Shown here: positions 1 through 64,000 of the stretch, in pieces
Numbering within the stretch: position 1 is the first letter of the stretch
Layout of the letters: each line of letters opens with the position of its first letter
Assembly (NCBI GenBank): GCA_019779905.1
Contig: JABAKE010000009.1
Location: 62,001-126,000, forward strand
Direction of reading: 5' to 3'
DNA: 64,000 nt
DNA from: Modestobacter lapidis
GTDB taxonomy: Bacteria > Actinomycetota > Actinomycetes > Mycobacteriales > Geodermatophilaceae
Made by a program: the position numbers and the translations under genes
Notes under the pieces: model-generated
What the model was told of the DNA's origin: nothing
Database searches by the model: none
What the model saw: only the letters and a program-made list of their open reading frames with translations

Positions 1-125
1 CGGGTCGGTGGCTCCTCCCGGCCGACGACGAGCGGTCGGCCGAGGGCCTCGACCGCTGCCATCGCGTCGTCGGTCAGCAGCCGGGCGACGTAGACGTGCC
101 CGGCAGGAGCAGCGGCGGCGGTCAC
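1..125 (-). CDS. 2-hydroxyacid dehydrogenase, N-terminal fragment (runs off window)
   Basis: Reading leftward from a GTG at 125, the frame is open to the window edge (about 41 codons). The translation contains HVYVARLLTDDAMAAVEAL followed by a short strand and an EEPP turn. This resembles the first beta-alpha unit of D-2-hydroxyacid dehydrogenases of the glyoxylate/hydroxypyruvate reductase type, which begin with a 'vfvTr.lpe.al..L' pattern. No catalytic or NAD-binding residue lies in the visible part, so the family call rests on N-terminal resemblance only. It follows the preceding minus-strand gene by 25 bp and could be co-transcribed with it. No convincing Shine-Dalgarno is visible before the GTG. 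Confidence 0.42.
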   Translation of the reverse strand, partial: MTAAAAPAGHVYVARLLTDDAMAAVEALGRPLVVGREEPPT

Positions 126-150
126 ACCGCAGGACGGTAGCGGGACCGGC

Positions 151-864
151 TCAGCCGCGTTGGGCGAGCAGCCCCACGATCGGGTCCAGGGCGCCACGGG
201 CGCCGGTGTTGAGGTAGAGGAAGGCCAGCGTCAGCACGCCGAACAGCGGGACGAGCACCACCTTCTCCACAGTTGCGCCGGTGCGCAGGTGGACCGGCGC
301 CAGCCGGCTGCGCCGGATCAGCCAGAACAGCGGGACCGGCACGCCCTCCTTGGTCAGGAAGTCCCCGGCGATGTGCGCCAGCACGCCGACGGCGACCGCG
401 CCGGGCAGCCAGACCGGGCCGGGGCTGTGGCCCAGGACCAGCCAGGCGCCGCCCCAGGAGAGGGCCAGGTTGCCGATGACGGTGTTCTCCGCCCGGCCGG
501 GGATGACGAAGTGCAGCGCCCGCAGCGCCAGCCCGATGGCCAGGGCGAGCACCAGCAGGCTGGACCAGTACGCGCCGGATGCGGCCCAGGCGAGGAACGC
601 GAAGACGACCGGCCCGAGCACGGCATCGTGGGTGCCCCAGCGGTGGCCGCGGGCGATGGTGCCGACGACCCCGGACGGCACGTCGGTGAGGGGCCCCCAC
701 ATCCGGGAGATGGTCGATCCCTGCTGGTCGAGATCGGGCAGCATCGCGAACCCGCCGGCGGCGGCCACCCACGCTGCCTGGGCGACGGCGCCGTCCACCG
801 GAGCCCAGGGGAGGGTCGCCGCACCGGCGGCCAGACCGGACAGTGCGTGAGAGTGACCGAGCAC
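151..864 (-). CDS. Membrane-bound metal-dependent hydrolase (YdjM/DUF457 type)
   Basis: A 237-residue protein that begins at a GTG with the motif GHSHALSGLAAG, typical of the YdjM/LexA-regulated inner-membrane hydrolase family. Further polar, potentially metal-binding stretches are visible (LPDLDQQGS, HRWGTHDAVLG, AHIAGDFLTKEG), set among four or five hydrophobic segments. Members are integral membrane proteins of uncertain substrate. The frame is open upstream to a TTG at 957, but the family N-terminus starts at the GHSH motif, so I prefer the start at 864. The gene sits between DUF6104 and the partial dehydrogenase on the same strand. The family is recognised with fair confidence; the biochemical role is unknown. 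Confidence 0.72.
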   Translation of the reverse strand: MLGHSHALSGLAAGAATLPWAPVDGAVAQAAWVAAAGGFAMLPDLDQQGSTISRMWGPLTDVPSGVVGTIARGHRWGTHDAVLGPVVFAFLAWAASGAYWSSLLVLALAIGLALRALHFVIPGRAENTVIGNLALSWGGAWLVLGHSPGPVWLPGAVAVGVLAHIAGDFLTKEGVPVPLFWLIRRSRLAPVHLRTGATVEKVVLVPLFGVLTLAFLYLNTGARGALDPIVGLLAQRG

Positions 865-953
865 CCACCCAGGGTGCTGGGACGTCAGGCCCTGAGCAGG
901 TAGGCGCGCGGTGACATGGCGATCCTGGCGGATCGCGATGTCACAGCACAGCC

Positions 954-1133
954 TCAATCCTCATCGTCCGTGCCTCCTCGCGCCAGCCAAGTGGCCAGCC
1001 GCTCGACCGGCACCTCGAAGTCGGGGTGCTCGTCGACGAAGGCCTGGAGCTGGTCGGCCAGCCAGGCGAGGGAGACCTCCTCCTCGCCCCGCCGGCCGGC
1101 CAGCTCCTCGATGCCGCGATCGGTGAAGTACAC
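954..1133 (-). CDS. Small DUF6104-type protein downstream of kgd
   Basis: A 59-residue protein starting at GTG with VYFTDRGIEELAGRRGEEEV and ending in an acidic tail. The strongly conserved pattern (YFTDRGIEEL, RRGEEEV, a PDFEVPVERLATWLAR stretch) matches the small actinobacterial family I know as DUF6104, which is commonly found just downstream of kgd. It starts 20 bp after the kgd stop, with a GAGG element a few bases upstream, so translational coupling with kgd is likely. It has no signal peptide or membrane segment. Function is unknown; the fixed position beside kgd suggests a link to 2-oxoglutarate metabolism, but that is inference. Confidence 0.72.
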   Translation of the reverse strand: MYFTDRGIEELAGRRGEEEVSLAWLADQLQAFVDEHPDFEVPVERLATWLARGGTDDED

Positions 1134-1153
1134 GGTGGCCTCGTCCAGGTGGG

Positions 1154-4100
1154 TCAGTCGGCGAAGGCCTGGGCGACGAGCTGACGCTGTTCGACCTCGT
1201 GCACCTTCGCCGAGCCGACCGCCGGGCTGGCCGATGCCTTGCGGGAGACCCGCCGCAGCGTCCGGTCGCCGGTGAGGTGCTCGGGCAGGTTGCAGGCCAT
1301 GAACTGCCAGGCCCCCATGTTGGCCGGCTCCTCCTGCACCCACACGACGTCCGTCGCGTTCGGGTAGCGCTCGAGCGCCGCGACGATCTCCTCGGCGGGC
1401 AGCGGGTAGAGCTGCTCGACCCGCAGCACCGCGGTGTCGGCGGTGCCCGATGCCTCCCGCTGGGCGAGCAGCTCGTAGCTGATCTTCCCGCTGCACAGCA
1501 GCACCCGGTGGACGGCGGCGTCGTCGAGCGGCTCGCCGCCGACCCCCGGGTCGGGGAGTACCGGGCGGAACCGCTCCTCGGTGAAGTCCGCGACCGGGCT
1601 GACCGCAGCCTTGGCCCGCAGCAGGGACTTGGGCGTGAAGACGACCAACGGCCGGTGCACGTCGGAGAGCGCCTGGCGGCGGAGCAGGTGGAAGTAGTTC
1701 GCCGGGGTGGAGCAGTTGGCGACCGTCATGTTGTTCTCGGCCGACAGCTGCAGGAAGCGCTCGATCCGGCCGCTGGAGTGGTCGGGGCCCTGGCCCTCGA
1801 GGCCGTGCGGCAGCAGCAGGACGACGCCGGAGCGCTGCCCCCACTTGGCCTCGCCGCTGCTGATGAACTCGTCGATGACCATCTGCGCGCCATCGACGAA
1901 GTCACCGAACTGGGCCTCCCAGAGGACCAGTGCCTTGTCGTTGGCCACCGAGTAGCCGTACTCGAAACCGACGGCGGCGTACTCCGACAGCAGCGAGTCG
2001 TAGACGAAGAACTTCGCCTGCTCGTCGGTCAGGTGTGCTAGCGGCGTGTACTCCTCGGCCGTCTCCCGGTCGATGAGCACCGAATGGCGCTGCACGAAGG
2101 TGCCGCGCCGGGAGTCCTGTCCGGCCAGCCGGACGGTCACGCCCTGCATGAGCAGCGACCCGAAGGCCAGCAGCTCGCCCATGGCCCAGTCGACGCCGCC
2201 CTCGCTGGCCATCGCGGCCCGCCGCTCCAGCATCCGCTGCAGCTTGGGGTGCACGGTGAAGTCGGTGGGCAGCGAGACGTGCGCGTCGCCGATGGCCTTG
2301 AGGACCTCGGGGGTGATCGCCGTCTCCACCGTCGCCTCCTGGGGCGAGCGGGGGTCCATGACCGGCTCGGGGGTCGAGGAGTCCCGGGCGTCGTGGGTCT
2401 CGGCGAACGCCCGCTCGAGCTGCCCGCGGTAGTCCTTGAGCGCCTCCTCGGCCTCGGCGAGCGTGATGTCGCCGCGACCGACCAGCGCCTCGGTGTACAG
2501 CTTCCGGACCGAGCGCTTGCGGTCGATGATGTCGTACATCAGCGGCTGGGTCATCGACGGGTCGTCGCCCTCGTTGTGCCCCCGCCGGCGGTAGCAGACG
2601 AGATCGATGACGACGTCCTTCTTGAACTCCTGGCGGTAGTCGACGGCCAGCCGGGCCACCCGCACGCACGCCTCGGGGTCGTCGCCGTTCACGTGGAAGA
2701 CCGGGGCGCCGATCATCCGGGCGACGTCGGTCGAGTACAGGCTCGACCGGGCCGCGGCCGGGCTGGTGGTGAAGCCCACCTGGTTGTTGATGACGACGTG
2801 CACGGTGCCGCCGGTGCGGTAGCCGCGCAGCTGGGAGAGGTTCAGGGTCTCCTGGACCACGCCCTGACCGGCGAACGCGGAGTCGCCGTGCAGCAGGACC
2901 GGCAGCACGGTGAAGCCGCCCTCGCCCTTGTCGATCATGTCCTGCTTGGCCCGCACGATGCCCTCGAGCACCGGGTTGACGGTCTCCAGGTGGCTGGGGT
3001 TGCTGGCCAGCGACACCGCGATGGTGCCCGTGCCCTCGGGGTGCTCGAAGGTGCCCTCGGCGCCCAGGTGGTACTTCACGTCACCGGAGCCCTGCACGGT
3101 GCCCGGGTCGATGTTCCCCTCGAACTCGCCGAAGATCTTGGCGTAGCTCTTGCCGAGCACGTTGGCGAGCACGTTGAGCCGGCCACGGTGCGCCATGCCG
3201 ATGGCGACCTCCTCGAGGCCGTACTCGGCGGAGGAGACCAGCACCTCGTCGAGCAGCGGGATGACCGACTCGCCACCCTCGAGGCTGAACCGCTTCTGGC
3301 CGACGTACTTGGTCTGCAGGAAGGTCTCGAACGCCTCGGCGGCGTTGAGCCGGCCCAGGACGCGCTTCTGCTTGGCGCGGTCGGGGACGTCGTGCTTGAC
3401 CTCGATGCGCTTCTGCAGCCACTGGCGCTCTTCGGGGTCGGTGATGTGCATGTACTCCACGCCGACGGTGCGGCAGTAGGAGTTGCGCAGCACGCCGAGG
3501 ATGTCGCGCAGGGCCATCGTCCGCTCGCCGGCGAAGCCGCCGACCGGGAAGGGCCGGTCCAGGTCCCAGAGCGTCAGGCCGTGCTCGACGATGTCGAGGT
3601 CGGGGTGGGTGCGGACCTTGAACTCGAGCGGGTCGGTGTCGGCCATCAGGTGGCCGTTGCGCCGGTAGGCCTCGATGACCTCGATGACCCGGGCTTCCTT
3701 GTCGATCTGCCCCTCGCGGCTGGTCCGCCGGTCGGCCACCCAGCGGACCGGCTCGTAGGGGATCCGGAGCGAGCGGAAGACGTCGTCGTAGAAGCCGTCC
3801 TGGCCCAGCAGCAACTGGTGCATGCGGCGCAGGAAGTCGCCGGACTCGGCACCCTGGATGACCCGGTGGTCGTAGGTGGAGGTCAGCGTGATGATCTTCG
3901 AGACGGCCATCTCGGCGAGCGCCTCGGGGCTCATCCCCGAGAACTCGGCCGGGTAGTCCATCGCCCCGACGCCGACGATCGTGCCCTGCCCCGTGGTCAG
4001 CCGGGGCACCGAGTGGTTGGTGCCGATCGTGCCCGGGTTGGTCAGGCTGATCGTCGTGCCGGAGAAGTCGTCCATCGTGAGCTTGCCCGCGCGGGCCCGC

Positions 4101-5023
4101 CGGATGACGTCCTCGTAGCCGCCCCAGAAGGCGGCGAAGTCCATCGCGCCGGCCTTCTTGATGTTCGCCACGACCAGCGAGCGGGACCCGTCGGACTTGG
4201 GTAGGTCGATGGCCAGGCCGAAGTTGACGTGCTCGGGCTGCACCAGCGTGGGCTTGCCGTCGACCTCGGCGAAGGCGCTGTTCATGTTCGGGAAGTCGTC
4301 CAGCGCCCGGACCAGCGCGTAGCCGATCAGGTGGGTGAACGAGACCTTCCCGCCGCGGCTGCGCGCGAGGTGGTTGTTGATCACCACGCGGTTGTCGACC
4401 AGCAGCTTCGCCGGGACGGCGCGCACGCTGGTGGCGGTCGGCACCGTCAGCGAGGCGTTCATGTTCTTCACCACGCTGGCCGCCGCACCGCGCAGGGGCG
4501 TCCGTCTGGGTCCCGCGCTGTCGTCGGCCGGGGCGGTGGCGGCGGCCTTGGCGGCGGGCTTCGGGGCGGGCTTGGCGGCCGGCTCGGCCTTCGCGGCCGG
4601 TCGGGCCTGCGCCGCGCGATCGGCGGGCCTGGCCGCGACGGTGTCCTCGGACCGGGCATCCACCGCGGTGGCCCGCGAGGCGGGCGGCGGGGTGGCGGGG
4701 CGGGCCGGCGGGGTGGAGCTGGTCTCGGTCACGTCGGAGCTCACCTCGTCCGTAGGCGTCGGGGAGTCGTCGGTGGTGGCCGCGGGGGCGGCGGGCTCCG
4801 GCGAGCTCTCCGCGCCGGCCCCGCCGTCGGCGCGGTCGGCGCTGTCGGTCATCGGACTGCCGGGGCGGTAGTCGGCGAAGAACTCGTGCCACGCCTGGTC
4901 GACGCTCTCCGGATCGGCGAGGAACTGCTGGTACATCTCCTCGACCAGCCACTCGTTGGTACCGAAACCCGCCACCGATGAGGAGGAGGAGGCGGACTGC
5001 TGGGACGGGCTCACGCTTGACAC
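1154..5023 (-). CDS. kgd: Multifunctional 2-oxoglutarate decarboxylase/dehydrogenase E1-E2
   Basis: A 1289-residue protein of the actinobacterial Kgd/SucA family (about 1231 residues in M. tuberculosis). In order it has: a short N-terminal segment with the [15 protein letters not shown] peripheral-subunit-like motif; a Pro/Ala/Thr-rich linker to about residue 170; an E2 acyltransferase-like domain of about 220 residues with the active-site motif [13 protein letters not shown]; and a thiamine-diphosphate E1 part with [23 protein letters not shown] and [11 protein letters not shown]. It converts 2-oxoglutarate in the TCA cycle and forms a complex with lipoylated E2 and E3 encoded elsewhere. There is no lipoyl domain in this chain. 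The GTG at 5023 is used here; a GTG at 5014 is an alternative. The larger size is due to the linker. Confidence 0.95.
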
Positions 5024-5071
5024 GGGGTCGAGTGCCTTCTTCGTCGGTGGACGTCGTTGGACCAGGAACCG

Positions 5072-5077
5072 AGTCTA
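5072..5077 (-). promoter_or_regulatory. Candidate -10 element for kgd
   Basis: On the minus strand the intergenic DNA upstream of kgd carries TAGACT, a good match to the actinobacterial TANNNT -10 box, about 50 bp before the GTG start. I could not find a convincing -35 hexamer at the proper distance. The rest of the 152-bp spacer holds no gene that I can see. Confidence 0.35.
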
Positions 5078-5175
5078 GACACTCGCCGTTCCCGTCGGTC
5101 GGTCCGGCGTGGGGTGCCGCGCGTGTGCGGGGTCACCGCGTCGCCGGTGCTGCGTGCGGTGGTGCGGACGACCGG

Positions 5176-5988
5176 TCAGTTGGTGGCGCCGGCGGTGACG
5201 AGCAGTTCGGTGAGCTCGTCGTGCCCGGTCGTCTGCCCGGTCGCCTCGGCGCGCCGCCGGGCGGCGGAGACCCGGCTGATGTCGAGCGGGCTGGCCCCGT
5301 CGCTGGTGGTCGCATTCACGTCCGCGCCGGCCGCCAGCAGCAGCCGGACGACGGCGACGGCGTCGCCACGCTCGGGTCCGGCCGCGACCGCCGCGTGCAG
5401 CGGGGTCCGTCCGGTGTCGGTGTCCCGCCGGTCGACCTGGGCACCGGCGGCCAGCAGGATCGTCACGACCTCCGGCCGGCAGGCCCAGGCCGCGGCGTGC
5501 AGCGCACCGGAGTCCGGGTCGGCGCCGCGGTCGAGCAGCAGCCGTACGGCGGGCGGAGAACCGCCGTACGCCGCCCAGGTGAGCAGGTCGACGTCGGCCG
5601 TCAGGTCCGTCAGCCGGGCACCGCCGTCCAGCTCACCGGCGAGCCGATCGGTGTCGCCGAGGAACGCGGCGGTCGCGGCGTCGACGGGTGCGCCCAGGGA
5701 ACGCAGCAGGTCCACCAGATCGGGGGCGTGCTGCAGGGCCACGTGCAGCGGCGTGCGCCCACCCTCGGTGCGGGCGCTCACGTCCGCCCCGGCGGCGACC
5801 AGCTGGGACACCACCGGGGCGTGACCGGCGGCCACCGCCAGGTGCAGGGGTGTCCAGCCGCCCTGCCCGTTCCGTTCCACCGGCGTGGACACCAGCCGGG
5901 GTTGGGCGTCCAGCGCGTCGCGGACGGCCGGGACATCGCCCTGCGCGATCAGCCGGCTCAGGCGCTGCGCGGTCATGCGCGTGGTCAT
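5176..5988 (-). CDS. Ankyrin-repeat protein
   Basis: A 270-residue protein made of ankyrin repeats. Canonical repeat cores are visible at GGWTPLHLAVAAGHAPVV, GGRTPLHVAL, a LLTWAAYGGSPPAVRLLL unit, LHAAAWACRPEVVTILL and TGRTPLHAAVAAG, plus a last ASPLDISR unit, giving about six repeats after a short helical N-terminus. The ATG at 5988 is preceded by a GAGGGA Shine-Dalgarno at about 7 bp, which decides against the ATG 15 bases upstream. There is no signal peptide, so it is probably a cytoplasmic protein-protein interaction scaffold. It lies between kgd and an ABC exporter on the same strand. No enzymatic domain is fused, and the partner is unknown. Confidence 0.85.
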   Translation of the reverse strand: MTTRMTAQRLSRLIAQGDVPAVRDALDAQPRLVSTPVERNGQGGWTPLHLAVAAGHAPVVSQLVAAGADVSARTEGGRTPLHVALQHAPDLVDLLRSLGAPVDAATAAFLGDTDRLAGELDGGARLTDLTADVDLLTWAAYGGSPPAVRLLLDRGADPDSGALHAAAWACRPEVVTILLAAGAQVDRRDTDTGRTPLHAAVAAGPERGDAVAVVRLLLAAGADVNATTSDGASPLDISRVSAARRRAEATGQTTGHDELTELLVTAGATN

Positions 5989-6040
5989 CGGTACGTCCCT
6001 CATCGGTCTGTGGGGTGGATGTCGGTGCCGGTCGCCGTGG

Positions 6041-6796
6041 TCAGACGACGTCGCGCCGGACGGCCAGGAGGGTGCCGAGCACGGCGGCCAGCAGACCGTA
6101 GCCGAGCAGTAGCAGCCCGCCCTGCCAGGCGGTGAGCAGATCGGGGCCTGCGAACGTGGCGGTCATCGCCTCCAGCGCCCCGCCGGGCAGCCACTTGTAG
6201 ACCCCGGCCGTCGCCGGGATCGACCGGATGATCGGCTCGACGACGAAGAGGTAGACCAGCGAGCCGACGATCGCACCGACCTGGTTGCGGAACAGCGCGC
6301 CGAGGCCGACGCCGATGACCGCGTAGACGACCAGTGCCAGCCCCGAGCGGGCCAGCACGCCGAGATCGTCGGCATCCCATGCCGGGGCGGCGCCGCGGGC
6401 ACCGGCGTGCAGCACCACGGTGAGCGTGGTCACCGCGACGACGGCGAGCGCGAACGGGGCCGCGGCCACGGCGTAGGCGAGCAGCTTGGCGATCACCACG
6501 TGGCCCCGCCGGGGGGTGGCCAGGAAGGTGGGGGTCGCCGTGCGGTGCCGGTACTCCTGGGTCGTCCCGATGATCCCGAGGATCAGGGTCAGCACGGTGA
6601 CGTTGGCCGGGACGGCGAACGCCAGCTGTTCGTACTGGCTGCTGCCGACCGGCGGGATGCCGCTCTGCGGGTTGCCGGCGAAGGCGGTGAGCAGCACCGC
6701 GAACCCGACCGAGAGCAGGCAGGAGGCCAGCAGGAGCCCCAGCCAGACCCGGGTGGTGAGCAGCTTGGTCCACTCCGACCGCACCAGCCGGCCCAT
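6041..6796 (-). CDS. ABC-2 type exporter permease
   Basis: A 251-residue integral membrane protein starting MGRLVRSEWTKLLTTR, the usual ABC-2 N-terminus, followed by about six hydrophobic segments (roughly residues 18-40, 65-80, 100-130, 150-167, 175-190 and 225-245). The motif TQEYRHRTATPTFLATPRR after the second segment is typical of NatB-like ABC-2 permeases. Its ATG overlaps the TGA of the upstream ATPase gene by one base (TGATG), so the two are translationally coupled and surely form one exporter. The substrate cannot be told from sequence. Confidence 0.88.
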   Translation of the reverse strand: MGRLVRSEWTKLLTTRVWLGLLLASCLLSVGFAVLLTAFAGNPQSGIPPVGSSQYEQLAFAVPANVTVLTLILGIIGTTQEYRHRTATPTFLATPRRGHVVIAKLLAYAVAAAPFALAVVAVTTLTVVLHAGARGAAPAWDADDLGVLARSGLALVVYAVIGVGLGALFRNQVGAIVGSLVYLFVVEPIIRSIPATAGVYKWLPGGALEAMTATFAGPDLLTAWQGGLLLLGYGLLAAVLGTLLAVRRDVV

Positions 6797-7746
6797 CAGG
6801 AGGCCGCCTGCCGGTCGGTGGCGTCCGCGCTGCCGGCGGCCGCGAACTGCTCCTGGCCGGCGGTGAGCCGGAAGTACAGCTCCTCCAGGCCGGTGCTGTG
6901 CGCCCGCAGCTCGTGCAGCTCGATCCCCGAGGCGAACGCCCGGGAGCCCACCTCGGCCGCGGTCAGCCCGGTGACGGTGAGGGCCTCGGTCCCGGTCGCC
7001 TCGACCGGGACGCCGGCGGCGGTCAGCTCCTGCGCGAGCCGGCCGGCCTCCGGGCTGCGGACCAGCACCGTGCCCGCCCCGTCGGCGTCCGCACCGGCGC
7101 GCAGCTGGGTGAGCGAGCCCTCGCGCACCAGCTTGCCCGCCCCGACGATGACCACCCGGTCGGCGGTCTGGTCGACCTCCGCGAGCAGGTGGCTGCTGAC
7201 CAGGACGGTGCGCCCCTCGGCGTGGGCGAGGTGGCGGAGGAACCCGCGCAGCCACTGGATGCCCTCGGGGTCCAGCCCGTTGGCGGGCTCGTCGAGAACG
7301 AGCACCGCCGGGTCGCCCAGCAGCGCCGTCGCCAGCCCCAGCCGCTGGCGCATGCCCAGGGAGTAGCCGCCGGCCTTCCGGCCGCCGGCCGGGCCGAGGC
7401 CGACCTGGTCGAGGACCTCGTCGGCGCGGCGGAGGGGGAGCCCGGCGGCCCGGCAGTAGACGCGGAGGTGGTTGCGGCCGCTGCGGGCCGGGTGGAACGC
7501 CGTCTCCAGTACCGCCCCGACCCGGCGGAGCGGATCGGGCAGGTCGGCGTACCGGATGCCGTTGAAGGTGGTGGTCCCGGCGTCCGGTGTGACCAGGCCC
7601 AGCGCCATCCGCAGGGTGGTGGTCTTGCCCGCGCCGTTGGGCCCGAGGAAGCCGGTCACCTGCCCGGGGGCGACGGTGAAGCTCAGGTCGTCGACCGCCC
7701 GCACCGGGCCGAAGGTCTTGCTGAGCCCGCGGACCTCGACCTGCAC
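6796..7746 (-). CDS. ABC exporter ATP-binding protein
   Basis: A 316-residue ATPase with one nucleotide-binding domain: Walker A GPNGAGKTT near residue 36, the signature-like SLGMRQRL, Walker B VLVLDEPANGLDPEG and the H-loop SSH. A C-terminal region of about 90 residues follows, as in drug and antibiotic-resistance type (CcmA/NatA-like) subunits. It works with the ABC-2 permease encoded immediately downstream and overlapping by one base. The start is a GTG with no strong Shine-Dalgarno. The 156-bp spacer to the divergent stress-protein gene should hold its promoter. The export substrate is unknown; resistance to a membrane-active compound is one possibility. Confidence 0.9.
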   Translation of the reverse strand: MQVEVRGLSKTFGPVRAVDDLSFTVAPGQVTGFLGPNGAGKTTTLRMALGLVTPDAGTTTFNGIRYADLPDPLRRVGAVLETAFHPARSGRNHLRVYCRAAGLPLRRADEVLDQVGLGPAGGRKAGGYSLGMRQRLGLATALLGDPAVLVLDEPANGLDPEGIQWLRGFLRHLAHAEGRTVLVSSHLLAEVDQTADRVVIVGAGKLVREGSLTQLRAGADADGAGTVLVRSPEAGRLAQELTAAGVPVEATGTEALTVTGLTAAEVGSRAFASGIELHELRAHSTGLEELYFRLTAGQEQFAAAGSADATDRQAAS

Positions 7747-7888
7747 GGGATCGCGGGTGGTGCCGACGCTGTTGATCGGATGCCTCCTCCCTCACCCGGT
7801 CGCCCGGGCGGTCGGACCATCCAAGCGCACCAGCGGGCTCGGCGGGGAGGGGTGCGTGACCATGGGCACACCCCTGGCCGGTGGTTGG

Positions 7889-7894
7889 TAGGTT
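7889..7894 (+). promoter_or_regulatory. Candidate -10 of universal stress protein gene (near-leaderless)
   Basis: TAGGTT lies 8 bp before the GTG start at 7903. With the usual distance from -10 to transcription start, the mRNA would begin at or next to the start codon, as in the leaderless transcripts common in actinobacteria. No Shine-Dalgarno is present, which fits this reading. A -35 box is not obvious. Confidence 0.42.
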
Positions 7895-7902
7895 CCCGCA
7901 CC

Positions 7903-8358
7903 GTGAGCGCCTATCGCACGGTCGTCGTCGGTACCGACGGCTCGCCCTCGTCCCTGCGCGCGGTCGCCCGGGCCGGAGCGCTCGCCGGCGCATGCGGCGC
8001 CCGACTGGTCCTCGCCTGCGCCTACGAGCCGGCCGAGGAGGCCCGCGACGTCCGGCGGGCCCAGGAGGCGCTCGGCCCGGACGCGGCCCGGCTCGACGTC
8101 GCCTCGCACGCCGAGGACGTCCTGCGCGGCGCCCTGGCCCATGCCCGGGAGGCCGGTGCGGTCGACGTCCAGCCCGTCCCGGTGGCCGGCCCACCGGCGG
8201 AGGCGCTGATGGACCTGGCCGACCGGGAGCAGGCCGACCTCATCGTCGTCGGGAACCGCGGGCTCAACACCCTCAAGGGCCGGCTGCTGGGCTCGGTGCC
8301 CTCCGAGGTCACCCGCCGGTCGGAGATCGACGTCCTCGTCGTGCACACCACGGGCTGA
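7903..8358 (+). CDS. Universal stress protein (single UspA domain)
   Basis: A 151-residue single-domain UspA protein. It begins YRTVVVGTDGSPSSLRAV and ends with the nucleotide-binding loop VGNRGLNTLKGRLLGSV, which matches the G-2X-G-9X-G(S/T) pattern of ATP-binding Usp proteins. The GTG start gives the normal family N-terminus. It is followed 50 bp later by an adenylate cyclase gene on the same strand. Some mycobacterial Usp proteins (Rv1636 family) bind cAMP, so the pairing may be functional, but that link is inference. Likely cytoplasmic and dimeric. Confidence 0.92.
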   Translation: MSAYRTVVVGTDGSPSSLRAVARAGALAGACGARLVLACAYEPAEEARDVRRAQEALGPDAARLDVASHAEDVLRGALAHAREAGAVDVQPVPVAGPPAEALMDLADREQADLIVVGNRGLNTLKGRLLGSVPSEVTRRSEIDVLVVHTTG

Positions 8359-8408
8359 CCGACCCCTCCGGTGCGGGAGCCGAATGGCTGCGCCGTGCAG
8401 ACGAGCAC

Positions 8409-9521
8409 ATGACCGGCGGAGATGCGGAGGAGCCGGAGGAGCTGCTGGAGGAGCTCCTCCTGGGTGGCCGACGCCGCTACACCCGGCTGGACGTGGCCCG
8501 GCTCGCCGGGCTGCCGGCCGAGCGCACGCAGCGGCTGTGGCGCGCCCTGGGCTTCGCCGACGTCCCCGACGAGGCCGTCGTCTTCACCGACGCCGATGTC
8601 GCCGCGCTGGGCCGGCTGCGGGAGCTGATCGACTCCGGCTTCGTCGACGCCACCACCGAGGCCTCCATCGCCCGCGCGATCGGCCAGTCGCTGTCCCGGC
8701 TGGCCGACTGGCAGACCGACATGCTCGCCGCCGCGCTGGCCGGGTCGGCCGACCCGGCGGGCGATCCGCAGACGGACGCCGCCGGCGTGGGCCGCGTGGT
8801 CGACGCCACCGAACGGCTGCTGCCGGTGATGCGTGACCTGCAGCACTACGTCTGGCGGCGGCACCTGGCGGCCAACGCCGGGCGGCTGCTGCCCAGCCAC
8901 CGTCAGCAGGTCGACCGCCGCGACCTCGCCGTCGGCTTCGCCGACCTGGTGGGCTACACCACCCGCAGTCGAGGCATGGGGGGCCGCGAGCTCGGTGCCA
9001 TGGTCGAGGACTTCGAGGGCCTGGCCGCCGACGTGATCGCCCGGCACCGCGGCCGGGTGGTCAAGACCGTCGGGGACGGTGTGCTGTTCACCTGCGCCGT
9101 CCCCGTGGACGCGGTCGAGATCGCCCTGCAGCTGCCCGAGCGCTGGGCCGCCGCCGACCGCCCGCCGCTGCGGGTGGGCGCCGCGTACGGGCGGGTGCTG
9201 ACCCGGCTGGGCGATGTCTACTCACCCGTGGTGAACCTGGCCAGCCGGCTGACCGCGGTCGCCCGGCCCTCGACGGTGCTGGTCGACGAGGCGCTGGCCC
9301 GTCACCTGCGGGGAGTGCGCGCCTACCGGGTGCGGCCGCTGAGCCGGGTCTCGGTGCGCGGCTACGACCAGCTGCAACCCTGGCTGGTGCGCCGCGCCAC
9401 ACCGGCCGACGAGGAGGGCGCGGGCATGCACGCCCTGGAGGACCTGCTCGACGAGATCGCCGACGAGGTGCTCGACCCCACCGAGGCGCCGGCGTCGGAG
9501 GGCCCGCCACCCGCGTCCTGA
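8409..9521 (+). CDS. Class III adenylate cyclase with Rv1264-like N-terminal regulatory domain
   Basis: A 370-residue soluble cyclase. Residues about 1-165 are a helical regulatory region resembling the autoinhibitory, pH-responsive N-terminus of mycobacterial Rv1264. The catalytic domain follows from about residue 170. The key residues are present: metal-binding Asp179 (FADLVGYT) and Asp223 (KTVGDGVLF), adenine-selecting Lys219 and Asp269 (GDVYSPVVN), and transition-state Asn276 and Arg280 (VNLASR). It should therefore make cAMP from ATP as a homodimer. A short acidic tail ends the protein. The ATG at 8409 has only a weak Shine-Dalgarno. The gene is downstream of a universal stress protein gene and upstream of an ABC-F gene, probably in one transcript. 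Confidence 0.9.
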   Translation: MTGGDAEEPEELLEELLLGGRRRYTRLDVARLAGLPAERTQRLWRALGFADVPDEAVVFTDADVAALGRLRELIDSGFVDATTEASIARAIGQSLSRLADWQTDMLAAALAGSADPAGDPQTDAAGVGRVVDATERLLPVMRDLQHYVWRRHLAANAGRLLPSHRQQVDRRDLAVGFADLVGYTTRSRGMGGRELGAMVEDFEGLAADVIARHRGRVVKTVGDGVLFTCAVPVDAVEIALQLPERWAAADRPPLRVGAAYGRVLTRLGDVYSPVVNLASRLTAVARPSTVLVDEALARHLRGVRAYRVRPLSRVSVRGYDQLQPWLVRRATPADEEGAGMHALEDLLDEIADEVLDPTEAPASEGPPPAS

Positions 9522-9551
9522 CCGGCCGGTGGCGGTCGGCACGATGAGCGG

Positions 9552-11189
9552 GTGTCCGCGACCCTCCTCGCCCGTGGGCTGGCCGCCGGCCACGGCGTCC
9601 GAGCCCTCTTCTCCGACCTCGACCTCGTCGTCGCCCCCGGTGACGTGGTCGGCCTCGTCGGGGTCAACGGCGCCGGGAAGTCGACCCTGCTGCGAACCCT
9701 CGCCGGGCTGCTGCCGCCGGAGTCCGGTGCGGTGTCACTGAGCCCGCCGACGGCCACCGTCGGCTACCTGCCCCAGGAGGCCGAACGGCGGCCCGGCGAG
9801 ACGGTGGTCGACGCGCTGGCCCGGCGCACCGGCGTCGCCGATGCCCAGCGGGCCCTCGACGACGCGACCGAGGCGCTGACCGCGGGTGCGCCCGGCTCCG
9901 ACGACGCCTACGGCGACGCGCTGGAACGGTGGCTGGCACTGGGGGGCGCCGACCTGGCCGAGCGCGCGGAGGAGGTGCTGGCGTCGGTGGCTGCCGGCGT
10001 GGCGCCGACCGCGCCGATGACCGGCCTGTCCGGCGGGCAGGCGGCCCGGGTCGGGCTGGCCTCGCTGCTGCTGAGCCGCTACGACGTGCTGCTGCTCGAC
10101 GAACCCACCAACGACCTGGACCTGGCGGGTCTCGAGCAGCTGGAGCGCTTCGTCACCGGGCTGCGGACCGGAGTGGTGCTGGTCAGCCACGACCGCGAGT
10201 TCCTGGCCCGCACGGTCACCCGGGTGGTCGAGCTGGACCTGGCCCAGCAGTTGGTCCGGGTGCACGACGGTGGTTACGAGGCCTACCTCGTCGAGCGCGA
10301 GGTGACCCGCCGGCACGCCCGCGAGGACTACGAGGAGTACGCCGACACCCGGGCCGGACTGGAGGGCCGGGCGCGGATGCAGCGCAATTGGATGGCCAAG
10401 GGCGTGCGCGACTCGATCAAGAAGTCCAAGGACGGTGACAAGCACGTCAAGGCCCGCGACCGGGCGTCCTCGGAGAAGCAGGCCGCGAAGGCCAGGCAGA
10501 CCGAGCGGCGCATCGAGCGGCTCGAGGTGGTCGAGGAGCCCCGCAAGGAGTGGCAGCTGCAGATGGAGATCGCGGCGGCGCCACGGGCCGGTGCGGTGGT
10601 GGCCACCCTGCGCGGCGCGGTCGTGCGGCACGGGGACTTCCGGCTCGGGCCGGTCGACCTCCAGGTGGACTGGGGTGACCGGCTGGCGATCACCGGCGCG
10701 AACGGTGCGGGCAAGACGACCCTGCTGGCGGCCCTGCTCGGCCGGGAGACCCTCGCCGAGGGCTCGGCGGCGCTGGGCTCCGGCGTCCGGCTGGGGGAGG
10801 TCGACCAGGTGCGGGGGCTGTTCCTGGGGGACGAGCCACTGGCCGAGGCGTTCGGCGCCGTGGTGCCCGATCTGCCCGACCCCGACGTGCGCACCCTGCT
10901 GGCCAAGTTCGGGCTGCGGGCCGACCACGTGGTGCGGCCGGCCGGCACGCTGTCGCCGGGAGAACGGACCCGGGCGGCGCTGGCGCTCCTGCAGGCCCGC
11001 CGGGTGAACGTGCTCGTCCTGGACGAGCCGACCAACCACCTGGACCTGCCGGCGATCGAGCAGCTGGAGCAGGCGCTGGCCGACTACGCCGGCACGCTGC
11101 TGCTGGTGACCCACGACCGCCGGATGCTCGAGGTGGTCCACACGACCCGGCAGCTCGTGGTGGCCGGGGGGCAGGTGACCGAGATCTGA
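9552..11189 (+). CDS. ABC-F family ATPase
   Basis: A 545-residue soluble protein with two ABC domains and no membrane segment. Domain 1 has Walker A GVNGAGKSTLL, signature LSGGQAARVGLA and Walker B VLLLDEPTNDLDL. Domain 2 has GANGAGKTTLL, LSPGERTRAALA and VLVLDEPTNHLDL. A charged linker rich in Arg, Lys and Glu (around residues 245-340) joins them, as in ABC-F proteins that act on the ribosome (translation factors or antibiotic-resistance proteins). The GTG start gives the normal N-terminus. A strong hairpin follows the stop. Whether it is housekeeping or a resistance factor cannot be decided from sequence. Confidence 0.9.
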   Translation: MSATLLARGLAAGHGVRALFSDLDLVVAPGDVVGLVGVNGAGKSTLLRTLAGLLPPESGAVSLSPPTATVGYLPQEAERRPGETVVDALARRTGVADAQRALDDATEALTAGAPGSDDAYGDALERWLALGGADLAERAEEVLASVAAGVAPTAPMTGLSGGQAARVGLASLLLSRYDVLLLDEPTNDLDLAGLEQLERFVTGLRTGVVLVSHDREFLARTVTRVVELDLAQQLVRVHDGGYEAYLVEREVTRRHAREDYEEYADTRAGLEGRARMQRNWMAKGVRDSIKKSKDGDKHVKARDRASSEKQAAKARQTERRIERLEVVEEPRKEWQLQMEIAAAPRAGAVVATLRGAVVRHGDFRLGPVDLQVDWGDRLAITGANGAGKTTLLAALLGRETLAEGSAALGSGVRLGEVDQVRGLFLGDEPLAEAFGAVVPDLPDPDVRTLLAKFGLRADHVVRPAGTLSPGERTRAALALLQARRVNVLVLDEPTNHLDLPAIEQLEQALADYAGTLLLVTHDRRMLEVVHTTRQLVVAGGQVTEI

Positions 11190-11210
11190 GCCCCGGCCCG
11201 GGGACGACGA

Positions 11211-11240
11211 CGCCCGCCGGGCCGAGGGGCCGGGCGGGCG
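11211..11240. terminator. Hairpin between the ABC-F gene and tRNA-Arg
   Basis: CGCCCGCC at 11211 pairs with GGCGGGCG ending at 11240, with further GC pairing inside. It lies 21 bp after the ABC-F stop and 31 bp beyond the 3' end of the convergent tRNA gene, so it could end transcription from both sides. It has no T-tract, as is common in high-GC actinobacteria. Confidence 0.6.
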
Positions 11241-11271
11241 GTGTCGGTGTCGCGGCGAGCCCGGGCGTGGG

Positions 11272-11343
11272 TGCCCCCGGCAGGATTCGAACCTGCGCCC
11301 CTGCCTCCGGAGGGCAGTGCTCTATCCCCTGAGCTACGGGGGC
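11272..11343 (-). tRNA. tRNA-Arg (anticodon CCG)
   Basis: The reverse complement folds as a full cloverleaf. The acceptor stem GCCCCCG/CGGGGGC is perfect. The D-arm carries GCTC...GAGC, the anticodon stem CTGCC/GGCAG closes the loop CTCCGGA, and the T-arm GCAGG/CCTGC closes TTCGAAT. The anticodon CCG reads the codon CGG (Arg), which is heavily used in this GC-rich genome. The discriminator base is A, and CCA is not fully encoded. Confidence 0.95.
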
Positions 11344-11455
11344 TCTGGACCGCTGTGGTGCTGGTGGTGGGTGCTGGTGGTGCTCGTTCCGGCCCCGCTC
11401 TCGCGTGGCGCGGATGGCACGTTACCAGCCGGGCGACCTGCGCCCGGCGGGGGGC

Positions 11456-12160
11456 TCAGGGGGCCGGCAGCGGCGTGCCCCCGCGCTCCCGGATCATCGC
11501 CTCCATCGTGGTCGTCTCCGCGGCCTGGGTCGCGGCGATCGACTCCGCCAGGCGCTGGACGGCGGGCACCGTGGCGTGGTCCCGTGCGTACTCGGCCATC
11601 TCGAGACCACCTTGGTGGTGGCGGGTCATCAGCTGCAGGAACCGCACGTCGAAGGCGGTCCCGGACAGCTGCCGGAGCTCGGCGAGCTCCGTCTCGGTGG
11701 CCATGCCGGGCATGATCGCGCCGTCCGCCACGGCCGCGTCGTGGCCCGCGTGGTCCATGGAGTGCTCCATCGCACCGCCCATCCAGGCCATCACCTCACC
11801 GTCCGTGCGCGGCAGGTCCCACAGCGACAGCCAACCCTGCATCCGGCCGAGCTGGTTGGTCTGCGTGGCGGAGATGTCGAAGGCCAGCTGCCGCACCTCG
11901 GCGTCCTCGGTGCGCAGCAGGGCGAGGTTGGCCATCTCCACCGCCTGCCGGTGGTGCAGGGCCATGTCGCGGGCGAAGCCCGCCTCGACCGAGTCGCTGG
12001 CCGGTGGCCCGGTGCGGCCGATGCCCAGAGCCACGGTCAGGCCACCGCCGGCCAGCAGCAGCCCGACGGCGATGACCACGGACAGGCCGACGGTCAGCCA
12101 CCGGTTGCCGCTGCGCCCGCCTGGTCGGCCGGTCGTCGCGGCGCTGTCGGGATCGGTCAC
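11456..12160 (-). CDS. DUF305 membrane-anchored protein with two His-His motifs
   Basis: A 234-residue protein with an N-terminal hydrophobic anchor (about residues 20-48) and two DUF305 (ferritin-like helical) halves carrying [12 protein letters not shown] and [11 protein letters not shown]. Between them is a His/Met-rich loop ([10 protein letters not shown] and IMPGM). DUF305 proteins often occur with copper-handling genes, so an extracytoplasmic metal-related role is plausible. Its GTG start overlaps the TGA of the upstream DUF3105 gene (GTGA), so the two are translationally coupled. The stop is 112 bp from the tRNA gene. Function is not established. Confidence 0.88.
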
Positions 12161-12990
12161 GGGGCCGGGGTGGTGCTCTCGGCCGCGGGGGTCGGGGTGG
12201 TCGGTGCGTCGGTCGGGACGTCGGCCGAGCCGGCCGCCCGGCTGGCGTCACCGGCGACCAGCGGGTCGGCGATGAACGTCGGGTTCTCGCAGCTGGCGCC
12301 GACCTCGGGGTAGAACTCGTCGTTGTACGTCATGAAGTCCGCGTACTGCTCGACCCGCTCGTCGGTGGCCGAGTCGACCGTCAGCTGGTGGTTCCACGAC
12401 TGCAGGCTGATCGGCGCGGACTGGCCCTCGTACGGCGAGAGCATGAGGCCCGAGGTGCCGTCGACGAGGTCGGCCAGGACCTGCACGCCGTCCTCGTCCA
12501 CCTGCGCCGGGTCGTAGGTGATCCAGGTCGCGCCGTGCTCCATGGAGTGCACGGCGTTCTCGTGCCGGATGTCGACGTCGTAGACCGTGCCGGTGCAGTC
12601 GGCCCACTCGTAGTCGTGCGGTCCGCCGACCGGCGGGGTCTGCTCGTAGGCGACCGGCGTGGTCACGTGCTCCTGCCCGGCGGCGTAGTCGAACGTCTGC
12701 AGCCCCGCGATCTGGTCGGCGGCGGTGACCCGGCCCTCGTTGGCCTCGTTCACCTGTACGACGGCGTAGCCGATGACCGCGACGGCGAAGACCACGACGA
12801 CGATCGCGCCGATGATCATGCCCCACGGCCGCTGCGGGCTCACCACGTCGACCGGGGGCCGGGTCCGGCCCTTGCCGCCGGCCGGTGCCCGGGAGGCGCC
12901 GCCCGGGCGCTTCCCGCCGGCGCCGGCGGACCCCCCTCGGGAAGCGCCGCCGGGCGGGCGGCCGTTCTCGGGCTTGGGGTCCTTGGCCAC
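12157..12990 (-). CDS. DUF3105 single-pass membrane protein
   Basis: A 277-residue protein with a basic, Gly/Pro-rich cytoplasmic N-terminus (residues 1-55), one membrane segment (about 57-80) and an extracytoplasmic DUF3105 domain. The domain shows [19 protein letters not shown], the [18 protein letters not shown] motif and a [11 protein letters not shown] stretch. A Thr/Pro/Ala-rich tail ends the protein. The conserved His, Met and Cys residues (HSMEHG, DCTG, ASCENP) suggest metal binding, unproven. The GTG at 12990 is chosen because GAGGAG lies 5 bp upstream; the GTG two codons earlier has no room for a ribosome site. It is translationally coupled to the DUF305 gene. Confidence 0.87.
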
Positions 12991-13069
12991 TGCCACTCCT
13001 CGTTGCCGGGCGCACGCGCCACCGACCGTCTGCGTGCCGTGCCGGCAGGGGGCCGGGACAGCGGGAGCG

Positions 13070-13075
13070 AGTGTA
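13070..13075 (-). promoter_or_regulatory. Candidate -10 for the DUF3105/DUF305 pair
   Basis: On the minus strand TACACT matches TANNNT about 80 bp upstream of the DUF3105 start, in the 153-bp spacer shared with the divergent argS gene. No clear -35 is seen. Confidence 0.33.
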
Positions 13076-13131
13076 GGTCGCTGACCTGTGCCCTCCCTGG
13101 CACCGAGCCCGGGCCGGGCCGGGTGGATCAG

Positions 13132-13137
13132 TACGCT
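13132..13137 (+). promoter_or_regulatory. Leaderless-type promoter of argS
   Basis: TACGCT followed by exactly 6 bp and then the GTG start of argS is the classic actinobacterial leaderless arrangement (TANNNT, 6-7 bp, start codon). There is no Shine-Dalgarno before the GTG, in agreement. Confidence 0.5.
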
Positions 13138-13143
13138 CGTGCG

Positions 13144-14805
13144 GTGACACCCGAGCAGCTGCGCGACGTCGTCCGGTCCGCGGTAGCCGCGGCCGTGGAG
13201 GGCGGGACCCTTGCGGTCGCCGTTCCGGACGACGTCGTGATCGAGCGACCGAAGAACCCTGAGCACGGCGACTACGCCACCAACGTGGCCCTCCGGCTCG
13301 CCAAGGGCGCCGGTCGCCCGCCGCGCGAGGTGGCCGAGGTGCTGGCCGGCCGGCTGCGCGAGCACCCGGGGATCGCGACCGTCGACGTGGCCGGACCGGG
13401 CTTCCTCAACGTGACGTTCGCCTCGGGCGTGCTGGGCGCGATCGCCGTCGACGCGGTCACGGCGGGGGAGGGCTACGGGCGCACCGAGGTGCTGGCCGGT
13501 CAGCGGCTGAACCTGGAGTTCGTCTCGGCCAACCCGACCGGGCCGGTGCACATCGGCGGCACCCGGTGGGCCGCGGTCGGCGACGCGCTGGGTCGGCTGC
13601 TGACGGCCAGCGGCGCGCAGGTCACCCGCGAGTACTACTTCAACGACGCCGGCGCCCAGATCGACCGGTTCGCCGGCAGCCTGCTGGCCGCGGCGCACGG
13701 CGAGCCGGTGCCCGAGGACGGGTACGCCGGGAACTACATCGGCGAGATCGCCGGGCAGGTCGTCGCGGCCGAGCCCGGAATCCTGGAGCTGCCGGTGGCC
13801 GAGCAGCAGGAGCGGTTCCGGGTGCTCGGGGTCGAGCTGATGTTCGCCGAGATCAAGCGGACGCTGGCCGACTTCGGCGTCGTCTTCGACGTCTACTTCA
13901 GCGAGCGGACGCTGCACGAGACCGGCGCGCTGGAGAAGGCGATCGGCCGGCTGCGTGAGCAGGGCCACGTCTACGAGGCCGACGGCGCGGTCTGGCTGCG
14001 CACCACCACGTTCGGCGACGACAAGGACCGGGTGCTGGTCAAGAGCGACGGCGAGACGACGTACTTCGCCGCCGACTGCGCCTACTACCTCGACAAGCGC
14101 GAGCGCGGCTTCGACAAGGTCGTGATCATGCTGGGGGCCGACCACCACGGTTACATCGGCCGGTACAAGGCGCTGGTGGCGGCGTTGGGCGACGACCCGG
14201 ACACCAACCTGGAGATCCTGATCGGTCAGCTGGTCAACCTGCTCCGGAACGGCGAGCCGCTGCGGATGAGCAAGCGGGCCGGCACCGTCGTCCTGCTGGA
14301 GGACCTGGTGGAGGCGGTGGGCGCCGACGCCGCCCGCTACGCGCTGGCCCGGGCGTCGGTCGACCAGCAGATCGACCTGGACCTGGACCTGTGGAGCCGG
14401 CAGACCAACGACAACCCGGTCTTCTACGTCCAGTACGCCCACGCCCGGATCTCCTCGCTGCTGCGCGGCGCGGCCGATCTGGGGCTGGCGCTCGGTGCGG
14501 CCACCGACGTCGAGACCGGGCAGCTGGCGCACGCCCGGGAGAGCGACCTGCTCCGGGCCATCGCGGAGTTCCCGCGGGTGCTCTCCGGCGCCGCCGAGCT
14601 GCGCGCCCCGCACCGGGTGGCCCGCTACCTGGAGGAGCTGGCCGGCACCTACCACCGCTTCTACGACTCCTGCCGGGTGCTGCCACGCGGCGACGAGGAG
14701 GCCACACCTGTGACCACTGCCCGGCTCTGGCTGTGCGCGGCCACCGCCACCGTCCTGCGCAACGGCCTGGCCGTGCTCGGCGTGCACGCCCCGGAGCGGA
14801 TGTGA
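13144..14805 (+). CDS. argS: Arginyl-tRNA synthetase
   Basis: A 553-residue class I synthetase of normal length. It has the ArgRS N-terminal Add-1 domain, the HIGH-type signature [19 protein letters not shown], the KMSKS-type signature [11 protein letters not shown], and the C-terminal DALR anticodon-binding domain ending [13 protein letters not shown]. It charges tRNA-Arg in the cytoplasm. The GTG at 13144 is placed directly after a leaderless-type -10 box. Its stop overlaps the lysA start (GTGA), making argS the first gene of the argS-lysA-hom-thrC-thrB cluster, an arrangement also found in mycobacteria and corynebacteria. Confidence 0.97.
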
Positions 14806-16295
14806 GGGCGCACCCCGCGGGGCCGATGCACGGCAACATCGCCCCGCCGGCGGCCGCCGGGCCCGCCCCGGCCGACCTCGGCGCCCTCGACCCGCAGGTC
14901 TGGCCGCGCTCGGCCCGCCGCGTGGACGGCGAGCTGCAGCTGGGTGGCCGCCCGGTCACCGACCTGGCGCGCGAGCACGGGACGCCGCTGTTCGTGCTCG
15001 ACGAGGGCGACTTCCGCGGCCGCGCCGCCGACTTCGCCGACGCCTTCGCCGGCGCCGACGTGCACTACGCCTCCAAGGCGTTCCTCTGCGGGCAGGTCGC
15101 CCGGTGGATCGCCGAGGACGGCCTGCACCTGGACGCGTGCAGCGGCAACGAGCTGGCCCTGGCGCTGGCCGCCGGCTTCCCGGCCGAGCGGATCGCCCTG
15201 CACGGGAACAACAAGTCCCTGGTCGAGCTGCAGCTGGCCGTCGACGCCGGCATCGGCCACGTCGTACTGGACTCCTTCGACGAGATCGACCGGCTGGCGC
15301 CGCTGGCCGCTGGCCGGGTCGCCGCCGGCGGGGCGCCGGTGCCGGTGCTGATCCGGTCCACGGTCGGCATCGAGGCGCACACCCACGAGTTCATCGCCAC
15401 CGCCCACGAGGACCAGAAGTTCGGTTTCTCGCTGGCCACCGGCGATGCCCTGGCCGCGGCCGTGCGGGTCTGCGACTCCCCGGCGCTGGAGCTGGCCGGG
15501 CTGCACAGCCACATCGGCTCGCAGATCTTCGACACCGCCGGGTTCGAGGCCGCCGCGCACCGGGTGGTCGGGCTGATGGGCGACGTGCGCGACGCCACCG
15601 GCCGGGTGCTGCCCGAGCTGAACCTGGGCGGCGGCTTCGGCATCGCCTACCTGCCCGACGACGACCCGGTCGCAGCCGGGGACGTCGCGGCCAGGCTGCG
15701 CGCCGTCGTGGCGGCCGAGTGCGCCGAGCTCGGCCTGCCGGTCCCGCGGCTGGCCGTCGAGCCCGGCCGGGCGATCGCCGGCCCGGGCACCGTCACCCTG
15801 TACGAGATCGGCACGATCAAGCCCGTGCGGCTGGGTGCCAGCGGCGCGCCGGGCACCCCGCTGGTGCGCAACTACGTCTCGGTGGACGGCGGGATGAGCG
15901 ACAACATCCGCACCGCCCTCTACGACGCCAGCTACACCTGCGTGCTGGCCAACCGGCACTCCGACGCCCCGCCCGCGCTCTGCCGGGTGGTGGGCAAGCA
16001 CTGCGAGAGCGGCGACATCCTGGTCCGCGACCTGTGGCTGCCCTCGGACGTGCAGCCCGGCGACCTGCTCGCAGTGGCCGCCACCGGGGCCTACTGCTGG
16101 TCGATGGCGAGCAACTACAACTACCTGCTCAAGCCCCCGGTGGTCGCCGTCCGGGACGGCGTCGCCACCGAGCTGGTCCGACGGCAGACACTGTCCGACG
16201 TGTTCGCCCTCGACGCCGTCCTCGCCGACGTGCCCGCGCCCTCGCCAGCGATCGACCAGCCGGCCCCCGAGCACGCCGCCGGAGCCCGGTCATGA
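14802..16295 (+). CDS. lysA: Diaminopimelate decarboxylase
   Basis: A 497-residue PLP enzyme catalysing the last step of lysine synthesis (meso-diaminopimelate to lysine). The PLP lysine is in [10 protein letters not shown], the phosphate-binding glycine loop is [11 protein letters not shown], and the partner-subunit active-site cysteine motif is CESGDIL. The start GTG at 14802 overlaps the argS stop by four bases and gives the N-terminus [12 protein letters not shown], which fits actinobacterial LysA proteins that begin with AHPAGPRH-like residues. A GGAG lies 5-9 bp upstream. An ATG at 14826 is the alternative. Its stop overlaps the hom start (ATGA). Confidence 0.96.
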
Positions 16296-17605
16296 GCGCG
16301 CCGCTCAAGGTCGCGCTGCTGGGCTGCGGCACGGTGGGCAGCGCGGTGCTGCGGCTGCTGTCCGAGCAGGCCGCGGACCTCACGGCCCGGATCGGCCGGC
16401 CGGTGGAGGTCGCCGGCGTCGCGGTGCGCCGGCCCGACCGGCACCCGGAGGTGCCCGCCGAGCTGCTCACCACCGACGCGCACACGCTCGTCACCCGACC
16501 CGACGTCGACCTGGTGGTCGAGGTGATCGGCGGCATCGAGCCGGCCCGCACCCTGCTGCTGGCCGCGATGGCGGCCGGCAAGTCGGTGGTGAGCGCCAAC
16601 AAGGCGCTGCTGGCCGACGAGGGCGTGACCCTGCACACCGCCGCCGCCGACGCCGGGGTGGACCTCTACTACGAGGCCGCCGTCGCCGGGGCGATCCCGT
16701 TGCTGCGCCCGCTGCGGGAGTCGCTGGCCGGTGACCAGCTGCGCCGGGTGGTGGGGATCGTCAACGGCACGACCAACTACATCCTGTCCTCGATGGCCGA
16801 GACCGGTGCCGGGTTCGGTGAGGCGCTGGCCGAGGCGACCGAGGCCGGGTACGCCGAGGCCGACCCCACCGCCGACGTCGACGGGTTCGACGCCGCCGCC
16901 AAGGCCGCGATCCTCGCCTCGCTGGCGTTCCACTCCGCGGTGCACGCCTCGGACGTGTACCGGGAGGGCATCTCGGCGGTCTCGGCCACCGACGTCGCCC
17001 GGGCCGCGGAGATCGGCTGCACGGTCAAGCTGCTGGCCATCTGCGAGCGGGTGCCGTCGAGCACCGGCTCGCCCACCCACCCCACGGGCGATTCCATCGC
17101 CGTCCGCGTGCACCCGGCGATGATCCCGACCTCGCACCCGCTGGCCGCGGTCAACGGGGCCTTCAACGCGGTGTTCGTCGAGGCCGAGGCGGCCGGGCAG
17201 CTGATGTTCTACGGGCAGGGGGCCGGCGGCGAGCCGACCGCGAGCGCGGTGCTCGGCGACCTGGTCGCCGTCGCCCGCAACCGGGTGTCCGGGGTGGCCG
17301 GCCCGAACGCGACCGGCTACGCCGCACTGCCGACCCGGCCGATGGCCGAGACGCCCACCCGGTACCACGTGAGCCTCGACGTGGCCGACAAGCCGGGCGT
17401 GCTGGCCACCGTGGCCCAGGAGTTCGCCGCCCAGGGGGTCAGCATCGCCACCGTCCGGCAGGACGGGCACGGCGACGCCGCGACCCTCGTCATCGTCACC
17501 CACTCCGCTCCCGACGCCGCGCTCGCGGCGACCGTGGAGCGGCTGCGCGGGATGGCCGCCGTCCGGGGTGTCACCAGCGTGCTGCGTGTGGAGGGATTGG
17601 CGTGA
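16292..17605 (+). CDS. hom: Homoserine dehydrogenase
   Basis: A 437-residue monofunctional homoserine dehydrogenase. The NAD(P)-binding site is [17 protein letters not shown], the catalytic domain carries [14 protein letters not shown] and the conserved [16 protein letters not shown], and a C-terminal ACT domain (from about residue 355, [17 protein letters not shown]) should give feedback control by threonine. It reduces aspartate semialdehyde to homoserine. The ATG overlaps the lysA stop and the stop overlaps the thrC start, both by four bases. Confidence 0.97.
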
Positions 17606-18708
17606 GCGAGATGCAGCGACCGACCGCGGGGGTGCCCGCCGCGTCGCCGTACTGGCCGGGGCTGATCGAGGCCTACCGGGACCGGCTGCCGGTGGGCCCG
17701 GACACCCCGGTGGTGACGCTGCAGGAGGGCGCCACCCCGCTGGTGCCCGCCCTCGAACTGTCCCGCCGCACCGGCTGCGACGTCTGGCTCAAGGTCGAGG
17801 GTGCCAACCCGACCGGGTCGTTCAAGGACCGCGGGATGACCATGGCGATCACCAAGGCGGTGGAGGAGGGGGCGCAGGCGGTCATCTGCGCCTCGACCGG
17901 CAACACCAGCGCCAGCGCCGCGGCCTACGCCGCGCGCGCCGGGCTGATCTGCGCCGTCCTCGTGCCGCAGGGGAAGATCGCCACCGGCAAGCTGGCCCAG
18001 GCGCTGGTGCACGGCGCGAAGCTGCTGCAGGTCGAGGGCAACTTCGACGACTGCCTGGCGTTGGCCAGCAAGCTGGCCATCGACTACCCGGTGAGCCTGG
18101 TCAACAGCGTGAACCAGTACCGCATCGAGGGGCAGAAGACGGCGGCGTTCGAGATCGTCGACGTCCTCGGGGACGCTCCGGACGTGCACTGCCTGCCGGT
18201 CGGCAACGCCGGCAACATCACCGCCTACTGGCAGGGCTACCGCGAGTACTGCACCACGTCGGCGGCCCCCGGCCCGGCCACCCGCACCCCGCGGATGTGG
18301 GGCTTCCAGGCCGCGGGCGCTGCGCCGATCGTCACCGGCCAGGTCGTGGATTCCCCGAGCACGATCGCCACGGCCATCCGGATCGGCAACCCGGCGTCCT
18401 GGACCAAGGCGCTGGATGCCCGGGACTCCTCCGGAGGGCGGATCGACGCGGTCACCGACCGGGCGATCCTGGCCGCCTACCGGCTGCTGGCCCGCACCGA
18501 GGCCGTCTTCGTGGAACCGGCGTCGGCCGCCTCGGTGGCCGGGCTGCTGCAGGTGGCGGCGGCCGGCGGGCTCGAGCCGGGCCAGCGAGTGGTCTGCACG
18601 GTCACCGGCAACGGACTCAAGGACCCGGAGTGGGCCATCTCCGGCGCCCCGGCGCCGGTCACCATCCCGGTCGACGCGGCCGCTGCGGCCGCGCAGCTCG
18701 GTCTCTGA
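17602..18708 (+). CDS. thrC: Threonine synthase
   Basis: A 368-residue PLP enzyme of the short (type II/actinobacterial) threonine synthase class. The PLP lysine is in [11 protein letters not shown], the substrate loop is [20 protein letters not shown], and the phosphate-binding glycines are [12 protein letters not shown]. It converts O-phosphohomoserine to threonine. The GTG start overlaps the hom stop (GTGA). It is followed 4 bp later by thrB, giving the usual hom-thrC-thrB order. Confidence 0.97.
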
Positions 18709-18712
18709 CCCC

Positions 18713-19675
18713 GTGGTCCCTCCCGTGCGGGCCGTGCGCGTCCGCGTGCCGGCGACCAGTGCCAACCTCGGGCCCGGGTTCGACTGCGCCGGCCTCGCGC
18801 TGTCCTGCTGGGACGTCCTCGACGTCGCCGTGACCGACGGCGGGCTCACCGTCGAGGTCGCCGGCGCCGGCGACGGCGACCTCCCCACCGACGAGACCCA
18901 CCTGGTCGTCCAGGCCTTCCGGGCCGCCTGCGCCGAGCTGGGCTGGACGCCGGCCGGGCTGCACCTGTCGGCCCGCAACGGCATCCCGCAGGGCCGTGGG
19001 CTGGGCTCGTCGGCCGCCGCGGTCACCGCCGGTGTGCTGGCGGCCTGGGCGCTGTGCCCCGACGTGCCCGCGGTGGACGATGCCGCGGTGCTCCGGCTGT
19101 GCTCGGCGCTGGAGGGCCACCCCGACAACGTCGCCGCCTGCCTCCTGGGCGGTGCGACGCTGTCCTGGACGACGCCCACCGGGGCGCGGGCCGCGCGGCT
19201 GTCGGTCGCCCCCCGGATCGCCCCGGTGCTCTTCGTGCCCGACGCCACGCTGTCCACCTCGGTAGCCCGGGGGTTGCTGCCCGCCGTGGTGCCGCACGCC
19301 GACGCTGCGCACGCGGCCGGCCGGGCGGCGCTGCTGGTGCACGCCCTGACCCGCGACCCGGCGTTGCTGTTCGAGGCCACCGAGGACCGCCTGCACCAGA
19401 CCCAGCGGGCCGCGGCGATGCCGGAGAGCGCGGCGTTGCTCGGGGCCCTGCGCGCCGAGGGGCACGCGGCGGTGGTGTCCGGCGCCGGCCCCACGGTGCT
19501 GGTGCTGAGCCCGCTGGAGGACGACGAGCACCTCGGCGACCCGGCCTCGGCAGCCCGGGTGCGGGCCGTGCGGGACCGCACGCCGCCGGGATGGCGCTGC
19601 CTGCCGCTGCAGGTCGACGCGGTCGGCGCGATGGTGCGCCCGAGCACCGACGATCACGATGCGGTATCGTTCTAG
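18713..19675 (+). CDS. thrB: Homoserine kinase
   Basis: A 320-residue GHMP kinase. The N-terminal substrate motif is VPATSANLGPGFDCAG, the ATP-loop is GIPQGRGLGSSAAAVTAG, and the C-terminal GHMP motif is AAVVSGAGPTVLVL. It phosphorylates homoserine and supplies the threonine synthase encoded just before it. Two in-frame GTG codons (18713 and 18725) are possible starts; the first is nearer the thrC stop and is used here, without a clear Shine-Dalgarno for either. It is the last gene of the cluster; the 254-bp spacer to rho follows. Confidence 0.94.
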   Translation: MVPPVRAVRVRVPATSANLGPGFDCAGLALSCWDVLDVAVTDGGLTVEVAGAGDGDLPTDETHLVVQAFRAACAELGWTPAGLHLSARNGIPQGRGLGSSAAAVTAGVLAAWALCPDVPAVDDAAVLRLCSALEGHPDNVAACLLGGATLSWTTPTGARAARLSVAPRIAPVLFVPDATLSTSVARGLLPAVVPHADAAHAAGRAALLVHALTRDPALLFEATEDRLHQTQRAAAMPESAALLGALRAEGHAAVVSGAGPTVLVLSPLEDDEHLGDPASAARVRAVRDRTPPGWRCLPLQVDAVGAMVRPSTDDHDAVSF

Positions 19676-19705
19676 CCGCCTGGAACGCACCGGTGGCAGA
19701 CGGTG

Positions 19706-19735
19706 TTGTGGGCATTGTCGGCCTGTGTCTAGGCT
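19706..19735 (+). promoter_or_regulatory. Candidate rho promoter
   Basis: TTGTGG (19706-19711) and TAGGCT (19730-19735) are separated by 18 bp, a reasonable vegetative promoter in the thrB-rho spacer. Transcription would start near 19742, leaving a leader of about 190 bases before the rho GTG. Confidence 0.38.
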
Positions 19736-19886
19736 GACGTCGTAGCCGCCTCCGGGCGTGCCTCACGCGGGGCGTTGCAGCCGTGCGATCCGTCGCCGCT
19801 CATCCTCGCCTCGCATCCACAGACCCGCGTCCCCGATGGCGCCCGCAGCCCTGACCCTGGGCCGCGTCGTCCGGGCCGGGTCACCT

Positions 19887-19906
19887 CCTGCGCTGGTAGG
19901 CGCAGG
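19887..19906 (+). promoter_or_regulatory. Hairpin in the rho leader
   Basis: CCTGCGC at 19887-19893 pairs perfectly with GCGCAGG at 19900-19906 across a 6-base loop. It ends 6-10 bases before the purine-rich ribosome site GGGAAGGA. Such a hairpin beside the ribosome site could modulate rho translation or rho autoregulation; this is inference. Confidence 0.35.
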
Positions 19907-19929
19907 TCACCGCAGGGAAGGACCTGTAC

Positions 19930-22347
19930 GTGAGCGAGACCACCGACCTCGTCGACGTCGCGAGCGACGCGACCCCGTCGACCGGGGGAGCTGCCGATGC
20001 CGGAGCTGCCCGCTCCCGCCGCCGTGGCAGCGGACTGTCCGGCATGCTGCTGCCCGAGCTGCAGCGACTCGCCGGCGAGCTGGGCATCCCCGGCACGGCG
20101 CGCATGCGCAAGAGCGACCTGATCGCGGCCATCTCCGAGCGCCAGGTGAGCGGCACCGCCGGCACCACCGCCCCGTCCGTGCCGACGCCGCGCACCGACC
20201 GGGCTCCGGACGCCGGCACCGCGCCGTTGGAGGCACCGGTGAGCGGAGGCGGCAACAGCGCCCCGGTCACCGCCCCGTCCACGGGCACCGACACGCCCGC
20301 CGACGCCGCGCCGTCCAAGGGCAGCGCCCGGGCCGACGAGAGCGCCCCGGCGAACGAGAGCGCCCCGGTCAACGGGAGTACCCCGGAGGCCAGCGGGAGT
20401 ACCCCCGAGGTCGGTGTGCGCCGCCGGCGCACCGCCAGCCGGCCGGCCGGCGCGCCCGCCGCCGCCCCCACCGACGCAGCTGCCGCCGACACCGCCCCGG
20501 CGGCCCCGGCGGCCCCGGCGGCCCCGGCGGCCCCGGCGGCCGAGTCGACCGCGACGGCGGCCGAGTCGACCGCGACGGCGGCCGAGCCGACCGCGACGGC
20601 GACCGCCCCGGTGGATGCCCCCGCGTCGGCCGACGCGCGCACCGACGGCGAGCGCCCGCCGCGCAGCCGTGGCAACCGCCGTGAGCGCGCCGACCGGGAC
20701 GGCGGCACCGCCGCCGCCGATCCCAGCACCGAAGAGCAGCCGCGGGGTGGGCGCAACCGTGGTGGCGCCGAGGCGGTCTCCGACGAGCCCCGGGGTGGGC
20801 GCAACCGTGGTGGGGACGCCGAGGCGGGCTCCGACGAACCGCGGGGTGGGCGCAACCGTGGTGCCGACGCCGAGGCCGGCGAGCGCCCCGAGCGCGGCCG
20901 GAACCGCAGCGAGCGCGGCAACCGCGAGGACCGCCCCGAGCGCGGCGGCCGGGACGGCAACCGCACCGACGGTGCCCGCAACGGCACCGACGGTGCCCGC
21001 AACGGCACCGACGGCGGGCGCAACGACCGGACCGACGGCGGGCGCAACGACCGCACCGACGGCGGGCGCCCCGACGAGGACGACGACGACTTCGAGGGCA
21101 GCGGCCGTCGCCGGGGCCGCCGCTACCGCGACCGCAACCGTCGCGGCGGCAACGCCCCCGGTGGACGGGAGCGGTTCGAGCCGAGCGAGCCGACGGTCAG
21201 CGAGGACGATGTCCTGCTGCCGGTCGCCGGGATCCTCGACGTCCTGGACAGCTACGCCTTCGTCCGCACCTCGGGGTACCTGACCGGGCCGAACGACGTC
21301 TACGTCTCGCTGTCCCAGGTGCGCCGCTACGGTCTGCGCCGCGGTGACGCCATCACCGGCGCGGTCCGCCAGCCCCGCGAGGGCGAGCGCAAGGACAAGT
21401 ACAACGCGCTGGTCCGGTTGGACTCGGTGAACGGGCTGGAGCCCGACCAGGCGCGCAACCGCCCGGAGTTCACCAAGCTGACCCCGCTCTACCCGCAGGA
21501 GCGCCTGCGGCTGGAGACGGACTCCAACCAGCTGACCACCCGGCTGATGGACCTGGTCATGCCCATCGGCAAGGGGCAGCGGGCACTGATCGTCAGCCCG
21601 CCCAAGGCGGGCAAGACGATGGTGCTGCAGGCGATCGCCAACGCGATCACCACGAACAACCCCGAGTGCCACCTGATGGTCGTGCTCGTGGACGAGCGAC
21701 CCGAAGAGGTCACCGACATGCAGCGCTCGGTGAAGGGTGAGGTCATCGCCTCGACCTTCGACCGGCCGCCGTCGGACCACACCACGGTCGCCGAGCTGTC
21801 GATCGAGCGGGCCAAGCGGCTGGTCGAGATGGGCCACGACGTCGTCGTCCTGCTCGACTCGATCACCCGGCTCGGCCGCGCCTACAACCTGGCCGCCCCG
21901 GCCAGCGGGCGCATCCTGTCCGGTGGTGTGGACTCGACGGCGCTGTACCCGCCGAAGCGCTTCCTCGGTGCCGCCCGCAACATCGAGAACGGTGGCTCGC
22001 TGACCATCATCGCCTCGGCGCTGGTGGAGACCGGGTCCACGATGGACACGGTCATCTTCGAGGAGTTCAAGGGCACCGGGAACGCCGAGATCAAGCTCGA
22101 CCGCCGGCTGGCGGACAAGCGGGTCTTCCCGGCGGTCGACGTCAACGCGTCGGGCACCCGCAAGGAGGAGATCCTGCTGGCCCCCGACGAGCTGGCGATC
22201 ATCATCAAGCTGCGCCGCGTGCTGTCGGCGCTCGAGCCGCAGCAGGCGATCGAGCTGCTGCTGGACCGGATGCGCAAGACCCGCAACAACATCGAGTTCC
22301 TCATGCAGGTGCAGAAGACCACGTTGGGCCTCGGCGAGAAGGACTGA
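19930..22347 (+). CDS. rho: Transcription termination factor Rho with a very long disordered insert
   Basis: An 805-residue Rho, much longer than the E. coli protein (419) and longer than the M. tuberculosis protein (about 602). Order: a short N-terminus; a Rho-N/SAP-like helical domain at about residues 37-72 (MLLPELQRLAGELGI); a low-complexity insert from about 73 to 420, first Ala/Pro/Thr-rich and then Arg/Asn/Gly/Asp-rich; the primary RNA-binding domain from about 424 (DVLLPVAGILDVLDSYAFVR); and the ATPase with Walker A PPKAGKTMV, Walker B DVVVLLDSITRLGRAYN and the R-loop/Q-loop region. The GTG at 19930 follows GGGAAGGA. It terminates transcription as an RNA-dependent hexameric helicase. 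Its insert is built partly of in-frame tandem repeats. Confidence 0.97.
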   Translation: MSETTDLVDVASDATPSTGGAADAGAARSRRRGSGLSGMLLPELQRLAGELGIPGTARMRKSDLIAAISERQVSGTAGTTAPSVPTPRTDRAPDAGTAPLEAPVSGGGNSAPVTAPSTGTDTPADAAPSKGSARADESAPANESAPVNGSTPEASGSTPEVGVRRRRTASRPAGAPAAAPTDAAAADTAPAAPAAPAAPAAPAAESTATAAESTATAAEPTATATAPVDAPASADARTDGERPPRSRGNRRERADRDGGTAAADPSTEEQPRGGRNRGGAEAVSDEPRGGRNRGGDAEAGSDEPRGGRNRGADAEAGERPERGRNRSERGNREDRPERGGRDGNRTDGARNGTDGARNGTDGGRNDRTDGGRNDRTDGGRPDEDDDDFEGSGRRRGRRYRDRNRRGGNAPGGRERFEPSEPTVSEDDVLLPVAGILDVLDSYAFVRTSGYLTGPNDVYVSLSQVRRYGLRRGDAITGAVRQPREGERKDKYNALVRLDSVNGLEPDQARNRPEFTKLTPLYPQERLRLETDSNQLTTRLMDLVMPIGKGQRALIVSPPKAGKTMVLQAIANAITTNNPECHLMVVLVDERPEEVTDMQRSVKGEVIASTFDRPPSDHTTVAELSIERAKRLVEMGHDVVVLLDSITRLGRAYNLAAPASGRILSGGVDSTALYPPKRFLGAARNIENGGSLTIIASALVETGSTMDTVIFEEFKGTGNAEIKLDRRLADKRVFPAVDVNASGTRKEEILLAPDELAIIIKLRRVLSALEPQQAIELLLDRMRKTRNNIEFLMQVQKTTLGLGEKD
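20494..20601 (+). repeat. In-frame minisatellites 1 in rho
   Basis: Five perfect or near-perfect 9-bp units GCCCCGGCG (20494-20538) are followed by three 21-bp units beginning GCCGAGTCGACC (20539-20601). They encode Ala-Pro-Ala and Ala-Glu-Ser-Thr-Ala-Thr-Ala repeats in the disordered insert of Rho. Both periods are multiples of three. Confidence 0.85.
20743..20863 (+). repeat. In-frame minisatellites 2 in rho
   Basis: Three copies of a unit starting CGGGGTGGGCGCAACCGTGG begin at 20743, 20791 and 20842 (periods 48 and 51). They encode Pro-Arg-Gly-Gly-Arg-Asn-Arg-Gly blocks separated by acidic spacers, an RGG-like RNA-binding pattern. Confidence 0.85.
20965..21069 (+). repeat. In-frame minisatellites 3 in rho
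   Basis: Five units starting ACCGACGG lie at 20965, 20986, 21007, 21031 and 21055 (periods 21, 21, 24, 24). They encode Thr-Asp-Gly-Ala/Gly-Arg-Asn repeats just before the acidic DEDDDD stretch that precedes the RNA-binding domain. Confidence 0.85.
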
Positions 22348-22491
22348 CCGGCCGCACCGACCGACCCGGCCCGGCCGCCCGGTCCCCCGTCTGGGAGACT
22401 GGTCGGCCGGAGCCTGCGCCGCGGTGGAATCTCCACACCGCCGGCGGCGTTCCCCCCAGCAGACCAACCGAGCAGAGAGAGGGTGAGCGGC

Positions 22492-22722
22492 ATGAAGGCC
22501 GACATCCACCCCGACTACACCGCCACCCAGGTGACGTGTGGTTGCGGCAACACGTTCAGCACGCGCAGCACCTACCGCGGCGAGGCCCTCACCGTCGAGG
22601 TCTGCTCCGCCTGCCATCCCTTCTACACCGGCAAGCAGAAGATCCTGGACACCGGTGGCCGCGTGGCCCGCTTCGAGAAGCGGTTCGGCAAGCGCGCCGG
22701 CGCCTCCACGGACGCCAAGTAG
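22492..22722 (+). CDS. rpmE: 50S ribosomal protein L31 (zinc-binding C+ form)
   Basis: A 76-residue ribosomal protein L31 starting MKADIHPDY. Four cysteines (16, 18, 38 and 41, in CGCGN and CSACH) make it the zinc-containing form. The ATG at 22492 is chosen over an upstream in-frame GTG because AGAGAGGG lies at a proper distance and the canonical N-terminus is MKxxIHP. It lies 144 bp after rho, as in mycobacteria, and is followed by a strong hairpin terminator. Confidence 0.97.
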
Positions 22723-22729
22723 CACCCTC

Positions 22730-22773
22730 GACGGCGCCTGCGCCGCCCCTCCCCGGGGCGGGCAGGCGCCGTC
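22730..22773 (+). terminator. Intrinsic terminator after rpmE
   Basis: A perfect 12-bp stem (GACGGCGCCTGC at 22730-22741 with its complement at 22762-22773) encloses a second GC stem. It starts 7 bp after the rpmE stop. No long T-tract follows, only GTCGTCGTG. Confidence 0.82.
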
Positions 22774-22833
22774 GTCGTGTCCGGACCACCCCCGCCCCGT
22801 GCCCGTCTCGGGCCCGAGTACCCAGGAGCGTTC

Positions 22834-23916
22834 GTGAGCAGCAGCAGCGCCGGTCCCGGTACCGACCGGCTGGCTGACGCGCTCGCCGAGCACGCCTCCC
22901 TGGAGGCGGAGCTCGCCGATCCCTCGGTGCACGCCGACGCCGCCCGCGCCCGCCGGCTGGGCCGCCGTTACGCCTCGCTCGCGCCGCTGGTGGAGCACTC
23001 GCGGGCGCTGGAGGAGGCCCGCGGCGACCTCGCCGCCGCCCGGGAGCTGGCCGCCGAGGACCCGTCCTTCGCCGCCGAGGCGGCGGGGCTCGAGGTGCAG
23101 GTGGCCTCGCTGGGCGACCGGCTCAACGAGCTGCTGCTGCCCAAGGATCCCGACGACGACAAGGACGTCATCCTCGAGATCAAGGCAGGGGAGGGGGGTG
23201 CGGAGTCCGCGTTGTTCGCCGGTGACCTGTTGCGCATGTACCTGCGCTACGCCGAGCGGCGCGGCTGGGCCACCCAGGTGCTCGACGCCGTGGACGCCGA
23301 GCTGGGGGGCTACAAGGACGTCGCGGTCGCGGTGAAGTCCCGCGGCGACGAGGGGATCTGGTCCCGGCTGAAGTTCGAGGGCGGCGTGCACCGGGTCCAG
23401 CGGGTGCCGGTCACCGAGTCGCAGGGGCGGATCCACACCTCCGCCGTCGGTGTGCTGGTGTTGCCCGAGGCCGAGGAGGTCGACGTCAGCGTCGACCCGA
23501 ACGACCTGCGGATCGACGTCTTCCGCTCCTCGGGGCCGGGCGGCCAGAGCGTCAACACCACCGACTCCGCCGTCCGGATCACCCACCTGCCCTCGGGCAT
23601 CGTGGTCAGCTCGCAGAACGAGAAGAGCCAGCTGCAGAACCGGGAGTCCGCGCTGCGCGTGCTCCGGTCCCGGCTGCTGGTCGCCGCCCGCGAGGAGGCC
23701 GCGGCCACCGCCAGCGACGTCCGCCGCAGCCAGGTGCGCACCGTGGACCGCAGCGAGCGGGTGCGCACCTACAACTTCCCCGAGAACCGGATCAACGACC
23801 ACCGGGTCGGCTTCAAGGCGCACAACCTCGACCAGGTCCTCGACGGCGAGCTCGACCCGGTCATCGACGCGCTCACCGCGGCGCACACCGCGGAGCTGAT
23901 GGCGGCCGGCTCCTGA
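22834..23916 (+). CDS. prfA: Peptide chain release factor 1
   Basis: A 360-residue class I release factor. It carries the RF1 tripeptide PVT in [14 protein letters not shown] (UAG/UAA recognition) and the universal GGQ in [14 protein letters not shown], whose glutamine is methylated by PrmC, encoded next. The GTG at 22834 is preceded by AGGAG at 6 bp, which decides against a farther in-frame start at 22777. Its stop codon TGA overlaps the likely CTG start of prmC (CTGA). Confidence 0.96.
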
Positions 23917-24791
23917 CCGTCCCTCCCCGGGCGCTGCTCGCCGACGCCGTCCGGGACCTGGCCGCCGGCGGGGTGGAATCCCCGCGGGTGGACGCCGAGC
24001 TGCTGCTGGCCGCCGTCCTCGGCGTGCCGCGCGCCCGGCTGCTCACCCTCGGCGCGGTGCCCCACGAGGCCGCGGCCCGGTTCACCGGGCTGGTCGCCGA
24101 GCGTGCGTCGCGGGTGCCGCTGCAGCACCTCACCGGCACCGCACCCTTCCGGTTCCTCGAGCTGGCCGTCGGGCCCGGGGTGTTCGTGCCCCGGCCGGAG
24201 ACGGAGCTGATCGCCGGCTGGGTGCTCGAGCGGATCGCCGGGGCCGACCACCCGTGGGTCGTGGACCTGGGCACCGGCTCGGGAGCGATCGCGCTCTCGG
24301 TGGCGCACGAGCACCCCGGCGCCCGGGTGGTCGCCGTGGAGGCCGACGCCGGGGCGATCGAGTGGACGAGGCACAACGCCGCCACGCGGGCCGCAGCCGG
24401 TGACACCCCGGTCGAGGTGCTCGCCGGGGACATGACCGACGACGGGCTGCTGCCCGCGCTGGACGGCGCGGTGGACGTCGTCGTCTCCAACCCGCCCTAC
24501 GTGCCCGACGGCGCCCGGCTGCCCCGCGAGGTCGCCGACCACGACCCCCCGCTGGCGCTGTGGGGCGGGCCGGACGGCCTCGACGTCGTCCGCGGGCTGC
24601 TGCGCACCGCCGCCCGGCTGCTCCGCCCCGGCGGCTGGCTGGGCATCGAGCACGCCGACGCGCAGGGGAGCGCCGTGCCGACCCTGGTGCGGAGCGTCGG
24701 CGGCTGGACCGGCGTCGCCGACCACGCCGACCTGGCCGGGCGCCCGCGGTACACGACGGCCCGGCTGACCGGGGGTGCCGGGGCGCAGTGA
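23913..24791 (+). CDS. prmC: Release factor glutamine methyltransferase, probable CTG start
   Basis: A class I methyltransferase of 292 residues (if started at CTG 23913) that N5-methylates the GGQ glutamine of release factors. The SAM site is [15 protein letters not shown] and the catalytic NPPY is [11 protein letters not shown]. The only canonical start, GTG at 23973, would cut off the family's N-terminal helix. In the same frame upstream the residues [20 protein letters not shown] are exactly what PrmC proteins show there, and the frame reaches back to CTG at 23913, which overlaps the prfA TGA by four bases in the same way as the GTGA and ATGA junctions elsewhere in the window. A minimal annotation would be 23973-24791. 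Confidence 0.9.
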
Positions 24792-25447
24792 CAGACTGCG
24801 GCCTCGTGGCCGACGTCTACGACTGCAGCGACCCCGACCAGCGCACCGCGGGCCTGGCCGCCGCCGCCGCCGCGCTCTCCCGGGGCGACCTGGTCCTCCT
24901 GCCCACCGACACCGTCTACGGGGTGGCCGCCGACGCCTTCACCCCCTCCGCGGTGACCAAGCTCCTCGCGGCCAAGAATCGGGGGCGTTCCATGCCCGTC
25001 CCGGTGCTGGTGGGGGAGGCCGCCACCCTCGCCGGGCTGGTCACCACGGTCCCACCGGTGGCCCACCAGCTGGCCGAGGCGTTCTGGCCCGGCGGCCTGA
25101 CCCTCGTCGTCGAGCACGCGCCGTCGCTGGCCTGGGACCTCGGGGACGCCGAGGGCACCGTCGCGGTCCGGCTCCCCGACGACGACGTGACCCGGGAACT
25201 GCTCCGCCACACCGGTCCGCTCGCCGTCTCCAGCGCCAACCGCTCCGGCCGCCCGGCCGCGACCACCGGCCAGCAGGCGGACTACCAGCTGGGCGAGCAC
25301 GCCGCCGTCGTCCTGGACGACGGCTCTCGGGAGGGCTCGGCGGCCAGCACCATCGTCGACTGCACCGGCCCCACCCCCCGGGTGCTGCGGGTCGGCGCGA
25401 TCGAGGTCGACCGCCTCCGCGAGGTCGTGCCGGAGATCACCGACTGA
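24788..25447 (+). CDS. tsaC: L-threonylcarbamoyladenylate synthase (TsaC/YwlC type)
   Basis: A 219-residue YrdC-fold enzyme that makes threonylcarbamoyl-AMP for the t6A37 modification of tRNAs reading ANN codons. Visible signatures are LVLLPTDTVYGVAADAF, KNRGRSMPVPVLVG, FWPGGLTLVVEHAP, the RLPDDDVTRELL stretch and LAVSSANRSG. It is the short form without the extra Sua5 domain. The GTG at 24788 overlaps the prmC stop (GTGA); a GTG at 24806 is an alternative. The prfA-prmC-tsaC order matches mycobacteria (Rv1299-Rv1301). After its stop comes the tandem repeat array. Confidence 0.94.
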   Translation: MTDCGLVADVYDCSDPDQRTAGLAAAAAALSRGDLVLLPTDTVYGVAADAFTPSAVTKLLAAKNRGRSMPVPVLVGEAATLAGLVTTVPPVAHQLAEAFWPGGLTLVVEHAPSLAWDLGDAEGTVAVRLPDDDVTRELLRHTGPLAVSSANRSGRPAATTGQQADYQLGEHAAVVLDDGSREGSAASTIVDCTGPTPRVLRVGAIEVDRLREVVPEITD

Positions 25448-25473
25448 GCACAGGGCGCCCCTGCGGGCCTGGA

Positions 25474-25895
25474 GGGTCCCGCTGTCATTGCACGCAGCGG
25501 CTTCGCACCGCTGGGGGACGATGCCGGTCACCGATGTCGGGACCGGACCGCGGCGTCGTCCGGCAGGACGACTGTGGGAGGACAGCGCGGGCCCGGAGAG
25601 TCCCGCTGTCATCGCACGAAACGGCTCAACGGCGCGGGGGACGGCTCCGGTGACCGATGTCGGGACCGGGCCACGGTGTCGTCCGGCAGGACGACTGTGG
25701 GAGGGCGGCGCGGGGCCGGAGGCTCCCGCTGTCATCGCCCGCAGCGGCTTCACGCCGCTGGGGGACGATGCCGGTCACCGATATCGGGACCGGACCACGG
25801 CGTCGTCCGGCAGGACGACTGTGGGAGGACAGCGCGGGCCCGGAGGGTCCCGCTGTCATCGCACGAAACGGCTCAACGGCGCGGGGGGACGGCAC
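25474..25895 (+). repeat. Tandem array of ~124-bp units with conserved RNA-like secondary structure
   Basis: Four units begin at about 25474, 25598, 25721 and 25845 (periods 124, 123, 124); the fourth is truncated. They alternate in type (A, B, A, B). Units A share a CAGCGG/CCGCTG hairpin; units B have ACGAAACGGCTCAACGG there. Each complete unit closes with a long stem (unit 1: GGGTCCCGCTGTC at 25474 with GACAGCGCGGGCCC ending 25594, one bulged C) and contains CCGGT/ACCGG with an inner CCG/CGG hairpin, and GTCGTCC-GGCA-GGACGAC (25555, 25678, 25802). In unit 2 the right closing arm changes to GGCGGCG, which still pairs on the plus strand through U-G wobbles. The periods are not all multiples of three, arguing against coding. 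No protein, insertion-sequence or CRISPR signature is present. Confidence 0.85.
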
Positions 25896-25926
25896 GTGGC
25901 CGCGGTGCGGCCCGCGAGGGTCGCAG

Positions 25927-25943
25927 TGTTATAGCGATACCGT
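25927..25943 (+). promoter_or_regulatory. AT-rich element, possible glyA promoter
   Basis: TGTTATAGCGATACCGT is a conspicuous AT-rich spot in very GC-rich DNA, 85 bp before the glyA start. It contains TACCGT (25938-25943), a TANNNT match. I see no good -35 box. The rest of the spacer up to glyA holds no other gene-like signal. Confidence 0.3.
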
Positions 25944-26027
25944 GGGGCGACAGCCGCGCGCCCGACGTCGGCGCACGCGGGCGCCCGTACCGACGCATCG
26001 TCGTCCAGCCCTTGGAGTGCAGCCGCG

Positions 26028-27362
26028 ATGAGCACCCCCACCGAGACCCCCTACTGGGGGCCGGACTTCAACGCCCTGGCGGCCTTCGACCCGGAGATCT
26101 CCGGGGTGGTCCTCGACGAGCTCGACCGGCTCCGCGGCGGGCTGCAGCTGATCGCCAGCGAGAACTTCACCAGCCCGGCCGTGCTGGCCGCGCTGGGCAG
26201 CACCCTGTCGAACAAGTACGCCGAGGGGTACCCCGGCCGGCGGTACTACGGCGGTTGCGAGGTCGTGGACCGTGCCGAGGAGATCGGCATCGCCCGGGCC
26301 AAGGAACTCTTCGGCGCCGAGCACGCCAACCTGCAGCCACACTCGGGGGCCAGTGCCAACCTGGCCGCCTACGGCGCCTTCCTCTCCCCGGGCGACACCC
26401 TGCTGGGCATGGCGCTGCCGCACGGCGGGCACCTCACCCACGGCACCAAGGTGTCCTTCTCGGGCAAGTGGTTCAACGCGGTGCAGTACGGCGTCGACCC
26501 GAAGACCGAGCACATCGACTATGACCAGGTCCGTGACCTGGCCCGCGAGCACCGGCCCAAGCTGATCGTCTGCGGCGGCTCGGCCATTCCGCGGCTGATC
26601 GACTTCGCCGCCTTCCGGGAGATCGCCGACGAGGTCGGCGCCATCCTGATGGTCGACGCCGCCCACTTCATCGGCCTGGTGGCCGGCAAGGCCATCCCGT
26701 CCCCGGTCCCGTACGCCGACGTCGTGACCTTCACCACGCACAAGGTGCTGCGCGGCCCGCGCGGCGGCGCGATCGTCTGCCGGGCCGAGCACGCGAAGGC
26801 CATCGACAAGTCCGCCTTCCCGATGATGCAGGGCGGCCCGCTGATGCACGCCGTCGCCGCCAAGGCGGTCAACCTCAAGGAGTGCCTGACCCCCGGGTAC
26901 CAGGCCTACGCCCGCCAGGTCATCGCCAACGCCCAGGCGCTCACCGAGGGGCTCGCGGCCGAGGGGCTCCGCCCGGTCGCCGGCGGCACCGACACCCACC
27001 TCGCGCTGCTCGACCTGCAGCAGGTGACCGACACCTCCGGCGCCACCGTCACCGGCAAGGTCGCCGAGGCCCGCTGCGACGCGGCCGGGATCGTGCTGAA
27101 CAAGAACGCCATTCCCTTCGACCCGCAGCCGGCCTCGGTCGCGTCCGGCATCCGCGTCGGGAGCCCGGCGGTGACCACCCAGGGAATGGTGGAGTCCGAC
27201 ATGAAGTCGATCGCCTCACTGATCGGCAGCGCCATCCGCGACACCGACGGGTCCCGCACGGCGGAGATCGTCGCCGGCGTCCGCGACCTGGTCGGCGCCC
27301 ACCCTGCCTATCCCCAGCCCGCCCCGCCGACTGCCTCCCCGGCGCCGCACCGGACCGCCTGA
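26028..27362 (+). CDS. glyA: Serine hydroxymethyltransferase
   Basis: A 444-residue PLP enzyme interconverting serine and glycine with tetrahydrofolate, the main source of one-carbon units. Family motifs are GLQLIASENFTS, NKYAEGYPGRRYYGGCE, the PLP lysine at about residue 239 in TFTTHKVLRGPRGG, and IRVGSPAVTTQGM. Start ATG with TTGGAGTG upstream. A Pro-rich tail of about 20 residues ends it. Its place between tsaC and wecA is not the mycobacterial order, so it looks inserted here. The upstream tandem array may lie in its 5' region. wecA begins 4 bp after its stop. Confidence 0.96.
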   Translation: MSTPTETPYWGPDFNALAAFDPEISGVVLDELDRLRGGLQLIASENFTSPAVLAALGSTLSNKYAEGYPGRRYYGGCEVVDRAEEIGIARAKELFGAEHANLQPHSGASANLAAYGAFLSPGDTLLGMALPHGGHLTHGTKVSFSGKWFNAVQYGVDPKTEHIDYDQVRDLAREHRPKLIVCGGSAIPRLIDFAAFREIADEVGAILMVDAAHFIGLVAGKAIPSPVPYADVVTFTTHKVLRGPRGGAIVCRAEHAKAIDKSAFPMMQGGPLMHAVAAKAVNLKECLTPGYQAYARQVIANAQALTEGLAAEGLRPVAGGTDTHLALLDLQQVTDTSGATVTGKVAEARCDAAGIVLNKNAIPFDPQPASVASGIRVGSPAVTTQGMVESDMKSIASLIGSAIRDTDGSRTAEIVAGVRDLVGAHPAYPQPAPPTASPAPHRTA

Positions 27363-27366
27363 CCCG

Positions 27367-28641
27367 ATGCGCGAGTACGTCGTCGTCCTGCTGACCGCCG
27401 CGGTGGTCACGTTCCTGGCCACGCCCGTGGTCCGGGTGGCGGCGATCCGGATGCGCATGATGGCGGCCGTCCGGGACCGCGACGTGCACGTCATCCCCAC
27501 CCCGCGGGGCGGGGGAGTGGCGATGTACCTCGGGGTGGCCGCCGCGGTGCTGGTGGCCACCCGGCTGCCGGCGTTGCAGCGGACGTTCGACGACTCCCAG
27601 ACCGTCGGCGTGCTGATCGCCGGCGGGCTGATCTGCCTGCTCGGCGTGCTCGACGACCGGTTCAGCCTCGACGCGCTGACCAAGCTCACCGGTCAGATCG
27701 CCGCGGCCGGGGTGATGGTGCTGCTGGGTGTCCAGCTGCTCTACCTGTTCCTGCCGGTCGCCGACATCGGCACGCTGATCCTGGGGCCGTCGGTCGGGGT
27801 GCCGGCCACGATCCTGCTCACCGTGCTGACGGTGAACGCGCTGAACTTCATCGACGGGCTGGACGGGCTGGCCGCGGGCGTCTCGGCGATCGCGGCGCTG
27901 GCCTTCTTCGCCTACAGCTACCACCTGGGCCTGGTCGGCTACGACGACGTGGCCAGCGCCCCGGCGCTGATCACCGCCGTCCTGGCCGGTGCCTGCCTGG
28001 GCTTCCTGCCGCACAACTTCAGCCCCGCCCGGATCTTCATGGGCGACTCCGGCTCGATGCTGGTCGGGCTGATGCTGTCGGCGGCCGCGGTGTCGGCCAC
28101 CGGTCAGGCCGACCCCCAGACATTCGACTCGGCGGCCAGCCTGCTCCCGCTGGCGCTGCCGCTGCTGGTGCCGATCGCGGTGCTCTTCATCCCGGTGGCC
28201 GACCTGGTGCTGGCCGTCGTCCGGCGCACCCGGCGCGGTCGGTCCCCGTTCTCGCCGGACAAGATGCACCTGCACCACCGGCTGCTGTCCATCGGGCACT
28301 CGCACCGCCGGGCCGTACTGATCATGTACTTCTGGGCGGCCCTGCTCAGCTTCGGTGCCGTCGCGCTGTCGATCACCGGGGGGACGGTGGAGGTGCTCGT
28401 CGTCATCGGCGCGTTGCTGGTGGTCGGCGTCGTGGTCGTGTTGAGCCCGCGGGCCCGGCGCGCGGCGATCGCCGCCCGGCAGGCCGAGGTGGCCGCTCAG
28501 CGGCAGCGCAGCCGGTCGGCCCACCCGACCCGCCGGGTGGCCCGGGCCGGTGGCCTCCCTGCGGGCGGGCCGCTCGACCCGCCGGTGGCCTCCCCGCCGA
28601 TGACGTCGTCGGCCGCCTCGCCTGCGGGGGTGCGGCGGTGA
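27367..28641 (+). CDS. wecA: Undecaprenyl/decaprenyl-phosphate GlcNAc-1-phosphate transferase (WecA family)
   Basis: A 424-residue polytopic membrane protein of the MraY/WecA family with about eleven hydrophobic segments. The catalytic motifs are present: GVLDDRFSLDALTKL, VNALNFIDGLDGLAAG, IFMGDSGSMLVG and the cytoplasmic DKMHLHHRL loop that distinguishes WecA from MraY. It should transfer a sugar phosphate, probably GlcNAc-1-P, to polyprenyl phosphate and so start arabinogalactan-like or teichoic-type wall polymer linkage. A basic Arg/Ala/Pro-rich cytoplasmic tail of about 70 residues is long for the family. The stop overlaps the next start (GTGA), linking it to the atp operon as in mycobacteria (Rv1302). 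Confidence 0.92.
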   Translation: MREYVVVLLTAAVVTFLATPVVRVAAIRMRMMAAVRDRDVHVIPTPRGGGVAMYLGVAAAVLVATRLPALQRTFDDSQTVGVLIAGGLICLLGVLDDRFSLDALTKLTGQIAAAGVMVLLGVQLLYLFLPVADIGTLILGPSVGVPATILLTVLTVNALNFIDGLDGLAAGVSAIAALAFFAYSYHLGLVGYDDVASAPALITAVLAGACLGFLPHNFSPARIFMGDSGSMLVGLMLSAAAVSATGQADPQTFDSAASLLPLALPLLVPIAVLFIPVADLVLAVVRRTRRGRSPFSPDKMHLHHRLLSIGHSHRRAVLIMYFWAALLSFGAVALSITGGTVEVLVVIGALLVVGVVVVLSPRARRAAIAARQAEVAAQRQRSRSAHPTRRVARAGGLPAGGPLDPPVASPPMTSSAASPAGVRR

Positions 28642-29123
28642 GCGCCTCGTCGGGGCAGCGCACGGCCGCCCCCTGGGACCTGTCCTTCCTGCGGATCGGC
28701 GCACTGGTCGCCCTCGCGGCCACCGCCGTTGCTGCGCCCCTGGTCGGTCTGGTGCTCGGCTGGGGTGATGCGTTGGCGGTCGTGGTCGGAGCCGCGGTCG
28801 TGACCGCCTTCTTCTGCGTCTCCGGGCTGGTCGTCGCCTGGGCCGGCAAGGTCGATGACACCTGGACGCTGCCGGCCGCGCTCCTCGCCTTCGGCGTCAA
28901 GGCTCTCCTGCTCTTTCCGCTGCTCACCGGCCTCCCGCCGGACGGGTGGCTGGACCGGGTGACACTCGGCTGGACCGTGGTCGCGGGCGCGTTGCTCTGG
29001 AGCGGACTGCAACTGCGCTGGGTGTGGACGCGGCAGCTGTACTACGTCCCGCCGCCGGCTCCTCCGGAGGTGCCCGGGAACGACCGGGCGACGGACCCGG
29101 ACAGGCCCCGGACACGCGACTGA
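28638..29123 (+). CDS. AtpI-like membrane protein
   Basis: A 161-residue protein with four hydrophobic segments (about residues 18-42, 44-70, 80-98 and 105-128) and a Pro-rich acidic/basic tail. Position and topology match the AtpI-like protein at the head of actinobacterial atp operons (Rv1303 type), thought to help assemble the c-ring. The GTG start overlaps the wecA stop by four bases. Sequence conservation in this family is low, so the call rests mainly on context and topology. Confidence 0.75.
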   Translation: MSASSGQRTAAPWDLSFLRIGALVALAATAVAAPLVGLVLGWGDALAVVVGAAVVTAFFCVSGLVVAWAGKVDDTWTLPAALLAFGVKALLLFPLLTGLPPDGWLDRVTLGWTVVAGALLWSGLQLRWVWTRQLYYVPPPAPPEVPGNDRATDPDRPRTRD

Positions 29124-29137
29124 TAGTGTCCGGCGCG

Positions 29138-29473
29138 ATGGCCGAGGACCCCTCCGTGCGCGGAGACGCTCGACCGCGACCTGCGCGTGCAGCTCGTCAG
29201 CCCAGCGGGGCCGACATGGGTTGGGCGGTCACCGGAACCCTGATGTCCGGGATGGCCGTGTGGGGCGGGGCCGGGTGGCTGATCGACCAGTGGCTGGACA
29301 CCCGCGTGTTCTTCGCCCTGGGCGTCATCCTCGGTGTGGCAGTGGCCATCTACGTGGTGGTCAAGAAGTACGGCGCGATGGACCCGGTCCCCGGGCAGCG
29401 CGCTGGTTCGACCCCGGGCGGACGACGGAGCCAGCCGCGGGTGCAGGGACAGACGCAGAAGGGACAACGGTGA
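29138..29473 (+). CDS. AtpZ/AtpI-family small membrane protein
   Basis: A 111-residue protein with a basic N-terminus, two membrane helices (about residues 27-50 and 57-76) and a basic tail. The pattern GWAVTGTLMSGMAVWGGAGW, then a Trp-rich turn and FFALGVILGVAVAIYVVVKK, is typical of AtpZ (the F0F1-associated two-helix protein). Its stop overlaps the atpB GTG start, coupling it to the Fo genes. The ATG has a weak ribosome site; an in-frame GTG lies four codons upstream. Confidence 0.8.
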   Translation: MAEDPSVRGDARPRPARAARQPSGADMGWAVTGTLMSGMAVWGGAGWLIDQWLDTRVFFALGVILGVAVAIYVVVKKYGAMDPVPGQRAGSTPGGRRSQPRVQGQTQKGQR

Positions 29474-30297
29474 CCTCCAGCGCCCTCGCGCTCAACGGCG
29501 TACTCGCTGTGGAGAGCGACCCCGGCGGCGGCTTCACGCCCCCCGGCATCGGCGAGTTCTTCCCCGAGGCGATCGCGAGCTTCTCGCTGCTCGGCGTGGA
29601 GTTCGAGATCACCCGGATCACGCTGATCCTTTGGGTGGCCACGCTCGCGATGGTCGCCTTCCTGGTGGCGACGGTGAAGAACCCGCAGATCGTGCCCGGC
29701 AAGATGCAGTTCATCGGGGAGAGCGGTTACTCCTTCGTGCGGGACGGCATCGCCCGGGACGTCATCGGGCCGAAGGGGCTGCCGTTCGCGCCCTTCCTGG
29801 CCTCGCTGTTCTTCTTCATCCTGGCGAACAACCTGATGGCGATCATCCCGCTCGCCCAGATCTCGCCGATGTCCAAGTTCGCCTTCCCGCTGGTGCTCGC
29901 GGTGATCTGCTGGCTCGTCTACATCGCGGTCGGCATCCGGAACCAGGGGGTGTGGCCCTACTTCCGGGACATCATGTTCCTGCCCGGTGTGCCCAAGCCG
30001 ATGTACGTCCTGATCACGCCGCTGGAACTCCTGCAGAACTTCATCGTCCGGCCCTTCACCCTGGCCATCCGACTCTTCGCCAACATGTTCGCCGGCCACA
30101 TGCTGCTGGTGACCTTCGCGCTGGGGGCGACCTACCTGCTCACGGTGGGCAACTTCTCTGCCGTCTTCGGGCCGATCTCGGCCCTGATGGCGATCGCGAT
30201 GACCTTCTTCGAGCTGCTGGTCATCTTCCTGCAGGCCTACGTCTTCACCATGTTGATGGGCACCTACCTCAACGGCTCGGTCGAGCCTGCACACTGA
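29470..30297 (+). CDS. atpB: ATP synthase Fo subunit a
   Basis: A 275-residue subunit a with about six membrane segments. The essential proton-channel arginine lies in LAIRLFANMFAGHMLLV, and the C-terminal helix ends with LLVIFLQAYVFTMLMGTYL. It forms the stator half-channels against the c-ring. The GTG at 29470 overlaps the previous stop (GTGA). A 112-bp spacer with a good Shine-Dalgarno for atpE follows. Confidence 0.97.
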   Translation: MTSSALALNGVLAVESDPGGGFTPPGIGEFFPEAIASFSLLGVEFEITRITLILWVATLAMVAFLVATVKNPQIVPGKMQFIGESGYSFVRDGIARDVIGPKGLPFAPFLASLFFFILANNLMAIIPLAQISPMSKFAFPLVLAVICWLVYIAVGIRNQGVWPYFRDIMFLPGVPKPMYVLITPLELLQNFIVRPFTLAIRLFANMFAGHMLLVTFALGATYLLTVGNFSAVFGPISALMAIAMTFFELLVIFLQAYVFTMLMGTYLNGSVEPAH

Positions 30298-30409
30298 TCT
30301 CGGCCAGGGTGGCCGACCCGGTCGGTCACCCCTACGGACTGCACCACCCGCATGACCCCGCCAGCCGCCCGGTGAATGCCGGACGACGACACAGGAGGAA
30401 CACCCCGCA

Positions 30410-30640
30410 ATGATCGAGGTACTCGCAGAGCTCGAGGGCAGCATCGGTTCGGTCGGTTACGGCATCGCCACGATCGGCCCCGGCATCGGTGTGGGCCTCG
30501 TCTGGGCCGCCTACATCCAGGCCACCGCGCGTCAGCCCGAGTCCGCTGGGCTCACCCGCACCTACGCCTTCCTCGGCTTCGCCCTGGCCGAGGCGCTCGC
30601 GCTGATCGGCTTCGTCGCCCCGCTGGTCTACGGCACCTGA
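30410..30640 (+). CDS. atpE: ATP synthase Fo subunit c
   Basis: A 76-residue proteolipid with two membrane helices. The first carries the glycine motif at residues 23-29 (GPGIGVG) and the second the ion-binding Glu61 in [12 protein letters not shown], consistent with proton coupling. It forms the rotor ring; this is the site bound by diarylquinolines in mycobacteria. A strong GGAGGA Shine-Dalgarno lies upstream of the ATG, fitting the high copy number needed. Confidence 0.97.
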
Positions 30641-30694
30641 TCCGTTCTCGTCGTCGAGTTCGGTCACTGACATCGAGACAGGGACGTTGAGAGC

Positions 30695-31282
30695 ATGAGC
30701 ATCCTGGCTGCTGCGGAGGGCGCGAACCCGCTCATCCCGCCGGTGGGCGAGATCATCATCGGCACCATCGCGTTCGCGGTGCTGGCCTTCGTGGTGATCA
30801 AGTTCGTGGCCCCCCGGTTCGAACAGGTCTTCAAGGCCCGCCGGGAGGCGATCGAGGGCGGCATCGAGCGGGCGGAGGCGATGCAGGCCGAGGCCAAGGC
30901 CTCGCTGGAGCAGTACCGCGCGCAGCTGGCCGAGGCGCGCACCGAGGCCGCACAAATCCGGGACACCGCCCGGGCCGAGGGGCAGCAGATCCTGGAGGAG
31001 CTGCGCGCCCAGGCCCAGGAGGAGTCCGCGCGGATCGTCGCCCGCGGTGAGGAGCAGCTGGCGGCCAACCGGCAGCAGGTGGTCCAGCAGCTGCGCGGGC
31101 AGATCGGCACGCTCGCGGTAGAGCTGGCCGGCCGGGTCGTCGGCGAGTCCCTGACCGACGACGCACGCCGCAGCGGCACCGTCGACCGGTTCCTGGACCA
31201 GCTCGACGGCATGTCCGCGACCACGGCGAGCGCTGACGGTCGCGGGGGCAGCTCGGCGTACGCCCCGCAGGGCGACCGCTGA
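30695..31282 (+). CDS. atpF: ATP synthase Fo subunit b
   Basis: A 195-residue subunit b: a single membrane helix at about residues 19-37 followed by a long charged helix (about 40-160) that forms the peripheral stalk. The last 20 residues are Ser/Gly-rich. Unlike mycobacteria, where b and delta are fused, atpF and atpH are separate genes here, overlapping by one base (TGATG). Confidence 0.94.
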   Translation: MSILAAAEGANPLIPPVGEIIIGTIAFAVLAFVVIKFVAPRFEQVFKARREAIEGGIERAEAMQAEAKASLEQYRAQLAEARTEAAQIRDTARAEGQQILEELRAQAQEESARIVARGEEQLAANRQQVVQQLRGQIGTLAVELAGRVVGESLTDDARRSGTVDRFLDQLDGMSATTASADGRGGSSAYAPQGDR

Positions 31283-32112
31283 TGCACGCCTCCAGCCGGG
31301 CCGCCATGGACGAGGCGCGCGCGGCGCTGTCCGGGCAGACCCAGGGTGCCCCGAGCAACCGGCGCGGGGACGCCCTGATCGCCCTCGCCGACGAGCTCTT
31401 CTCGGTGGCCCATCTGCTCGAGGGCGAGCCCTCGCTGCGCCGGGCCATGTCGGACGCCTCCGTGCGGCCCGACGACCGTGCCGGACTGGCCCGTCGGCTG
31501 CTCGGCTCGCAGATCTCGCCGGCCGCGCTGACCGTCGTGGAGAGCGTGGCCCGGCAGCGGTGGTCACGTCCCCTCGACCTCGTCGAGGCCTCCGAGACCC
31601 TCGCGGTGGAGGCGGCGCTGGACGCGGCAGACGCGCGGCAGGAACTCGACGGCGTCGAGGACGAGCTGTTCCGCTTCGGCCGCATCATCGCCGGGGACGA
31701 GGACCTGCTCCGGATCCTCGGGGACCGGTCGGCGCCCCGGGAGGGGAAGACGGCACTGCTGGACCGGCTGCTCACCGGCAAGGTGAGCCCGGTGACCGAG
31801 CGGCTGGTGCGGAACTCCCTCACCAGCCCGCACGTGCACAACCCGCAGGGCGCGGTGGAGCGGCTCTCCGAGATGGCCGCGCGCCGCCGTGGCCTGTCGG
31901 TCGCCCACGTGGTGAGCGCGGTCCCGCTCACCGCCGACCAGGAAGGACGGCTCGTCGGGGTGCTCGAGCGTCTCTACGGCCGGAGCATCGGGCTGCAGGT
32001 CCAGGTCGACCCGGCCGTGCTGGGTGGGCTGGTCATCCGTGTCGGTGACGAGATCATCGACGGCAGCATCGCCCACCGACTCGAGGCCGCCGGCCGGCGG
32101 CTGGCCGGCTGA
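31282..32112 (+). CDS. atpH: ATP synthase F1 subunit delta
   Basis: A 276-residue OSCP/delta subunit, in the usual range for actinobacteria and longer than in enterobacteria (about 177). The N-terminal helical domain is followed by the C-terminal domain with the conserved [14 protein letters not shown] and [20 protein letters not shown]. It joins the peripheral stalk to F1. The ATG overlaps the atpF stop by one base. Confidence 0.94.
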
Positions 32113-32189
32113 GCCGGACCGACCGCGTCAGACGCGATCACCCGGCCCGCCCCACCACCCACAGAGCAGCAGGAAGAGGACGCAGAGCC

Positions 32190-33827
32190 ATGGCCGAGCT
32201 GACGATCTCCGCGGACGAGATCCGCAGTGCCATCCAGAACTACGTCAGTGACTACCGCCCCGACGTCTCCCGGGAGGAGGTCGGGATCGTCACCGAGTCC
32301 GGTGACGGGATCGCCCGCGTCGAGGGCCTGCCCTCGGTCATGACCAACGAGCTCCTGGAGTTCGAGGGCGGTGTGCGGGGCCTGGCGCTGAACCTCGACG
32401 TGCGCGAGGTCGGTGTCGTCATCCTGGGCGACTTCGCCGGGATCGAGGAGGGCCAGACCGTCCGGCGCACTGGCGAGGTGCTCTCCGTGCCCGTCGGCGA
32501 CGGGTACCTCGGCCGGGTCGTGGACCCGCTGGGGAACGCGATCGACGGTGCCGGTCCGATCGCGACCACCGGCCGCCGCGCCCTGGAGCTCCAGGCGCCC
32601 TCCGTGGTGCAGCGGCAGTCGGTGCACGAGCCGATGCAGACCGGCATCAAGGCGATCGACGCCATGACCCCGATCGGCCGTGGCCAGCGTCAGCTGATCA
32701 TCGGTGACCGGCAGACCGGCAAGTCCGCGATCGCGCTGGACACGATCATCAACCAGAAGCAGGCCTGGGCGACGGGCGACCCGCAGCAGCAGGTCCGCTG
32801 CATCTACGTGGCGGTCGGTCAGAAGGGCTCCACCATCGCGGCCACCCGGGCCGCGCTGGAGGAGGCCGGTGCGATGGAGTACACGACCATCGTCGCCGCT
32901 CCCGCCTCCGAGGCAGCCGGCTTCAAGTACATCGCCCCGTACACCGGCTCGGCCATCGGTCAGCACTGGATGTACGAGGGCAAGCATGTCCTGATCGTCT
33001 TCGACGACCTGTCCAAGCAGGCCGAGGCCTACCGCGCGGTGTCCCTGCTGCTGCGCCGCCCGCCGGGCCGCGAGGCCTACCCCGGCGACGTCTTCTACTT
33101 GCACTCCCGGCTGCTCGAGCGCTGCGCGAAGCTCTCCGACGAGCTGGGTGCGGGGTCGATGACCGGCCTGCCGCTCATCGAGACCAAGGGCAACGACGTC
33201 TCGGCGTACATCCCGACCAACGTCATCTCGATCACCGACGGCCAGATCTTCCTCGAGACGGGTCTGTTCAACTCCGGTGTCCGCCCGGCGATCAACGTCG
33301 GCGTCTCGGTGTCCCGGGTGGGTGGCTCCGCGCAGATCAAGGCGATGAAGTCGGTCGCCGGCCGGCTCCGCCTGGACCTGGCCCAGTTCCGCGAGCTCGA
33401 GGCCTTCGCCTCGTTCTCCTCGGACCTCGACGCGTCCAGCCGCGCCACCCTGGACCGTGGTCAGCGGCTGGTCGAGCTGCTCAAGCAGGGGCAGTACTCG
33501 CCGTTCCCGGTCGAGCGCGAGGTCGTGTCGCTGTGGCTGGGCACCACCGGGCGGCTGGACAAGGTGCCGGTGGCCGACGTCCGTCGCTTCGAGGCCGAGT
33601 TCCTCGAGTTCGTCGGCCGTGGCGACAACACGATCTTCGACGACATCCGCAACTCCAAGAAGCTGGGCGATGACACGGTCGGCAGCCTGGAGCGTGCGGT
33701 GGACTCCTTCCTCGACCAGTTCCGTACCGGTGAGGGCGAGTCGCTGAAGGTCAACGAGGCCGAGGTCGAGGCCATGGACGCCGGCGACCGTGGCCAGGAG
33801 ACCGTCCAGGTCAAGCGGAGCCGCTGA
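32190..33827 (+). CDS. atpA: ATP synthase F1 subunit alpha
   Basis: A 545-residue alpha subunit with the P-loop GDRQTGKSA at about residue 172, the ATP synthase signature region [17 protein letters not shown] and the [17 protein letters not shown] stretch. The C-terminal extension of about 30 acidic residues is common in actinobacteria and in mycobacteria suppresses ATPase activity. ATG preceded by GGAAGAGGA. Confidence 0.97.
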
Positions 33828-33828
33828 C

Positions 33829-36337
<2,509 letters not shown>

Positions 36338-36340
36338 TAG

Positions 36341-36399
36341 AAGGACCTCCCTGCCCCCCACCGCTCGCACCGCTCGCGGCGGGACCCTGCAGGGAGGCC
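36341..36399 (+). repeat. Intergenic palindrome family, copy 1 (after atpD)
   Basis: Starts AAGGACCTCCCTGC three bases after the atpD stop and ends GCAGGGAGGCC. The outer arms pair over 11 bp with one bulged A; the core CCCCACCGCTCGC / GCTCGCGGCGGG forms an inner stem. The same design recurs at seven other sites in the window. Confidence 0.8.
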
Positions 36400-36403
36400 G
36401 GTT

Positions 36404-36439
36404 GACGGCCGGGTCCCTCTCCGGAGGGACCCGGCCGTC
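36404..36439 (+). terminator. Strong intrinsic terminator after atpD
   Basis: GACGGCCGGGTCCCT from 36404 pairs with its complement ending at 36439 (about 16 bp, tiny loop). No T-tract follows. It stands between atpD and the downstream atpC and would end most transcripts of the main operon. Confidence 0.78.
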
Positions 36440-36603
36440 GGCGTCTGCGCCTCGTGCCCACGATCCTTACGGAGAGTGACGACGAGCTGGGGCGCGACAC
36501 CCGGATCGGGTGGAAGATCCCTCAGCGTTCAAGGACCGGCGCAGCTGCGTCGATCATGCTCCCAGTGCATCCGGATGGCGGATGCCCCGGTGGGAGAGCG
36601 ACC

Positions 36604-36825
36604 GTGCGCAGCAGACATCCCGTGGACGTCGGGAACAGCACCAGCCCGGCCGGCACCTCCAGTGCCTGCGTGACGGATGCGATGGACTGGAGCTGGCCGC
36701 CCTACGCGCCGATCGAGCTCGCCGCGGAGCCCTTCGACACCCCCGACTGGGCGCCGGCGTCCGTGGTCCGGTACCCGGCGATCCGGGTCGGCCGCTGGAC
36801 CGTGCTGTACCGGCGCGCGGCCTGA
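36604..36825 (+). CDS. Small hypothetical protein between atpD and atpC
   Basis: A 73-codon frame starting at GTG 36604, with GGGAGAG at 5 bp upstream. The last ~47 residues (from MDWSWPPYAPIELAAEP) are rich in Trp, Tyr and Pro and end RVGRWTVLYRRAA. I recognise no family. The frame is open further upstream to 36454, but composition there is less coding-like. Support is modest: a fair ribosome site, typical codon use in the last third, and the fact that the palindrome family, which usually begins right at stop codons, starts 2 bp after this stop. It may be a decayed remnant. Confidence 0.35.
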   Translation: MRSRHPVDVGNSTSPAGTSSACVTDAMDWSWPPYAPIELAAEPFDTPDWAPASVVRYPAIRVGRWTVLYRRAA

Positions 36826-36827
36826 GC

Positions 36828-36889
36828 AAGGAGCCCGCTGCCCCCCACCGCTCGCAAGCTCGCGGCGGGACCCTGCACCGGGGCCCGCC
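36828..36889 (+). repeat. Intergenic palindrome family, copy 2
   Basis: AAGGAGCCCGCTGCCCCCC followed by ACCGCTCGCAAGCTCGCGG and GGGACCCTGC. The core is conserved; the outer arms are partly degenerate. It begins 2 bp after the stop of the small hypothetical gene. Confidence 0.75.
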
Positions 36890-36927
36890 CACACAGGGTT
36901 GCCAGCGAGGACACCCCGTGCCCCGGC

Positions 36928-36933
36928 TAGAGT
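36928..36933 (+). promoter_or_regulatory. Candidate -10 for atpC
   Basis: TAGAGT matches TANNNT about 90 bp before the atpC GTG, downstream of palindrome copy 2. It would allow atpC (and the DUF2550 gene) to be transcribed apart from the main atp operon. No clear -35. Confidence 0.35.
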
Positions 36934-37023
36934 GGGCACCGACCCGTCGCCGCGTCCATCCGGACCGGCGGCCCAGCACCCGCCGGTCCAGCACCGCCGG
37001 CCCGGTGGACCCCGAGGAGTGTC

Positions 37024-37413
37024 GTGGCGACCCTGCAGGTCGAGCTCGTGGCCGTGGAGCGGATGATCTGGTCCGGCGAGGCCACCATGGTCATCGCCCG
37101 GACGACCGAGGGCGAGCTCGGGGTTCTGCCCGGCCATGCCCCGCTGCTGGGCGAACTCGCGCCCGGTGGCGTGGTGCGCATCCGCCCGGAGTCGGGTGAG
37201 GACCTCATCGTCGCCGCGCACGGCGGATTCCTCTCGGTGACCGAGAAGGGCGTCTCGATCCTTGCCGAGACGGCCGAGATCTCCAGCGAGATCGACGTCG
37301 AGCGGGCCCGCGAGGCGCTCCGCCGTGCCGAAGGCGACGGCGACGACCCGGACGCCCAGGCCGCTGCCCGCCGGGCCCAGTCCCGCCTCCGGGCCGCCGG
37401 TCAGGACGCCTGA
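37024..37413 (+). CDS. atpC: ATP synthase F1 subunit epsilon
   Basis: A 129-residue epsilon subunit with the beta-sandwich N-domain ([32 protein letters not shown]) and a C-terminal helical hairpin rich in Ala and Arg. It regulates F1 and links gamma to the c-ring. The GTG has GAGGAG just upstream. It is separated from atpD by 686 bp containing two palindromes, a terminator and perhaps a small gene, whereas atpD-atpC are normally adjacent. Confidence 0.95.
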
Positions 37414-37449
37414 GCCCCGTTCGGCCGCGCTGCCGCCGAGGGCCCGCCG

Positions 37450-37854
37450 ATGACCACCGCGATCCTGGTGCTCGTCGGGTTGCTGGTGGTCGGCCTCGTG
37501 GCGGCCTTCCTCCTGCGCCGGAGGTTCCTGCTCTCCGGGCTGGGCGCGGTCACCATGTGGCTGCGGCCGGCCGGTGCACCGCGGTGGTCCGTGGGCGTCG
37601 CGTGGTACTCCGGCGACATGCTGCTGTGGTACCGCGGGCTGTCCCTGTCGGTCCGCCCCAACCAGCGGCTGTGCCGGTCGGAGTTCCAGGTCGACGCCCG
37701 GCGGCGGCCGACCCCCGGTGACCTGTCCCTACCGGCCGAGAGCGTCGTCCTGACCTGCCGGACCGGCGCCGGCCCGCACGACCTGGCCATGGATTCCTCG
37801 ACGGTGACCGGGTTCCTGTCCTGGATCGAGTCGGCTCCGCCGGTCGACCGCTGA
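37450..37854 (+). CDS. DUF2550 membrane-anchored protein
   Basis: A 134-residue protein with one N-terminal membrane helix (about residues 4-22) and a small domain with WSVGVAWYSGDMLLWYRG and a CRSEFQVDARRRP motif, matching DUF2550, the conserved neighbour downstream of atpC in actinobacteria (Rv1312 type). Function is unknown. It lies 36 bp after atpC and is followed immediately by two palindromes, across which pduO converges. Confidence 0.85.
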   Translation: MTTAILVLVGLLVVGLVAAFLLRRRFLLSGLGAVTMWLRPAGAPRWSVGVAWYSGDMLLWYRGLSLSVRPNQRLCRSEFQVDARRRPTPGDLSLPAESVVLTCRTGAGPHDLAMDSSTVTGFLSWIESAPPVDR

Positions 37855-37954
37855 AGGACCCCCTTGCCCCCCACCGCTCGCAGGCTCGCGGCGGTTGGAG
37901 GACCCCGTCCTCCTCACCCCTCGCAAGCTCGGGGCGAGCCTCGGGACGGGGCCT
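37855..37954 (+). repeat. Intergenic palindrome family, copy 3 (tandem double element)
   Basis: A truncated type I element (AGGACCCCCTTGCCCCCC, then ACCGCTCGCAGGCTCGCGG, to 37894) begins at the first base after the DUF2550 stop (37852-37854). A complete type II element follows: AGGACCCCGTCC at 37899-37910 pairs with GGACGGGGCCT at 37944-37954, with one bulged A. It lies between convergent genes and could terminate both. Confidence 0.8.
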
Positions 37955-37987
37955 GAGGGGCCGTTCCAGACTGACGCTGGGTTCGCG

Positions 37988-38596
37988 TCAGTCGCTTGGA
38001 CGAGCGGCGCGCTGGGCGTGCACGCCGCTGTGGGCGCCGGGCTCCCACAGGACGTCGCCGTCGGGGTTGGCCGTCCGGGCCAGGATGAACAGCAGGTCCG
38101 AGAGCCGGTTGAGGTAGCGGGCGGTCTCGGGGTTGGTCCGGGGCGCGTCGACGGTCAGCAGGGCCCACACGCTGCGCTCGGCCCGGCGGGCGACCGTCCG
38201 GGCCTGGTGCAGCAGCGCCGCCAGGGGCGTGCCGCCGGGCAGCACGAAGGACGTCAGGGCCGGCAACGGCTCGTTGGCGGCGTCGCACGCCGCCTCCAGC
38301 CGCTGGGTGTACTCGGGGGTGATCCGCAGCGGCGGATGGGCCGGCTGCTCGGTCACCGGGGTGGACAGGTCGGCCCCGACGTCGAAGAGGTCGTTCTGCA
38401 CGCTGCGCAGCAGGTCGGCCAGCTCGGGGGCAGGGCTCCCGAGCGCCACCGCGAGGCCCAGCACGCTGTTGGTCTCGTCGACGTCGGCGTAGGCGACCAG
38501 GCGCGGATCGGTCTTGGTCACCCGGCTCATGTCCCCGAGGTGCGTCTCGCCGGCGTCCCCGGCCCTGGTGTAGATGCGCGTCAAGCGGACCGTCAT
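37988..38596 (-). CDS. Cob(I)yrinic acid a,c-diamide adenosyltransferase (PduO type)
   Basis: A 202-residue helical-bundle ATP:cob(I)alamin adenosyltransferase of the PduO family. The N-terminal ATP-binding stretch is IYTRAGDAGETHLGDMSRV, with the later motifs VDETNSVLGLA, SVQNDLFDVGADLSTP and the C-terminal RYLNRLSDLLFILAR. It makes adenosylcobalamin, which methylmalonyl-CoA mutase needs; the epimerase of that route is encoded later in the window. A TAGGCT box lies exactly 6 bp before the ATG, suggesting a leaderless transcript. Confidence 0.94.
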   Translation of the reverse strand: MTVRLTRIYTRAGDAGETHLGDMSRVTKTDPRLVAYADVDETNSVLGLAVALGSPAPELADLLRSVQNDLFDVGADLSTPVTEQPAHPPLRITPEYTQRLEAACDAANEPLPALTSFVLPGGTPLAALLHQARTVARRAERSVWALLTVDAPRTNPETARYLNRLSDLLFILARTANPDGDVLWEPGAHSGVHAQRAARPSD

Positions 38597-38602
38597 GGGC
38601 CG

Positions 38603-38608
38603 AGCCTA
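38603..38608 (-). promoter_or_regulatory. Leaderless-type -10 of pduO
   Basis: On the minus strand TAGGCT is followed by 6 bp and then the ATG. No Shine-Dalgarno is present. The palindrome copy 4 begins directly upstream. Confidence 0.5.
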
Positions 38609-38610
38609 GA

Positions 38611-38665
38611 AGAGGGACCCGGCTCCCCACCCCCCGCACGCTCGCGGTGGGACCCCGCGGCGCGG
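38611..38665 (+). repeat. Intergenic palindrome family, copy 4 (between divergent genes)
   Basis: AGAGGGACCCGGCTCCCCAC, then CCCCCGCACGCTCGCGGTGG and GACCCCGCGG. It is the only copy not attached to a stop codon: it fills the space between the -10 boxes of divergent pduO and murA, where both -35 regions must lie. Confidence 0.7.
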
Positions 38666-38671
38666 CCACCG

Positions 38672-38677
38672 TAGGGT
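38672..38677 (+). promoter_or_regulatory. Leaderless-type -10 of murA
   Basis: TAGGGT is followed by exactly 6 bp and the GTG start of murA, the leaderless arrangement. No Shine-Dalgarno precedes the start. Confidence 0.5.
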
Positions 38678-38683
38678 GGGCTG

Positions 38684-39967
38684 GTGGACTGCTTCTCGGT
38701 GACCGGTGGGACGTCGCTGCAGGGGCGCGTCAGGGTCACCGGGGCGAAGAACAGCGCGCTCAAGCTGATGGCCGCCGCGCTGCTCGCGTCCGGACGGACC
38801 ACCCTCGAGGAGGTCCCCGACATCCTCGACGTCGAGATCATGAGCGAGGTGCTGCGCCGCCTGGGCTGTGGCGTGACCTTCGACCGCTACCCGGCCGGCA
38901 GCGGTGGCGGCGGCCGGGTGCACATCGACGTCCCCGAGCAGCCCTCCAGCGAGACCGACTACGACCTCGTCCGCAGGATGCGGGCCTCGATCAGCGTGCT
39001 GGGCCCGCTGGTCGCCCGCTGCGGGACGGCGAAGGTGGCGCTCCCCGGCGGTGACGCGATCGGTTCCCGTGGCCTGGACATGCACATCGCCGGCCTCGAG
39101 CGGCTGGGTGCCACGGTGGTGAACGAGCACGGCTTCCTGATCGCGACCGCCCCCAAGCTGGTGGGCACCTCGATCTGGCTGGACTTCCCCTCGGTCGGTG
39201 CCACCGAGAACCTGGTGATGGCCGCGGTGCTGGCCGAGGGCACCACCATCGTGGACAACGCGGCCCGCGAGCCCGAGATCAGCGACCTCTGCCGGATGCT
39301 GACCGCGATGGGCGCCGAGATCGAGGGCGCAGGCACCTCCACCATCACCGTCCAGGGCGTGGCCGGGCTGCAGCCGGTGGCCTACACCACCGTCCCCGAC
39401 CGGATCGTGGCCGGGACGTGGGCGATCGGGGCGGTGATGACGCGCGGGGACGTCGTCATCGAGCGTGCGATCGCCGACCACCTCACCGTGCCGATGGAGA
39501 AGCTGGTCAGCGCGGGCGCGACGGTGGAAGTGGTCCCCGACGGGGTGCGGGTCGCGATGACCGATCGGCCGCGCGGTGTCGACGTCGTCACGCTGCCCTT
39601 TCCCGGGTTCCCGACCGACCTGCAGCCGATGGCGGTCGCGCTGGCCGCGGTGTCCACCGGCACGGCCCTGATCACCGAGAACGTCTTCGAGGGCCGGTTC
39701 ATGTTCGTCAACGAGCTGGTCCGGCTGGGTGCCGACGTGCGCATCGACGGGCACCACGCCGTCGTCCGCGGGCGGGAGCGGCTGTCGAGCGCGCCGGTGC
39801 TGGCCACCGACATCCGCGCCGGTGCCGGCCTCGTGCTGGCCGGACTGCTGTCCGACGGTGTCACCGAGGTGCAGGACGTCCGGCACATCGATCGCGGCTA
39901 TCCCGACTTCGTCGAGCAGCTGCGCGGCGTGGGCGTGTCGATCGAACGCAGCGACCGCGCCGACTGA
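38684..39967 (+). CDS. murA: UDP-N-acetylglucosamine 1-carboxyvinyltransferase, Asp-type (fosfomycin-insensitive)
   Basis: A 427-residue MurA catalysing the first committed step of peptidoglycan synthesis (PEP transfer to UDP-GlcNAc). Lys22-Asn23 in GAKNSALK and the C-terminal [15 protein letters not shown] region are typical. In the catalytic loop, [15 protein letters not shown], residue 124 is Asp where most bacteria have the Cys that fosfomycin alkylates. The same change is known in M. tuberculosis MurA and makes it naturally insensitive. Start is GTG 38684 with the leaderless-type promoter. It converges with the next gene at 10 bp. Confidence 0.96.
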
Positions 39968-39977
39968 CGTCCCTCCT

Positions 39978-40343
39978 TCAGCTGCCCCGGAACGACAGCG
40001 CCAGCTCGCGGGCACGCTCGGCGTCCTCGGAGAACACCAGCACGTCGGTCCGGTGGGGCGCCGGCTGGCGGAGGGTGGAGCGGATCCCGGCATCGGAGAG
40101 CACCGCGCGCAGGGCCAGCGCCGATTCCCGGCGGGTGACCGTCGCGACCGGCGTCAGCAGGCCGTCGGTCGCGGACTTGTCGCGGTTGCTGCCGCCCGAT
40201 CTTCCCGAATCGAACGCCCAGCGCAGGAACAGCGCGATCACCGCGACCATGACCGCGGCGATGACCGGCCCGACGGCGTAGTGCAGGCTTCCGGCGTCGA
40301 TCGGCACCCGGACCTCCCCGGTCGGCTCGCGGCGCACCGGCAC
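39978..40343 (-). CDS. Small membrane protein with DUF2007-like C-terminal domain
   Basis: A 121-residue protein: a short N-terminus, one membrane helix (about residues 24-43) and a cytoplasmic domain beginning LTPVATVTRRESALALRAVL and continuing SDAGIRSTLRQ and SEDAERARELAL. This resembles the small DUF2007 (putative signal-transducing) fold, in which a beta strand is followed by an 'LL...GI' helix turn. The start is a GTG. It converges on murA. Family assignment is tentative. Confidence 0.6.
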   Translation of the reverse strand: MPVRREPTGEVRVPIDAGSLHYAVGPVIAAVMVAVIALFLRWAFDSGRSGGSNRDKSATDGLLTPVATVTRRESALALRAVLSDAGIRSTLRQPAPHRTDVLVFSEDAERARELALSFRGS

Positions 40344-40465
40344 GGGATCCCGCGCCGTGTCGAGTGTGCCACCGCCCGGTCGGCCGGCGGAGGTGTCCCG
40401 GCGCCGAGCGCCGGGAGCGTCCGCGCCCGTTGCCGGGGAGCGCGGCGGCGTGATGGAGTCCGGGG

Positions 40466-41242
40466 ATGGACGAGACCCCCGGCGCGCCCCGGGTCGAACG
40501 CGACGGCGACACGGTCCGGATCACCATGGCCCGCGGGCCCAAGCGCAACGCCCTCTCCCGCGAGCACCTGACCCAACTGCTCGCCGCGGTCACCGCGGCG
40601 GGCGAGAGCGATGCGACCGGGATCGTGCTCGGTGGCGAGGGGCCGGTCTTCAGCGCCGGCCACGACTTCGCCGACGTCGCAGGCCGGCCGGTGGCCGAGG
40701 TGCGCAGCCTGCTGCTGCTGTGCACCGAGCTGATGGAGACCCTGCAGTCCGTTCCCCAGGTCGTGGTGGCACGGGTGCACGCGCTGGCCACCGCGGCCGG
40801 CTGCCAGCTGGTGGCCTCCTGCGACCTGGCCGTGGCGGCGGAGTCGGCCGGCTTCGCCGCCCCGGGCGGCAAGGGTGGCTGGTTCTGCCACACGCCGATG
40901 GTGGCCATCGCCCGCAACGTCGGGCGCAAGCGCGCGATGGAGCTGGCGCTGACCGGTGACGTCATCGATGCCCGGACGGCGCTGGACTGGGGGCTGGTCA
41001 ACCGGGTGGTGCCCGGCGACCAGCTGGATGCCGCCGTCGACGATCTGCTGGCCCGGGCCACCCGCGGCTCGCGGGCGAGCAAGGCGTGGGGCAAGCAGAC
41101 CATGTACGCCCAGCTGGACCGGCCCGAGCGCGATGCCTACGGCGTCGCCGTCGAGGTGATGGCCGCGGCCAGCCAGCTGGACGGCGCCCGCGAGGGGATG
41201 AGCGCGTTCCTGGGCAAGCGCCACCCGGTCTGGACCGATTAA
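40466..41242 (+). CDS. Enoyl-CoA hydratase/isomerase family protein
   Basis: A 258-residue crotonase-fold protein. Oxyanion-hole and substrate regions are seen in FSAGHDFADVA and ALATAAGCQLVASCDLAVA, followed by the C-terminal helices with GLVNRVVPGDQLDAAV. It resembles the ECHDC3-like subgroup, with the active-site Glu positions not clearly conserved (FAAPGGKGGWFCHTP replaces the usual F.xPE segment), so the exact reaction is uncertain. GGAG lies 7 bp before the ATG. Its TAA stop overlaps the start of palindrome copy 5. Confidence 0.82.
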   Translation: MDETPGAPRVERDGDTVRITMARGPKRNALSREHLTQLLAAVTAAGESDATGIVLGGEGPVFSAGHDFADVAGRPVAEVRSLLLLCTELMETLQSVPQVVVARVHALATAAGCQLVASCDLAVAAESAGFAAPGGKGGWFCHTPMVAIARNVGRKRAMELALTGDVIDARTALDWGLVNRVVPGDQLDAAVDDLLARATRGSRASKAWGKQTMYAQLDRPERDAYGVAVEVMAAASQLDGAREGMSAFLGKRHPVWTD

Positions 41243-41295
41243 GGACCCCCTGCCCCCACCGCTCGCAAGCTCGCGCCGGGTCCCTGCGGGGGGCC
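41241..41295 (+). repeat. Intergenic palindrome family, copy 5
   Basis: AAGGACCCCCTGCCCCCACC, then GCTCGCAAGCTCGCGCC and GGGTCCCTGCGGGGGGCC. The first two bases are part of the TAA stop of the crotonase gene. Outer arms GGACCCCCTGC and GCGGGGGGCC pair with a bulged A. The remaining 180 bp up to the symporter gene hold no gene that I can recognise. Confidence 0.8.
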
Positions 41296-41477
41296 TGCGG
41301 GTGAGACAGCGCACACCGGGATGGTCCAGGTGGCGCCTCGCATTGTCCTTCATGTGCAGAACCTGTGGGGCCTCACCCGGTGCCTGGTCGTGGACCTCGG
41401 GCGCGTGACGGCCGGCCGCTGAGCGCGGTCGCCGCCCACCGTCCCGACCTCCACACCCCGCCCGGAAGGCACCCCTC

Positions 41478-42833
41478 GTGTTCGCTCGTCTCCGCCGCAC
41501 CCCCTTCGCGGTGCAGGTCCTCCTCGCCCTCCTGCTGGGCATCGGCCTCGGGCTGGTCGCCCGCGAGATGGGGCCCGTCGCCGACGGCACCCCCAACTGG
41601 CTGACCAGCACCCTGCAGACCATCGGCAGCACTTTCGTCGCGCTGCTGCGGGTGATCGTCGTCCCGCTGATCGTCACCGCGATCATCGTCAGCATCGCCA
41701 ACCTCGAGCAGGTCTCCAACGCCGCGCGGCTGGCCGGGCAGACGCTGCTGTGGTTCGCCATCACCGCGCTGATCGCCGTCGGCATCGGGATCGGGCTGGG
41801 CCTGCTCACCGAGCCCGGCCGCAACAGCTCCGTGGACGCCACCGCGGCCGACGTGCCGGAGACCACCGGCTCCTGGTGGGACTTCCTGCTGGGCCTGGTC
41901 CCGGCGAACTTCCTCGGCCTAAACACCTCCGCGGACGGGGCGTCGTTCAACGTGCTGCAGCTCATCGTGATCGCCGTCGCGATCGGGATCGCCGCGCTCA
42001 AGGTCGGCGAGGCCGCCGAGCCCTTCCTGTCCTTCACCCGGTCGGTGCTGGCCATCGTGCAGAAGGTGCTGTGGTGGGTCATCCTGCTGGCCCCGATCGG
42101 CACCCTGGGGCTGATCGGCAACGCGGTCGCGAGCTACGGCTGGGAGTCCCTGGGCTCGCTGGGGGTCTTCGCCGGTGCCGTCTACGCAGGCCTCGCGCTG
42201 GTGCTGTTCGTCGTCTACCCGGTACTGCTCCGCCTGCACGGGCTCTCCCCGCTGCGCTTCTTCGCCGGCGCCTGGCCGGCGATCCAGCTCGCCTTCGTGT
42301 CCCGGTCCTCGATCGGCACGCTCCCGGTGACCGAGCGGGTGACCGAGCAGAACCTGGGCGTCCCCCGGTCCTACGCATCGTTCGCCGTGCCGCTGGGCGC
42401 GACGACGAAGATGGACGGCTGCGCGGCGATCTACCCGGCGCTCGCGGCGATCTTCGTGGCGCAGTTCTTCGGCATCGACCTCGGGCTCACCGACTACCTG
42501 CTCATCGCGCTCGTCTCCGTGGTGGGCTCCGCCGCCACCGCGGGGGTCACCGGTGCGGTGGTCATGCTGACCCTCACGCTGTCCACCCTGGGCCTGCCGC
42601 TGGCCGGGGTCGGCCTGCTGCTGGCCATCGACCCGATCCTGGACATGGGCCGGACGGCGACCAACGTGGCCGGTCAGGCGCTGGTGCCCACGATCGTGGC
42701 CAAGCGGGAGGGCATCCTGGACCTCGAGCGCTACCGCTCGACGTCGACCATCGATCCGATGGCGCCGGTCGAGCGCGCCGGGGTCACCGAGGGCGTGGAC
42801 GGCGACCTCCGGCGGCAGCCCGCCACCGTCTGA
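41478..42833 (+). CDS. Dicarboxylate/amino acid:cation symporter (DAACS, GltP/DctA type)
   Basis: A 451-residue transporter with eight membrane helices and two re-entrant hairpins. The family signatures are present: [16 protein letters not shown] (hairpin 1, serine-rich), [20 protein letters not shown] (GATxNMDG-like, with Lys in place of Asn) and the [19 protein letters not shown] hairpin 2. It imports glutamate, aspartate or C4-dicarboxylates with H+ or Na+. The GTG at 41478 follows GGAAGG at 8 bp. The Lys in place of Asn in the NMDG motif is a small departure that may alter cation coupling. Confidence 0.92.
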
Positions 42834-42849
42834 CCGGTTCCGGGCGGGT

Positions 42850-43752
42850 TCAGCCGATGAGGTCGTCGCAGCCCGACTCGTGCGGCAGCAGCGGCCGGAA
42901 GGTCACCGCCCAGCGCGCGCCGTCGTCGGTCACCCAGGGGGTGGCGCTGGTGGCCGCCTGGGCCGCGGAGGCCACGGCCTGCGCCTGTTCCCCGGTCGCG
43001 GTCACGCAGCTGAGGTCGGGCAGCGGGCCCACCGGTTCGCCGGGCAGGTCCGGGCCCGGCCACGGCATCTCCGGGTGGACCAGGTCGGGTTCGTTCCCGT
43101 CGCCGGTCGCCGTCCAGGGGCGGACCACGGCGGCCACCGCCTCGGGCCGGTAGGAGCGGACGGGGGAGACGGCGTCCGGGCCCAGGGTGCCGGGGAGGTC
43201 GGTCAGCGCGTCGAGGAAACCGCGCAGCTCCGCCCGGGCGGCGATCTGCTCGTCGGACAGCCCGCTGCCACCGGGGTCGAGGCCGCCGACCTCGGTCAGC
43301 CCGTAGACCTCCCGCACCGCGGTGTCGGTGGCGGTGGCCAGGGTGAACCGGGTGCTGGGCACGTCCGCGAGGGGTGGCGTGCCCAGGTCGCCGGTCTCGG
43401 TCACGCCGGCGGCCCGGGCCCGCTCGACCAGGGTGTGCACCGCCTGCCGGTCGATCTCCTGCACCTGCACGTTGGGCCAGGCCGGGCCCGGGTAGATCGC
43501 CGGCACGGGCCCCTCGGTGATGACCCGGCCGTCGGCGTAGACGCTGACGAGTGGGAGCCGGGCGGCCAGCATCTCCGGGGTGACGAAGCCGCCGGTGTAG
43601 GACACCTGGAGGACCAGTTCGTCCGGTGCGCCGGGCAGGCCGGGGGTGACGGCGTCCGGCGGCGAGCCCCCGGCGTCCTGGGCGGCGCAGGCGCCGAGCA
43701 GCAGGAGCAGGCCGAGGGCGGCCGCGGAGCGGGCAGTGCGCGCGCGGGTCAT
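42850..43752 (-). CDS. Secreted lipoprotein of unknown function
   Basis: A 300-residue protein with a lipoprotein signal peptide: basic MTRARTAR, a Leu-rich core and the lipobox LLGAC with Cys22. The mature part starts with a Gly/Pro-rich linker and contains [32 protein letters not shown] and [19 protein letters not shown] know this pattern from uncharacterised actinobacterial lipoproteins but cannot name a function. The long antiparallel open frame continuing to 46431 is a shadow of the next genes. It converges with the symporter gene (16 bp) and diverges from nucS. Confidence 0.8.
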
Positions 43753-43798
43753 CCCGGAAGGACGACGTGGGGCCCGGGGAGGTTCCCGGGGCACCCGG

Positions 43799-43804
43799 TA
43801 GCGT
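43799..43804 (+). promoter_or_regulatory. Near-leaderless -10 of nucS
   Basis: TAGCGT lies 8 bp before the nucS GTG, with no Shine-Dalgarno between. The mRNA would begin at or next to the start codon. Confidence 0.42.
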
Positions 43805-43812
43805 CGTCGTCC

Positions 43813-44484
43813 GTGCGTCTGGTCATCGCCCGCTGCTCCGTCGACTACATCGGTCGGCTCACGGCTCATCTCCCCTCCGCCCTCCGGCTGCTGCTGGTCA
43901 AGGCCGACGGCTCGGTCTCGGTGCACGCCGACGACCGCGCCTACAAGCCGCTGAACTGGATGACGCCGCCGTGCACCCTGAAGGACGAGCTGGTGGACGG
44001 CGCGGGGACGTGGACGGTCACCAACAAGGCCGGTGAGCAGCTGGTGATCACCATCGAGTCGGTCGAGCACGACTCGAAACACGAGCTGGGCGTCGACCCC
44101 GGTCTGCAGAAGGACGGCGTGGAGGCCGAGTTGCAGCGGCTGCTCGCGTTGCACGTGGAGACCTTCGGCGCCGGCTGGTCGCTGGTCCGCCGCGAGTACC
44201 CGACCGCGATCGGCCCGGTCGACCTGCTCTGCCGGGACGCCGGCGGCGCGGTGGTCGCGGTGGAGATCAAGCGGCGCGGTGAGATCGACGGCGTCGAACA
44301 GCTCACCCGCTACCTGGAGCTGCTCAACCGCGACCCGCTGCTGGCGCCGGTGAAGGGTGTCTTCGCCGCGCAGGAGATCAAGCCGCAGGCCCGGGTGCTG
44401 GCCACCGACCGGGGGATCGACTGCGTGACGGTCGACTACGCCGTCCTCAAGGGCACCGACGACCCCTCTGCGCGGCTGTTCTAG
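43813..44484 (+). CDS. nucS: Mismatch endonuclease NucS/EndoMS
   Basis: A 223-residue NucS, the non-canonical mismatch repair nuclease of actinobacteria that lack MutS/MutL. It begins [20 protein letters not shown] with the N-terminal DNA-binding/dimer domain ([10 protein letters not shown]). The RecB-like nuclease domain has the catalytic residues in [22 protein letters not shown] (Glu and Lys) and [14 protein letters not shown]. The C-terminus ends in ARLF, like the beta-clamp-binding tail of other NucS proteins. Start is GTG with a leaderless-type promoter. A hairpin terminator follows. Confidence 0.96.
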
Positions 44485-44489
44485 CCGGA

Positions 44490-44522
44490 GTGGATCCGCC
44501 GCGGTCACGCCGACGGATCCAC
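44490..44522 (+). terminator. Hairpin after nucS
   Basis: GTGGATCCGCCG at 44490 pairs with CGACGGATCCAC ending at 44522 with one mismatch, starting 5 bp after the nucS stop. Likely an intrinsic terminator without a T-tract. Confidence 0.6.
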
Positions 44523-44550
44523 ACCGCCCGGGCGGTGGGAGACTGCCGGG

Positions 44551-46275
44551 GTGCCCAGGGAACTGAACGAGGTCGGCGTCGTCGGGCTGGGCACCATGGG
44601 CGCCGGCATCGCCGAGGTGTTCGCCCGCGCGGGGTTGTCGGTCACCGCCGTGGACGTCGACGACGCCGCGGTGCGACGCGGTCGGGAGCACGTCGATGGC
44701 TCGACCGGGCGGGCGGTCTCCCGGGGCAGGCTCGACCCGGCCGACCGGGACGCCGTCCTCTCCCGGATCCGCTTCACCACCGGCATGGACGACCTCGCCG
44801 CCGCCGAGCTGGTCGTGGAGGCGGTGCCGGAGCGGAGGGAGCTCAAGACCGGGGTGCTGTCCGCGCTGGACCGGATCTGCCCGCCGGACACCATCCTGGC
44901 CACCAACACCTCGAGCCTGTCGGTCACCGAACTGGCGGTCACCACCGGCCGCCCCGGCGCGGTCATCGGGATGCACTTCTTCAATCCGGCGCCGGTGATG
45001 AAGCTCGTCGAGGTCGTGCGGACCGTCGTCACCGAGCCCTCCGTGGTCGAGGACGTCGAGGCGCTGGCCACCCGGCTGGGCAAGGTCCCCGTCGTCATCG
45101 GCGATCGGGCCGGGTTCGTCGCCAACGCGCTGCTCTTCGGCTACCTCAACCACGCCGTGGCGATGTACGACAGCGGGTCGGCCGGCCGCGAGGACATCGA
45201 CACCGCGATGCGGCTGGGCTGCGGGCTGCCGATGGGGCCGTTCGCCCTGCTGGACCTGATCGGCATCGACACCGCCGTCGAGGTGCTGGACACGATGTAC
45301 CGGCAGTCGAGCGATCGGCTGCACGCTCCCAGCCCGCTCCTCACCCAGCTCGCCGCCGCCGGGATGCTGGGCCGCAAGACCGGTCGCGGCTTCTACACCT
45401 ACGCCGCCCCCCACTCCGCCGAGGTCGTACCGGACGCGCAGACCCCGGCGCCGGGCGGCACCGCCGAGGGAGCCCGGCCGGTGCGGTCGGTCGGCGTCGT
45501 CGGATCCGCGGGGTGCGCGAGTGGGACCGACCGCCTGACCGCCGCCGTCGAGGCGGCCGGTCTGCCGGTCACCTCCGTGATCGCCTTCCTCGGGGAACCG
45601 GCGCCGCCGTCGGGCCCGGGCGACGCCGAGCTGCGGCTGCGCTGGACGGGGCCGCTGGAGGACCTGGCGCAGGCCGACCTGGTGCTGGTGAGCGCGGACG
45701 CGCGTCCGGAGGGCATCGGGGCGGTGTTCGCGGCGCTCGGCGAGCTCACCCGGCCCGGGACGGTGCTGGTGGCCACCGGCCGTGGCCCGGTCGTCGACCT
45801 CGCGGTCGCCAGCGGGCGCCCCTCCGATGTCGTCGGGCTGCACGTGGCGGGCCCGGACCTGCGCCTGGCCGAGGTGGTCAGCTCGGTCGTGACCGCACCG
45901 GAAGCTGCTGCCACGGTGCGGGCACTGTGCGCCCGGCTCGGTGCCCACGCCGTCGCCTGCGCCGACCGGGCCGGGTTCGTCGTCGACGCGCTGCTGTTCC
46001 CCTACCTCAACGACGCGGTGCGCATGATCGAGGCGCGCTACGCCGGTGCCGACGACATCGATGCGGCGATGACCCTGGGCTGCGGCTATCCGACCGGGCC
46101 GGTCGCGCTGCTGGACGAGATCGGCCTGGACGTCGCGTTGGCGGCCCAGCAGCGGCTGTACGCCGAATCCCGGGAGCCGGGCCTCGCCCCGGCGCCGCTG
46201 TTGCAGCAGCTGGTCACCGCCGGCCACCTCGGGCGCCGGACGGGTCGCGGGTTCCGCGACCATCCCGCCCGCTGA
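44551..46275 (+). CDS. 3-hydroxyacyl-CoA dehydrogenase with a duplicated, degenerate second half
   Basis: A 574-residue protein. Residues about 5-285 are a complete 3-hydroxyacyl/3-hydroxybutyryl-CoA dehydrogenase: NAD site GVVGLGTMGAGIAEVFA, catalytic region IGMHFFNPAPVMKLVE, and C-terminal domain GFVANALLFGYLNHAV with LGCGLPMGPFALLDLIG. After a linker, residues about 310-574 repeat the same layout, but the NAD loop has become VGVVGSAGCASGT and the catalytic stretch VGLHVAGPDLRLAEV, while the second helical domain (GFVVDALLFPYLNDAV, LGCGYPTGPVALLDEIG) is well kept. The second Rossmann half is probably non-catalytic. It oxidises 3-hydroxyacyl-CoA in butanoate, fatty-acid or phenylacetate breakdown. 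GTG start. Confidence 0.9.
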   Translation: MPRELNEVGVVGLGTMGAGIAEVFARAGLSVTAVDVDDAAVRRGREHVDGSTGRAVSRGRLDPADRDAVLSRIRFTTGMDDLAAAELVVEAVPERRELKTGVLSALDRICPPDTILATNTSSLSVTELAVTTGRPGAVIGMHFFNPAPVMKLVEVVRTVVTEPSVVEDVEALATRLGKVPVVIGDRAGFVANALLFGYLNHAVAMYDSGSAGREDIDTAMRLGCGLPMGPFALLDLIGIDTAVEVLDTMYRQSSDRLHAPSPLLTQLAAAGMLGRKTGRGFYTYAAPHSAEVVPDAQTPAPGGTAEGARPVRSVGVVGSAGCASGTDRLTAAVEAAGLPVTSVIAFLGEPAPPSGPGDAELRLRWTGPLEDLAQADLVLVSADARPEGIGAVFAALGELTRPGTVLVATGRGPVVDLAVASGRPSDVVGLHVAGPDLRLAEVVSSVVTAPEAAATVRALCARLGAHAVACADRAGFVVDALLFPYLNDAVRMIEARYAGADDIDAAMTLGCGYPTGPVALLDEIGLDVALAAQQRLYAESREPGLAPAPLLQQLVTAGHLGRRTGRGFRDHPAR

Positions 46276-46279
46276 GCCG

Positions 46280-46609
46280 GTGCCGCGTCGAGGAAGGCCG
46301 CGCCGCGGGCCGGATCGGGCCAGGCCCGGCCGGCCCGGCGGCGGAGCGCTGCCGGACCGGCGGCAACCGGTCGAGGAGGCCGGTGACGGGGACTGGGCGG
46401 TGCGCCCGGTCACCGGGGCCGGCAGCGACAAGACCTACCGGTGCCCGGGTTGTGATCAGGAGATCCGGCCGCGGACGCCGCACCTGGTGAGCTGGCCGGC
46501 CTACGCCCGCGACTCCGACCTCGATCCCTGGGACACCGACTCGGCGGCCGACCTGCGCCGGCACTGGCACAGCGCCTGCTGGCGGGCCCGCGACCGGCGG
46601 CACCGCTGA
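46280..46609 (+). CDS. Actinobacterial zinc-ribbon-like conserved protein
   Basis: A 109-residue basic protein. The first ~40 residues are Arg/Gly/Pro-rich; then DWAVRPVTGAGSDKTYRCPG and CDQEIRPRTPHLVSWP follow, and the end carries RRHWHSACWRARDRR. The CPGC pair with later His and Cys suggests a zinc site. This matches a small family found next to nucS and related genes in many actinobacteria, often labelled 'ATP/GTP-binding protein' without evidence. The GTG start lies 4 bp after the dehydrogenase stop. Function is unknown; nucleic-acid binding is plausible. Confidence 0.7.
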   Translation: MPRRGRPRRGPDRARPGRPGGGALPDRRQPVEEAGDGDWAVRPVTGAGSDKTYRCPGCDQEIRPRTPHLVSWPAYARDSDLDPWDTDSAADLRRHWHSACWRARDRRHR

Positions 46610-46616
46610 GCACGGC

Positions 46617-47246
46617 TCAGGGGACGGCGACCGCGTAGACGACCACGTTGTCCCGGTAGCTGCGGCGGCCGGGGTCGAAGGTCCCGCCGCAGGTGATGAG
46701 CCGCAGCTCCGGGCCCGTGGTCGGCCCGTAGACCTCCGCGGTGGCGAAGTCGGCCTTCGGGTACTGCGCCACCCGGGTGACCCGGAACCCGACGTCCCGG
46801 CCGTCGCTGCGGGTCACCTGCACCGTGTCGCCGACGGTGAGCTCCTCCAGCCGGAAGAACACCGCCGGACCGGTGCGGGAGTCGACGTGTCCGGCGATCA
46901 CCGCCGGCCCCACGTCGCCGGGCACCGGCCCGGCGGCGAACCAGCCGGCCCGGTCGAAGTCGGCGGGCGGGACCAGGGCGCCGGCGTCGTCGACACCCAG
47001 ATCGGCCAGGCTGCTCTCCACGGAGATCGCCGGGATGCTGACCCGGACCGGTGTCGCGCCCGCCGGGGCAGTCGGGCCACGCAGCAGCACCGGCGCCGGA
47101 GGTGAGCCCGGGGTGCTCGCCACAGCAGGCAGGCCGGGAGCGCCCGGGGACGTCAGCGCGAGCGTCCCCGCGGAGATCGCGACCGCGGCGAGCCCCCAGC
47201 GCATCCGGGTCAGCGCCCGGCTGGGACGGAGGGTGTGTCTGCCCAT
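46617..47246 (-). CDS. Class F sortase
   Basis: A 209-residue sortase with an N-terminal membrane anchor (about residues 17-45). The catalytic triad is visible: His120 in VIAGHVDSRTGP, Cys186 in LRLITCGGTFD, and an Arg (194 or 195) in the RRSYRDNVVVYA stretch. Class F enzymes are the usual sortases of GC-rich actinobacteria and act outside the membrane. The gene lies 7 bp downstream of the DUF4397 surface-protein gene, its probable substrate or partner, on the minus strand. Confidence 0.93.
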   Translation of the reverse strand: MGRHTLRPSRALTRMRWGLAAVAISAGTLALTSPGAPGLPAVASTPGSPPAPVLLRGPTAPAGATPVRVSIPAISVESSLADLGVDDAGALVPPADFDRAGWFAAGPVPGDVGPAVIAGHVDSRTGPAVFFRLEELTVGDTVQVTRSDGRDVGFRVTRVAQYPKADFATAEVYGPTTGPELRLITCGGTFDPGRRSYRDNVVVYAVAVP

Positions 47247-47253
47247 CGGCGGG

Positions 47254-48141
47254 TCAGGAGGCGGCGTGCCGGGGTGCCCGGTCCCGGTCGGGCCGGCGCA
47301 GCAGGGCGGTGAGCAGCAGTCCGAGGGCAGCGAGCGCGGCGACCGCCGGCCCGACCATGGCCCACGGGTCGGTGCCGCCCGCGGTGCCGCCGGCTCCGGT
47401 CTCGACGCCCCCGGTGGGGACGACGCCCGGGCCGGCGGCGTCCAGCACGCTCTGGACGGTGATCCCGCCGCCGCTGCGGTCGAGCACCAGCACCGTGTGG
47501 ACCGACCCGGCGGGCAGCTCGACGGGCAGGTCGACCGGCGCGCCGGAGCCGGCGACGGTGAGCGTGCCGGCGCCGCCGGGGACGTCGACGTAGTCGGTGC
47601 TGGCACCGAACTCCAACCCGGTGGCCAGGGCGGCCGATCCGGCCAGGGAGAGATCGAGCGGGGACGCCGAGGCCGCCGCGTTGATCACCCGGGCACGGGC
47701 CTGGCCGGCCGGCGGCAGCGTGAGGTCGTCGCTGAGCACGGCGAAACGCAGATCGGCGAAGTAGCCCACCCCGGCGATGGTCACTGCCCGGCCCGGCTCC
47801 ACCGTGACGGTGGTGGCCAGGGCCGGTGGGCCGGCCGGGTCGGCGCCGGCGTTCCGGGCGCTGACGGTGTAGGTGCCCGCCGGAACCGGCTGGTACGGGG
47901 AGACGTCACCGTAGGTGACCGCCGGGAGGACCACCTGGGTGCCGGGCGTGGACACGGAGTCGATGTAGGCGTCGACGGCCGGGGTGTCCGGGGAGAGGTG
48001 CGCCATCCGCACCAGCCCCTCGGCCGGTGTGGCATCGCCGGCTGCGGCGTCCCCCGGGGCCGCGGCCGCCGGCGCGAGCCCGAACGCCGCCAGTCCCGCC
48101 ACGAGGAGGGAGAGCAGGAACGCTCGGGTCGACGGGGTCAT
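47254..48141 (-). CDS. DUF4397 surface protein with sorting-signal-like C-terminus
   Basis: A 295-residue secreted protein: signal peptide (residues 1-28, ending AAAA), DUF4397 domain (LVRMAHLSPDTPAVDAYID, YQPVPAGTYTVSARNAG), a second similar beta domain, then a Gly/Thr-rich stretch, a membrane helix (about 262-281) and a basic tail starting RRPDRDR. This layout resembles a sortase substrate. There is no LPxTG; the nearest match is VPTGG at 241-245. DUF4397 genes beside class F sortases are common in actinobacteria. The role is unknown, perhaps a wall-associated adhesin or matrix protein. Confidence 0.9.
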   Translation of the reverse strand: MTPSTRAFLLSLLVAGLAAFGLAPAAAAPGDAAAGDATPAEGLVRMAHLSPDTPAVDAYIDSVSTPGTQVVLPAVTYGDVSPYQPVPAGTYTVSARNAGADPAGPPALATTVTVEPGRAVTIAGVGYFADLRFAVLSDDLTLPPAGQARARVINAAASASPLDLSLAGSAALATGLEFGASTDYVDVPGGAGTLTVAGSGAPVDLPVELPAGSVHTVLVLDRSGGGITVQSVLDAAGPGVVPTGGVETGAGGTAGGTDPWAMVGPAVAALAALGLLLTALLRRPDRDRAPRHAAS

Positions 48142-48195
48142 CGGGCTTCCTCCAGGGTCGCGGGCGTGCGGTCGGCCGCGGCAGGCAGCTGCGCC

Positions 48196-50037
48196 TCATC
48201 TTCCCCCAGTGCGGGCGACGGCACCGTCCGGATCGGGAGACCAACGGTAGGTGACGAGCACACCCTGGTCGACGCGGCGGACGGTGTCCGGTGCGTAGGG
48301 CTCTCGCTGGGCGTCCACCCAGGCCAGCAGGCGGTCGGCGCGGCGGGGATCATCGGCCAGGACGGTGCCCCCGATCCCGGTGATGACGGCGGAGCGGACG
48401 AGGGTGCGGCCCTCCTCGCCGGGCACGACCGGCAGGCTGTCCAGAGCCACGCCGAACCGCGCGCCGATCCCGGCCAGCAGTGACAGCAGCCGCGGGTCGA
48501 CCGCGCCGGAGGACAGCACGTCGGCCACCGGACCGGGGGCCGCGGTCTGCGGGTTGGCCAGCAGGGCGCGGGCCAGCGCGCGCCGCCGCTCGACCGCCGC
48601 AGGGTCCGGCGGAGCCGGGTCCGGGTGGACCACGGACAGCGCGGGGAGGCCGTCCGCGGGGTCGAAGCGGGCCACCGCGGCGCCGTCGACCGGGGAATCG
48701 CCGGACTCCACCCGCAGCTCCGTCGTCCCCGGGGCGGTGGCCGCGAGCTGCACGTCCGTCGCGACGCCCACCCGGGAGGGGGCCGCGCCGGCGTGCACCA
48801 GCTCGGCGCGCAGCGTCGCATCGGCGGACACCCGTCCATCCGGGGGCAGCTGGTCCTGCACCCAGGCCACCAGCTGCCGGTGCGCGGCGGCACCCAGATC
48901 GCTGCGCGGTGCCGCCGCGAGGAGGAGAACCGTGACGGCCGCCGTGGCCCCGACCGTGGACACCGCGACCAGCCGCACGGTCCGCCGTCGGCCCGGGTGC
49001 CCGACGACCGCGGCCCCGACGACGTGCTCCAGCGCAGCGGCCAGCAGCAGCGCCGCCACCGGGAGGCAGAGCAGCAGCGCGGGCAGCCGGCCCCACGGCG
49101 GAGCCACCGCCAGCAGCGTGGTGGCGGCCAGCGCGACCGCCGGGGTGCGCAGCGGTGGCAGCACCACGACCGTCAGCAGCGCGACGGCCAGCAGCGCCGC
49201 GGTGACCAGAAGGAGGTCCGGCAGTCCGGCCGCCCAGCGGCCCGGGGCCTGCGGCTGGGAATCCCACCTGGCGACGAGCAGTCGCACGGCGACGGTGGCC
49301 GCGGCCAGCCCCGTGCCGACGGCGAGCCGGCGGGTCGCGGGTCCGCGGCCGAGCAGCTCACCGGTGGCGACGGCCGCGGCCAGCCCGGCCGTTCCGAGCA
49401 GCAGCACGTCGGGGGTCAGCAGCGTGCCGAGCGCGATCGCCCCGCCGGCCACCGGCCAGGGTGCCCGCGGCGTGCGTCCGCCGACGGCCAGCCACGTGCC
49501 CAGCAGCAGCCAGGTGATGCCCAGGGCCGCCGGGGTGCTGACCGCGTGCGCCGGGACGAGGGTGGGAACGGCGCCGAAGGCGAGGACGGCGACGGCACTG
49601 GCCGGCTGCCCGAGGCCGCCCCGCCGGGCCGTGCCCCAGACCAGCGCGGCCGAGGTCAGCAGCAGGACCAGCAGCAGCTCCCGGCCGGCACCGGCCAGGG
49701 TCGCGTGCCGCTCGAAGGCCCGGGTGACGGTGGCGTAGACCGCGGCGTGCACCGCGGCGAGGCCCTCGGGGGACAGCAGCGGGAGGTCGCTGGTCCCGCG
49801 GAGCAGGCCGGCGGCCGGCGCGGTGAGGGCGCCGTCGTCGGGCAGGGGGAGGCCGCGGACGGTGCGCGCGCCGGCCAGCCCGACGACGAGCAGGGCGGCC
49901 AGCGGCCAGAGCGCACCGAGGCGGCGGGACGGCGGCTGCCAGCCGGCGCGGTGCCGTGCCCGCCGGGGCGAGGGCTCAGTGCCAGGAGCGGGTGGGGCGG
50001 CGTGGGAGGTCGTCGTCCCGGGCGTGCGGTCGGGCAC
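48196..50037 (-). CDS. Polytopic membrane protein with large extracytoplasmic C-terminal domain
   Basis: A 613-residue protein with about eleven hydrophobic segments in the first ~360 residues and then a soluble ~250-residue C-terminal part (from about AAHRQLVAWVQDQLPPDGRV). Pieces such as RALARALLANPQTAAPGPV and RTLVRSAVITGIGGTVL resemble the C-terminal region of uncharacterised glycosyltransferase-like membrane proteins of actinobacteria, but no catalytic motif is clear to me. The GTG at 50037 is chosen because GGGGAG lies 7 bp upstream; the frame is open further. It is followed by the DUF4397 and sortase genes on the same strand (54 bp to DUF4397), suggesting a shared cell-surface task. 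Confidence 0.7.
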   Translation of the reverse strand: MPDRTPGTTTSHAAPPAPGTEPSPRRARHRAGWQPPSRRLGALWPLAALLVVGLAGARTVRGLPLPDDGALTAPAAGLLRGTSDLPLLSPEGLAAVHAAVYATVTRAFERHATLAGAGRELLLVLLLTSAALVWGTARRGGLGQPASAVAVLAFGAVPTLVPAHAVSTPAALGITWLLLGTWLAVGGRTPRAPWPVAGGAIALGTLLTPDVLLLGTAGLAAAVATGELLGRGPATRRLAVGTGLAAATVAVRLLVARWDSQPQAPGRWAAGLPDLLLVTAALLAVALLTVVVLPPLRTPAVALAATTLLAVAPPWGRLPALLLCLPVAALLLAAALEHVVGAAVVGHPGRRRTVRLVAVSTVGATAAVTVLLLAAAPRSDLGAAAHRQLVAWVQDQLPPDGRVSADATLRAELVHAGAAPSRVGVATDVQLAATAPGTTELRVESGDSPVDGAAVARFDPADGLPALSVVHPDPAPPDPAAVERRRALARALLANPQTAAPGPVADVLSSGAVDPRLLSLLAGIGARFGVALDSLPVVPGEEGRTLVRSAVITGIGGTVLADDPRRADRLLAWVDAQREPYAPDTVRRVDQGVLVTYRWSPDPDGAVARTGGR

Positions 50038-50224
50038 GGCGCAGCTCCCCCCGGCGTCCCCAGCGCCGACCTGCGTACGGCGACCGGCCGGTCCGCGTGT
50101 TCCCTGCTCGCGGAACCGGTCCCCGGGTCGGCTGCCCCCGACCCTGGCACGGGCCCGCACCGGCGGCCACTGGGAGTGCTCGACCCGGGGCGCTGCGTGC
50201 CCGGAAGGGCGGTCGTGCCCCCGG

Positions 50225-51562
50225 TCAGCGCGGGTTGGGGCTGGGCCGTCCCGCCGGCTGCTGCGGACCGGCGGCCGGGACCGTCGTGGTCACCGGCTGT
50301 CCGGCCGGCCGGCTGCCGGTGGCCGGGCCGGGCGTGGGGACCGGGGGCGCCTGCCGCTGGGTGGGTTGTGGCCGGAACGTCGGGTTCGGGCGCCCCGCCT
50401 GCTGGGCGGGCTGCGGCGCGAGGGGTTGTGGTGCGGCGGGCTGCTCGGCCGGCGGGGTGGCCGGTGCCGGGCCAGCGGCGGCGGGCCGGGCCGGGACCTC
50501 GTCCGCCGGCGCCTCCGGTTCCGGGGCGGGACGGGCCGGAGCCGGCGCGGAGGCGTCCGCGGCGGGCTCGCCGCGCGGAGCCGGCGCGCGGGGGACGACG
50601 GCCTCGGTGACGATCGCCTCGGTGGGCGGCGCGGCCGGCCCGGCGTCGGGGGTTGTCCCGGTGGGTGCCTTCGGCTGGTCGGATCCGGGCACGTCGCGGT
50701 CGCTGAGGTCGGGCAGCCCGCTGAGCATGGTGCGCACCTCGGCCAGGCGCCGGGTGACGTCGTCGCGGATCGCCCGGAGGGCGGCGGCCGCGGCCTCCGC
50801 CTCGCCGACCGTGCGGGCGGCGTGCTGGTCGGCGGCGGCCACGGTGCGGGTCGCGTGCTCCTCGGCCGCGGCGATCCGTTGCTGCGCCGCCGTGAGGGTG
50901 GCCGCCTCGCGCTCCTCCTCCAGCCGGGCGGTCTCGGTGCGCCGGGCGCGCTGGGCGATCTCGAAATCCTCCTCGACCTTGGCCCGGCGGGCCTGGGAGT
51001 CGGCGTCGAGCCGCGTGACACGCTCCTGGGCCTTCTGCACCAGCTCGTCGGCGCGGGCCTGCGCCTTGGTCGAGATCGCCTCGGCGTGCTGGCGCGCCTC
51101 GGCGACGAGTCGCTCGGCCTCGGCCTGGCTGGCCGCCTGCCGCTCGCCGAACGCCCGTTCCTCGCCGGCGACCCGTTCCCGCACGGCCTCGGCGTCGGCG
51201 GCTGCGGCCTGGCGCAGCTGCAGCGAGTACTCCTCGGCGGACCGGCGGATCTCCCCGGCCTCCTCCTCGGCCAGCCGGAGCATGTTGGAGATGCGCTCGC
51301 CCATGTTCTCGAACGTGGGCGCCCCGGCGCTCGCCGCGCGCCGGCGCAGCGACTCCACCTCGCCGTGCAGCGCGGAGAGCTGGCCGGCCAGGTCGGCGGA
51401 CCGGGCGAGGGCGGCGTCCCGGTCGGCCAGCGCGACGTGCATGTCGGCCTCGAGCCGTTCCAGCACCTCGGCCACCTGGTCGCGGTCGTAGCCCTTCCGG
51501 ACGACGTCGAAGGAGGGGCCGCCTCCACGCAGGGAGAGCATGTCGTGGTGGGCGTCGCTCAT
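50225..51562 (-). CDS. FilP/Scy-like coiled-coil protein with DivIVA-type N-terminus
   Basis: A 445-residue protein. The N-terminus has the DivIVA-like motif FDVVRKGYDRDQVAEVLERL; residues about 40-330 are almost continuous coiled coil rich in Ala, Glu and Arg; the last ~110 residues are Pro/Ala/Gln-rich and disordered. Length and design match the Streptomyces FilP/Scy family of filament-forming polarity proteins (often mislabelled cellulose-binding). In Streptomyces these genes also stand next to methylmalonyl-CoA epimerase and thiolase genes, as here. The ATG at 51562 has GAGGA 8 bp upstream. It probably organises the cell pole or envelope growth. Confidence 0.85.
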   Translation of the reverse strand: MSDAHHDMLSLRGGGPSFDVVRKGYDRDQVAEVLERLEADMHVALADRDAALARSADLAGQLSALHGEVESLRRRAASAGAPTFENMGERISNMLRLAEEEAGEIRRSAEEYSLQLRQAAAADAEAVRERVAGEERAFGERQAASQAEAERLVAEARQHAEAISTKAQARADELVQKAQERVTRLDADSQARRAKVEEDFEIAQRARRTETARLEEEREAATLTAAQQRIAAAEEHATRTVAAADQHAARTVGEAEAAAAALRAIRDDVTRRLAEVRTMLSGLPDLSDRDVPGSDQPKAPTGTTPDAGPAAPPTEAIVTEAVVPRAPAPRGEPAADASAPAPARPAPEPEAPADEVPARPAAAGPAPATPPAEQPAAPQPLAPQPAQQAGRPNPTFRPQPTQRQAPPVPTPGPATGSRPAGQPVTTTVPAAGPQQPAGRPSPNPR

Positions 51563-51680
51563 GACCCGCATCCTCGCAGAGATCCAGCGCAGGGTCAGCG
51601 TGTCCGGCGCCGCTCCCAGGACGGTGCCGGCGGCCCGCGACGCGCCGATCCGGCCGTCCCCGGGCACGGCGGGCGGACCG

Positions 51681-52139
51681 TCAGGGTGCGGCGGGCTGGA
51701 CCAGTTCGACGAGCACGCCCCCGGCGTCCTTCGGGTGGACGAAGTTGACCCGGCTGCCGGCGGTGCCCCGGCGCGGGGCGTCGTAGAGCAGCCGGAGTCC
51801 GCGCTCGCGCAGCGTGGCGCTGACCGCCTCGACATCGGCGACCCGGAAGGCCAGTTGCTGCAGGCCAGGGCCGGAGCGGCCGATGAACTTCGCGATCGTC
51901 GACTCCGGCGTCAGCGGGGCCAGCAGCTGGATCCGGGTCTCGCCGTCCCCGACCGCCAGCATCGCCTCGTGGACGCCCTGCTCCTCGTTGACCTCCTCGT
52001 GCACCGAGGTGATGCCGAAGGCGAGTTCGTAGAAGGCGATGGCCTCGCGGAGGTCGGGCACCGCGATGCCCACGTGGTCGATCGTGGTGAACAGCTCGGA
52101 AGGCAGGCCGGTGTGCGCAGCGTCGGTCACCCTGCGCAT
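51681..52139 (-). CDS. Methylmalonyl-CoA epimerase
   Basis: A 152-residue vicinal-oxygen-chelate protein. It has the metal-binding first His in [49 protein letters not shown] and [19 protein letters not shown], all typical of methylmalonyl-CoA epimerase. It interconverts the R and S forms between propionyl-CoA carboxylase and the B12-dependent mutase. The ATG at 52139 is used; a GTG three codons later is possible. It diverges from the thiolase gene and lies near pduO's cofactor function in the same pathway. Confidence 0.94.
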
Positions 52140-52231
52140 CGTGCCGCGCCCGTCCGGGGACGGCCAGCTCTCCCGCGGCCGGACCGGGTGGGCCACATCA
52201 CCGGCGGCGTCCCGGTCGGCCCGCGCGCACC

Positions 52232-52237
52232 TATCCT
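52232..52237 (+). promoter_or_regulatory. Candidate -10 of the thiolase gene
   Basis: TATCCT, one of the best -10 matches in the window, lies about 87 bp before the thiolase ATG in the spacer shared with the divergent epimerase gene. A -35 is not clear. Confidence 0.4.
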
Positions 52238-52323
52238 GGAGCGAGCCCGTGGCGCCCCGGCGCCGGCGCGGTGCCCTGTCGACGTGGCCGCCACCGGCGG
52301 CGGCCGAGCCCCTGGAGCCCCTG

Positions 52324-53526
52324 ATGAGCCAGCCCGCACAGACCCGGTCCGTCATCGTCGGCGGAGCCCGCACCCCGATGGGCCGGCTGCTCGGCTCGCT
52401 CAAGGACTTCTCCGCCGCCGACCTCGGTGGCGTGGCCATCAAGGCGGCGCTGGAGCGGGCCGGGATCGCCGGCGACCAGGTCGACTACGTGATCATGGGC
52501 CACGTTCTCCAGGCCGGCGCGGGTCAGAACCCCGCCCGCCCGGCCGCGGTGGCCGGCGGCATCCCGATGTCGGTGCCGTCCTTCACGCTCAACAAGGTCT
52601 GCCTGTCCGGCATCGACGCCATCGCGCTGGCCGACCAGCTGATCCGGGCCGGGGAGTTCGACGTCGTCGTCGCCGGCGGCATGGAGTCGATGACCCAGGC
52701 GCCGCACCTGCTGGCCGGCTCCCGCACCGGGACCAGGTACGGCGACACGGCGCTGGTCGACTCGATGGCCCACGACGGCCTCACCGACACCTTCGACCAG
52801 GTCGCGATGGGCGCGCTCACCGAGCAGGCCAACTCCCGCTACGGGCTGACCCGCGAGGAGCAGGACGCCTTCGCCGCCGGCAGCCACCAGAAGGCGGCGC
52901 GGGCGGCCAAGAACGGGGTCTTCGACGAGGAGATCACCCCGGTCCTCATCCCGCAGCGCAAGGGCGACCCGATCGAGTTCCGCGAGGACGAGGGCATCCG
53001 CCCCGACACCACCGCCGAGAGCCTGGCCAGGCTCAGGCCGGCGTTCGCCGCGGACGGCACCATCACCGCTGCCTCGGCGTCGCAGATCTCCGACGGTGCC
53101 TGCGCGGTGGTGGTGATGTCCGCGGCCAGGGCCCAGGAGCTCGGCTGCACCGTGCTCGCCGAGATCGGTGCGCACGGCGTCGTCGCCGGCCCGGACGCGA
53201 CCCTGCAGAGCCAGCCCTCCCGGGCGATCAAGAAGGCCTGCGAGCGGGAGGGCATCGCGCCCGAGGACCTCGACCTCGTCGAGCTCAACGAGGCGTTCGC
53301 CGCCGTCGCCATCGTCTCCACCCGCGAGCTGGGCATCGACCCGGAGAAGGTGAACCCCAACGGCGGTGCGATCGCCCTCGGTCACCCGATCGGCATGAGC
53401 GGCGCCCGGATCGTGCTGGACCTGGTCCTGGAGCTGGGCCGTCGCGGTGGCGGGATCGGTGCCGCGGCGCTGTGCGGCGGTGGTGGCCAGGGCGACGCGC
53501 TGGTCCTGCACGTGCCTGCCCGGTGA
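52324..53526 (+). CDS. Acetyl-CoA C-acetyltransferase (thiolase)
   Basis: A 400-residue thiolase. The nucleophile Cys93 is in [12 protein letters not shown], the His354 motif is [17 protein letters not shown], and the second catalytic Cys384 is in [10 protein letters not shown]. It condenses or cleaves acetoacetyl-CoA in fatty-acid and isoleucine breakdown or in polymer and isoprenoid supply. Start ATG with CTGGAG 7 bp upstream. It corresponds in position to mycobacterial fadA4 (Rv1323). Confidence 0.95.
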
Positions 53527-53593
53527 CCCGCCCGGCGCCGGCCGCCGACCGGCTCGTCGCGCAGCTCCGACCCCCGCCCGGCAGGATGGCGGC

Positions 53594-55069
53594 GTGAACG
53601 GGACCCCGGACGCCGTCGTCGTCGGAGCCGGCCCGAACGGCCTGGCCGCCGCGCTGCGCCTGGCGGCCGCCGGGCTGTCGGTGCGGGTGGTCGAGCGCGG
53701 GGAACGCGCCGGCGGCGGCCTGCGCACCGAGGAGGTGACGCTGCCCGGTTACCGGCACGACATCTGCTCCACGGTGCACCCGATGGCGGCCAGCGCCCCG
53801 TTCTTCCGCGAGTTCGACCTCGCCTCGCGGGGGGTCCGGCTGCTCCAGCCAGAGATCAACTTTGCCCATCCGCTGGACGGCGGGCGCGCAGCGCTGTCCC
53901 ACCACTCGCTGGAGCAGACGGCCGCCGGGCTCGGCCGGGACGCGGCCGCCTACCGCCGGCTCTTCGGCCCGCTGCTGCGCCAGGCCGACGAGATCACCGA
54001 CTTCTTCCTCACCTCGGCGTTCCGCCGGCTGCCCACCCGCGGCTTCCTCGGTGTCGCCGGGTTCGGGCTGCAGGGGCTGCCCAGTGTCGGGTGGCTGGCC
54101 CGGCGCTGCTTCGACGACGACGCGGCCCGGGCGCTGATCGCCGGGGCGGCGGCGCACGGGATGCTCAACCTGACCCGTCCGCTCACCGCGGCGCTCGGGA
54201 TGTTCCTGGGGATGCTGTCGCACCACCAGGGCTGGCCGCTGATCGAGGGCGGCTCCCAGGAGCTCGCCGACGCCATGGTCACCGCCCTGGAGCAGCAGGG
54301 CGGTGAGGTCGTCACCGGGCACGAGGTCACCGACCTGCGGGAGTTCGACGGCATCCCGGCCGTGCTGCTCAACACCACGCCGTCGGCGTTCGTCGCGATG
54401 GCCGGCGACCGGGTGCACCCGGGCTACCGGCGCTGGGTGCAGCGCTACAAGCACGGCCCCGGTGTGTTCAAGATCGACTGGGCGCTGTCCGAGCCGGTGC
54501 CGTGGACCAACCCCGACGTCCGCCGGGCCGGCACGGTGCACGTCGCCGGCACGATGGAGGAGACGATCGCCGGGGAGGCCGCACCGGCGACCGGGCGGCT
54601 GTCGGAGAAGCCGTACGTGCTCGCCGTGCAGCCCACCGTGGTCGACCCGTCGCGCGCGCCGGCGGGCGGGCACGTCTTCTGGGCCTACGTGCACGTGCCG
54701 CACGGGTCGACGGCCGACATGACCGAGGCGATCGAGGCGCAGGTCGAGCGGTTCGCCCCCGGGTTCCGCGACACGGTCATCGCCCGGCACACCATGCACG
54801 CCGGGCAGATGGAGGACTGGAACCCCAACGACGTCGGCGGGGACATCTCCAACGGCGAGGCATCGCTGCGGCAGATGCTCGCCCGGCCGGTGCCCCGCTG
54901 GAACACCTACCGGACCCCGGTTCCCGGCACCTACCTGGCCGGCGCGGCCACCCCGCCGGGGCCGGCGGTGCACGGTCAGTGCGGCGACAACGCCGCCCAG
55001 GTGGCCCTGCGCGAGGTGTTCGGCGTCCGGCACGCCCCGCCGCTGCGCCCGCCGCCGCCGGCCTGTTGA
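53594..55069 (+). CDS. FAD-dependent oxidoreductase, phytoene desaturase-like
   Basis: A 491-residue flavoprotein. The N-terminal dinucleotide-binding motif is VVVGAGPNGLAAALRLAAAG with the following ERGERAGGGLRTEEVTLPG stretch (phytoene dehydrogenase/NAD(P)-FAD family), and the C-terminal FAD motif is YLAGAATPPGPAVHGQCGDN. The family oxidises or isomerises carotenoid-like or other hydrophobic substrates, but no carotenoid gene is nearby, so substrate is unknown. GTG start with AGGA 7 bp upstream. Its stop is directly followed by palindrome copy 6. Confidence 0.85.
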   Translation: MNGTPDAVVVGAGPNGLAAALRLAAAGLSVRVVERGERAGGGLRTEEVTLPGYRHDICSTVHPMAASAPFFREFDLASRGVRLLQPEINFAHPLDGGRAALSHHSLEQTAAGLGRDAAAYRRLFGPLLRQADEITDFFLTSAFRRLPTRGFLGVAGFGLQGLPSVGWLARRCFDDDAARALIAGAAAHGMLNLTRPLTAALGMFLGMLSHHQGWPLIEGGSQELADAMVTALEQQGGEVVTGHEVTDLREFDGIPAVLLNTTPSAFVAMAGDRVHPGYRRWVQRYKHGPGVFKIDWALSEPVPWTNPDVRRAGTVHVAGTMEETIAGEAAPATGRLSEKPYVLAVQPTVVDPSRAPAGGHVFWAYVHVPHGSTADMTEAIEAQVERFAPGFRDTVIARHTMHAGQMEDWNPNDVGGDISNGEASLRQMLARPVPRWNTYRTPVPGTYLAGAATPPGPAVHGQCGDNAAQVALREVFGVRHAPPLRPPPPAC

Positions 55070-55127
55070 AGGACCCCGTCCCTCTCACCACCTCGCAAGC
55101 TCGGCGGCGAGCCTCCGGTCGGGGCCG
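55070..55127 (+). repeat. Intergenic palindrome family, copy 6
   Basis: Begins AGGACCCCGTCC at the base after the TGA of the oxidoreductase gene and ends GGTCGGGGCC. The core CACCTCGCAAGCTCGGCGG is of type II, like copy 3b. Confidence 0.78.
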
Positions 55128-55189
55128 AGGAGAGCGCGGCGGATGACCGGCGGAGGGGGACGGGCTGCGGCGCGGTCCGGCGCGGTGGG

Positions 55190-56170
55190 ATGATCGAGGT
55201 CATGCAGCCGAACCGCCCCGCTCGTCCCGATCCCCGCGCCCAGGCCCAGCAGGCCCGGATGGCGTCCTCGCTGGCCGGCGCGGTCGACCTCGCGGCCGTG
55301 AAGGCACGCTCCGAGGCGGCCGCCCGGGCGCAGTCCGCCCCACCCCCGACGGCGAGCGCACCGGCCGGAGTGCCCGGGGGTGTCGTCGTGGACGTCGACG
55401 AGGCGACCTTCCAGTCCGAGGTCCTCGACCGTTCCTTCCAGGTCCCGGTCGTGCTGGACCTGTGGGCCGAGTGGTGCGGTCCGTGCAAGCAGCTCTCCCC
55501 GGTGCTCGAGCGGCTGGCCACCGAGGGCGGCGGCACCTGGGTGCTGGCCAAGGTCGACGTGGACGCCAACCAGGCGCTCGCGCAGGGGCTGCGGGTGCAG
55601 GGCATCCCGGCGGTCAAGGCCGTCTGGCAGGGGCAGCTGGTCGCCGAGTTCACCGGCGCCATCCCCGAGGAGCAGGCCCGCCAGTTCATCAGCGAGCTGG
55701 TCGCGGCCACCACCGGGGGAGAGGTTCCCGACGCCGCCGAGGGCGCCCTCGAGGAACCCGAGGACCCCCGGCTGGACGCCGCCGAGGCCGCCCTCGACCA
55801 GGGTGACCTCGCCGCCGCCGAGGCGGCCTACCAGGCCATCCTCGACGCCGAGCCCGATCACCCGGTGGCCGGGCTGGCGCTGCGCCAGGTGCAGCTGTTC
55901 CGCCGCGCCGAGGAGGCGGGCCCCGACGCGCTGAACGCCGCCGACGCCGCTCCCGACGACGTGGCCGCACAGACCCGCGCGGCGGACTTCCTGCTGGGCA
56001 CCGGCAACGTCGACCAGGCCTTCGAGCGGCTGCTCGCCGTGGTCCGCCGCACCAGCGGCGAGGACCGCGACATGGCCCGGAAGCACCTGGTGGAGCTGTT
56101 CGGCGTCGTCGGCGACGACGACCCCCGGGTCGGCCCGGCCCGCCGCGCGCTCACCACCGCCCTCTTCTAG
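55190..56170 (+). CDS. Thioredoxin-domain co-chaperone (CnoX/YbbN type)
   Basis: A 326-residue protein. A Gln/Ala-rich N-terminus (to about 63) leads into a thioredoxin domain with an intact WCGPCK site (Cys96 and Cys99) and the cis-Pro in QGIPAVKAV. From about residue 195, TPR-like helices (LDAAEAALDQGDLAAAEAAY, VDQAFERLLAVVRRTSG) follow, as in YbbN/CnoX holdases. In the M. tuberculosis counterpart, as I recall it, the CxxC is lost, so this one may keep redox activity. ATG at 55190 or 55202. It lies between the oxidoreductase and the metallopeptidase, which converges on it. Confidence 0.92.
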   Translation: MIEVMQPNRPARPDPRAQAQQARMASSLAGAVDLAAVKARSEAAARAQSAPPPTASAPAGVPGGVVVDVDEATFQSEVLDRSFQVPVVLDLWAEWCGPCKQLSPVLERLATEGGGTWVLAKVDVDANQALAQGLRVQGIPAVKAVWQGQLVAEFTGAIPEEQARQFISELVAATTGGEVPDAAEGALEEPEDPRLDAAEAALDQGDLAAAEAAYQAILDAEPDHPVAGLALRQVQLFRRAEEAGPDALNAADAAPDDVAAQTRAADFLLGTGNVDQAFERLLAVVRRTSGEDRDMARKHLVELFGVVGDDDPRVGPARRALTTALF

Positions 56171-56180
56171 GACGGTCTGC

Positions 56181-56239
56181 GGCCTCCCTGCGGGCCCCCA
56201 CCGCGAGCTCGCGAGTGGTGGGGGGCAGGGAGGTCCTTC
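56181..56239 (-). repeat. Intergenic palindrome family, copy 7 (minus orientation)
   Basis: On the minus strand it reads AAGGACCTCCCTGCCCCCCA, then CTCGCGAGCTCGCGG, then GTGGGGGCCCGCAGGGAGGCC. It begins at the TGA stop of the metallopeptidase gene, again in the orientation of the gene it follows, and it also lies between convergent genes. Confidence 0.8.
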
Positions 56240-57638
56240 AACAGGCGGACGGGCCCTCGAACACCCCGGTGCGGAAGACGTCGACCAGCTGGAAACCGGT
56301 CAGTCCGCTGTCGGCGAGCACCGCGGGGTCGGTGCTGTACTCGAGCAGGAACTGCACGCTCTCGTCGGCGTCCCCGGGGGAGATCGTGATGACCTGGCTC
56401 TCGCCCCCGAGGACGAACGCGGTGAAGGCACCGGCCAGGCAGGCGGCGGAGCGGATGGCGTCCCGGCCCTGGGTCGACTCGCCGAGCTGGTCGCGCGCGG
56501 CCAGGCTGTAGGGGATCGCCACCGCGGTCAGGACGGCGTAGTCGCCGAACTCCGCGTACAGCGGGCGCGTCAGGTCGGTCTCGTCGAAGGCGACGACGTC
56601 GTCGGCGGCACAGAAGAGCAGGTCCAGATCGGGGTCCTGGCCATCGCAGCCGGGTGCCTGCCGGGAGAACGGTTCGATCGCCGGGGGCTGGAAGTCCCGG
56701 CCGAGTTCGGCGAACGCCGCCTCCCAGAATTCGGGGAGCGCCTCGGGAACGAAGATCCCAAGCGTCTCCTGGTAGGAGGCGTTGCCGCCGGCGAGCGCCT
56801 CGGCGCGGCCGGAGAACCTGTCCTGCGTGTAGGGCCGGTTCTCCCCGAACTCGTCCCGGCAGCTGGTCGGGCCTTCGTCGAAGCCCTGCTGGAAGGCCGA
56901 CACCCGGTCGAAGTAGGAACCGTGCGCCTCCTGTTCCCGGGTGCTGGTGCCCACCGGGTCGCGCAGCAGCAGGTAGCCGCGGAGCACCTCGTCCAGCTCG
57001 GCCGCCCGGATCGTGTTGTGCGGCGCCTCGCCGTCGGCGACCCAGGCGGTCCAGGCGCCGGCGAAGCAGTCGGCCTGGGTCTCGATCGCGATCGACTGCG
57101 GGGTCGGGTACCCCACCCGGCCCTGGACCGCGTGGCCGAACTCGTGCGCCATGACCAGCGCGGGGATGAACCGGCCGTACTGCTCGGCGAGCTCGCGCAG
57201 GAAGGAGCGGTCGTAGGAGATGGCGTCCCCGCCCGGGTACTGGTTGCTCGGCAGGCAGTAGGCGGCGTTGTCGACGATGGACTCCGGTGGCTGGCCGCAA
57301 CCGATGTGCCCGCCCGGATAGGCCGCCGGGTTCACGTCGGCCGGGTCCACCGAGTAGTAGCCGCCGGTCAGCGGGGTGAACCCGGTGCCGAAGGTGGGCT
57401 CGAACTGCTCGGCCCAGTAGGTGTTCAGGTCGGTCAGCGCATTGCGGGCGAGCCGGTCGACCTCGTCGTCGACGGCCCCGATGATGGGGAACTCCTCGAT
57501 CGCGACCGCACCGACCGGCGCCGACGCCGGGCTCGCGCTCCCCGGCACCAGCACCACGGTGCAGCCGGTGAGCGTGCTGAGCACGGTGGCGCCGGCGAGG
57601 GCGGCCCCGGCCAGCAGGCGGCGGAACGAGGAGGGCAT
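56238..57638 (-). CDS. Putative neutral zinc metallopeptidase, lipoprotein
   Basis: A 466-residue extracytoplasmic protein with a lipobox (LTGC, Cys26) and a zincin domain of the YpfJ/neutral zinc metallopeptidase type: HEFGH at 165-169 in VMAHEFGHAVQGR and a probable third ligand in IETQADCFAGAW. A second half of about 230 residues is less conserved. The ATG at 57638 has GGGAG just upstream. Conserved Cys pairs suggest disulfides. Substrate is unknown; such proteins may process envelope proteins. Confidence 0.9.
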   Translation of the reverse strand: MPSSFRRLLAGAALAGATVLSTLTGCTVVLVPGSASPASAPVGAVAIEEFPIIGAVDDEVDRLARNALTDLNTYWAEQFEPTFGTGFTPLTGGYYSVDPADVNPAAYPGGHIGCGQPPESIVDNAAYCLPSNQYPGGDAISYDRSFLRELAEQYGRFIPALVMAHEFGHAVQGRVGYPTPQSIAIETQADCFAGAWTAWVADGEAPHNTIRAAELDEVLRGYLLLRDPVGTSTREQEAHGSYFDRVSAFQQGFDEGPTSCRDEFGENRPYTQDRFSGRAEALAGGNASYQETLGIFVPEALPEFWEAAFAELGRDFQPPAIEPFSRQAPGCDGQDPDLDLLFCAADDVVAFDETDLTRPLYAEFGDYAVLTAVAIPYSLAARDQLGESTQGRDAIRSAACLAGAFTAFVLGGESQVITISPGDADESVQFLLEYSTDPAVLADSGLTGFQLVDVFRTGVFEGPSAC

Positions 57639-57722
57639 GGGCTCCCGATCGGTCGGGCCGGCGTCACCGGCAGGCCGTCCCATCGTGCCCGACCCGGGGA
57701 CCGGACGCCTCGGGCCGCACCG

Positions 57723-57767
57723 CGACGACGGGCACCCGGCCGGGATCCGGCCGGGTGCCCGTCGTCG
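57723..57767 (-). terminator. Perfect 21-bp inverted repeat, likely glgB terminator
   Basis: Arms of 21 bp (57723-57743 and 57747-57767) are perfectly complementary around the 3-base loop GAT. The element begins 11 bp after the glgB stop on the minus strand and ends 84 bp before the metallopeptidase start. It is the strongest hairpin in the window. No T-tract is present. Confidence 0.82.
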
Positions 57768-57778
57768 TACGGGTGCCC

Positions 57779-60700
57779 TCAGCCCGCGGTGGTCTCCGCC
57801 GGGTCGACGTCGTCGGGGGAGCCGGTGGCGTCGAGCTCCGCCGTCCGCCCGGTGGACGGTGCGGGGCCCTCGTAGACGAACCACACGGTGGCCAGCGGGG
57901 GAGCGGTCACCGTCGCGGAGAACGGCTGACCGTGCCACGTCTCGTCGACCGCGTCGATCCCGCCGAGGTTGCCGACGTCGGAGCCGCCGTACCCGCCGAA
58001 GTCGGTGTTGATGACCTCGCGCCACCGGCCGCCCCGGGGCAGGCCGACCCGGTAGTCGTGGTGCGGGGCGCCGGAGAAGTTCGCCACGCAGGCCAGCACC
58101 TGGCCGCCGGCGCCGTAGCGCAGGAAGGACAGGGTGTTGCCGGGGGCGTCGTTGGCGTCGATCCACTGGAACCCGGCCGGGTCGCTGTCGAGCGAGTACA
58201 GCGCCTCGTGCTCGCGGTAGACGGTGTTCAGGTCGCTGACCAGCGTGAGCACGCCCTGGTGGGCCGGGTCGTCCAGGTGCCACCAGTCCAGCGAGCGGCT
58301 CTCCGCCCACTCCGACAGCTGGCCGAACTCCGAGCCCATCATCAGCAGCTGCTTGCCCGGGTGCGCCCACATGAAGCCGAGGAACGCGCGCAGGTTGGCC
58401 AGCTGCTGCCAGTGGTCACCGGGCATCTTGCCCAGCAGCGACCCCTTGCCGTAGACGACCTCGTCGTGGCTGATCGGCAGCACGAAGTTCTCCGAGAAGG
58501 CGTAGACCAGGGAGAACGTCAGCTGGTTGTGGTGGTAGCTGCGGTGCACCGGCTGCTTGGCGACGTAGTCCAGCGAGTCGTGCATCCAGCCCATGTTCCA
58601 CTTGAAGCCGAAGCCGAGGCCGCCGAGGTGGGTGGCCCGGGTGACGCCCGGCCAGGACGTCGACTCCTCGGCGATGGTGACCACCCCGGGGACCTCCCGG
58701 TAGACGGTGGCGTTCATCTCCTGCAGGAAGGCCACCGCCTCCAGGTTCTCCCGCCCGCCGTACACGTTCGGCGTCCACTCGCCGTCGTTGCGCGAGTAGT
58801 CCAGGTACAGCATCGAGGCGACCGCGTCGACGCGGATGCCGTCGACGTGGAACTCCTTGGCCCAGAACAGCGCGTTGGCGACCAGGAAGTTGCGCACCTC
58901 GGAGCGGCCGAAGTCGAAGACGTAGGTGCCCCAGTCCGGCTGCTCGCCCCGGCGCGGGTCGGCGTGCTCGTACAGCGCGGTGCCGTCGAAGCGGCCCAGC
59001 GCCCAGTCGTCCTTGGGGAAGTGCCCGGGCACCCAGTCGACGATGATCCCGAGCCCGGCCTGGTGGGCCCGGTCGATCAGGTAACGCAGGTCGTCGGGGG
59101 AGCCGAAGCGCGAGGTGGGCGCGTAGTACGAGGTGACCTGGTAGCCCCACGACCCGCCGAAGGGATGCTCCGCGACCGGCATGAACTCCAGGTGAGTGAA
59201 CCCGGCGTCGCTGGCGTAGCCGACCAGCTCGTCGGCCAGCTCCCGGTAGCTCAGGCCCTGTCGCCAGGACCCGAGGTGCACCTCGTACACGCTCATCGGC
59301 CGCTTGTGCCACTCGCCACGGGCCCGCTCGGCCATCCACTGGTCGTCGCCCCACGCGTGCGCGGAGTCGGTGACCACGGAGGCGTTGGCCGGCGGGACCT
59401 CGGTGGCGAAGGCCATCGGGTCGGACTTGACCCGCCACTCACCGTCGGAGCCGAGGATGTGGAACCGGTAGCGGCTGCCGACCTGGACGCCGGGGATGAA
59501 GATCTCCCAGACGCCCGAGGAGCCCAGCGACCGCAGCGGGTAGGCGCGGGCCTCCCAGTAGTCGAAGTCGCCGGTGACCTTCACGCCCCGGGCGTTGGGC
59601 GCCCAGACCGCGAACGAGACGCCGTCGACCCGCCCACCGGGGGTGTCGTAGCCTCGGACGTGGGCGCCGAGCACCGTCCACAGCTGCTCGTGCCGGCCCT
59701 CGCGGAGGAGGTGCTGGTCGAGCTGGCCGAGCGTGGGCAGCCACCGGTACGGGTCATCGACCAGGTAGGCGTCGGTACCGCCCGCGGCGTTCGGGTAGGT
59801 GACCTCGACCCGGTAGTCGCCGGGCTGCTGCGGCAGCCGGGCCTCGTAGATGCCGCCGCCGTGCAGCCGGTCGGCCTCGTAGCGGGACCCGTCCTGGTCG
59901 ACGACGGTCACCGCGACGGCATCGGGGCGCAGCGTGCGCACGGCCCAGCCCTCGGGGAGCTGATGGGTGCCCAGGACGCCGTGCGGGTTGTACGACCAGC
60001 CCTCGACGACCGCGCGCAGCTCCTCCTCCGACGCCTCCCGCCCGGCGGACGTGGCCGTGGCGGCGGCAGCGGATGGCGCGGGCGTCGGGTCGGTGGCGGC
60101 TGGGGTGCCCGGTGCTGCTGGCGGGGCGTAGCCGCCCTCGATCGCGCGGGTCGGAGTGCCCGGCCCGACGGCGGCCGGTTCGGCCAGGGCCGGCTCGGCC
60201 CCGGCCGTGCCGGGCGGCACGGTGGAGGTCGCAGTGGAGGTCACGGTGGAGGGCGCGGTGCCGGACGACGCGGGTCGGCCCGACGTCGGCGCGGCAGCGT
60301 CGCTGGGCGCCGCCGGACCGGTGTCGGTGCGGCCGACATCACCGGGCTCGGACGCCGTCTCCGCCGGGGAACTGCCGCCGGTGCCGGCCTGCCCTCCGTC
60401 GTCGGGCACCTGCGGCTCGTTCGGCTCGGCCGGGTCGGGGCTGGGCGGCTCCGGCTGGGGGGCCGCGGGCGCCGACGGGTTGCCCGGTTCGGCGATCGGG
60501 GCCGGGGCGACGACCGGGGTGGCGGTCACCTTCCGGGTCGCCTTCCGCGCGGTCTTCTTCGCGGTTCCGGCCGGAGCGCCGGCGCCCTCGTCCGCCGGGT
60601 TCGCGGCCGGGGCCGCCTTCTTCGCCGCCCGCTTGGCGGCCTTCCGGGCCGGCGCGGCCGGAGCCTCGCCGGCCGGATCACCCGCCACGGCATCGGCACC

Positions 60701-60907
60701 GGTGGTGCTGCGGGTGGCGGCCGCGCGCCTGGTCGTCGCCGCCCGCTTGGCGGCGGACTTCTTGGCCGGTGCGGGTGCGGGGGGCTCCTCGGCGGTGGCC
60801 GCGTCCGCACGGACCGACTCGGTGATCTCCTCGACCCGGCGCTGGAGCTCGGCCTTGCTGGCGGGCTCGCCGCCGGGTGTCGGGGTGGAGTCGTCGTCGA
60901 TCGTCAT
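57779..60907 (-). CDS. glgB: 1,4-alpha-glucan branching enzyme with long H1-like N-terminal extension
   Basis: A 1042-residue protein. From about residue 296 ([18 protein letters not shown]) it is a standard GlgB of about 747 residues: two N-terminal beta domains, then the GH13 barrel with [14 protein letters not shown], nucleophile Asp in [15 protein letters not shown], acid Glu in [12 protein letters not shown] and [13 protein letters not shown]. The first ~295 residues are extra: three Lys/Arg/Ala blocks ([37 protein letters not shown]) and then an acidic, Pro/Ala/Thr-rich linker. The ATG at 60907 has GGACGGAG 6 bp upstream and lies 26 bp after the mak stop, so the extension is probably translated. 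It introduces alpha-1,6 branches into glycogen or GlgE-type glucan. Confidence 0.95.
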
Positions 60908-60933
60908 GGTGCTCCGTCCCTCGTCGTGGTCGG

Positions 60934-62304
60934 TCAGTCGGTACTGGTCAGCCGGGACACCGACTGGAGCGGGATCATGAGCCAGTTCGGGCGGTTGCGC
61001 GCCTCGTAGACGCACTCGTAGACCGCCTTGTCCGCCTCGAACGCCCGCAGCAGCGGGGAGTCGGCGTCCAGTTCGGCGCCCCCGCCGACGGTGTACCCCG
61101 CCCGGAAGGCCTGCCGGTTGCGGTCGGCCCACTCCTGGGCCCGATAGACACGCTGCGGGTCGCCGGGCTGCTCGACCAGCATGTGGCGGGCGGCGTAGTC
61201 GAAGGAGCGCAGCATGCCCGCCACGTCGCGGAGCGGGGTGTCCAGTTCCCGGCGGGCGGCCAGCGGGCGAGCCGGTTCGCCCTCGAAGTCGAGCACGATC
61301 CAGCCGGTGGTCGTGCGCAGCACCTGCCCGAGGTGGAGGTCACCGTGCACCCGCTGGCGGACGACCGGTTCCCGCGCCGCCGCGGCCGCGGAGTACAGCG
61401 CCCGCAGGCCGTCGGCATGCTCGGCGAGGTCGGGGACGACCTTCAGCGCGGCGTCCAGCCGGGCACCCATCTGCTCGGTGACCGTCCCGTACCAGCCCTC
61501 GTCGGCGGGCTCGGTGGGCAGTACCCGGGCGAGGTCGGCGTGGACCGAGGCGGTCGCCTCACCCAGCCGCTCGCTCTCCCCGGCGAAGTCGCCGCCCACC
61601 TCGTCGGCGTGCAGGTCGCCCTCGGCGTACAGGTCTCGCACGCTCGAGGTCGCCAGCCGCCACCCGTCGCTGGCGTTGGGCACGAAGCCCTGCAGCATCG
61701 CCACCGTGGCCCGCTCCCGGGCCGGGTCGGCGTCGTCGATCTCGATGTGCCCCAGCAGCGGCGCGATGTGCGGGTTCTCCGCGGTGCGCAGCGCGGCGTG
61801 CACCTCGACGTCGGGGTTGAGGCCGGGCTCCAGCCGCCGGAACAGCTTGAGGATGGCGGTCTCGCCGTACACCAGGGACGTGTTGCTCTGCTCGGTGGAG
61901 ATCACGTCGCCGGGCACGCCCTCGGGGATGTCGGCGCCCCCCGCCGGGTGGAAGTGCATCGGGCCGACGGTCGAGGCGGCCACCAGGTGGGTCAGCCACG
62001 GCATGGTCGACTCGCGGTCGCGCATCGCGTCGTAGGCGTAGTTCGCACCGTGCGCGCCGGAGATCGCCCCGACGAAGGCGCCGGAGAGCTCCTCGGCGGG
62101 GGAGTCACGCCACGACAGCGGCACCAGGTAGGTGTCCGTGGCGCCGTCGGTGTAGCTCACCCGGACCCGGTGCACGGTGAGCGCGGGGTCGGACTGGTCG
62201 AGGAAGAAGCCCTCCTCGGTGACACCGGCCCACTCGCGGCCCTTGCCCCCGAACCAGCGCTGGTGCGGCATCCAGTCGGCGAGCATGTCCGTCAGTGCGC
62301 TCAT
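60934..62304 (-). CDS. mak: Maltokinase
   Basis: A 456-residue kinase of the Mak/Pep2 family that phosphorylates maltose to maltose-1-phosphate for GlgE. The start [19 protein letters not shown] and the eukaryotic-kinase-like catalytic elements [16 protein letters not shown] and [14 protein letters not shown] are typical. In mycobacteria TreS and Mak form a complex; here treS lies just upstream on the same strand. The ATG overlaps the TGA of a short upstream reading frame (ATGA) and has AGGAGGT only 3 bp before it. Confidence 0.95.
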
Positions 62305-62381
62305 GAGACCTCCTCGCCGGCGCTCGTCGGCCGCATCCGCGTCGCCGCTGTGCTCATGGACGAGCTCGCGAGCTCGCTCAT
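62301..62381 (-). CDS. Possible 26-residue leader peptide between treS and mak
   Basis: ATG at 62381 is preceded by a perfect GGAGGT (62388-62393) at 6 bp, the best ribosome site in the region, and opens a 26-codon frame starting MSELASSSMSTAATRM whose TGA overlaps the mak ATG (ATGA). The first codons contain the palindrome GAGCTCGCGAGCTC (62362-62375). It may be a leader peptide that couples translation into mak, or a remnant. I know no family. Its composition alone does not prove that it is made. Confidence 0.42.
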   Translation of the reverse strand: MSELASSSMSTAATRMRPTSAGEEVS

Positions 62382-62397
62382 CGACCTACCTCCGGTG

Positions 62398-62417
62398 CCG
62401 CAGCCGGACGGCTGCGG
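62398..62417 (-). promoter_or_regulatory. Hairpin between treS and mak
   Basis: CCGCAGCC and GGCTGCGG form a perfect 8-bp stem with a 4-base loop, 19 bp after the treS stop and just upstream of the strong Shine-Dalgarno of the short frame. It could be an attenuator, a partial terminator or an RNA-stability element. Confidence 0.5.
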
Positions 62418-62436
62418 CGTGCTGTGGAGCGATTCA

Positions 62437-64000
<1,564 letters not shown>

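Follow-up and report, generated by a model that had tools for sequence, protein, structure and literature searches.

A strongly covarying repeat dispersed at gene ends in Geodermatophilaceae, with a tandem array before glyA in Modestobacter lapidis

The intergenic region upstream of glyA in Modestobacter lapidis contains a tandem array of hairpin-forming units. We found that these units belong to a repeat that is dispersed over the genome, that has strongly covarying stems, and that lies preferentially between convergent genes. We think it probable that the array arose when one copy was amplified locally, in tandem, from this repeat, which resembles REP sequences in its placement at gene ends and which would have been moved in trans and kept as a 3'-end hairpin. 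Nothing that we observed needs a link between the array and glyA. Throughout, the window is the whole 64,000-nucleotide stretch of DNA that was analysed (contig JABAKE010000009.1, positions 62,001 to 126,000); features are given by their positions in it, and those of the array and its two neighbouring genes are all on the plus strand.

Results

The array before glyA

The array separates two genes that lie on the same strand, 580 bases apart: a gene with a Sua5/YciO/YrdC domain (24806-25447; Pfam PF01300, E 2.4e-47) and glyA, which encodes serine hydroxymethyltransferase (26028-27362; PF00464, E 2.1e-144). TRF places it at 25463-25891, with a period of 124, 3.5 copies and 84% matches. A first-pass annotation of the window, made from the sequence alone, had described a 124-bp array with periods of 124, 123 and 124, and comparison of the units, which start at 25463, 25587, 25710 and 25834, gave the same values. 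A repeated protein is out, as that annotation had argued, since the unit is not a multiple of three. It had also described two alternating sub-types. Units 1 and 3 are identical at 115 of 124 positions (93%) and units 2 and 4 at 54 of 58 over their shared part (93%), compared with 83-85% between types A and B; the A-B-A-B order is therefore correct.

Each unit matches the covariance model of the family described below. Unit 1 (type A, 25463-25586; match 25444-25577, 51.5 bits) is truncated at its left end and lacks the greater part of the left arm of hairpin B. Unit 2 (type B, 25587-25709; match 25572-25700, 80.6 bits) and unit 3 (type A, 25710-25833; match 25695-25824, 65.8 bits) follow. Unit 4 (type B, 25834-25929) gives the strongest match (25819-25929, 105.5 bits, E 1.6e-18) and closes with the 3' portion typical of the family, so it is not simply truncated. 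A search of the window alone with default filters found two of the four units and missed units 1 and 3. While the core coordinates first reported for the array stand, its end had been set too early: the family match continues to about 25929 and takes in a terminal hairpin C (GCGGCCC-GCGA-GGGTCGC, 25907-25924) with a G.T pair common to many copies. The 3' border of the array can be placed next to GCGATACC by comparing the glyA loci of G022, G011 and G015 by eye; the 5' end of the repeat is not sharply defined. Two further details of the first-pass annotation are present in the sequence. The short hairpin GTCGTCC-GGCA-GGACGAC occurs three times between units (25555-25572, 25678-25695 and 25802-25819), and its copy at 25678 aligns to the model at the position of hairpin C. 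The change from GACAGCG to GGCGGCG is found before unit 3.

Searches for known features returned little. Rfam, at gathering score, found one tRNA in the whole window and nothing else, and there was no match in 25440-26030 up to E 5, in line with the earlier failure to match the array to the glycine, SAM, THF or B12 riboswitches; known riboswitches and other Rfam families were accordingly rejected. Scanning 25400-26040 for GC-rich hairpins followed by a T-run gave no U-run terminator at the window's copy, and a simple sigma-70 consensus scan of the region, which does not cover other promoter types, gave no promoter-like site. Folding energy alone cannot choose the strand, because the z scores of single units are mixed (plus, -1.7, -0.5 and -5.2; minus, -3.9, -0.8 and -5.6).

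Anatomy and covariation of the repeat

The model (R1, 110 positions) was built from a MAFFT alignment of 38 copies (A1) that had not been fitted to structure. The repeat has a core of about 110 bases and is longer with its variable 5' leader. By eye, the plus-strand consensus of hairpin B is CTGTGnGAGG-nnnnn-GCGGGnCC-GGA-GGnTCCCGC-nnnnn-CATCGCACG. On its 3' side follow a linker (CGAARCGGCTCAnCG), a variable stretch, a second linker (GGGGACGGCnCCTGGCCGCGGTG) and hairpin C (consensus nCGnTCC-loop-GGAnCGn), after which ATGTCAC or ATGTGCAC is often seen, again by eye. The two linkers pair with each other in a near-invariant stem of five pairs. Within the array, the hairpin B copy before unit 2 (CTGTG...CACG), placed from its covarying helices and the sequence, spans 25572-25618, with equivalents at 25695-25742 and 25819-25866.

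The first-pass annotation had proposed a long-range closing stem of 10-13 bp around each unit. This stem consists of the right arm of one hairpin B and the left arm of another. The local hairpin GACAGCG-C-GGGCCC-GGA-GGGTCC-CGCTGTC recurs in single copies without a next unit. Because single copies permit local pairing only, whereas tandem arrays permit both arrangements, hairpin B is the conserved structure, and the arms of the proposed closing stem are those of this local hairpin.

Hairpins B and C covary strongly, and the third stem, formed by the linkers, is near-invariant. In A1, 91% of cells pair, and 135 double-changed cells still pair, against 51 in shuffled and 22-41 in slid controls; double-sided change affects 16 pairs, against 13.4 in shuffles (2 of 500 shuffles reach 16). 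Among 66 distinct copies from the source genome, in an alignment fitted to the model, 92.6% of cells pair and 321 are double-changed, compared with 107 shuffled and 29-78 slid. The covariance-aware look at the stems that had been suggested thus yields compensatory changes above both kinds of control.

Two further features were considered for the 5' side and dropped. For a hairpin A before hairpin B, stems of at least six pairs occur in 64% of 74 upstream stretches and in 50% of shuffles, and we make no claim for it; a possible 5' motif, ACGGAC, is present in only 11 of the 74. Of the 82 places found with the profile, 61 have a full copy; truncation affects the 5' side in 11 and the 3' side in 4. 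This asymmetry is only a hint, because the four 3'-truncated places adjoin or sit in multi-unit clusters and the profile is stronger in its 3' half.

The strand that carries the fold

Pairing on the plus strand tolerates G.T and not A.C, and pairing on the minus strand does the reverse. G.T outnumbers A.C by 214 to 29 in the 66 source-genome copies and by 235 to 33 in 87 copies from named genomes, an excess inflated by the shared ancestry of copies and by a model that accepts G.U. These counts support the plus strand as the structured one, as the first-pass annotation had it. Much of the excess comes from three pairs with a G.T consensus, without which the counts are 68 to 28 and 72 to 32, and A.C exceeds G.T at 7 of 27 pairs in the source-genome copies and at 3 of 27 in the named-genome copies. 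For hairpin C alone, which can be aligned with little ambiguity, the counts are 19 to 2 and 12 to 1, respectively. One of its pairs is A-T in 26 source-genome copies, G-C in 21 and G.T in 17, with A.C absent.

The orientation of neighbouring genes does not appear to set this bias. Hairpin C could be parsed in 64 of 79 copies, and with small numbers and shared ancestry the G.T to A.C counts are 7 to 0 in 13 copies antisense to both neighbours, 4 to 2 in 14 copies sense to both, and 7 to 0 in 31 copies between convergent genes. The element thus seems to conserve its fold on one strand regardless of the reading direction of the host genes. Since the bias holds in copies that point against both neighbours, it is better explained by a strand-specific step in the life cycle of the element itself than by a strand-specific function in the mRNA of the host.

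Dispersal in genome, genus, family and order

A BLAST search with the array hit 22 places in the source genome; among 59 genomes taken as relatives, and counting the source genome, 34 gave matches. Model R1 found 81 places in the source genome at E ≤ 0.01, all four window units among them, and at least 79 at E ≤ 0.001. The repeat occurs in 23 of 23 genomes of the source genus, in 1-79 copies at E ≤ 0.001; these counts are minima and may be low, as the best 150 of about 10,000-18,000 first-look candidates were scored per genome. A search of related genomes for single units had been suggested with the array, and both BLAST and the covariance model turned up such scattered copies. Copy number differs sharply within the genus, from one match in G014 to at least 79 in the source genome (G000), which offers a natural comparison for finding the mobilising enzyme.

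Beyond the genus, the repeat was found in 101 of 112 Geodermatophilaceae genomes, representing 9 of 12 genera. An even sample of the order, comprising 150 genomes, gave 18 genomes with a match, all of them Geodermatophilaceae; the 20 genomes listed among the 132 without a match all belong to other families. Only 34 and 25 candidates per genome were scored in the family and order searches, under stricter filters, so these results speak to presence and not to copy number. When named genomes were scanned with a 20-base core, 79 of the 80 loci listed were in records of Geodermatophilus, Blastococcus, Modestobacter or Klenkia, which NCBI taxonomy places in one family, or of Geodermatophilaceae, and all 79 of these loci carry an R1 match at E ≤ 0.001. 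A core-scan match in Burkholderiales (L151) has no model match and was taken as chance, as were weak, short BLAST matches in other families (G035, G039, G047 and G055; E 4e-5 to 4e-4), three of which are listed without a model match. In the genomes sampled, the dispersed repeat was found in a single actinobacterial family only.

Placement relative to genes

Genes were called by a home-made codon-usage script, and 79 of the 81 matches were placed; two near contig ends, outside the stretches analysed, were left out of the context counts. The placed copies form 62 clusters, 54 of a single unit and 8 of two to four units. Tandem growth is not special to glyA, since four other clusters in G000 have three to four units each and periods of about 84-132 bases (C338:197084-197530, C383:17753-18159, C361:161818-162191 and C17:73856-74214).

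Clusters are found above all where genes converge. Their flanks are convergent in 31 cases, antisense to the element on both sides in 14, sense on both in 11 and divergent in 4, with one neighbour missing in 2. As background we took 648 gene pairs in 680 kb of contiguous DNA, consisting of two contigs known to hold copies and the window. Convergent flanks are strongly enriched (31/60 against 101/648, p 1e-9), also within the background sample itself (8 of 15 element pairs against 93 of 633 others, p 0.0007), and the depletion of divergent pairs is not significant (4/60 against 103/648, p 0.06). In 46 cases the 3' neighbour faces the element, and in 37 of these its stop codon falls within -11 to +13 bases of the model end. 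Three of the 62 clusters touch the interior of called frames, two lying well inside (C110:52269 and C353:147337) and one almost wholly overlapped (C338:198350); in the background sample, none of 23 profile matches has its midpoint more than 60 bases inside a gene.

Gene ends in this genome often fold strongly without the repeat. Scored against 20 mononucleotide shuffles each, element-free spacers of 50-220 bases have z below -2 in 49% of 41 convergent, 17% of 172 co-directional and 5% of 57 divergent cases. Strong hairpins are thus common at gene ends, and the repeat occupies that niche. Convergent spacers that carry an element are not unusually stable (median z -0.91, n = 7, against -1.83, n = 41, without one).

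These placements bear on the idea that the copies form a multi-copy family of independently expressed small RNAs used in trans. Such RNAs would account for the strong covariation, the conserved linkers and the plus-strand bias, which persists where a copy runs against both flanking genes (7 to 0). Self-contained units would also be expected to show no orientation bias among co-directional neighbours, and none is seen (11 sense, 14 antisense; p 0.69). However, the hairpin C end is pinned to the stop codon of the facing gene, copy number varies from 1 to 79 within one genus, tandem and truncated copies occur, and the consensus scan, limited as it is in promoter type, found no promoter-like site at the window's copy. 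We consider this explanation improbable.

Orthologous sites and turnover

At three orthologous sites, copies come, go, multiply and flip. The site before glyA has a model match at 15 of 21 loci and none at E ≤ 0.001 in 6 of 21. Two copies stand in tandem in G007 and four in the source genome; G001, G004 and G013 carry a reversed copy beside the Sua5 stop codon in addition to a forward copy. By eye, family sequence is absent from G011, G015 and G022, and in several other loci nothing but the 3' portion, hairpin C included, is seen. The array is most similar to the copies that other species have at this site (87-90% identity), whereas its best paralogue in the source genome reaches 84% over 122 bases. 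This speaks for an inherited glyA copy with local tandem growth, and the distance to that paralogue gives no sign of recent movement.

Downstream of the array, at 25936-25945, lies a block, GATACCGTGG, that 19 of 21 species share whether or not they carry the element, G011, G015 and G022 among them. It lies 70-95 bases from glyA in 18 species and 148 in one, and from this comparison it is probably a glyA promoter element of non-consensus type. The first-pass annotation had put forward a tandem regulatory RNA for glyA. This would be a cis-acting riboswitch or attenuator that was tandemly amplified. The array does lie between the upstream gene and glyA, its fold covaries, the favoured strand is the sense strand of glyA, and most glyA loci have a model match. 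Yet the same repeat forms clusters at 62 places, here and elsewhere, while six glyA loci have no match and three hold a reversed copy; the conserved GATACCGTGG block stands between the element and glyA, and Rfam offers no match. On this evidence, it is very unlikely that the array is a regulatory RNA of glyA.

The second site follows purA (PF00709), with a match at 14 of 21 loci: 11 antisense to purA only, one sense only (G016), and two with both orientations (G000, and G003 with a weak antisense match). Where the element is lacking, other hairpins are seen by eye, for example in G005, G014, G017, G018 and G022. In two species (L280 and L288) the place just after purA that the element takes elsewhere is filled by almost identical long palindromes (CGAGATCTGCGTTCTCGG...), possibly a third dispersed gene-end hairpin. 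The third site has a copy in the source genome only, at 1 of 20 loci. The gene there gave no Pfam match at E ≤ 0.001 and is probably the end of PriA. Loci without the element hold other palindromes in some cases and, by eye, no obvious one in G012, G013 and G017.

The window also contains a second dispersed hairpin repeat (AAGGACCCCGCTGCCCCC...), at 36340-36399, 36828-36885, 37852-37962, 38612-38668, 41241-41302 and 56181-56240. With 40 first-look places scored per genome, it has at least 40 matches in 21 of 23 genomes of the genus and 17 and 4 in the other two. In the 680 kb plus the window it forms 46 clusters, 17 of them between convergent genes.

Discussion

What moves the repeat, and what keeps it at gene ends? 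We propose that a trans-acting enzyme moves or once moved the repeat by recognising the fold of one strand, by analogy with REP repeats. Copies may then be tolerated or kept at gene ends, where their hairpins could serve either neighbour as 3'-end structures, in ending the transcript or in protecting the mRNA, and tandem arrays such as the one before glyA would arise by later duplication. Among the possibilities raised by the first-pass annotation, an expanding mobile palindrome comes closest to this proposal. The unit is indeed scattered over the genome and the family, and its description as a mobile palindrome is partly supported.

The repeat could instead be purely selfish, with a strand-specific fold that serves its own movement, sitting where insertion is harmless and giving the host nothing. 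The plus-strand bias in copies that point against both neighbours, the lineage-specific copy numbers and the presence or absence of copies at orthologous sites are all consistent with such an element. However, diverged copies still fold well, and at several orthologous gene ends the repeat is replaced, by eye, by other hairpins, as if something were needed there. We regard a purely selfish repeat as unlikely and favour a mobile repeat whose hairpins are also of use at gene ends.

As for the enzyme, the source genome has no match to Y1 transposases (PF01797) in a search that was positive in 5 of 14 control genomes, and none to reverse transcriptases (PF00078), where 3 of 14 controls were positive. 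Enzymes of the source genome are therefore rejected as a source of RAYT-driven REP movement or of retro-copying. One could go further and picture a repeat that moves through a one-strand fold, as RNA or single-stranded DNA, with the help of an enzyme from outside the Y1 transposases and reverse transcriptases, that docks its 3' hairpin at stop codons, and whose copies are portable, interchangeable gene ends that lineages swap for unrelated hairpin modules at the same sites. We offer this fuller picture as speculation and think it unlikely in its entirety.

The repeat matters in several ways. It supplies many natural replicates of one covarying structure at gene ends, up to tens per genome. One can thereby ask directly whether dispersed repeats behave as portable 3' ends, and how REP-like repeats without a known transposase are mobilised. 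In practical terms, gene finders and RNA surveys of Geodermatophilaceae should mask or annotate it, as a tandem copy beside a gene may be mistaken for a riboswitch.

How does the repeat compare with known systems? Like intrinsic terminators, it places hairpins right after stop codons and between convergent genes. Unlike them, the window's copy has no T-run in the interval scanned, and its copies share conserved linkers, which are not known from ordinary intrinsic terminators. MITEs and other non-autonomous insertion elements are short, non-coding and multi-copy, as is the repeat; unlike a MITE, the repeat has no simple terminal inverted repeats that we noticed, and no target duplication is established for it. 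Among the titles and abstract openings listed by searches of an open-access library, none describes repeats of this kind in these bacteria. PMC12306157 names three Actinomycetota species in a table of the genomes it scanned, and the main text of that paper does not contain Geodermatophil-, Blastococcus or Modestobacter; the same holds for the main texts of two surveys of bacterial non-coding RNA (PMC11109978 and PMC8632094). A paper on Geodermatophilaceae (PMC9686282) mentions palindromic repeats only as CRISPR.

The closest parallel is with REP repeats and BIMEs. According to PMC3733652, these are dispersed palindromes tagged with GTAG or CGTC, mostly intergenic and predominantly between convergent and co-directional genes. 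They lie very near gene 3' ends, where the termini of some supply the stop codon of the neighbour; dimers are common, and CGTC REPs occur without a dedicated transposase (PMC3733652). The repeat described here is likewise dispersed, palindromic, intergenic, near gene 3' ends and enriched between convergent genes. It differs in size and build, since it comprises some 110 bases, in which several hairpins covary and linkers are conserved, whereas a REP is a palindrome of 20-40 bases (PMC3733652), and by eye, without a count, we noticed no unpaired GTAG or CGTC tail. It differs as well in setting, for it occurs in Actinobacteria, a word absent from the main text of PMC3733652, and its source genome, unlike those with RAYT-mobilised REPs, has no Y1 transposase. 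Because size and Y1 transposase do not agree, we do not file the repeat as a REP, even though its placement is REP-like. We describe it instead as a new, large and strongly covarying variant of REP-like gene-end repeats, with a putative function at 3' ends and a presumed mobilisation in trans.

Follow-up and report, generated by a model that had tools for sequence, protein, structure and literature searches.

A tandem array between yrdC and glyA is a local amplification of a dispersed, REP-like structured repeat in a Geodermatophilaceae-type actinobacterium

Introduction

Directly upstream of glyA, on the same strand, a Geodermatophilaceae-type actinobacterium carries a tandem array whose units can fold like an RNA. 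Is this array a regulator of glyA, a cluster of small RNA genes, or a local outgrowth of something that has spread through the genome? The initial annotation of the locus left these three readings side by side. Here, we show that the array is built from copies of a dispersed repeat, and we weigh what this repeat may do at the ends of genes.

Results

The array contains four copies of one repeat

In the window (the whole stretch of DNA analysed, 64,000 nt), the genes are arranged in the order rho, prfA, prmC, yrdC (sua5), array, glyA and, last, a gene for a family 4 glycosyl transferase, as named from Pfam. Several short tandem repeats are also present in the N-terminal extension of the rho gene (window positions 20323-21069). 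The array covers 25460-25928 on the plus strand and consists of four copies of the repeat (Table 1). As first described, it has a 124-bp period (TRF score 648, TRF span 25463-25891), with unit lengths of 124, 123 and 124 nt. The units alternate as A-B-A-B, since identity is 90.3% between units 1 and 3 and 92.5% between units 2 and 4 (first 65-66 nt), compared to 82.3% between units 1 and 2 and 84.7% between units 2 and 3. The hairpin GTCGTCC-GGCA-GGACGAC is identical in three places of the array, and the arm change from GACAGCG to GGCGGCG is present, where a G-U pair keeps the pairing on the plus strand.

Table 1. Coordinates of the array, its units, its hairpins and the flanking genes (window positions)
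Feature	Position	Strand	Evidence or remark
Sua5/YrdC gene	24806..25447	+	PF01300; stop codon just 5' of the array
Unit 1, sub-type A	25460..25583	+	model match 25460-25558, 38.0 bits; core diverged
P1 of unit 1	about 25463..25482		
Extra hairpin of unit 1	25524..25546		
GTCGTCC-GGCA-GGACGAC hairpin, read as P0 of unit 2	25555..25572	+	
Unit 2, sub-type B	25584..25706	+	model match 25584-25678, 51.1 bits
P1 of unit 2	25581..25610		
CGGCTCAACGG of the core of unit 2	25622..25632		
Extra hairpin of unit 2	25647..25669		
GTCGTCC-GGCA-GGACGAC hairpin, read as P0 of unit 3	25678..25695	+	
Unit 3, sub-type A	25707..25830	+	model match 25707-25783, 46.9 bits
P1 of unit 3	25704..25733		
Extra hairpin of unit 3	25771..25793		
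GTCGTCC-GGCA-GGACGAC hairpin, read as P0 of unit 4	25802..25819	+	
Unit 4, complete standard copy	25831..25928	+	93.3 bits; agrees with the consensus of dispersed copies
P1 of unit 4	25828..25857	+	GACAGCG-C-GGGCCC / GGGTCCC..GCTGTC, bulged C, GGA loop; covariation support
Core of unit 4, near-invariant	25869..25906	+	CGGCTCAACGG ... GGGGACGGCACGTGGCCGCGGT; column conservation
P3 of unit 4	25907..25924	+	GCGGCCC-GCGA-GGGTCGC; covariation support
glyA, serine hydroxymethyltransferase	26028..27362	+	PF00464; starts 99 nt past the array

Single copies elsewhere in the genome set the layout of the element, which is about 100-135 bases long: a hairpin P0, a hairpin P1 with a bulged C and a GGA loop, a near-invariant core of about 40 nt that reads AACGGCTCAGCG...GGGGACGGCACCTGGCCGCGGTG in the dispersed copies of this genome, and a hairpin P3. 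By eye, P0 usually lies 5' of P1. This layout changes how the array is divided. Because the P1 arms of single copies pair locally across the GGA loop, the closing stem proposed for each complete unit is out of phase, its right arm being the 5' arm of the P1 of the next copy, and the GTCGTCC..GGACGAC hairpin most likely belongs to that next copy as its P0. Likewise, the fourth unit had been taken for a truncated one ending at 25895; in fact the array ends near 25928, and unit 4 is complete.

A covariance model built from 20 copies of the repeat found exactly the four array units in the window, and the next independent match scored 18.6 bits. Unit 4 is the highest-scoring copy in the window, whereas units 1-3 (38-51 bits) are atypical in that an extra hairpin replaces the standard ending. 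When folded as RNA, the whole array was more stable than 100 of 100 dinucleotide shuffles (z -5.8), and single units with their flanks gave z values between -2.2 and -5.4. The consensus P1 was seen in the minimum-energy fold of units 1, 3 and 4 and was absent from unit 2 cut out alone.

P1 and P3 covary and the fold belongs to one strand

The conserved, covarying fold read from the array holds across 188 aligned copies. In the copies from relatives (n=104), 15 of 17 pairs changed on both sides, with 225 cells of such change compared to 66.4 in shuffles (0 of 500 reached the observed value) and at most 52 in controls slid by 1-3 columns. In the copies of the genome itself (n=84), 16 of 17 pairs changed on both sides (238 cells, 73.2 when shuffled, at most 79 when slid). 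The relatedness of the copies is a caveat to these counts; the slid controls are far lower. An unguided scan of 171 merged copies (17 of the 188 were dropped from the scan and the wobble counts for large core gaps or as near-duplicates) ranked P1 and P3 pairs highest and gave no extra pairs in the core; it used the same columns as the alignments, which were fitted to the covariance model and lean towards its structure. Compensatory helix changes as expected of a structured RNA are thus found in both P1 and P3, and the strand-specific fold is established by covariation for these two hairpins and by eye for P0.

The wobble pairs give the strand. Read on the plus strand, P1 has 145 G.U against 5 A.C and P3 has 46 G.U against 3 A.C in the 171 copies; one P1 wobble is itself conserved (124 of 165), and the plus strand gives the better fold in 152 of 171 copies. 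A further hairpin inside the core, P2, is only suggested (G.U 26, A.C 18). The G.U excess and the plus-strand folding point to a folded single strand, either RNA or single-stranded DNA. Of the 123 triloops of P3, 117 are c-GNA-g, and 44 of its 47 tetraloops are c-GNNA-g; these 44 comprise 31 GNYA and 13 GNRA, showing no preference for GNRA, so the folded strand may also be single-stranded DNA.

An invariant core of about 40 nt would suit a DNA-level site, for example one for a nucleoid or replication protein. A duplex site, however, explains neither the covarying arms nor the excess of G.U over A.C, and we regard such a site as very unlikely. The strand-specific, covarying fold together with the invariant core would also suit a family of independent small RNA genes, with the array as a multi-copy locus. 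A simple, crude scan found no sigma-70-like promoter at the array, and the copies are not freely placed but keep to neighbouring stop codons (see below), which makes small RNA genes an unlikely explanation.

The repeat is dispersed in the genome and in its family

We found that the repeat is not particular to the glyA locus. A blastn search hit 25 places in the same genome, and the covariance model gave at least 85 matches at E<=1 with 150 of 14117 candidates scored. Among 59 genomes, with at most 70 candidates scored in each, the element was present in 32, namely 23 of 23 of the same genus (this genome included), 9 of 12 from the rest of the family and 0 of 24 beyond it, at 1 to at least 70 copies per genome. 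Scattered copies, which the initial annotation had named as the mark of a mobile repeat, are therefore seen by blastn, by the covariance model and by the genome survey. One nearly complete genome of the genus (G014) gave a single match among the candidates scored, while relatives gave 7-69 or more. That parts of the genus have so few copies implies that the repeat is not essential. In a phylum-wide draw, 1 of 246 genomes matched, which was the genome studied here; at most 16 candidates per genome were scored and the filters were strict, which could hide copies that are weak or few in number.

Tandem copies are common, at 8 of 68 places in the genome and 14 of 87 in relatives, and the array at glyA is thus not special. 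At this locus, the dispersed repeat has been amplified in tandem. An origin from a plasmid or phage was rejected, since window positions 25795-25940 had no match in two annotated collections; a viral contig (IMG/VR) with the core pattern scored only 22 bits and was taken as a chance match. A literature search, thin on subscription journals, gave no relevant account of repeats or RNA motifs in this Geodermatophilaceae-type group.

Copies lie beside stop codons

Gene ends were taken from our own codon-usage ORF caller, and unclear places were dropped (12 of 68 in the genome, 4 of 87 in relatives); the overlapping loci L028, L030, L050 and L054 were left out of one locus set. The 56 places classed in the genome comprise 28 between convergent genes, 15 where both genes run against the element, 10 where both run along it and 3 between divergent genes. 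In 35 of the 43 places of the first two classes, no more than 10 nt separate the 3' end of the element from the facing stop codon. Where both genes run against the element, this holds for all 15 (3.7 expected under free sliding), and between convergent genes for 20 of 28 (15.7 expected). The relatives gave 26 of 30 (3.1 expected) and 28 of 36 (15.5 expected), respectively; this sample holds the best-scoring matches and includes mutual orthologues, so its orientation counts are not independent.

At places with both genes running along the element, it is the P0 side that borders on the upstream gene in 6 of 10 cases in the genome and in 1 of 14 in relatives, 9 of these 14 being glyA loci. The common rule is thus nearness to a stop codon and not the use of one strand. 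The 6 of 10 same-direction copies also show that either strand can face the preceding gene, so a strand-specific role in the sense 3' UTR does not fit all copies. An element of the replication strand was rejected as well, because the bias is mild only (39 copies against the fork and 19 with it, counted by hand in two genomes with the terminus assumed opposite dnaA).

The array is probably not a dedicated switch for glyA

Among 17 other glyA loci of the genus, 9 carry a copy of at least 40 bits upstream on the glyA strand, about 88-100 nt before the gene; 5 have partial matches of 25-36 bits only, and 3 have none. The best named matches to glyA, Blastococcus sp. LR1 at 90% and Modestobacter sp. 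Leaf380 at 88%, point to Geodermatophilaceae as the family; these two have nothing above 14 bits at this locus. Three relatives (L127, L129 and L132) have an additional copy on the opposite strand, directly behind the yrdC stop codon. By eye, a block with GATACCGTGG lies between the element and glyA in most loci seen. This block may be the glyA promoter, which would place the element outside the glyA transcript.

In keeping with the initial annotation, which could not match the units to glycine, SAM, THF or B12 riboswitches, no Rfam family matches the array. At the gathering score, the only Rfam hit in the whole window is a tRNA at 11272-11343, and the array region gave nothing beyond two microRNA models at E 2.7-5.7. 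A glycine or other riboswitch was rejected on this ground and on the dispersal of the copies. More broadly, the array could be a riboswitch or attenuator acting in cis on glyA, in tandem as glycine riboswitches are. Its position on the glyA strand and the 9 copies at similar distances in the genus would agree with this. Nevertheless, the element stands at dozens of unrelated genes, mostly behind their stop codons, and 3 of 17 glyA loci in the genus have no match and 5 only a partial one. Together with the empty Rfam search and a candidate promoter downstream of the element, this leaves a glyA regulator extremely improbable, and the tandem regulatory RNA for glyA that had been proposed is not borne out.

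Some copies are long resident, and one clean empty site is seen

For 24 of 66 loci in the genome, an element-bearing locus of a relative has surroundings in common over more than 500 nt, and for 9 of these 24 that locus is from another genus. Six locus sets were aligned. Their copies sit in the same slot and share oddities, such as the P1 of L051, L237 and L250, and in sets B, D and F the slot is the same across genera. A shared neighbourhood does not always mean the same slot: in the counterpart of L039 in the relative G003, the copy lies elsewhere. For the aligned sets, the copies are now largely inherited in place. One convergent gene pair gives a clean empty site, with 135 nt between the stop codons in the genome studied and 1 nt in G003. 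Hence there is long residence in some slots alongside one clean empty site.

We also compared eight gene ends in three relatives. These 24 slots hold 3 copies on the same strand, 1 on the opposite strand, and no match or a weak one in the other 20. Within the 20 copy-free slots, 6 contain perfect stems 14-28 bp in length, which none of 100 simple shuffles of each slot reproduced, and 14 contain no perfect stem of at least 14 bp. The 6 hairpins (L296, L300, L301, L306, L312 and L314) have no T-run and are possibly the ordinary terminator type of these genomes.

In the genome studied, an unassembled repeat resembling an insertion sequence enters the core at one point, GACGG-CA-CCTGG, in at least five junctions, with CA on both sides. 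All junctions (left, L087 and L090; right, L037, L092 and L093) are at contig ends, and the 70-nt right end of the insertion occurs at 3 places in this genome and in 0 of 38 other genomes. An IS110-type identity found no support, since the sole PF02371 gene of the genome sits in a locus without the end sequences of the insertion. Insertion sequences of several families, IS110 included, are described as striking REPs at one position (PMC1525189).

The repeat could be selfish, a REP- or MITE-like sequence of no benefit to the host, with its siting at stop codons reflecting tolerated insertions and its paired changes reflecting past transposition as single-stranded DNA. The clean empty site would agree with this, as would copy numbers that vary from 1 to at least 70 between genomes. 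So would the P3 loops: stable DNA loops follow a rule that both c-GNA-g and c-GNNA-g fit. The core of several copies has been struck by an insertion sequence, as REPs are (PMC1525189). However, the Y1 transposase (RAYT, PF01797) was found in 0 of 38 genomes of the family, this genome included, compared to 5 of 14 control genomes. Moreover, the fold and core are kept in the same slot across genera, although an insertion that had died would be expected to decay there. Tolerance at random fails to predict 15 of 15 and 26 of 30 copies beside a stop codon, and the replication-strand preference is mild. We consider a purely selfish repeat a possible but doubtful explanation.

Discussion

A repeat kept at gene ends

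We favour, with a probability of about 0.55, the view that the array is an amplified, once-mobile, REP-like structured repeat that is kept as a folded terminator or insulator at gene ends. Past mobility and this function at gene ends are both inferred. Since there is one clean empty site and copies are dispersed, the repeat would once have spread as a non-autonomous mobile element, for which no mobilising gene was found. Behind a stop codon, its transcript would fold and block or end transcription leaving one gene or entering a convergent one, and the repeat would so take the slot of a terminator. The siting of copies beside stop codons and the perfect stems in 6 of the 20 copy-free slots speak for this view. 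Between yrdC and glyA, the array may mark the end of the rho-prfA-prmC-yrdC transcription unit and set glyA apart from it, and its number of copies probably arose incidentally, through slippage or unequal recombination. Judged from sequence, then, the repeat probably contributes to transcription termination rather than serving as a dedicated glyA switch.

Several points argue against this view. There is no intrinsic terminator (a G+C-rich hairpin followed by a T-run) in 25400-26100 on either strand, a plain terminator needs no invariant core of 40 nt, and 14 of the 20 copy-free slots lack a perfect stem of at least 14 bp. The same-direction copies that turn their P0 side to the upstream gene and the low copy numbers in parts of the genus also count against it. 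We tentatively raise a bolder reading, in which the repeat would be an RNA module of a new structured class that acts as a terminator or insulator, is portable and depends on a factor, with a near-invariant core that is catalytic or bound by a dedicated protein, Rho or RNA polymerase; it would have spread through the family as a mobile element, in places replacing terminator hairpins. The repeat combines family-wide spread, a fold that covaries and is strand-polar, and an invariant core with the absence of the tyrosine transposase known from REPs, which raises the questions of how it moved and what reads its core. If it does end transcription, terminators would here have been taken over by a mobile repeat.

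Comparison with known systems

Like the glycine, THF, SAM and cobalamin riboswitches, the array is in tandem and lies upstream of glyA; unlike them, it has no Rfam match at gathering level and its copies stand at unrelated genes. It shares with bidirectional intrinsic terminators the slot between convergent genes, and long perfect hairpins occur in 6 of the 20 orthologous slots that have no copy; the element differs in having no T-run, in its conserved core and in forming one family of common descent. Stem-loops in general cluster behind stop codons (PMC1590033).

ERIC-type repeats (127 bp), small mobile sequences of enterobacteria, are similar in size and intergenic, and they are MITE-like and can fold as RNA (in part after PMC2759123 and PMC2229807). 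The present element comes from a different phylum, differs in sequence and has an unpaired invariant core between two separate hairpins that covary.

REP-like repeats are chiefly known alongside a tyrosine transposase, and mostly outside actinobacteria. In this family, a REP mobilised by a RAYT was rejected because PF01797 is absent from all 38 genomes. Further differences concern the sequence itself. REPs are 20-40 bp long, whereas the element has about 100-135 nt, three hairpins and an invariant core. The hairpin of GTAG-tagged REPs is marked at its foot by the 5' tetranucleotide GT[AG]G, and, according to the same source, Actinobacteridae carry only the IS200-type subclass (PMC6006769). At the 5' foot of P3, the consensus reads GGTG instead (columns 74-77; 99, 91, 93 and 98%), so P3 does not have this foot, and the family has no Y1 transposase in the 38 genomes. 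The element also lacks the A-T first pairs of CGTC repeats, as the outermost pair of P3 follows Watson-Crick rules in 164 of 170 copies, mostly as G-C, and the second is C-G or T-A. The hosts listed in the abstract of PMC3733652 do not include the present bacterial group.

The likenesses to REPs, both GTAG- and CGTC-tagged, lie in behaviour. REPs are dispersed intergenic hairpins in many copies, are found no further than about 20 bp from where convergent genes end and have frequent G-T pairs in their stems (PMC3733652), and both they and the present element are targeted by insertion sequences (PMC3733652, PMC1525189). The present element, too, has many dispersed intergenic copies near the 3' ends of genes. 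Taken together, these comparisons, drawn at the level of sequence, indicate that the repeat, though without the defining tags, behaves as REPs do in the wide sense.
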